Virus record (IMG/VR): IMGVR_UViG_3300021594_000451 | Span: 1 to 20,783 of that record | From: a virus | DNA length: 20,783 bases | Direction: 5' to 3' (one strand) | Shown: positions 1-20,783 of the stretch, piece after piece | How positions within the stretch are numbered: the first letter of the stretch is position 1 | Layout of the letters: the number at the start of each line of letters is the position of its first letter | Position numbers and translations under genes: made by a program | The notes under the pieces: generated by a model | The model's database searches: none | Told to the model about the DNA's origin: nothing | Seen by the model: only the letters and a program-made list of their open reading frames with translations

Positions 1-306
1 TCCTCGGCGGAACTCTTGGGAATCTCCACTCCTGGTGCTCTATCCCAAAGAGATCATCTTGAAGCACAAGATCATTTTAATAACTTGGTGATTAAACCTT
101 TACAGACTGAACTACTTTCCGTATTCAACAAGATCCTAACCCTTCGTGATGGTGTTAAAACAGAATTGGAAGTGGAACAATTTAACATGGTTACAATCCC
201 TGATGCTGCTCCTGTTGAAACTATCAACGAAACAAGAACCGAAGATGTTGCAGTTGACAAGACTGAAGCTTTGGATATAAACAAAAGTGAAACTATAAAT
301 AACTAA
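1..306 (+). CDS. Probable portal protein, C-terminal end (5' partial)
   Basis: The reading frame is open from base 1, so the gene begins left of the window and about 101 C-terminal residues are visible. The segment SAELLGISTPGALSQRDH followed by a helix with VIKPLQTELLSVFNKIL resembles the last helical part of portal proteins in Bacteroidota phages, where a 'G(I/V)..PG.L' turn precedes long helices. Portals form the dodecameric ring at the head vertex through which DNA enters. The last 45 residues are acidic and Thr/Glu-rich, probably a disordered tail. A connector-like gene begins 11 bases after the stop, which suits a head-neck operon. The family call is from memory of similar sequences and could be wrong, because the catalogue-defining core lies outside the window. 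Confidence 0.55.
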   Translation, partial: SSAELLGISTPGALSQRDHLEAQDHFNNLVIKPLQTELLSVFNKILTLRDGVKTELEVEQFNMVTIPDAAPVETINETRTEDVAVDKTEALDINKSETINN

Positions 307-317
307 TCTAACTAATT

Positions 318-920
318 ATGTCTCAAGCAATTGTGCCTCAAAATATACTCCTCGTAAGTGAGAATAAGTTAAAAAACTTTACTGATATTGATCCCAATGT
401 TACGAGTTCGGTTTTACTCCCGTTTATTAGCGTTGTGCAACAGACTCGTTTGGAATATATCATAGGTCGTCCTTATTATGTAGAATTACTTAATCAAGTT
501 TCTGGTTCAAGTTTGACGGATATAAACAATAATTTCCTTCAATACTTCTGTCAACCCATGTTAATATGGGCTGGATATCGTGAAGCACTCCCCTCAATTT
601 TTATGAGAATTAAAAACGCGGGTATCGTAACTTCTGCTGATCATACTGTCACAATGAAAGAGATGGAATGGATGTATGAAAGGGCAAATGATAGAGCACA
701 ATTCTTTGAACAAAGAATGATTGATGAGTTAATTTATAACTCAGGAAATTATCCAAGAGTATATCAATATAATTCAACAGAAGGGTTGTTTCCTCATCTC
801 TCGGTCAACTACTTCAGCGGAATACAATTAACAAATGGTAATCGTAGAGGTATGTATGATAGAATACCCAATAACATGCCGATTTATTCAGACCCAACAT
901 ATGCTTGTTGTGGATTATAA
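318..920 (+). CDS. Putative head-tail connector / neck protein
   Basis: This encodes a 200-residue soluble, mainly helical protein with no signal peptide or membrane segment. The N-terminal half (SVLLPFISVVQQTRLEYIIG, about residues 32-51) looks like the helical adaptor fold of gp6-type head-tail connectors, which sit under the portal and receive the tail. Position right after the portal-like gene and the length of about 200 residues support this. The C-terminal 40 residues are Asn/Tyr/Pro-rich and end in ACCGL. The ATG follows the previous stop by 11 bases behind an A/T-rich leader without a Shine-Dalgarno sequence, as is normal for Bacteroidota. No catalytic motif is visible. The call rests mainly on synteny and fold-like pattern; other neck or minor head roles are possible. 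Confidence 0.5.
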   Translation: MSQAIVPQNILLVSENKLKNFTDIDPNVTSSVLLPFISVVQQTRLEYIIGRPYYVELLNQVSGSSLTDINNNFLQYFCQPMLIWAGYREALPSIFMRIKNAGIVTSADHTVTMKEMEWMYERANDRAQFFEQRMIDELIYNSGNYPRVYQYNSTEGLFPHLSVNYFSGIQLTNGNRRGMYDRIPNNMPIYSDPTYACCGL

Positions 921-922
921 TT

Positions 923-1177
923 ATGAATGACAATTTAATATTACTCTTATCCAATATTCTTACAGCAGTTGCTTCATGGTTTGTGTCAAAGAAAAGACAA
1001 CAAGCAGAAACTGACAATGCCATACTACGAAATATGGAGATTGTGATTAGCAGTTATAAGGTATTAATTGACGATTTGAAAGAAGAAATACATGGTTTGA
1101 ACCTGAAGATACAAGAATTGGAGAAGAAAATAGACGAATTGCACGCCGAAAATAAAAGACTTAAAGCCAACTTATAA
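923..1177 (+). CDS. Small membrane-anchored coiled-coil protein
   Basis: An 84-residue protein when started at the ATG at 923, two bases after the preceding stop; an in-frame TTG at 905 lies inside the upstream gene and is less likely. Residues about 4-21 (LILLLSNILTAVASWFV) form one hydrophobic segment, followed by basic SKKRQQ. Residues about 35-82 are a charged heptad-like coiled coil (LKEEIHGLNLKIQELEKKID). This is the layout of single-span anchored phage proteins such as inner-membrane spanins or some holin-like accessories. No lysin is nearby, so a lysis role is only a guess; a virion scaffold or membrane-associated assembly protein is equally possible. It sits in the head operon, three bases before the next gene. 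Confidence 0.6.
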   Translation: MNDNLILLLSNILTAVASWFVSKKRQQAETDNAILRNMEIVISSYKVLIDDLKEEIHGLNLKIQELEKKIDELHAENKRLKANL

Positions 1178-1179
1178 CA

Positions 1180-2007
1180 ATGCCAATTCCAAATCCAAGA
1201 TCAGGAGAGACAGAACAAGAATTTATACCCCGTTGTGTAAGGTCAATAATTGACGAATATGACAGGGATCAAGCCTTGGGGATATGTTATTCCCAACTAA
1301 GACAGAAGATGTCTAAAATGAAAGATAATGAAGCCACAGAGGTATTCATCATCAAGCCTCGTAAGTCGGAGAACAGAGGAATGTATTTGAAGCGTTGTGC
1401 GTCAAATAAAAAAATGAGAGAACAATATCCGAACATGAAGGAAAGATCAATCTTCTGTTTAACAAGTTTCAATTCTTATTACAAGTATTGGAATCGTTTG
1501 GAGGATTTTGCTGAAGTTCCAAAGGATAGTGCTCTTGGATCTTGTATTGCAAAAGAAAAGGCTAGAGGAAAAGATTACAAGAAAGCATATGCCGCCTGTT
1601 CAACAAAGGTTGTTGCACCTAATACAACAATCGTTTTAGCTGAGGACCTGAATATATTTGGTTATAGACCAGATAACTTTGACATGTGTCCTGGTGCTGT
1701 GGAAACATTCAAACATCTGATTTCAATGGAGGTAAACGATGATACAGTTGGTATGATTCGTTCAGCTGCTATTGTTGCAGACAAGATATTTGAGATTGAA
1801 AAAGAGGTATTGGATAATGAATACACAAGTCCTGAGGATATGGAACAAGTTGTTAAATTGGTTCAGGATTTCAAGGATATAATTCATGAGGTTGATGAAG
1901 AGGTTGGAATGGTTCATGATGTGAGTTATATGGATGGTCACATTGAAAAGGTAAAAGAATATTTTGAGGACGACGAGAACCTACTCGTTGAACCAGTGAA
2001 CTATTGA
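1180..2007 (+). CDS. Virion-associated protein with three Cys-pair modules
   Basis: A 275-residue protein. It opens with MPIPNPRSGETEQEFIPRC and ends that module with ICYSQL, an N-terminal signature I associate with many uncultured-phage proteins (MPIP.PR..E....F..RC...ICY.Q). A second module (about residues 58-102) repeats the plan: IKPRKSENRGMYLKRC, then R.IFC. A third (about 117-142) has ALGSCIAKEKARGKDYKKAY and AACSTK. The C-terminal half (about 150-275) is acidic and helical with no cysteine beyond DMCPG. The paired cysteines at similar spacing suggest small disulfide- or metal-stabilised units. In other phages the MPIP module can precede head proteins, including maturation proteases, but I see no protease triad here. 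It is the last gene before the terminator at 2074-2105, in the portal/connector operon. Function is unknown. Confidence 0.6.
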   Translation: MPIPNPRSGETEQEFIPRCVRSIIDEYDRDQALGICYSQLRQKMSKMKDNEATEVFIIKPRKSENRGMYLKRCASNKKMREQYPNMKERSIFCLTSFNSYYKYWNRLEDFAEVPKDSALGSCIAKEKARGKDYKKAYAACSTKVVAPNTTIVLAEDLNIFGYRPDNFDMCPGAVETFKHLISMEVNDDTVGMIRSAAIVADKIFEIEKEVLDNEYTSPEDMEQVVKLVQDFKDIIHEVDEEVGMVHDVSYMDGHIEKVKEYFEDDENLLVEPVNY

Positions 2008-2073
2008 TTCTACCAAGATAATATCATAGATTTGTTGAAGTTCTAAATGCTCCCACATTTTGACTTTGCTATT

Positions 2074-2105
2074 AACAGGAATCCTAAAAAAGTTCCTGTT
2101 TTTTT
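2074..2105 (+). terminator. Rho-independent terminator of the head operon
   Basis: AACAGGAA (2074-2081) pairs with TTCCTGTT (2093-2100), an 8-bp stem around an 11-base loop. It is followed by T-rich sequence through 2105. It lies 67 bases after the stop at 2007 and just before a new promoter at 2115, so it separates the head operon from the accessory region. Confidence 0.75.
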
Positions 2106-2114
2106 GTGCTAATA

Positions 2115-2146
2115 TTTGGATATACCAACCTATACCCCTATTTTTG
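2115..2146 (+). promoter_or_regulatory. Consensus Bacteroidota promoter
   Basis: TTTG (2115-2118), 20 bases, then TATTTTTG (2139-2146). This matches the known Bacteroidota primary-sigma pattern, TTTG at -33 and TAnnTTTG at -7, exactly. It lies directly after a terminator and 18 bases before the ATG at 2165, and no Shine-Dalgarno sequence is present. It should drive 2165-2574. Confidence 0.75.
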
Positions 2147-2164
2147 TAATCTAAAATCATCATT

Positions 2165-2419
2165 ATGGCAACAAAATACGACACACAACCAGAGTATTGG
2201 AAAAGAAAACAAGATTTTGAAGAGTATAAACAGAAGATCATTACAAGAACTTCTTGTCTCAGTAATGCAATATCTGTATTGGGTATGATCGGGGTTGAAG
2301 TAACCTTTGAGAATATCCTACTTTATGCTCACAGATTACAGGCATATATTGAGACAGGTGATCTCAAAACAGAGAAACTTGATTCTTTTATCAACAACCT
2401 TAAAAATCAACAAAAATGA
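2165..2419 (+). CDS. Small hypothetical protein
   Basis: An 84-residue protein, charged and helical, that I do not recognise. Residues about 33-45 (CLSNAISVLGMIG) form one mildly hydrophobic helix, too short and polar to call a membrane span. The rest is rich in Lys, Glu, Tyr and Gln. The ATG at 2165 lies 18 bases after the -7 box of a consensus promoter. The stop overlaps the next start as ATGA (2416-2419), so the two genes are probably translationally coupled. First gene of the accessory region; small early proteins acting on the host are common in this position, but nothing in the sequence shows a target. Confidence 0.7.
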   Translation: MATKYDTQPEYWKRKQDFEEYKQKIITRTSCLSNAISVLGMIGVEVTFENILLYAHRLQAYIETGDLKTEKLDSFINNLKNQQK

Positions 2420-2574
2420 GTCAGACAAAACGCTTATACGAAGAAATGGAACTCAATGTATTAGACATTGATCTTGAGGACGAGGAGTATCAATTCCGTC
2501 AATGGATAGAAAAAGAATATGAAAAATATTTGGCTGAGAATCCAAATAGTCCTATCTTAGCTCCTCACAATTAA
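2416..2574 (+). CDS. Small acidic hypothetical protein (52 aa)
   Basis: A 52-residue ORF starting at ATG 2416 in an ATGA overlap with the preceding gene. The middle is very acidic (LDIDLEDEEY), followed by a helical stretch and a Pro-rich tail (PNSPILAPHN). I do not recognise a family. Support comes from the coupled start, the lack of space between genes, and a following ORF with its own promoter. That promoter (2529-2560) lies wholly inside the last third of this gene, so the C-terminal residues NPNSPILA overlap a regulatory site. Acidic small phage proteins sometimes mimic DNA or bind basic host proteins, but this is only a thought. Confidence 0.6.
   Translation: MSQTKRLYEEMELNVLDIDLEDEEYQFRQWIEKEYEKYLAENPNSPILAPHN
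2529..2560 (+). promoter_or_regulatory. TATCTTAG-class promoter, copy 1
   Basis: TTTG (2529-2532), N20, TATCTTAG (2553-2560), then 25 bases to the ATG at 2586. The box differs from TAnnTTTG by one base. It is the first of five nearly identical elements in 1.1 kb and lies inside the preceding coding sequence. Confidence 0.75.
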
Positions 2575-2585
2575 AAAAACAGACA

Positions 2586-2849
2586 ATGACAACACAAAAC
2601 ATTATTTGGGCAGTATCTCAAATCTCAGTATGGATCAACGAAGAAGTAGGAACAACACAAGATAGTTTGATTGTGTGGTATTGTAAGAATGGGACTGAGG
2701 TTACATTGGATACAGAAGATAACACATTGCAGATCTGTGATTCAAAGTTGGATAACAAAACTTACTTTGCTCTTGCAGGTTTATGTAAATCATTGGAGGT
2801 TGAATTATTTGATACATACACAGAAAAAACAATCAAACCAAAGAAATAA
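2586..2849 (+). CDS. Small hypothetical protein
   Basis: An 87-residue protein with no recognised family. The pattern of short alternating hydrophobic stretches (DSLIVWYC, GTEVTLD, NTLQICD) suggests a small beta-rich fold, followed by one helix (TYFALAGLCKSLEVELF) and a basic tail (TIKPKK). It has its own promoter ending at 2560 and an A-rich leader (CTCACAATTAAAAAAACAG) without a Shine-Dalgarno sequence. The next gene also has its own promoter, so it may be expressed as a single-gene unit. Likely an early accessory protein; the role is unknown. Confidence 0.65.
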   Translation: MTTQNIIWAVSQISVWINEEVGTTQDSLIVWYCKNGTEVTLDTEDNTLQICDSKLDNKTYFALAGLCKSLEVELFDTYTEKTIKPKK

Positions 2850-2850
2850 A

Positions 2851-2882
2851 TTTGGCTGGTAAATAATACCATCGTATCTTAG
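2851..2882 (+). promoter_or_regulatory. TATCTTAG-class promoter, copy 2
   Basis: TTTG (2851-2854) begins one base after the stop of the previous gene. N20 is followed by TATCTTAG (2875-2882), then 23 bases to the ATG at 2906. Confidence 0.75.
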
Positions 2883-2905
2883 CATCTCAAACAAACACAA
2901 TTACA

Positions 2906-3022
2906 ATGAAACAGAAACTATTACAACAGATCAAAGACATCAACATTTATGATTACTTTTATTTTTTGGGTCAAAACTCATCAGTAAAAGTTCTAAAAGA
3001 ATATTTGGTAGAATCAAAATAG
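2906..3022 (+). CDS. Very small hypothetical protein (38 aa)
   Basis: A 38-residue ORF beginning MKQKLLQQIKDINIYDYFYF. It is placed exactly where the promoter cassette predicts a start, 23 bases after a TATCTTAG box. It has a basic N-terminal helix, an aromatic centre (YDYFYFLG) and a second amphipathic helix (VKVLKEYLVES). The -33 box of the next promoter (3004-3007) falls inside its last codons. No family is recognised. Support is positional: same spacing and same A-rich leader (CATCTCAAACAAACACAA) as its four neighbours. It is short enough that it could be missed or be a leader peptide. Confidence 0.55.
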   Translation: MKQKLLQQIKDINIYDYFYFLGQNSSVKVLKEYLVESK

Positions 3023-3034
3023 TTTGTATCTTAG
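3004..3034 (+). promoter_or_regulatory. TATCTTAG-class promoter, copy 3
   Basis: TTTG (3004-3007), N19, TATCTTAG (3027-3034), then 24 bases to the ATG at 3059. The -33 box lies inside the end of the 38-residue ORF. Confidence 0.75.
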
Positions 3035-3058
3035 CACTTCATACTTAAAAAATAAACG

Positions 3059-3301
3059 ATGAGAATCATTAAAGCACAACACCCCGACTGGCAAGCAACA
3101 CCTTTTTTTATTTTAACCTCAGGACAATACGAACATATTATGCGTGGTTATGAGGATTTTCAAAACTTAGATGATGTTATTGACTACCTATGTTCATTTG
3201 AGTGTGAAAATACTGATTTCATAACAACTGTAGATGATCAAATTGTTTTCAAGGAAATGACAGAAAATAGACAAATTGAATTTTGGTTTGATCAGAATTA
3301 A
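3059..3301 (+). CDS. Small acidic hypothetical protein
   Basis: An 80-residue acidic protein without a recognised family. The N-terminal part (WQATPFFILTSGQYEHIM) is followed by an Asp/Glu-rich middle (YEDFQNLDDVIDYLCSFECE) and a short C-terminal strand pattern ending in IEFWFDQN. It has two cysteines (near residues 45 and 49) but no CxxC pair. It is expressed from its own promoter at 3004-3034, and the next promoter starts within its last codons. Likely an early accessory protein of unknown role. Confidence 0.65.
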   Translation: MRIIKAQHPDWQATPFFILTSGQYEHIMRGYEDFQNLDDVIDYLCSFECENTDFITTVDDQIVFKEMTENRQIEFWFDQN

Positions 3302-3313
3302 TCCCTATCTTAG
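3282..3313 (+). promoter_or_regulatory. TATCTTAG-class promoter, copy 4
   Basis: TTTG (3282-3285), N20, TATCTTAG (3306-3313), then 24 bases to the ATG at 3338. The -33 box is inside the previous CDS. The initial transcript GCACCTCACAATTAAAA is nearly the same as behind copy 1. Confidence 0.75.
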
Positions 3314-3337
3314 CACCTCACAATTAAAACAAACATC

Positions 3338-3571
3338 ATGGACTTTTTAATCACACCACTCACTCAAGAACAATACAACGAACTCAGTTCAATGAAATTG
3401 GAATCACCATCAATATATGCTAGTATAGTCAAATCCTTTCAGAAAGATGTTAGAGCATATCGTGATCACGGGATCTATGGTATCGGAGCTTTCTTTAGTA
3501 AGGATGTATATGACTTAGCTCGTTACTACGAATACATCGTTCTCAAAAAACTCTTGGAGAAATCAAATTAA
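3338..3571 (+). CDS. Small hypothetical protein
   Basis: A 77-residue protein, not recognised. It starts MDFLITPLTQEQYNELSSMK, a strand followed by a helix. The middle has HGIYGIGAFFSKDVYDLARYYEY, aromatic-rich, and the end is Lys/Leu-rich (IVLKKLLEKSN). It has no membrane segment or signal peptide. It has its own promoter (copy 4) and precedes the exported protein gene by 35 bases, in which promoter copy 5 sits. The unusual tyrosine content is the only notable feature. Probably an early accessory protein. Confidence 0.65.
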   Translation: MDFLITPLTQEQYNELSSMKLESPSIYASIVKSFQKDVRAYRDHGIYGIGAFFSKDVYDLARYYEYIVLKKLLEKSN

Positions 3572-3584
3572 CATCATATCTTAG
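3553..3584 (+). promoter_or_regulatory. TATCTTAG-class promoter, copy 5
   Basis: CTTG (3553-3556), N20, TATCTTAG (3577-3584), then 22 bases to the ATG at 3607. The -33 box has one mismatch and lies inside the preceding gene. Confidence 0.7.
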
Positions 3585-3606
3585 CACACTAATAAATAAA
3601 AATAAA

Positions 3607-4116
3607 ATGAAAAAAATCATGATGGTCGCAATCGTCCTAATTGCATCTTATGTTTCCAAAGCTCAAACAATTAGAGCAACATCATCTGCTGGTATCTCAA
3701 TGTTAAGAGAGTCAACCTATGATGTAGGATATAGTCCAGTAACAATGGTTGGTTTAGAATTCAATTACAAATTCGGTTTGGAGTATGGTTATTCTTGGGG
3801 TCTCAACAATTCTCCACAACAATTGAATAACTATATCAATGGAACTTCAAGGAGTTATACTGCTGGTCATTTCACTCACATTACTGCTCTATACTGGAAG
3901 ACAGAAAAAGATGAAGGGACTGGTGTAAATTTAGGGTTTGGTATATCCTCTACCAATTTCTATAAAGCTGAAGAAGGTGTTGTGATTGACAAATTGGTCC
4001 GACCTTATTTCAAAGTTGGTGTTGATCATTCATTCAACAATAATTGGTCAGGAACAATAAATGCAGGATTAGGAGAGTTAACAATGGTCACAGTTGGTTT
4101 AACAAAAAAATTATAA
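3607..4116 (+). CDS. Exported outer-membrane beta-barrel-like protein
   Basis: A 169-residue protein. Residues 1-20 are a clear Sec signal peptide: MKK, a hydrophobic core (IMMVAIVLIASYV), then SKA|QT. Cleavage leaving Gln first is typical of Bacteroidota. The mature part has alternating strands with aromatic and glycine residues (FNYKFGLEYGYSWGL, GVNLGFGISS, VRPYFKVGVDHSF, GLGELTMVTVGL), as in small eight-strand outer-membrane barrels. It should sit in the outer membrane of the infected cell or lysogen. A phage barrel could mask or replace a receptor and block superinfection, or alter serum or predator resistance; nothing in the sequence decides this. It has its own promoter (copy 5) and a strong terminator 27 bases after the stop, a typical moron layout. 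Confidence 0.7.
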   Translation: MKKIMMVAIVLIASYVSKAQTIRATSSAGISMLRESTYDVGYSPVTMVGLEFNYKFGLEYGYSWGLNNSPQQLNNYINGTSRSYTAGHFTHITALYWKTEKDEGTGVNLGFGISSTNFYKAEEGVVIDKLVRPYFKVGVDHSFNNNWSGTINAGLGELTMVTVGLTKKL

Positions 4117-4143
4117 ATTGTTCGTTGTTTTATAAATAAAATT

Positions 4144-4168
4144 GGTCTCAGAAATGAGACCTTTTTTT
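4144..4168 (+). terminator. Rho-independent terminator, probably bidirectional
   Basis: GGTCTCA (4144-4150), GAAA tetraloop, TGAGACC (4155-4161), then seven T (4162-4168). It is a perfect 7-bp stem. Read from the other strand, the hairpin is followed by AATTTTATTT, so it may also stop the convergent minus-strand gene whose stop codon overlaps the T tract. Confidence 0.85.
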
Positions 4169-4565
4169 ATTCCCAATATTTTGATAATTTATCTTTAGGT
4201 CTACCCTTTGGTGTTAATACCACGCCATGCTTCATTAGAACCCTCTGGAGGAACTGTTCGTGTAAATCCTGTGTAATGTCATAGCCAATAATTTCAAGGA
4301 ATTTTAGGGTATTAGAATGGTCTCTGGTGAAGTTGAAGGATTTGAAGGCTATGTGACTAACTTCTTTGTTGTCCTTGGCTCTTTTTTCTCTGAATACTTT
4401 TCCCCTTTTTCTGGCTCTTTCACGATAATGTGCTTGGATCATTGCTCCATAAGCATTTTGACAAGGTCTGCACTTATAGTTCAGTCCATCCTTTGCATTC
4501 TTGTTGATAGAAAAATCCGAAAGAGGTTTTTCAATTTTACATTTACTACAAATTTTTGATTCCAT
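4167..4565 (-). CDS. Zinc-ribbon protein (endonuclease VII / HNH-like N-terminus only)
   Basis: The only convincing minus-strand gene, 132 residues. Cys6-x2-Cys9 and Cys32-x2-Cys35 form a four-cysteine zinc ribbon (ICSKCKIEKPLSDF, then YKCRPCQNAYG). This is the N-terminal treble-clef-like element seen in phage HNH and endonuclease VII-family proteins. A basic helix follows (RERARKRGKVFREKRAKD). I see no downstream HNH residues or endonuclease VII catalytic region, so this may be a DNA-binding remnant or a regulator. The C-terminus (TPKGRPKDKLSKYWE) is basic with an AT-hook-like GRPK. It is convergent with the barrel gene across a shared terminator and divergent from the structured region 4615-4843. 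I found no convincing promoter upstream of its ATG. Confidence 0.65.
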   Translation of the reverse strand: MESKICSKCKIEKPLSDFSINKNAKDGLNYKCRPCQNAYGAMIQAHYRERARKRGKVFREKRAKDNKEVSHIAFKSFNFTRDHSNTLKFLEIIGYDITQDLHEQFLQRVLMKHGVVLTPKGRPKDKLSKYWE

Positions 4566-4614
4566 TTTTATAAATACTATTCAGATCCCAAAAAGTTTTT
4601 TTATTTATTGAGAG

Positions 4615-4843
4615 TATTTGAACTGACAGGAAAAGGTTCAATGTCGCCCTGAAGGTATAATCGGCACGGAACGAGAATAAGGGTCTCACGGGTGGAATAA
4701 TTCAAATAGAACTAAGACATACCTGATACGAAAGAGGTCAATAAGGATAAGTAAGATATGGGGGATTATAGGAACTGGTCTTACGAAACTTATTGGGTGT
4801 GGTTAAAATATAGGGAACTATAAGTGTGCTTAGTTGTCTCGTT
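4615..4843 (+). ncRNA. Candidate structured RNA with a pseudoknot
   Basis: The gene-free stretch 4566-4868 has stops in all frames on this strand and is richer in G than its neighbours. Complementary segments fit one model: TATTTGAA 4615-4622 with 4701-4708; GACA 4625-4628 with 4642-4645; GCCCT 4646-4650 with 4680-4684; AACTAAG 4710-4716 with 4829-4835, continued after a bulged A by CATAC 4718-4722 with 4824-4828; 4738-4745 with 4789-4796; GTAAGA 4751-4756 with 4779-4784; TATAG 4809-4813 with 4818-4822 around a GGAA loop. AACGAGA 4670-4676, in the loop of the third helix, pairs with TCTCGTT 4837-4843 and makes a pseudoknot. G-U pairs (4646/4684, 4720/4826, 4738/4796) and the GNRA loop favour the + strand. 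It matches no RNA family I know. It may be free-standing or the leader of the gene at 4869. Confidence 0.45.
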
Positions 4844-4864
4844 GAAGAAGATTATTTATATTTT
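4833..4864 (+). promoter_or_regulatory. TATATTT-class promoter, 4869 gene
   Basis: GTTG (4833-4836), N20, TATATTTT (4857-4864), a variant of TTTG-N20-TAnnTTTG. The expected start site falls at or just before the ATG at 4869, so the mRNA would be leaderless or nearly so. The upstream box overlaps the 3' strands of the candidate RNA. Confidence 0.4.
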
Positions 4865-4868
4865 ACAA

Positions 4869-5168
4869 ATGAAAAAGAATATTATATCAATACAGGAAAT
4901 TGAAAGAAATAATAGAGTAAAAGAATTAATGAGCAATAGAGTTGAAAGAAAAAAACAGCAGCCGTTAAAACTTACTCAAGAAGAAATGTTTGAAGTTAAA
5001 GCATTTATGAAAGAAGGTATTTCCAGATCAGAAGCTGTAAATTTAGTATTAGAAAAAAATAAGTTATTAAATGTTAAGACTAATGAAAGAACTCATTTGA
5101 ATAACTGGAATACTGGTGGATTTATTACCGATACAAAATACAAGCAACCAATCAAACATAGGAAGTAA
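4869..5168 (+). CDS. Hypothetical charged helical protein
   Basis: A 99-residue protein from ATG 4869; an upstream in-frame start at 4824 would lie inside the structured region and the promoter and is rejected. It is strongly basic and helical. Residues about 33-62 (LKLTQEEMFEVKAFMKEGIS, then RSEAVNLVLEK) read like a short helix-turn-helix or ribbon-helix-like unit, but I cannot assign a family. The last 30 residues are Asn/Thr/Lys-rich and end in KHRK. It is preceded directly by a TATATTTTAC element and followed 25 bases later by the next gene behind a similar element. Possible nucleic-acid-binding early protein; this is inference from charge only. Confidence 0.6.
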   Translation: MKKNIISIQEIERNNRVKELMSNRVERKKQQPLKLTQEEMFEVKAFMKEGISRSEAVNLVLEKNKLLNVKTNERTHLNNWNTGGFITDTKYKQPIKHRK

Positions 5169-5179
5169 TACAATATTTT

Positions 5180-5187
5180 TATATTTT
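5180..5187 (+). promoter_or_regulatory. TATATTT-class -7-like element, 5194 gene
   Basis: TATATTTT (5180-5187) sits in the 25-base gap before the ATG at 5194, six bases upstream of it. It shares TTTATATTTTAC with the element before the 4869 gene. No TTTG-like box is visible at the right distance, so it may instead be an A/T-rich translation signal. Confidence 0.3.
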
Positions 5188-5193
5188 ACTTAT

Positions 5194-5478
5194 ATGGATA
5201 AGTTAAGATTATTACTCAACGAGAAATACAATATACCAGTTGGAGATTATTTTAAGTTGAAGGAAGAAGATAAAGATGCAATTAGTTCCATTATTGTGGA
5301 GCATTACCAACGAAATCTGCTTCAAGATCCAATGAATGTTTATTTATATTTAAAAATCTTAAGGCATCAAATTGATATGAGCATTCAAGATGAAGAATAT
5401 GAAAGAGTAGACATCATGAATAGATGCAGAAATAAAGTAATGGATATGTTCCCAAGAATAGTAGATGAAGACATTTAA
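5194..5478 (+). CDS. Hypothetical protein with UVR-motif-like helix pair
   Basis: A 94-residue protein started at ATG 5194; the in-frame start at 5116 lies inside the preceding gene. Residues about 53-84 (LKILRHQIDMSIQDEEYERV, then DIMNRCRNKV) resemble the UVR helix hairpin pattern L..L...I..A...E.YE.A..I.D.I, known from UvrB, UvrC and small regulators that bind such proteins. The rest is acidic and helical. The motif is short and degenerate, so this is a resemblance, not an assignment. The stop overlaps the following start by 14 bases, which suggests co-expression. Function is unknown. Confidence 0.6.
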   Translation: MDKLRLLLNEKYNIPVGDYFKLKEEDKDAISSIIVEHYQRNLLQDPMNVYLYLKILRHQIDMSIQDEEYERVDIMNRCRNKVMDMFPRIVDEDI

Positions 5479-5731
5479 TTTTATAATACAAGAAGTTTTC
5501 TACAAGCATTATGAAGTAACACTGGACCAGAACCAGTATGAAAAAATGATGATGAAAATTCAAGATGGAGATCTAACCTCAGAAGAATACATAATGGAAT
5601 ATTTGATGAATACTTCCAACGAAATCAAAGAATCAAAAGCAAAAGATTTTGTAATCAATCTAGTTCAAAAAGAAGAACTCACCAATCTAATTAAAAAAAG
5701 TAAGGAATTACCCTATGGAATTTTCAATTAG
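5465..5731 (+). CDS. Small acidic hypothetical protein
   Basis: An 88-residue protein starting within the last codons of the preceding gene (14-base overlap). It begins MKTFNFIIQEVFYKHYEVTL, a strand-like aromatic start, then a Met/Lys/Glu-rich helix (YEKMMMKIQDGDLTSEEYIM). The end is Lys-rich. No signal, membrane span or known motif. It is the last gene before the terminator at 5804-5832 and belongs to the same unit as the two upstream ORFs. Function unknown. Confidence 0.6.
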   Translation: MKTFNFIIQEVFYKHYEVTLDQNQYEKMMMKIQDGDLTSEEYIMEYLMNTSNEIKESKAKDFVINLVQKEELTNLIKKSKELPYGIFN

Positions 5732-5735
5732 TTTT

Positions 5736-5743
5736 TATATTTA
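5736..5743 (+). promoter_or_regulatory. TATATTT-class -7-like element before a possible small RNA
   Basis: TATATTTA (5736-5743) lies in the gene-free stretch after the stop at 5731. The expected start site at about 5747-5750 coincides with the 5' edge of a hairpin. The upstream box is poor (TATG at 5714-5717, 18-base spacing), so confidence is low. Confidence 0.3.
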
Positions 5744-5747
5744 ATTT

Positions 5748-5832
5748 AGGTATTGGTTGATTCTGCATAGTCATTCAAATTTTTTTTTACCAATACTCGT
5801 AAGCCCTGATAAAACTTATCAGGGTTTTTTTT
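5748..5832 (+). ncRNA. Candidate small RNA ending at a terminator
   Basis: GTATTGGT (5750-5757) pairs perfectly with ACCAATAC (5789-5796) around a 31-base loop that contains a T9 run. The terminator hairpin 5804-5824 and its T tract follow eight bases later. With the promoter-like element at 5736-5743 this would be an RNA of about 85 bases. It could also be just the 3' untranslated region of the upstream operon. No ORF or known family is seen. Confidence 0.35.
5804..5832 (+). terminator. Strong Rho-independent terminator
   Basis: CCCTGATAA (5804-5812), loop AAC, TTATCAGGG (5816-5824), then eight T (5825-5832). The stem is a perfect 9 bp. It closes the 4869-5731 unit before the regulator gene at 5885. 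Confidence 0.9.
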
Positions 5833-5843
5833 ATCCAAGATTA

Positions 5844-5874
5844 TTTACTCCTACGGATAGGTATAGTATATTTA
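5844..5874 (+). promoter_or_regulatory. Promoter for the regulator/packaging operon
   Basis: TTTA (5844-5847), N19, TATATTTA (5867-5874), each one base from the Bacteroidota consensus boxes. It lies just after a terminator and 10 bases before the ATG at 5885, giving a very short leader. It would start the long downstream unit. Confidence 0.5.
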
Positions 5875-5884
5875 TCAAAAAACT

Positions 5885-6145
5885 ATGAAGAAGCTAACAA
5901 ACCCTAGACAGATTGCAATCCTAAAAATTATTACAGAAGACATTGAAAAGACTGGTGACTTCACACCTTTAACCAATCAAGAGATCTATGAAAAGATGGA
6001 TTTCAAAATATCACCTTTTTCAATTAGAGATCACATTATCAAAATGGCAAACAATGGATTCATTCAGAAGATAAACAACACATGGATCAATGATGTATAT
6101 TATCCAAGAGTTATTTATAAAGGGAAAAATGAGTTGGCTAGATGA
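5885..6145 (+). CDS. LexA-like winged-helix DNA-binding protein
   Basis: An 86-residue basic protein. The start NPRQIAILKIITEDIEKTGD, then LTNQEIYEKMDF and FSIRDHIIKMANNGFI (to about residue 60), follows the winged-helix pattern of the LexA DNA-binding domain: 'RQ..IL..I', 'EI...', 'S...R.H...M...G.I'. Residues 61-80 fit the wing. There is no protease or ligand domain, so it is a stand-alone DNA binder. It is likely a phage transcription regulator acting on promoters, possibly the one just upstream. It is the first gene of the long unit, and its end overlaps the sigma-like gene by 17 bases, which suggests linked expression. Confidence 0.65.
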   Translation: MKKLTNPRQIAILKIITEDIEKTGDFTPLTNQEIYEKMDFKISPFSIRDHIIKMANNGFIQKINNTWINDVYYPRVIYKGKNELAR

Positions 6146-6662
6146 ACTCATATTAACAAAGATTTTGAATAATATTTGGATTGAATCCAACTTTGACGAA
6201 TTAAAAAAAATATGTAGATCAGTCAGCAGGCAAAATGATATTGACGATCTATTGCAAACCTGTGTTGAACAGTTCCTCCTCAACAAAAAAACAGCTGAGT
6301 TAAGCAGCAACCAAAAATTATATTTCTTTACAAGGATTGTTCATAACCAATATCATTCCAAAACCTCAAAATTTTATTATCATTTCAAAAGGAGTTACAA
6401 TACCCTATATGATGAAACAGAAATAGTAGATGAGGATTACCAAGAACCAGAAGTGAATTTGGAATGGGTAATGAAACAACTAGATGAAATTAAACAAGGT
6501 AAGGATTGGTATTATGGTAGACTATTTGAATTATACATTGAACTTGGATGTTCAATTACAAAACTGTCAGAGAGGACAACAATCCCAATCAATAGCGTCT
6601 CAAGGGACATCAACAAAATTAGAAAAATACTAAACAAGAAAAGAAATGGGATGTGGTTGTAA
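6129..6662 (+). CDS. Sigma-70-family-like RNA polymerase factor
   Basis: A 177-residue protein from ATG 6129; earlier in-frame starts lie deeper in the preceding gene. Residues about 20-80 look like sigma region 2: a helix with DIDDLLQTCVEQFL (compare 'D.DDL.QE.F'), then YFFTRIVHNQYHSK. Residues about 115-170 look like region 4, with RLFELYIELGCSITKLSERT, then TIPINSVSRDINKIRKIL as a helix-turn-helix. An acidic linker (about 94-110) joins them. Phage factors of this kind redirect host RNA polymerase to phage promoters. It sits between a winged-helix regulator and the packaging genes. The sequence is divergent, so a packaging-linked DNA-binding role cannot be excluded. Confidence 0.6.
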   Translation: MSWLDELILTKILNNIWIESNFDELKKICRSVSRQNDIDDLLQTCVEQFLLNKKTAELSSNQKLYFFTRIVHNQYHSKTSKFYYHFKRSYNTLYDETEIVDEDYQEPEVNLEWVMKQLDEIKQGKDWYYGRLFELYIELGCSITKLSERTTIPINSVSRDINKIRKILNKKRNGMWL

Positions 6663-6939
6663 AGGAGGATCTCAAGCTCCAAAATCAAAGATTAAGGTTA
6701 TTAGACACGAAGATCAGGTCAACGAAATAGTAGATCCTGAACCAATCAATTATACACAACAGGATATAAACAGAGCCAGAGCTTACTTCCAAATGGAAGA
6801 TAAATCAGAAATGGAAAAAGAATGGTTTAGAGCATTTGTTCTATCACACCTCAAAGAATCAGTTCAAGGATATTGTGATGTAATCTGTAAGAAGAGAATA
6901 AATGCGAAGCTTGATAAACTACAACAAAGATTAACATAA
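6646..6939 (+). CDS. Small protein with MGCGCKGG N-terminus
   Basis: A 97-residue protein whose ATG lies 17 bases inside the sigma-like gene. The N-terminus MGCGCKGGSQAPKSK has a Cys-Gly-Cys motif of a type I recall in short Bacteroidota phage proteins near packaging genes; it could bind metal. A helical region follows (QQDINRARAYFQMEDKSEME), then GYCDVICKKRINAKLDKL with a second Cys pair spaced C-x3-C. Together the four cysteines could make one metal site. No enzyme motif is seen. Its stop and the terminase small subunit start share one base (6939), so the genes are coupled. Function unknown. Confidence 0.6.
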   Translation: MGCGCKGGSQAPKSKIKVIRHEDQVNEIVDPEPINYTQQDINRARAYFQMEDKSEMEKEWFRAFVLSHLKESVQGYCDVICKKRINAKLDKLQQRLT

Positions 6940-7352
6940 TGCAATTAGGAAGACCAAAAAAGAAACTGAGTGACTTACCAAATGGATGGGAACTTAGACT
7001 ACTTGAGATGGGTAGGGAAGGTATGTTAGATGTTGATGCGAGAGTATATCTCGGAATATCAAAGGATACTTTTTATAGATTACTTGACGAAGAACCAAAT
7101 TTTTCGGAAGCCGTCAATGCAATGAGGGAAGCATCACATACATGGTGGGCGTCAATACCAAGAAAAGGATTCAAAGATGGAACATCAAAGAACCTAAATT
7201 CAAACTTATATTCACTCGTAATGAGAAACAAGTTCGGTGATGAATGGAACACAGAAAAGAAAGTGGATATAACATCAGGAGGAGAGAAGATTGAAGGAAC
7301 AAAGAAATACGAGATTGAAATAATCAAAAAAACAATTGAAGATAATGAGTGA
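6939..7352 (+). CDS. terS: Probable terminase small subunit
   Basis: A 137-residue protein. The small terminase recognises phage DNA and hands it to the large subunit for packaging. The start GRPKKKLSDLP is a basic arm. Residues about 18-58 fit the helix-turn-helix of small terminases: GREGMLDVDARVYLGISKDT, then FYRLLDEEPNFSEAV. An oligomerisation helix (EASHTWWASIPRKGF) and the C-terminal YSLVMRNKFGDEW-x-(T)EKKVDITSGGEKI match the typical 'L..R....W..K.EV..T.GG' ending of phage small subunits. Unusually, four genes separate it from the large subunit at 9949. The ending overlaps the next gene (ATG 7345). Confidence 0.65.
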   Translation: MQLGRPKKKLSDLPNGWELRLLEMGREGMLDVDARVYLGISKDTFYRLLDEEPNFSEAVNAMREASHTWWASIPRKGFKDGTSKNLNSNLYSLVMRNKFGDEWNTEKKVDITSGGEKIEGTKKYEIEIIKKTIEDNE

Positions 7353-7521
7353 GGAGAAACTAAAACTCAATCTAACATTTTTGCAGTATAGGTTTTTATA
7401 CATGACCTTACTTGACAAATTGGAGTTCTTACAATCAGAGGAACAAACACCAGCAACAAAAGAATACTACCAAATAATCAAACAAGTCAAAGAACAACTT
7501 TGGAAAAAAATGGATGAATAA
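7345..7521 (+). CDS. Small hypothetical protein (58 aa)
   Basis: A 58-residue protein when started at ATG 7345, which overlaps the small terminase stop; a TTG at 7336 is the alternative. It is helical and rich in Leu, Gln and Lys: LKLNLTFLQYRFLYMTLLDK followed by a Glu/Gln-rich stretch. No motif is recognised. The stop and the next start overlap as TAATG (7519-7523). It lies in the coupled chain from terminase to methyltransferase. Confidence 0.6.
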   Translation: MSEEKLKLNLTFLQYRFLYMTLLDKLEFLQSEEQTPATKEYYQIIKQVKEQLWKKMDE

Positions 7522-8135
7522 TGAATACAAGTCCCAACATGGAAAGATGTGATCTACCCATCATCAAAGAAATGGTAGAGAAATACAATCTCAAAGGAGA
7601 TATAATTGAGTTCGGAACTTTCACTTGTGAGTCAGCACTATTTCTGGCATCACAATTCCCTGATAAAAAGATTTATACAATAGATCATTTTCAAGGATTG
7701 GAAAAGACATCAAAGTCATTACCATCAAGTAGTGATTGGACCGAAGGAGCATTTGCTCTTGGTCACCCTGACTATCAAGCAGGACATATCCCAAAGAACA
7801 TTGAGGAAGCAAAAGAGAAACTATCAAGAAGAGATAATATTGAATTGATCCTATCTGATGTTCATGATTTAACTCACCCCAACGATTATGGTATTGGTAA
7901 GTTAGCAGCAGCAAATGTTGATGTTGATATCTATGAACCAACAGTATCATCATTGGAGTTCCTAACCAAATGTGAGTGGAATGAAATCTTTATTAGGTTT
8001 GATGACTGGCATGGTAATGAAGTGGAATATGATGAACACGAAAGACTGGCGTTCATTGAATGGATTGAGAAGTATAATTACCAATACGAAATAACTCATG
8101 GGGGTTATATTGGAGGATCATTTGTAAAACGATAA
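7521..8135 (+). CDS. Class I SAM-dependent methyltransferase
   Basis: A 204-residue protein. Residues about 27-43 (GDIIEFGTFTCESALFLA) are the SAM-binding motif I of Rossmann-fold methyltransferases, and IYTIDHFQGL (about 51-60) is motif II with the acidic residue that binds the ribose. FIRFDDWHGN (about 157-166) could hold the catalytic or metal-binding acids, as in TylF/macrocin-type O-methyltransferases. The substrate is unknown: sugars, small molecules or surface polymers are known for relatives. The N-terminus lacks a signal, so it works in the cytoplasm. It stands between the terminase subunits, one base before a DNA methyltransferase gene. A role in modifying phage or host glycans is conceivable. 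Confidence 0.65.
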   Translation: MNTSPNMERCDLPIIKEMVEKYNLKGDIIEFGTFTCESALFLASQFPDKKIYTIDHFQGLEKTSKSLPSSSDWTEGAFALGHPDYQAGHIPKNIEEAKEKLSRRDNIELILSDVHDLTHPNDYGIGKLAAANVDVDIYEPTVSSLEFLTKCEWNEIFIRFDDWHGNEVEYDEHERLAFIEWIEKYNYQYEITHGGYIGGSFVKR

Positions 8136-8136
8136 T

Positions 8137-9807
8137 ATGAATATAGATTTAAGATTAGGAGATTGCCTTGAGGTATTAAAAACAATACCAGATAACTCAG
8201 TTGATTCAGTTGTAACAGATCCCCCTTATGGAATTGGATTTATGAATAAGGAGTGGGACAATCCACAGAAACATCAAGAACTAATTGAGAGAGAAAAGAA
8301 TAGAAGTGAAGAAAGATTTGCTGATGGTAAAAGTCCTGTTAAAGGTGGGTTCTCAAAAGGAGTTCAACCAGGTCTTCCAATAGGAGGAGCTAAGGAAGGT
8401 AAATGGTTTCAGGATTGGTGTGAGTTATGGGCTCGTGAATGTTTTAGAATACTAAAACCAGGAGGACACGCATTATCATTTTCAGCACCACGAACTTACC
8501 ACAGAATGGCAACAGCATTTGAGGATAGTGGTTTCCAAATTAGAGATCAGATTATGTGGGTATTTGGATCAGGGTTTCCTAAATCACATAACATCGGTAA
8601 AGCGATAGATAAGATTGCTGGTAGAGTTGATATGAGTTGTGATGAAGTAAAATTAAAACTTAAAGGACTTTATGATAAGAGTGGAAAATCATTATCAAAG
8701 ATAAGTGAAGAGTGTGGATTTAATGCTTCAGGATATATTAAAACAGAAAGCAATAAACCTGACCCATGGACGACAACATTACCAACAGTAGAAAAATGGA
8801 AAGTAATTAGTAAGGTAATCAACGCAACAGAAGAAGAAAAAGATGAAATATCAAATCTATTACAATCAGCAGAGAGAGAAGTAATTGGAACAAAGAGTTC
8901 AGGATTGTTTAATGGAGGTGAAGGTAATTCTGTTGGTGGAACAATAGTAGCAGAGGTTGATATTACAATTGCTAATATTGAAGAAGCGAAAGAGTGGGAA
9001 GGTTGGGGAACAGCACTCAAACCAGCACACGAACCAATAGTGATGGCACGAAAACCATTAAGTGAAAAGTCCATCGCAGAGAATGTATTGAAACACGGAA
9101 CAGGTGGAATAAATATTGATGGTTCAAGGATTGAAATGAAAGACAAAGAGAACATCAACTTTGATAGACCAAGAGTTAGAAAAGACCAGAAAGAATATTT
9201 TGGAAATCATTTACCCGATGGTTATTTTAAGAACGAAGATTTCAAAGAGTATAATGAGTCAGGTAGATTTCCAGCAAACATAATCTTTGATGAAGAGGCG
9301 GGACAACTATTGGACGAACAGAGTGGAACATTGAAAGGTGGAGCCAGTCGTTTCTTCTATTGTCCCAAGGCAGCAAAGAAAGATAGAAACGAGGGTATGC
9401 CAGAGGAAGTAGGTGTATTTCATCAAAGACCAAGAAGAGAAGATGGAACAATAATATACAAAGAAAAGAACCCTGAAGAATGGGCTGAAGCGATGAGTAA
9501 ATTACCTCGTAAAGATAAGACATCTAAAGCGGCAGCAGAAGAAAAACTACAGGACAATACTAACGGATTAAAGAACAATCACCCCACAGTCAAACCTACA
9601 GACCTAATGAGATATCTAATCAATCTCATTACCCCACCAAATGGAGTAGTATTAGACCCGTTTATGGGTAGTGGTTCAACAGGTAAAGCGGCTGTTAGAT
9701 GTGGGGTCAATTTCATCGGTATTGAAAAAGAACAGGAGTATATGGATATTGCGAAAGCGAGAATAGAACACGAAAAGAATAAACCGGTTCAAGGTAAATT
9801 ATTATAA
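8137..9807 (+). CDS. DNA methyltransferase, beta class (probable N6-adenine)
   Basis: A 556-residue protein. DPPYG at residues 28-32 is catalytic motif IV of amino-methyltransferases, and LDPFMGSGST (506-515) is the SAM-binding motif I. Motif IV before motif I defines the beta class (N6_N4_Mtase family). DPPY favours adenine N6, although N4-cytosine is possible. HPTVKPTDLM precedes motif I, as usual. It is longer than simple members (about 250-400) because of a central region. Residues about 157-260 contain an HTH-like stretch (LSKISEECGF, then WTTTLPTVEKW), perhaps for target recognition. FFYCPKAAKKDR (about 405-416) is a known conserved feature of large phage members. No restriction endonuclease is adjacent, so it is an orphan, probably protecting phage DNA. 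Confidence 0.85.
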   Translation: MNIDLRLGDCLEVLKTIPDNSVDSVVTDPPYGIGFMNKEWDNPQKHQELIEREKNRSEERFADGKSPVKGGFSKGVQPGLPIGGAKEGKWFQDWCELWARECFRILKPGGHALSFSAPRTYHRMATAFEDSGFQIRDQIMWVFGSGFPKSHNIGKAIDKIAGRVDMSCDEVKLKLKGLYDKSGKSLSKISEECGFNASGYIKTESNKPDPWTTTLPTVEKWKVISKVINATEEEKDEISNLLQSAEREVIGTKSSGLFNGGEGNSVGGTIVAEVDITIANIEEAKEWEGWGTALKPAHEPIVMARKPLSEKSIAENVLKHGTGGINIDGSRIEMKDKENINFDRPRVRKDQKEYFGNHLPDGYFKNEDFKEYNESGRFPANIIFDEEAGQLLDEQSGTLKGGASRFFYCPKAAKKDRNEGMPEEVGVFHQRPRREDGTIIYKEKNPEEWAEAMSKLPRKDKTSKAAAEEKLQDNTNGLKNNHPTVKPTDLMRYLINLITPPNGVVLDPFMGSGSTGKAAVRCGVNFIGIEKEQEYMDIAKARIEHEKNKPVQGKLL

Positions 9808-9998
9808 TGCCAAAATCACAAAAGAGAGGTGGGGAGAAAGCCCACAGAAGAAGAGTCAAAGCACGAAACGAAAGACTGAGAGGTGCTGCAAAAAGATATA
9901 CAGATCTATTCAACCAAAAACTAAAAGAAGCATTAGAAAAGAAACAGAATGAAAATACAGACAACGGAGGTATTTCAATTACTACAGGAAACCAATAA
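9807..9998 (+). CDS. Small very basic protein before the large terminase
   Basis: A 63-residue protein, nearly one third Lys/Arg in the first 45 residues (KSQKRGGEKAHRRRVKARNE), then a helix (YTDLFNQKLKEALEKKQ) and a polar tail. It starts at a TAATG overlap with the methyltransferase stop. Its end overlaps the large terminase start by 50 bases, which suggests real coupling or that one start is misplaced. The charge suggests nucleic-acid binding; a packaging accessory is the simplest guess from position. No family is recognised. Confidence 0.55.
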   Translation: MPKSQKRGGEKAHRRRVKARNERLRGAAKRYTDLFNQKLKEALEKKQNENTDNGGISITTGNQ

Positions 9999-11088
9999 GC
10001 GTGTTTGTGTATTTCAAGGATCGTCAAGAGCAGGTAAGACTTATAACATCATCTTATGGTTGGTTATAGATCTATTGAATAAAGAGAATAAGGTATATTC
10101 AATAATTAGAAAAACACTACCAGCACTCAAAGGATCGGTCCTCAGGGATCTAAAAGAGATCTTACTGATGTTGGATCTTTATGATGATTCCAAGTGGCAC
10201 TCTGTTGATGGTTATTATGAACTTGGATCAAATATTATTGAATGGTTCTCCGTAGATGATGAAACAAAATTACGAGGAAGAAAGAGAGACATAGGATTTG
10301 TCAATGAGGCAACAGAGATAACCTATGATGAGTATGTTCAATTATCACTGAGAACTGGTGAAAGAATGATATTGGATTTCAACCCCTCACTATGGCAGTC
10401 ATGGTTATATGATTTGGAAAGTGATCCTGATTGTCTATACAAGATTGTGACTTATAAGGACAACCCCTTCCTACCAAAACTACAGGTAGAAGAGATTGAG
10501 AAACTAAAAGACAGAGATCCAAATTTATGGAGAGTATTCGGTCTTGGTCTTAAAGGTATTCCAACAAGAGTTGTTTTCTCACACCAAAAAGAATATACTG
10601 AACTACCACCATCAGCAAAGAAACTTGGGTATTCAGTAGACTTCGGGTATAATGACCCTACGACTTTAATAGAGGTCCATAAAGACAACGAATCAATTTA
10701 TGTGAAGGAATTACTATATCTTAGAAACACGACCATAAATGACCTTATTTACAAGATTAAGGACCTTAACATAAATCTCAAAGATGATTTCATTTGTGAT
10801 TCAGCAAATCCACAGGGTATAGCAGAGATGGTAAGAGCTGGCATAAATGCAAAGCCAGTCAAGAAAGATACAATACTAGCAGGTATAGATCAGATCAAAA
10901 GAAACAATCTTTTTGTTCATAGAGATTCAGAACATATATGGGAAGAACTAAATTCTTATGTATGGAAACAAGATAAAAATGGTAACAACCTTGACGAACC
11001 TGAAGACAAGAATAACCACCTAATAGATCCCCTAAGATATATTATGACCATGAAGTCCATGAGGAATACTGGCATATACATTTTATAA
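9949..11088 (+). CDS. terL: Terminase large subunit
   Basis: A 379-residue ATPase-nuclease that pumps DNA into the procapsid and cuts it. Walker A is GSSRAGKT (24-31). Walker B with the catalytic glutamate is IGFVNEA (115-121). The coupling motif region is LDFNPS (142-147). The C-terminal RNase H-like nuclease shows D231 (SVDFGYNDPTT), D284 (FICDSANPQG) and D360 (HLIDPLRY), the acidic triad of this family. The length is at the short end for the family (about 400-500), but both domains are complete. The ATG at 9949 leaves the usual short lead before Walker A and overlaps the preceding gene by 50 bases. The tail-chaperone-like gene follows after 35 bases. I see no intein or intron. Confidence 0.92.
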   Translation: MKIQTTEVFQLLQETNKRVCVFQGSSRAGKTYNIILWLVIDLLNKENKVYSIIRKTLPALKGSVLRDLKEILLMLDLYDDSKWHSVDGYYELGSNIIEWFSVDDETKLRGRKRDIGFVNEATEITYDEYVQLSLRTGERMILDFNPSLWQSWLYDLESDPDCLYKIVTYKDNPFLPKLQVEEIEKLKDRDPNLWRVFGLGLKGIPTRVVFSHQKEYTELPPSAKKLGYSVDFGYNDPTTLIEVHKDNESIYVKELLYLRNTTINDLIYKIKDLNINLKDDFICDSANPQGIAEMVRAGINAKPVKKDTILAGIDQIKRNNLFVHRDSEHIWEELNSYVWKQDKNGNNLDEPEDKNNHLIDPLRYIMTMKSMRNTGIYIL

Positions 11089-11123
11089 AATGGGTCTTAC
11101 AATAAAATAATATTTATAGATAT

Positions 11124-11873
11124 ATGGAAAGTAGAATTGAGTTTAACGGAAGAACAATCAATGTAAAAGAACCAACAATTTCTGATTGGTCCAAAGTAAT
11201 GAAGTATAAAGATCTCCTTGATGAAGAAGAGTTATACTACAAGATGCTTGAGGAGTTCACAGGTATGGAGAAAGATGAAATACTAAAACAAGATGCTGCA
11301 ACCATCATAAGACTTGGAGATGTTGTTCAGAATATTCTGATGTATGAGAACAAAAAATTATACAAAGAGATTGAACATAATGGTATGACTTATGAACTAA
11401 TGGATGTGAATAACATTTCATTTGGTCAATATGTGGACCTTGATACATTCCTGAGAAAAGACGAGAAGTATAGAACTCAACACCTGAATGAACTAGCAGC
11501 TTATATGTATGTTGAGAAGGGAACAAAATATGCTGACTCAGATTTCAAAAAGAGAATTGAGGCGATGAAGGATTTACCGATCAAGTATATCAATTCAGCG
11601 CTTTTTTTTTTATTGAATATAGCCGAGGCGTCTCAAAGTCTTACCCAGCTTTATTCCAAGAACAAATTGATGGTGAAGCTGCTCAAGATAAGAATAGTTT
11701 TTATGGTCATTACGGATGGTATCATGCAATTTCACAACTCGCCGAAAACAAAGTATGGCAAATTGATAATGTGGTTAATCTCACCCTTATCAGTGCCCTT
11801 AATCACCTTAGCTACCTTGTGGATCTTAATAAAGAGAAGGAGAGAGAAATCAAAAAGCAACAACAGCAAATAA
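11124..11873 (+). CDS. Tail-assembly-chaperone-like protein, frame-0 product
   Basis: Read without a frame change this gives 249 residues. The first 162 look like a real protein: IEFNGRTINVKEPTISDWSK at the start, and NGMTYELMDV with SFGQYVDLDTFL near the middle. The pattern resembles proteins lying just before tail genes in Bacteroidota phages, similar in position to lambda gpG. After a T10 tract (11602-11611) the frame-0 sequence becomes an implausible hydrophobic/basic tail (LISPLSVPLITLATLWILIK). The -1 frame instead gives protein-like sequence ending in an ATGA overlap with the next gene. The frame-0 product may be a short form, or an artefact of a wrong T count. The start lies behind an AT-rich 35-base gap with TAATATTTATAG. 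Role is inferred from position and frame switch. Confidence 0.6.
   Translation: MESRIEFNGRTINVKEPTISDWSKVMKYKDLLDEEELYYKMLEEFTGMEKDEILKQDAATIIRLGDVVQNILMYENKKLYKEIEHNGMTYELMDVNNISFGQYVDLDTFLRKDEKYRTQHLNELAAYMYVEKGTKYADSDFKKRIEAMKDLPIKYINSALFFLLNIAEASQSLTQLYSKNKLMVKLLKIRIVFMVITDGIMQFHNSPKTKYGKLIMWLISPLSVPLITLATLWILIKRRREKSKSNNSK
11602..11612 (+). other. Candidate -1 frameshift site (T10 A)
   Basis: Ten T followed by A. In frame 0 the codons are CTT TTT TTT TTA, so T TTT TTA (11606-11612) is a canonical X XXY YYZ slippery heptamer, the same as the HIV-1 site. Slipping back one base gives a 253-residue fusion. Transcriptional slippage on T10 or an assembly error in the run length would have the same effect. 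No strong downstream hairpin was seen, only GAG/CTC at 11625-11634. Confidence 0.6.
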
Positions 11874-11884
11874 AGAATAGATGA
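11609..11884 (+). CDS. -1 frame C-terminal half of the chaperone-like protein
   Basis: From 11609 the -1 frame is open for 91 codons to TGA 11882-11884. Its composition is balanced: FIEYSRGVSKSYPALFQEQ, NSFYGHYGWYHAISQLAENK, then VWQIDNVVNLTLISALNHLS and a Lys/Glu/Gln-rich helix. Many codons begin with G or A, as in the neighbouring genes. The stop overlaps the ATG of the next gene (ATGA, 11881-11884), the same coupling seen elsewhere here. Joined to frame 0 at the T tract it makes about 253 residues. In tailed phages the long form of the tail chaperone, made by frameshifting, binds the tape measure during tail assembly. Here that role is inference; the coding character of this frame is directly visible. 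Confidence 0.65.
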   Translation, partial: FIEYSRGVSKSYPALFQEQIDGEAAQDKNSFYGHYGWYHAISQLAENKVWQIDNVVNLTLISALNHLSYLVDLNKEKEREIKKQQQQIKNR

Positions 11885-14505
11885 GCTTAATTACATCAGG
11901 TTTAACAATACAGATTGACTTCACCAATACATCATCGTTGATAATCGGTGGTGGATCAGGGGTTGCAATTCTAAAGGCTACAAACTTAGCCAACCCATCA
12001 CTTTATTTTAGTGGGATCACAGGACAACTAGTCCAATCTGATGCTCAAGGATTTCAGAACCCTGTAACCTTACAATATTCAGGTATATCTGTATCACAAG
12101 GTGGTGTCGGTTTAACAAACCAATTGGGTGATTACGGAACTTATACAGATTATACAACATGGTTCATGTATAATCTTACTGGTGGAACTTATGTCCCATT
12201 CTACAACTCAGACAATCCCTCAAACTATTTGGGTCAAACAAATGGAGTAAGATGGTTTCAGATTGACACATTCAATCCTTTCAATGTAACACCTGATGGA
12301 CTTAGAACATATACATTTTATTCTGATAATAGTTCATGTAGTCCTGAGCCTGGTTATAGTGGAGTAACAAATCAATGGGTAATAGGATCAACAAGAGTAT
12401 ATCAATCAGGAACAAGTGCTGTAACAGAGGTATGGATCAATGGTGTATTGACTGGTCAAACAATTCAGACACAAACACTTAGAACATTTACAGATCCGAT
12501 ATTCCAATATCAAGCAACCAATAGTGGAGTAGCAGCCACAGAGTTCTTATTCTATGATCGTAGGTTATCAGATGCTGAGATGTCCACAACCTACAATTAT
12601 TTCTATAACAAATATTTCCAAGCTCCTGTTGTGGTAACTCCAACACCCACGACAACTAGCACCCCAACAGTTACACCAACGCCATCATCGTCCCCAATTT
12701 CTAGTCCGACACCAACAGCAACTCCGACAGTAACACCCACGATCTCCGTTACACCATCCAATACTCCAACCCCAAGTGTAACTCCATCAATATCAGCATC
12801 AGCTGTTCCACAAGTGAATATAAACTTTAAGACAATTGCTGATGATTTCAAATCAATGTCCAATTATCACAAACAGATCAATTCATTTGGATTGGGTAAT
12901 ATTGACGGGATAAGTTATTACACAACAAGTAGAGAGGGTGAGGACAATCCACATGCACAACCACCAATATTCCCATTACTATATGTTGTTCCATCTCAAG
13001 TAACGAATGACTTAAAATACAAGACATGGGATTTCAATACACTTGTAATGGACATCTCACAGAGAGATTTAGCCAATCAAACAGATACACTATCCGATAC
13101 ATTACAAATGCTTCAGGATATTATATCACAATTTAGATTATCCGTAACTCAATCAGAAGGTCTATACAACAACAAATACTATTTGGACACAGAGGTGAAT
13201 TGTATTCCATTCATGGAAAAACAAGTGGATCTAACAAATGGTTGGAATGGTTTATTGTCACTCAAGACAATGACCCCACTCAATAGATGTGCTGCAGCAT
13301 TCAACACTTGGACAGGGACAACAATTATTCATGATACAATCAATCTAAAAACATTCCATGATGATTTTAGAACACTATCAGAATTTCATAAGCAGATTAA
13401 CTCATTTGGTTTTGGTGAAGAGAGTGATCTAAGTTTTTGGACCGAGATGAGAGATAAGACTGACAACACACATTTCAACTCTCCAATATTCCCATTGTTA
13501 TATGTTATTCCTGGTGAGGTAATACAAAAGTTTGGGTTCATGGAATATACATTCACGATTATTGTGATGGATATTATTCAAAGGGATTTAGAAAATCAGA
13601 TTGATGTATTATCAGATACCAATCAAATCATGGATGATATCATTTCACAATTCAGATTGTCGGTTAATGATTCACTAGGTAATTTCAATGCGAAATATTA
13701 TCTACAAAATCCTGTAATATGTTCTCCATTTATTGAGCAGTATTCAGATCTTACTGGTGGATGGACAGCAAAGATTGCAGTTCAAGTTATGAACTCCCTT
13801 GATAGATGTGATGCGGCGTTTAATTCGTGGTTGACCCCAACAGCAACAGCTACTCCTACGAACACTCCAACACCAAGTATTACACCATCGGAGACACCGA
13901 CAAGCACACCAACAGAAACTCCTACTGCTACCCCAACTTGTCCTGTAACAACTCAATACCTTGAAGTAAAGTTGGAAGACAATACCAAGTTTAAACTTAT
14001 ACTTTGGAATCAACCGAACTTTACATCACCAGCAAATGCAAATTGTGATTACATCATTTCAGGATGTGCATATGGATCTCTCGGAACGGTTTATTGTGCA
14101 GCAGAAACAATAAACTCAGGGCAACATCAACACCAATTTAATTTGGCACCTGTGTTATTACCTGGTGAAATAGTTGTTGCGTTTGATGTTTATAGTTATA
14201 CATTATCAGGATGTCCTTGTCCTGTGGATCTAATCTTACCGATCGGACCGACGCCTACTCCAACCGTTACTACAACTACTACAAATACTCCAACCGTTAC
14301 TCCAACTAATACAAATACACCAACGGTTACAATGACACCAACAAATACGCAAACACAGACCCCAAGTTCTAGTATGACACCAACCCCATCCGTAACACCT
14401 ACATTCACACCGACACCAAGCACAACACCAGCAGGCGGGGCAGCAGTATGGAACACAACAAATGTGGATTGGAATAATCAAACAGGACTTTGGAACACAG
14501 TATAA
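11881..14505 (+). CDS. LamG-like multidomain virion protein with Thr/Pro linkers
   Basis: An 874-residue protein. Residues 1-247 look like a concanavalin/LamG-type beta-sandwich: LITSGLTIQIDFTN, then TEVWINGVLTGQ and the typical ATEFLFYDRRLSDAEMS ending; such domains often bind glycans. Three Thr/Pro/Ser-rich linkers follow at about 250-310, 651-687 and 787-852. Between the first two lie two copies of one domain (312-477 and 484-650), sharing HKQINSFG, FPLLYV, VMDI.QRDL.NQ.D.LSDT and DIISQFRLSV. A Cys-containing beta domain lies at about 688-786. The C-terminus has three WN units (VWNTTNVDWNNQTGLWNTV). There is no signal peptide. It is probably a surface-exposed tail or neck protein; the duplicated domain's fold is unknown to me. 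It is coupled to the chaperone-like gene by ATGA. Confidence 0.65.
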   Translation: MSLITSGLTIQIDFTNTSSLIIGGGSGVAILKATNLANPSLYFSGITGQLVQSDAQGFQNPVTLQYSGISVSQGGVGLTNQLGDYGTYTDYTTWFMYNLTGGTYVPFYNSDNPSNYLGQTNGVRWFQIDTFNPFNVTPDGLRTYTFYSDNSSCSPEPGYSGVTNQWVIGSTRVYQSGTSAVTEVWINGVLTGQTIQTQTLRTFTDPIFQYQATNSGVAATEFLFYDRRLSDAEMSTTYNYFYNKYFQAPVVVTPTPTTTSTPTVTPTPSSSPISSPTPTATPTVTPTISVTPSNTPTPSVTPSISASAVPQVNINFKTIADDFKSMSNYHKQINSFGLGNIDGISYYTTSREGEDNPHAQPPIFPLLYVVPSQVTNDLKYKTWDFNTLVMDISQRDLANQTDTLSDTLQMLQDIISQFRLSVTQSEGLYNNKYYLDTEVNCIPFMEKQVDLTNGWNGLLSLKTMTPLNRCAAAFNTWTGTTIIHDTINLKTFHDDFRTLSEFHKQINSFGFGEESDLSFWTEMRDKTDNTHFNSPIFPLLYVIPGEVIQKFGFMEYTFTIIVMDIIQRDLENQIDVLSDTNQIMDDIISQFRLSVNDSLGNFNAKYYLQNPVICSPFIEQYSDLTGGWTAKIAVQVMNSLDRCDAAFNSWLTPTATATPTNTPTPSITPSETPTSTPTETPTATPTCPVTTQYLEVKLEDNTKFKLILWNQPNFTSPANANCDYIISGCAYGSLGTVYCAAETINSGQHQHQFNLAPVLLPGEIVVAFDVYSYTLSGCPCPVDLILPIGPTPTPTVTTTTTNTPTVTPTNTNTPTVTMTPTNTQTQTPSSSMTPTPSVTPTFTPTPSTTPAGGAAVWNTTNVDWNNQTGLWNTV
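12631..12801 (+). repeat. Thr/Pro-coding linker repeat 1
   Basis: Degenerate short repeats of the type ACACCAAC or ACTCCAAC encode TPT, TPS and TVTP units between the LamG-like domain and the first duplicated domain. On the opposite strand they give a spurious VGVGV-rich ORF. Confidence 0.8.
13831..13941 (+). repeat. Thr/Pro-coding linker repeat 2
   Basis: The same class of low-complexity repeat, encoding LTPTATATPTNTPTPSITPS and similar units, between the second duplicated domain and the Cys-containing domain. Confidence 0.8.
14245..14434 (+). repeat. Thr/Pro-coding linker repeat 3
   Basis: The longest of the three repeats. ACTCCAACCGTTAC and related units encode TPTVT, TNTP and TPTPS runs before the C-terminal WN motifs. 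Similar units at DNA level mean it could expand or contract by slippage or recombination with the other two. Confidence 0.8.
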
Positions 14506-14527
14506 ATAAAAAACAAAAATTAATTAT

Positions 14528-15331
14528 ATGGCTACTTTAAGTGGACAAACAATACAATCCACATATCAAGGATTATTAAAATTAGCTGACTCAACTTCAG
14601 GATTAACATCAACACTTCAATCATTAGAAGATGGTCTCGGTAATGCAACAACGATGAAGGTTTCAACAGGTAGAACCAACATTGACAATTATTATTCATA
14701 TCAGAATTTAAAACCGAGATACACAGGTCTTGGAATAGGAGCAGCGACAGGTGTTCAACAAGCAGCAGGAACACAGAATATTCTCCAAGCCTTTGCTTTT
14801 TATGACACAGGCATCTATTCTTATTCTGCGATGACCTATCGTGTAGGAACAATCACATCAACATCCGATGTTTTAGAAGTTGCTTTTTATACAGCACAGT
14901 CTGGAGTTAATGGTCTATATCCTGCTGAAAGAGTTGGATCAGTGCAAACATTAACAGGTTTGACTTCTGCTACTGAACAAACCATACCATTCAGTGGAGG
15001 GAATATAAGTTTTTCAGGGACAGGGTCAGGGGTTTATTTCTTGATGGCAAAATATTCAAACTCAGGTGTCCAACCAACAGTTAGATTTATTGTTCCGTTT
15101 TCATCATTTCCTTCCACACAATTTGAAGGAGCATCATTGGGTGTAGTTCCATCTCTTACGGCAGGTGCATATGTAATTGGTTTGAGGTATAATGGGAATA
15201 GATTAGTATTTTCAGGAGCATCAACATTTGATTCATCTTTTTCTTATTCAACAATAACATCTGCTCAATCTTCAACTGCGTCAATTGCTGGTGGAGCGAT
15301 TGGATTCCATCTACATGTAAATAATTTCTAA
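14528..15331 (+). CDS. Putative tail-fibre-like or head-decoration protein
   Basis: A 267-residue protein. The N-terminus MATLSGQTIQSTYQGLLKLA with SLEDGLGNATTMKVSTGR (about 33-50) has the short helical anchor and 'QSLEDGLGN.T.L..ST' pattern often seen at the start of Bacteroidota phage fibre and decoration proteins. The remainder (about 60-267) is Ser/Thr/Gly-rich with alternating strands and ends in IGFHLHVNNF, suggesting a jelly-roll or similar beta fold exposed on the virion. There are no cysteines and no membrane segment. It is separated from the upstream gene by a 22-base A-rich gap and followed after two bases by the gp10-like gene. A receptor-binding role is possible but not shown. 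Confidence 0.55.
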   Translation: MATLSGQTIQSTYQGLLKLADSTSGLTSTLQSLEDGLGNATTMKVSTGRTNIDNYYSYQNLKPRYTGLGIGAATGVQQAAGTQNILQAFAFYDTGIYSYSAMTYRVGTITSTSDVLEVAFYTAQSGVNGLYPAERVGSVQTLTGLTSATEQTIPFSGGNISFSGTGSGVYFLMAKYSNSGVQPTVRFIVPFSSFPSTQFEGASLGVVPSLTAGAYVIGLRYNGNRLVFSGASTFDSSFSYSTITSAQSSTASIAGGAIGFHLHVNNF

Positions 15332-15333
15332 AC

Positions 15334-16023
15334 ATGTTTGAATTAACAGATAAAGAATTACAAAGATTCGGAACTCTCCTTGTCAATCTTATGAAAAAGA
15401 AGATTAAGGAAAGAATATATCCTTATGGTAATCCTGAACAAAGAGGTGTTGGAAATAAGTTTGCTTCAGGTAATTTATACAATTCACTTACAGCAACAGT
15501 CATGCCAGCAACTCAGGACCAACCATCTGAACTTGTAATCACCTATGCTGACTATTTTGATTCTGTAAACTTGGGTAGAAAACCTGGTAAAAAAAGAGTT
15601 CCGATTGATTCATTACTTCAATGGATCAAAATCAGAGGGATCAAACCCGATGTAGAATTTGAAAGAAAAGGTATATCCTATGCTATCAATAAATCAAGAA
15701 AACTAAAAGGTAAACATCCGATACCTGTTAGTGTTTTACTTGATTGGATTGAAGACAGAAACCTAAGACAGAGTGACGCACAGAAATCACTTAGTCTAGC
15801 CTTTGCCATACAAAAGAGTATTTTTCGTTATGGTATCCGTCCTGCTAATATTTATGATAAAGCGATTGGTCAATTCAGTAATGTGTTGGATAACCTACCT
15901 ACCAACTTACCACCTGATGTTAGAGCCGAATATGAGCTTTTATTAAATGCGGTTGATGAGGACATAAATCAATTTTTGGATAAAAAGATTGATGTTTATT
16001 TAACTTCAGTAAGAACAGAATGA
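15334..16023 (+). CDS. HK97 gp10-like neck/tail-completion protein with internal duplication
   Basis: A 229-residue basic protein. The sequence SGNLYNSL (45-52), YADYFDSVNLGRKPGKK (71-87), PIDSLLQWIKIRGI (90-103), then AFAIQKSIFRYGIRPANI (156-173) fits the HK97 gp10 / minor-capsid pattern (SG.L..S, V..GR.PG, P...I..WIK.KG, AFAI..SI...GI.P). Such proteins sit at the head-tail joint. The 'P..LL.WI ... (Y/F)AI.KS' unit occurs twice at an offset of 41 residues (W97/W138, Y116/F157, S121/S162), which I do not know from typical members. The acidic C-terminus ends in VRTE. Its stop overlaps the following start (16020-16023). Confidence 0.6.
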   Translation: MFELTDKELQRFGTLLVNLMKKKIKERIYPYGNPEQRGVGNKFASGNLYNSLTATVMPATQDQPSELVITYADYFDSVNLGRKPGKKRVPIDSLLQWIKIRGIKPDVEFERKGISYAINKSRKLKGKHPIPVSVLLDWIEDRNLRQSDAQKSLSLAFAIQKSIFRYGIRPANIYDKAIGQFSNVLDNLPTNLPPDVRAEYELLLNAVDEDINQFLDKKIDVYLTSVRTE

Positions 16024-17660
16024 GTTTAGACCTTACCATAAAACAAATGCCACTCGGAATGACACCAGCTCATGCTGATCATACATGGAATGTGGCTCTC
16101 AACGATTATTCAGCCTATACCGATATAAGATTGGTTGTAGATATTTACAAGAACCCTTATAGAAACGATAGTGGATCAACACAAGACTACGGAAAAGTAG
16201 GTCGTATATTAGTTCCATCCAACGAATATGGTAATTGTATTTTCAATGTGGAAACAATTATCACAAACCTTGTAGATAAAAACCCAAGAAATCTCGGTGC
16301 AATCCCAACTTCAGCTACCACATCAGCTCAGACAAATCCTTATCTTGTTAGAGTTGCAGATTCAGATACAACATCTGTGGAGTTATCAACATCACAAGCA
16401 ACAATTGTAAATGATAGAACCTCCACCATATCGTTTTCTAATGGATTTAACGGAGGTTATGAAGGATTTAGTAATATCTATCAGATCAATGAATATCGTT
16501 GTCTATTTGGGGTTCAATTTACTTCTGGTGGGACATCAACAACAATAGTCCCAACAAACTTTTCTGCATATACATCTTATACAGGTGGAACAATATCTCC
16601 ATATTCAGCACAGACACAACCTTATGGGGTTATGATCTGGCCTGGTGTTCAAGAGAACAAACAGATGTCTCAGAAATATTATTACTCAGGTAATAACCTT
16701 ACTGGTCAGTATAACTACCTTGACACCAATGTTTATAACTGGTCCGCTAGCACAGGTGCAACAAGAGCACAATTCATGTCAACATATGGTAATGAAACAA
16801 TACCAATGACAATACTTGGATCTAATGTCTACAATACAAGATGGAGAACACACTATTACAAATGTCCAATCATTGTTGGATTTATGTATGCTGGTAATCC
16901 ACTTTATAACAATACCACCAATATTAAATCAATTGTATATTGTCAGAAGATACAAGGTAATGGTCAGTATAACTACGATGCAATACAAAACGCACCTGTG
17001 GATTATACAAGTAGAACAAACCTACAAACAGTGGCTCCATATGGTTATATGCAACAGAGAATTGCCTATGGTATATTCAAACCAAATCCTGTCCTTAGAA
17101 CAAACTCAGATGTTGCAATCTATCTAACCAATGATGTATTGGGTATTGACTACGATGAATATGGATCATCAGAGATTGTTCAATACAAGATGGTAGGAGA
17201 TGAATGTTTCAACGATCCAATATCTTTCTTGTTTATGAATAGAAACGGAATTTGGGACACATATACCTTTACAAAAAAATCACAAAAGAGATATGGTCTT
17301 AACAAAAAAAGTTATTCCTCACAGAAGTCATTAAACACACAATGGTGGAACAGACAGGCTTATGATTCAAGTGATACAGTATTTTGGGGTAGTGTAGATG
17401 AAGTAATGACGGTTGATTCAAACTTCGTTACACAAAATGATGGTAAAATAATTGAGGAGTTATTGATGTCTCCTTATGTCTATATGATTGAGAATAACTG
17501 GTTACCTGAGGAAAATCAGGACTATATTTATCCTTATCTAATTCCTTGTGTAGTTCAAAATAAGGAAGTTGAAGTATTCCAACAGAAATACCAAAGACTA
17601 TTCCAATACACAATAGATCTGAAATTAACTCCATATAGAAATTACGACTTACCAATCTAA
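16020..17660 (+). CDS. Tail/baseplate-associated structural protein
   Basis: A 546-residue protein, Asn/Tyr/Thr-rich, without signal peptide or enzyme motif. Residues about 1-90 form a beta-rich start (MSLDLTIKQMPLGMTPAHAD, then IRLVVDIYKNPY). The middle is Tyr/Asn/Gly-rich. Residues about 400-440 contain FLFMNRNGIWDTYTFTKKSQ, then KRYGLNKKSY, a motif I recall from tail-region proteins of Bacteroidota phages. The end (FQQKYQRLFQYTIDLKLTPYR) returns to strands. It lies between the gp10-like gene and a very large tail-type gene, with TAATG coupling to the latter. The exact place in the tail is not visible; tail tip or baseplate is the likeliest. Confidence 0.55.
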   Translation: MSLDLTIKQMPLGMTPAHADHTWNVALNDYSAYTDIRLVVDIYKNPYRNDSGSTQDYGKVGRILVPSNEYGNCIFNVETIITNLVDKNPRNLGAIPTSATTSAQTNPYLVRVADSDTTSVELSTSQATIVNDRTSTISFSNGFNGGYEGFSNIYQINEYRCLFGVQFTSGGTSTTIVPTNFSAYTSYTGGTISPYSAQTQPYGVMIWPGVQENKQMSQKYYYSGNNLTGQYNYLDTNVYNWSASTGATRAQFMSTYGNETIPMTILGSNVYNTRWRTHYYKCPIIVGFMYAGNPLYNNTTNIKSIVYCQKIQGNGQYNYDAIQNAPVDYTSRTNLQTVAPYGYMQQRIAYGIFKPNPVLRTNSDVAIYLTNDVLGIDYDEYGSSEIVQYKMVGDECFNDPISFLFMNRNGIWDTYTFTKKSQKRYGLNKKSYSSQKSLNTQWWNRQAYDSSDTVFWGSVDEVMTVDSNFVTQNDGKIIEELLMSPYVYMIENNWLPEENQDYIYPYLIPCVVQNKEVEVFQQKYQRLFQYTIDLKLTPYRNYDLPI

Positions 17661-20600
17661 TGCTTCAAATAAGAACAACAATACAAAACCAATATGTTTA
17701 TCTAGATTTATATCAAGATGAACCTGTGCTTCTGTCTCTTTCATTTGCGGAATTACAAGATATCACAAAAAAGAACTCAAATTATTCACAGAATTTTAAT
17801 TTACCTGGCACAAAAAAGAATAACGAAGTATTCAATTTCTTTTATGATGTCAATGCTGTCCCAACCACATTTGACCCAAATGATAAGTTTGATGCTGTTC
17901 TTATGTGGGATGGTTATGAAATCATGCAGGGTCACATAAGACTAAATGGTGTTACAATAAACAAAGGTGAGATCATTTATGCTGTAACTTTCTATAATCA
18001 GATTGGAGATCTCATGGCAAACATTGGAGATAAGTTTTTATTTGAACTTAACCTATCTGGTTTATCACACCCATATACAGATGGTGTTATCTTTGAATCA
18101 CAGATTGATCCTGACTTATTTGCTTTAACTGGTTCAACAAACTATTCATATCAGAATGGTCAAACATTTTGGGGACTATACAGTATAGGTTATGAATACT
18201 ATCAATTCAATAACCAATCATTTGTTAATTTTGACACAACCCCACTCGTTCAATTCTCACCATTCTCAGCAACCACAACAGGGATTGATTACTTTCCGAC
18301 CACACCATATTTTGACTTCTCAGGAACACCACTGAACAACTATTATTTCAAACCATCAATACAAGTAAAAACATTATACGAACAAATATTCAATGATGCT
18401 GGTTATCAGTTGGAATCAGACTTCATGAATACATCATATTTTAGAAAGTTCTATTTACCACAAAAGTTTTTGGATGAAACTATCTATCCAAGAAATGCTT
18501 TGGTAGCATGTTATTCTTATTCAAACCAAGTTCTAACACCCAATCCAACAACACCAACTTGGTTAAATCCAATCTCTGCCATCACTTGTAATGATTTAGG
18601 TTTCTCAGGCACCACAACAGGAATAACAATAGACGAACAATTCTCAGAGACCTATCAATTCAGATTTACATTCACAGTAAATCCAACTCAGGGTTGTGAC
18701 TATTCATTATTCCAATTCCCTTATGCTGTTCTCTATTTTTATGATGGTATCACAACAGAGGTAATCTACTCCAACACATTCTGTGATAACCAACCATCAA
18801 CAGTATCAATTGATAGGTCTCTTATAATAACAGGAACATCTACTTTCGGTTTTTATTTCTTGGGTGAATTTTCTTTTATCTCAGGATATACTCAACAAAT
18901 CATTAATCCTCCGAGATTCATTCCAACAGGATCAACCATAGATTATGCTTTGGAGTTCCCTGAGAACGATTATAAACAAATTGATTTCATTACATCAATA
19001 AATAAGATGTTTAATCTTATTGTAGTTCCAAATCCAGATGCTCCTGATAGATTGATTGTTGAACCGATTGTGGATTATATTGGTAAGGGAGTAGTTTTGG
19101 ATTGGACCACAAAGGTGGATTATGCTCAGACACAATCTTTAATACCAACAACATCATTTGTTAATGGAACATTGGAATTTCAATTCAAGAAGGATCAAGA
19201 CTATGCCAATGATGATTTCTTCAAACAAGCCAACAGGGTATTTGGTTCAGACTTATTCAATCTGAATTTACCATATAAGAATGACACAACAAAGTTTGAT
19301 TTTATATTCTCATCTCCAATTGATATTACAGTTGGGAATGTTTTTACCCCATACATTACAGTATCATCAATGTCAAAGGTTCAAACTCAGGATCAATCAG
19401 GAACTACCTTACAGACATTTGTTCCATTTAAGATATTACCAAAACTAATATTCAGAGGTATTACATTACCAAATGACAACTATGGTTATATTGGAGGAAC
19501 AGGAACAACAACTGGTTCATCAACTTGTTCAAGTGGTATTACATTTACCACAACATCTACCTGTCCTATCTATTACGATGATTGTTTTGGTAATCAACAA
19601 GTTTTCTATCCTACTGTCGGATCAAATACAATTAACGATTGTGGTGATTCATCAACAGTAAGAGCAGCACTTGTATGTTTCCCTTATCCTACCGTGACAC
19701 TTACATCTACAGGAACAACTTGTGGAACTGTAACACAACCAACAAAATATCAGACATATTATATTGAATCTACACAGATGGATCGTTTCCAAAACCTAAA
19801 TAGATTCACAACATATCCATTCAACTATACAGGATTTAGTCACTACATCAATTATCGTGGTGAGGACCAGTCAAATGTAACAAGTAGAAATTTTGAGTTT
19901 GTTGCAGAGGATTTATATGACATCTATTACAAACCTTATGTTGAAGATCTAATAAGTCAGGAGAACAAAGTATATTCTTGTAAGATATACCTTCTTCCAC
20001 AAGATGTTCAAGGTTTGAGATGGAACGAAAAAATCCTAATCAATAACACCTATTTCAGAATTAATAAGATCACCAACTTTAATATGTTGGAGCCAAGTGT
20101 TTGTGATATTGAACTTATAAAACTGACAAAAGAATATGAAGGTCATAGAAAACTATCATATACTTTAACTCCATGTTCTAGTGGAACAACAAGATATTCC
20201 AACTCAGATCTCAACTATCATTTATATGCTTACGCAGGTAATTTTGTTGAACTATTTGATGATAACTTAAATAATCTTGGTTGTCATTCTGTATCTATTG
20301 GAAACTACAATCCTCTGAATGACTATAGGCACTATTACATTTCATCAGGTTACACATTCAGTGGTGTTAGTGTTTATGGTAATTGTGGTTGCACTGGTAG
20401 AACACAATTCAACTTAACACAACAAATTCCTTCTGAGGTGTTCTTCTACTATAATGGGGTAGAATGTAGTTCAGGTGGAACATATACATTCGTATCAACA
20501 CAAGCGAATCTTGAAACAACAGGAGATATCTATGAGATTACCAATACATCAAATTCAATTGTTAAATGTGTGTCAGGTGTAACAACAACATATTCACAAT

Positions 20601-20783
20601 TTACACAATGGGAAGAAACAGGTTCTTACATTGATTGTTTCTCGTGTAATCCTGTTTATGACACTGATGCTGAGGCTTACTTAAATGCAATAGTGACAGC
20701 GGGTGCTGTTCTTGATTTAACACAATCAGCAGCAACGAACACATTATTCGTTGATCTTAAAGATGCCGGAATATACACAAAGA
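17660..20783 (+). CDS. Very large tail-tip/fibre-type virion protein (3' partial)
   Basis: The frame stays open from ATG 17660 (TAATG overlap with the previous stop) to the right edge, 1041 codons with no stop on my reading, so the gene continues beyond. The N-terminus has YVYLDLYQDEPVLLSLSFAE and NYSQNFNLPGTKKNNEVFNF, a start I associate with large tail proteins of Bacteroidota phages ('DLY.DEP..L..S..', 'F.LPGT..N...F'). Residues about 615-700 are Cys/Thr/Gly-rich (TTSTCPIYYDDCFGNQ). From about 1003, DAEAYLNAIVTAGAVLDLTQ then LFVDLKDAGIYTK matches a module that precedes LamG-like domains in phage virion proteins; that domain would lie outside the window. Likely part of the host-recognition apparatus. 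Confidence 0.7.
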   Translation, partial: MLQIRTTIQNQYVYLDLYQDEPVLLSLSFAELQDITKKNSNYSQNFNLPGTKKNNEVFNFFYDVNAVPTTFDPNDKFDAVLMWDGYEIMQGHIRLNGVTINKGEIIYAVTFYNQIGDLMANIGDKFLFELNLSGLSHPYTDGVIFESQIDPDLFALTGSTNYSYQNGQTFWGLYSIGYEYYQFNNQSFVNFDTTPLVQFSPFSATTTGIDYFPTTPYFDFSGTPLNNYYFKPSIQVKTLYEQIFNDAGYQLESDFMNTSYFRKFYLPQKFLDETIYPRNALVACYSYSNQVLTPNPTTPTWLNPISAITCNDLGFSGTTTGITIDEQFSETYQFRFTFTVNPTQGCDYSLFQFPYAVLYFYDGITTEVIYSNTFCDNQPSTVSIDRSLIITGTSTFGFYFLGEFSFISGYTQQIINPPRFIPTGSTIDYALEFPENDYKQIDFITSINKMFNLIVVPNPDAPDRLIVEPIVDYIGKGVVLDWTTKVDYAQTQSLIPTTSFVNGTLEFQFKKDQDYANDDFFKQANRVFGSDLFNLNLPYKNDTTKFDFIFSSPIDITVGNVFTPYITVSSMSKVQTQDQSGTTLQTFVPFKILPKLIFRGITLPNDNYGYIGGTGTTTGSSTCSSGITFTTTSTCPIYYDDCFGNQQVFYPTVGSNTINDCGDSSTVRAALVCFPYPTVTLTSTGTTCGTVTQPTKYQTYYIESTQMDRFQNLNRFTTYPFNYTGFSHYINYRGEDQSNVTSRNFEFVAEDLYDIYYKPYVEDLISQENKVYSCKIYLLPQDVQGLRWNEKILINNTYFRINKITNFNMLEPSVCDIELIKLTKEYEGHRKLSYTLTPCSSGTTRYSNSDLNYHLYAYAGNFVELFDDNLNNLGCHSVSIGNYNPLNDYRHYYISSGYTFSGVSVYGNCGCTGRTQFNLTQQIPSEVFFYYNGVECSSGGTYTFVSTQANLETTGDIYEITNTSNSIVKCVSGVTTTYSQFTQWEETGSYIDCFSCNPVYDTDAEAYLNAIVTAGAVLDLTQSAATNTLFVDLKDAGIYTK

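Follow-up and report, generated by a model that had tools for sequence, protein, structure and literature searches.

Promoter-mediated modular shuffling of small phage genes is already known. In T4-type phages, mobile regulatory cassettes termed PeSL (promoter early stem-loop) have been described (Arbiol 2010; Comeau 2014; cited in PMC4503421): strong host-type promoters are repeated among small accessory genes in hyperplastic regions, and genes are shuffled among close relatives by recombination between copies. In lambdoid phages, morons are accessory ORFs that lie inserted between conserved phage genes and carry a host-type promoter of their own. In cluster K mycobacteriophages, phage-specific repeats (SAS/ESAS) precede many unrelated small genes; SAS is a 13-bp repeat that lies 3 to 7 bp ahead of the start codon and overlaps the ribosome-binding site (PMC3203893). 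The primary promoters of Bacteroidota have the form TTTG/TAnnTTTG, refined to TAHHTTTG in F. johnsoniae (PMC6847099).

The array of small genes described here resembles each of these in part. Functionally it resembles PeSL regions, including the repeated host-type promoters and the shuffling among relatives, but it was not classed with them because its linkers lack the stem-loop terminator of PeSL cassettes. It differs further in that its promoters are split, the −33 half being coding sequence of the upstream gene and the joint lying in the −7 box and leader, and in that it occurs in small, putative Bacteroidota phages with a SigA(Bfr)-type consensus. Unlike morons, its genes are contiguous, terminators are present at its two ends only, and its promoters overlap genes. 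Its repeat is not that of SAS but a promoter box plus leader, of different sequence and 22 to 25 nt before the ATG. With Bacteroidota primary promoters it shares the −33 TTTG, the spacer of about 20 nt, the TA(H)(H)TT.G box, and a leader of about 25 to 30 nt without a Shine-Dalgarno sequence; it differs from them in that A replaces T at −6 and the −33 element (TTTGG) is far better conserved. The new features are split promoters, in phages of this predicted host group. An integron cassette array was also considered and was rejected, as the linkers do not fold strongly, as attC-like sites would, and the joints fit plain homology.

Architecture of the array and its promoters

The window, the whole stretch of DNA that was analyzed (20,783 bp; an IMG/VR record), comprises two thirds of a tailed-phage genome of about 33.2 kb. 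A near-identical record, G002 (32,959 bp), is a near-complete genome and supplies the remainder, which includes portal, putative capsid protein, protease-like, and tape-measure genes. The host is probably a member of the Bacteroidota, judging from the promoter form, the leaders without Shine-Dalgarno sequences, and distant Flavobacterium phage terminases. Bacterial genome contigs searched with the terminase alignment yielded no relative, a promoter-pattern search gave matches in scattered taxa only and pointed to no host, and searches of phage records with the array or its proteins gave neither matches nor a cultured member of the group. No evidence of lysogeny was found for array-bearing phages. 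The features of the array are as follows, all on the + strand.

About 2074 to 2106: intrinsic terminator of the upstream structural operon and left border of the array (fold z −3.0, then a T run)
2115 to 2146: anchor promoter, TTTG-N20-TATTTTTG (TATCTTTG in relatives)
2165 to 2419: anchor gene 1, 84 aa, family F11 (F00 in most relatives)
2416 to 2574: anchor gene 2, 52 aa, family F01; its 3' end holds the entire next promoter
2529 to 2560: promoter 1, TTTG-N20-TATCTTAG; five different ORFs lie behind copies of it in relatives
2586 to 2849: cassette ORF F02, 87 aa; present in three phage lineages with different promoters
2851 to 2882: promoter 2, TTTG-N20-TATCTTAG
2906 to 3022: cassette ORF F09, 38 aa
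3004 to 3034: promoter 3, TTTG-N19-TATCTTAG
3059 to 3301: cassette ORF F25, 80 aa; internal deletion in L207/L129
3282 to 3313: promoter 4, TTTG-N20-TATCTTAG
3338 to 3571: cassette ORF F03, 77 aa, MD[FW]LITPL family; its neighbors differ in relatives
3553 to 3584: promoter 5, CTTG-N20-TATCTTAG
3607 to 4116: last cassette ORF, F14, 169 aa; signal peptide (by eye)
4144 to 4168: intrinsic terminator closing the array (z −4.1)

Because terminators lie on both flanks, the array constitutes a defined transcription island of seven small genes. No terminators were found inside it, and its linkers fold much like shuffled sequences (best z −1.8); folding of the leaders is little or no better than that of shuffles. 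F14 gave a weak match to an outer-membrane beta-barrel family that was below the cut-off (Pfam OMP_b-brl_2, E 0.001).

The initial annotation had described five promoters here, each with a TTTG-like box, a spacer of 19 to 20 nt, and a TATCTTAG box 22 to 25 nt before an ATG, and all five were recovered. The boxes are at 2553, 2875, 3027, 3306, and 3577 (+ strand); the −33 elements start at 2529, 2851, 3004, and 3282 (TTTG) and at 3553 (CTTG); and the box-to-ATG distances of promoters 1 to 5 are 25, 23, 24, 24, and 22 nt. A sixth promoter, with the canonical T, serves the first gene (2165), its TATTTTTG box occupying 2139 to 2146. The coordinates also bear out the overlap with genes that had been noted: four of the five −33 elements lie within the preceding ORF, and a single base separates the 2851 element from the stop codon at 2847 to 2849. 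Promoter 1 is complete within gene 2416-2574, together with its box and 13 nt of leader. The −33 elements and their spacing fit a Bacteroidota SigA(Bfr)-type promoter, and the proposal of one host-type promoter per small gene is supported.

The motif is strongly enriched. TTG-N19/20-TATCTTAG occurs five times in the window, compared to a mean of 0.04 and a maximum of 1 in 300 shuffles, and TATCTTAG alone occurs seven times, compared to a shuffle mean of 1.0. No −33 element precedes the remaining TATCTTAG copies (10717, + strand; 11032, − strand), and the combined motif was found on neither strand of the window outside the array. A scan of the genome and its relatives, which the annotation had suggested, agreed: TTG-N18-22-TATCTTNG is confined to the array in G002, and of 105 array ORFs, 51 are preceded by a promoter of this form, as against 2 of the 178 ORFs elsewhere. 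For TATCTTTG in relatives, the spacing from TTTG has a sharp peak at 19 to 21. Among 2.9 million viral contigs, the 23-bp block is restricted to this phage group. When viral contigs were scanned broadly with TTTGG-N17-21-TATCTTAGC, most had a single match, and the matches inspected fell within coding DNA; the motif by itself is therefore unspecific. Scanning for E. coli-type sigma-70 promoters revealed no excess over chance.

The overlap of promoter and gene is regular across the array and its relatives. Commonly, 4 to 6 nt separate the end of the upstream stop codon from the −7 box, and the −33 TTTG is located within the upstream gene, about 18 nt before the end of its stop codon. Unrelated ORF families share similar C-terminal tails (LVESK, LEKSN, LAESN, LVESE, and LADSK) because those codons encode the next −33 element and spacer.

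Gene content of related arrays

About 18 distinct contigs bearing the slot, collected as terminase relatives and by scans with four small proteins, were compared; all contigs compared are metagenomic. Two anchor genes come first, followed by differing small ORFs that have been moved, added, or lost; in the window's lineage both anchor genes are constant, and across the arrays 59 ORF families occur in shuffled order behind constant anchors. Representative orders are as follows.

Window: F11 F01 F02 F09 F25 F03 F14
L230: F00 F01 F02 F04 F03 F05
L246 and L257: F00 F01 F10 F06 F07 F16 F17 F09 F18
L241: F00 F01 F03 F04 F12 F05 (the F01 frame was listed as F19 by the caller)
L247: F00 F01 F13 F12 F20 F04 F03 F07 F06
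L251: F00 F01 F28 F03 F07 (F01 likewise called F19)

Variation is also seen within the phage itself. Both ends of G002 map inside the array, at about 2829 and 3030 of the window, and L129/L207 departs from the window after 2829. Such breaks and divergence among contigs of the same phage are as expected of population variation. Most of the array ORFs carry no assigned function; among those of relatives are GNAT acetyltransferases (F16, above the Pfam cut-off, and F34, just below it) and a NUMOD4/HNH endonuclease (F50).

The initial annotation had proposed portable accessory cassettes and a comparison of gene content to see whether promoter and ORF move as a unit. Gene content is indeed shuffled, but promoter and ORF do not move together as one unit: the −33 half remains with its upstream neighbor, and the joint falls in the −7 box and leader.

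Position of the exchange joint

Two complementary sets of comparisons locate the joint. In relatives, anchor gene 2 with a near-identical half-promoter and box precedes five unrelated ORFs. Conversely, F03 lies behind four different upstream halves in L241, L247, L248, and L251 with its leader kept. The box and leader of these F03 copies are 97 to 100% identical and the ORFs 89 to 96% identical; the upstream halves are about 60 to 63% identical and sequence further upstream about 53 to 61%, near the background for AT-rich linkers, which is high (by our estimate about 0.5 to 0.55 in global alignment). Together, these two patterns place the joints in the −7 box/leader block (TATCTTAGCACCTCACAATTAAAA...).

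One pair of arrays captures a clean presence/absence event. In L251 (F01, F28, F03), a 34-bp direct repeat, TATCTTAGCACCTCACAATTAAAACAACAACAAT, is found on each side of F28; in L241 (F01, F03), F28 is absent and one TATCTTAGCACCTCACAATTAAAACAACAACAAT copy is present. The L241 sequence is exactly the product that recombination between repeats of the L251 type would be predicted to leave. This was the only clean insertion/deletion pair found. F02, compared across lineages, shows mainly ORF similarity (80 to 83% at best), with flanks near background and a local promoter each time.

Alternative explanations and proposed mechanism

TATCTTAG departs from the −7 consensus TAnnTTTG at one base, and that base, the T at −6, is nearly invariant in F. 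johnsoniae (PMC6847099); the departure is therefore genuine. One alternative is that TATCTTAG defines a distinct promoter class read by a phage sigma-like factor (6108 to 6662) instead of the host sigma, making the array a regulated module. The A common to all five boxes argues for it, as do weak matches of the phage protein to the PHROG sigma factor (E 0.008) and of its L142 relative to Sigma70_r4_2 (E 0.03). However, L142, whose array carries TATCTTTG, has the same sigma-like gene family; TTTG and TTAG boxes coexist in one array (the anchor promoters of TTAG arrays carry TTTG, and L247 has one TTTG cassette, at 868, among TTAG ones); and the position of the sigma-like gene, directly ahead of that for the small terminase subunit, is one often occupied by late regulators. 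We consider this reading unlikely. In the sister lineage (L142, L145, L150, and L214) the box is TATCTTTG or TAnCTTCG with unchanged architecture, and the suggestion that TTAG marks a separate functional class was rejected on this lineage distribution. In 60 genomes of host-like order, with counts summed by hand, TTAG was somewhat commoner at the correct spacing (43 matches at N19-20) than at a wrong one (25 at N26-27), and TTTG behaved similarly (254 versus 169). The simplest reading is that TTAG is a tolerated, perhaps weaker variant that may have spread along with the repeated block; TATCTTAG-type promoters could be weak or dependent on another sigma.

Two further alternatives dispense with either exchange or promoters. 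If the block were mainly a translation or RNA-stability element with a fortuitous resemblance to a promoter, its extension to near the ATG and the A-rich leaders, as favored by translation in F. johnsoniae (PMC6847099), would be accounted for; this is highly improbable, given the co-occurrence of the −33 element at 19 to 20 nt, the sharp TATCTTTG spacing peak in relatives, and leaders that fold like shuffles or little better. The least probable reading is tandem duplication of one promoter-gene unit, in which the promoters would resemble one another only through recent shared ancestry and no exchange would have occurred. In its favor, leaders of unrelated ORFs are on average 72% alike within the lineage versus 63% between lineages, but the 59 families show no detectable relatedness, the same ORF occurs with different upstream halves and the same half with different ORFs, and the L241/L251 pair is a clean recombination pair. 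Simple tandem duplication was rejected because the ORFs are unrelated, and the shuffled gene orders already largely refute it.

The explanation that we consider probable is a hypervariable accessory array with split host-type promoters, in which ORFs are exchanged by recombination at the box/leader block. A separate promoter of host-sigma type, TTTG-N19-20-TAnCTT[A/T]G, would drive transcription of each small ORF. Each promoter is split at the cassette border: the upstream gene contributes the −33 element and spacer as its 3' end, and the repeated block ahead of the next ORF contributes the −7 box and A-rich leader. Copies of the block would recombine, probably by homologous recombination, within one genome or between coinfecting relatives, and ORFs would thereby be inserted, deleted, or exchanged. 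Each recombinant would regain a complete promoter, a leader without a Shine-Dalgarno sequence, and an ATG at the right distance, and the common A of TTAG would have spread as part of the block. The boxes are predicted to be active with unmodified host RNA polymerase early in infection, and the cassette ORFs are putative accessory host-interaction genes; the early action on the host that had been predicted would be compatible with host-type promoters.

More tentatively, and on balance with some doubt, the promoter may be the recombination joint by design, that is, a selected plug-in architecture without an integrase, homogenized separately in each phage lineage. A cassette would then be bounded by −7 boxes, with the gene tail (often ...L[AV][ED]S[KN]-stop) serving as the next −33 half, and any homologous exchange would give a correctly expressed gene. 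Phages gain and lose host-interaction genes quickly, and how a new small gene acquires a working promoter is rarely visible. Where a regulatory repeat is also the exchange site, gene gain and expression gain would occur in one event. The array boundaries offer a simple sequence handle for collecting, from uncultured Bacteroidota phages, many small accessory genes that are still undescribed.

Additional observations

Several other features of the window were noted. A lone minus-strand gene (4167 to 4565), whose N-terminal half is endonuclease VII/HNH-like, comes immediately behind the terminator that closes the array. An ORF-free segment (4602 to 4836), situated between the array and the regulatory genes, is 81.5% conserved in the distant relative L150; it has no Rfam match and no unusual folding and is possibly an origin, packaging, or regulatory site. 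TTATATTTTAC is repeated at 4852 to 4868 and 5176 to 5192, a few bases before the ATG of genes 4869 and 5194, and possibly represents a different promoter or leader class. A small protein (5885 to 6145, + strand) contains a LexA-type winged-helix DNA-binding domain (Pfam E 1.2e-7). The sigma-like protein (6108 to 6662, + strand), weakly similar to a phage sigma factor and to Sigma70 region 4, is a candidate late-gene regulator.

A conserved 5' leader element, CGGGGACAGG-N(2-12)-CTGAACA, absent from the window, precedes many unrelated phage genes in relatives (for example, L230 2656, L241 4908, L145 6695, L217 3276, L163 2930 and 3322, L285, and L286). It had no matches in 120 host-order genomes and no Rfam match. 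Its distance to the ATG is 9 nt in 44 of 66 low-GC matches and 8 to 10 nt in 57 of the 66, and it is possibly a phage-specific translation element. In another phage group, represented by L217 (2480 to 3300) and L218, arrays of this type are built around a repeated block of different sequence, TATATTTGCACTCTAACAATCAAAAAC.

Follow-up and report, generated by a model that had tools for sequence, protein, structure and literature searches.

The window analysed here is the whole of a virus record of 20,783 bases, and all coordinates are positions in this window. A tail-chaperone-like gene follows directly on the terminase gene, and the features of the locus are listed below.

9949..11088, + strand: terminase large subunit (PF04466, 8.9e-20; PF17288, 9.9e-10), directly upstream of the chaperone-like gene
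11124..11612, + strand: shared N-terminal part of the tail-chaperone-like gene, 163 codons in frame 0, kept in 320 loci
11602..11611, + strand: T10 slip run, invariant in the window family (99/99 distinct sequences), T9 in the sister family
11603..11609, + strand: heptamer T_TTT_TTT, the likeliest ribosomal slip site, in a register common to both families
11606-11612, + strand: T_TTT_TTA, an overlapping alternative heptamer, in the window family only
11613..11873, + strand: alternative C-terminal tail in frame 0, 86 codons plus stop, open in all complete relatives, apparently dual-coded with the -1 tail
11612..11884, + strand: C-terminal part in the -1 frame, 90 codons plus TGA, charge-balanced; it would start at 11609 if the slip occurs at T_TTT_TTT
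11881..14505, + strand: next gene, 874 aa with repeats rich in Thr and Pro; its ATG overlaps the -1 stop (ATGA)

Frame 0 of the chaperone-like gene opened with the ATG at 11124 and ended with the TAA at 11871-11873, which gives a protein of 249 aa. The -1 frame was open from 11561 and ended with the TGA at 11882-11884, overlapping the ATG of the next gene at 11881, and the fused product had 253 aa. The T10 run, which is followed by an A in the window, was the longest homopolymer of the window, where the base composition predicts approximately 0.1 such T runs. The first-pass annotation, made from the letters of the window, had proposed a programmed -1 frameshift at this run, and it had placed the T10 site, both frames, the ATGA overlap and the 253 residues correctly throughout.

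Relatives and Nonlabens phage P12024S had the terminase and chaperone-like genes in the same order. Just upstream of the terminase gene, the window carried a gene for an N6/N4 DNA methyltransferase (8137-9807; PF01555, 6.1e-39). The same gene was present near the terminase in one relative (L106), and other genes were present there in two more (L118 and L148). The stretch at 7521-8135 encoded a relative of TylF-like methyltransferases, with a match below the cut-off (PF05711, 5.2e-4). On the other side of the locus, a Pfam search with the next gene gave no match; its 874-aa product (11881-14505) contained two copies of one domain (...DDFRTLSEFHKQINSFGFG...).

The frame break in two phage families

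Relatives of the window gene, forming the window family, were collected from viral contigs, 16 of which carried the fused protein. An aligned -1 C-terminal part was kept across 68 loci with identities of 41-100%, and wider alignments added further relatives. After merging identical 400-nt stretches, these amounted to 99 distinct sequences. The run was exactly T10 and in the same phase in all 99, the C-terminal part always lay in the -1 frame, and frame 0 stayed open for 78-90 codons past the run in each of the 98 complete relatives. The run was preceded by C, G or A and followed by A, G or, once, C. No direct relative of the window family was found among the cellular genomes and prophages of the genome collection or among the cultured phage records.

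The frame-0 model, used as query in a structure search, pointed to a protein of the cultured Nonlabens phage P12024S. Its gene 38 directly follows the terminase gene and contains a T9 run in the same register (CTT TTT TTT TAT), and the product of its -1 frame is homologous to the C-terminal part of the window protein (hhalign E 1.7e-7, probability 94%). The annotation gives genes 38 and 39 (L320, JQ823122, 23136-23830) as two separate hypothetical proteins; in their sequence, they look like one tail-chaperone-like gene that is frameshifted at T9. A search with gene 38 yielded 63 loci, and the inspected loci of this sister family had T9 (one T10) in the register of the window family. The frame break was thus kept in every distinct T10 sequence as well as in the inspected sister loci, which supports the proposal that this tail-chaperone-like gene, from a phage of Bacteroidota type, is programmed to change frame at the T run.

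The -1 C-terminal part of the sister family had a WGWY motif in common with the window family, at approximately 27% identity. A GDGI motif common to the frame-0 tails of both families was discarded as mechanical, being WGWY read in +1. Frame 0 continued for 55-84 codons past the run in most sister sequences, but for only 16-25 in the P12024-like members. In P12024S it ended 25 codons after the shared part, and since P12024S and L324 are without the long frame-0 tail, this tail is not universal. P12024S and P12024L accordingly resemble the window in the position of the gene right after the terminase, the register of the T run and the homologous -1 part, and differ from it in their early frame-0 stop and in having T9 instead of T10.

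Slip site and mechanism of the frame change

Across the run, the window family has the codons NTT TTT TTT TTR, where the sister family has NTT TTT TTT TAY. The exact heptamer originally put forward, T_TTT_TTA, did not hold up as the common site. Since T_TTT_TTT (11603-11609) is present in both families and T_TTT_TTA is confined to the window family, the alignments make the former the likeliest slip site of both. A slip at either heptamer would give 253 residues, with F or L at position 163 as the sole difference.

The -1 frame change most likely occurs by ribosomal slippage. We prefer this mechanism because T_TTT_TTT and the encoded amino acids account for all of the conserved T's, and because ribosomal slippage is the rule in the tail-chaperone gene class. 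The alternative that survives best is transcriptional slippage, in which RNA polymerase would add one U (or drop two) on the T9 or T10 run, so that some of the mRNAs encode the -1 ending. Programmed transcriptional realignment operates in Shigella mxiE (T run) and Thermus dnaX (A9), which are like the window gene in their homopolymer of at least 9 and unlike it in that the polymerase slips and no phage tail role is involved. The frame switch studied here likewise lies at a homopolymer of about 9 or more, and the T9 or T10 run of every member exceeds the length of 8 above which T runs are known to support programmed transcriptional realignment in bacteria (PMC3711429). A high share of both products, as transcriptional slippage could provide, would also fit coding in both frames.

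Transcriptional slippage moreover needs no downstream RNA structure, and none was found: RNAalifold on the overlap gave zero pairs and no conserved RNA fold, and single-sequence folding was near the shuffle level. An RNA stimulator of slippage was rejected on the same grounds. However, the T6G site of P2 also functions without a downstream structure (PMC3091744), and the conserved T's are also explained by T_TTT_TTT together with amino-acid constraint at the flanking codons. That T10 is invariant, down to the wobble T of the NTT codon, was dropped as a proof of transcriptional slippage, since T_TTT_TTT needs that T. The +1 frame, which corresponds to a one-base deletion, was not uniformly closed. 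On balance, we regard transcriptional slippage as possible but rather unlikely.

Probable coding in both frames past the T run

The frame-0 tail had been dismissed as implausible in the first-pass annotation, which expected a short and a long form of the protein. In the relatives, this tail was open over 234-270 nt, conserved and constrained, which contradicts the former view, and the sequences point to two alternative full-length endings in place of the short and long forms. When the -1 protein was synonymously re-coded with the codon usage found in these phages (or, in a separate run, that of the window itself), no more than 0.3% of the draws (P<=0.003) left frame 0 open for 78 codons, for each of the 26 representatives, and the median frame-0 opening of the re-coded sequences was 6-21 codons. 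Of 300 pairs, 283 had a lower synonymous difference in the overlap than upstream. For the sister family, the 4-fold wobble identity rose from 0.42 upstream to 0.615 within the overlap and fell to 0.41 beyond the frame-0 stop, this final value being based on few sites.

Both frames were open and under purifying constraint, and at the sequence level the overlap of approximately 240 nt appears to be dual-coding, which would give two proteins of similar length (249 aa and 253 aa) with alternative endings. The frame-0 tail contained a hydrophobic segment (19-residue Kyte-Doolittle mean 1.9-2.8), was helical and had a basic end. In the majority of members, though not in every one, its hydrophobicity was above that of the no-stop simulation; it is partly a mechanical outcome of the frame relation. 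The predicted structure of the -1 C-terminal part was of low confidence and was left out of the argument. A conserved +1 stop was considered as a sign of a third product and rejected, as it was not significant per genome and was broken in 2 of the 99 sequences.

Most frame-0 stops lay 5-32 nt before the -1 stop and near the next start, as would be expected from a plain lambda-like frameshift in which frame 0 is open only for translational coupling to the next gene. However, stop avoidance alone did not reproduce the observed constraint. The 4-fold wobble identity was 0.66 in the overlap and 0.41 in the shared upstream N-terminal part, and the amino-acid identity of the frame-0 tail was 0.487, whereas the no-stop simulations, which ignore phylogeny, reached at most 0.43 and 0.345, respectively; the upstream control has the same tree. 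The wobbles of Ala, Gly, Pro and Thr, which are untouched by stop avoidance, were also constrained, with an identity of 0.635 in the overlap compared with 0.427 upstream. Translational coupling as the only reason for the open frame is consequently improbable.

The strong nucleotide conservation over some 240 nt could also have its origin in an RNA or DNA element (a structure or a signal) instead of two proteins. RNA structure does not account for the wobble constraint, because RNAalifold finds no pairs and folding is near the shuffle level. Furthermore, frame-0 stops were avoided along the whole stretch and hydrophobic residues were favoured in frame 0, which makes such an element very unlikely. 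Although a T run is a classic site of indel errors, a sequencing or assembly error (the true count being 8 or 11, as the first-pass annotation had allowed) or a pseudogene, in a gene that is really one frame, has negligible probability, because the same run and break recur across 99 distinct relatives from many metagenomes, the inspected T9 and T10 sisters keep the break, and two cultured isolate genomes have it; judged by this recurrence, the frame break is genuine.

Possible relation to tail chaperones and proposed role

In the shared N-terminal part, 7 of the 26 members weakly matched PF10109 (Phage_TAC_7, phage tail assembly chaperone E/41/14; best 1.1e-4), and 19 of them weakly matched phrog_166, annotated as "tail protein" (best 9.9e-6). 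The window's own protein had no significant Pfam match, including PF10109, and a PDB fold search gave no match. Its neighbours among viral structures (BFVD) included proteins annotated as tail assembly chaperones, with weak scores. One record, G003, whose locus matches the N-terminal part at 100%, encoded a tape-measure protein approximately 12 kb downstream (PHROGs, E 8.7e-16) and also carried portal and head-protease-like genes; a search of six relatives with two Pfam tape-measure families gave no match. Taken together, these profile matches and the gene content suggest that the gene probably encodes a tail-assembly chaperone. A Bacteroidota host is likely, since the nearest terminases in named phages are those of Flavobacterium phages (35% identity). 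A protein of Flavobacterium phage 6H was not retained as a relative, the relation being weak and its -1 part not alignable.

The gene had initially been described as lying just before the tail genes and as the equivalent of lambda G/GT. A tape-measure gene is indeed found downstream, but the chaperone-like gene adjoins the terminase and not the tape-measure gene. The lambda equivalence is supported by the conserved frame switch, the weak chaperone profile matches and the tape-measure gene, but not by the long frame-0 ending. In lambda, gpG is the unshifted short form and gpGT the shifted extension, whose T domain binds the major tail protein (PMC5009743). The window gene shares with gpG/gpGT a single start, a -1 slip conserved at a slippery site across distant phages, a C-terminal part in the -1 frame with two overlapping frames, and a tape-measure gene in the genome. 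It differs in its T10 or T9 homopolymer, its own conserved frame-0 tail and its place beside the terminase, and no sequence relation between the window protein and gpG was detected. Slip and in-frame stop are on average 26 nt apart in an actinophage set and 36 nt apart in the Xu set (PMC10885494). The corresponding distance in the window family was 234-270 nt with a mean of 239, so that the unshifted product does not stop soon after the slip as is typical.

In P2, gpE has 91 aa and E+E' has 142 aa, unlike the nearly equal lengths of the alternative endings in the window gene. The P2 slip takes place at TTTTTTG (T_TTT_TTG) without a downstream hairpin (PMC3091744), and the T-rich heptamer, the lack of a downstream hairpin and the weak PF10109 similarity of the 7 relatives all resemble this system, from which the window protein differs in having no PF10109 match. 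Within the literature searched, which was mostly outside subscription journals, no tail chaperone with two conserved endings was found.

We therefore propose, as the probable reading of the locus, a tail-chaperone-like gene with two alternative C-terminal endings that would be selected by a -1 slip at the T run. Ribosomes remaining in frame would produce the 249-aa protein, whose last 86 or so residues would form the hydrophobic, basic-ended helical tail. Ribosomes slipping at T_TTT_TTT, where tRNA-Phe would re-pair UUU with UUU in the P and A sites, would produce the 253-aa protein with the charge-balanced ending, and selection would act on both endings encoded by the same 240 nt. If the parallel with lambda gpG/gpGT and P2 gpE/gpE+E' holds, the N-terminal part common to both products may be what binds the tape-measure protein, and the -1 ending may serve to recruit tail-tube subunits. 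With somewhat less assurance, we also favour the view that a widespread group of Bacteroidota-type phages makes two tail-chaperone isoforms of near-equal length, whose differing C-terminal domains are dual-coded in a single stretch of DNA and of which the unshifted one has a hydrophobic helix that might insert into the membrane or coat the tape measure.

Tail chaperones made by frameshifting are known to comprise a short form and an extension. If the proposal is true, the frameshift here picks between two functional endings instead of adding an extension, and the unshifted ending, conserved over about 80 codons and overlapping the shifted one, forms a long stretch of dual coding within a phage structural module. 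Ordinary gene callers and frameshift tools based on stop distance would miss or mis-annotate such a region. The conserved T9 and T10 runs offer a clean natural test, for phages of this host group (likely Bacteroidota), of whether slippage is ribosomal or transcriptional.

Two minor observations concern the window and its relatives. The motif TATTTATA/TATAAATA occurred in 8 copies in the window compared with 2.3 expected, at 11111-11118 and seven other sites. In most relatives, a TATTTATA-like stretch lay immediately 5' of the chaperone start codon, and no Shine-Dalgarno sequence was evident beside it; this stretch is possibly a phage promoter or initiation motif. In addition, a 35.5-kb relative (G001) carried near-identical genes at both ends (L386 from 116 and L387 from 14273), which suggests that one end is duplicated or that the genome is nearly complete and circularly permuted.
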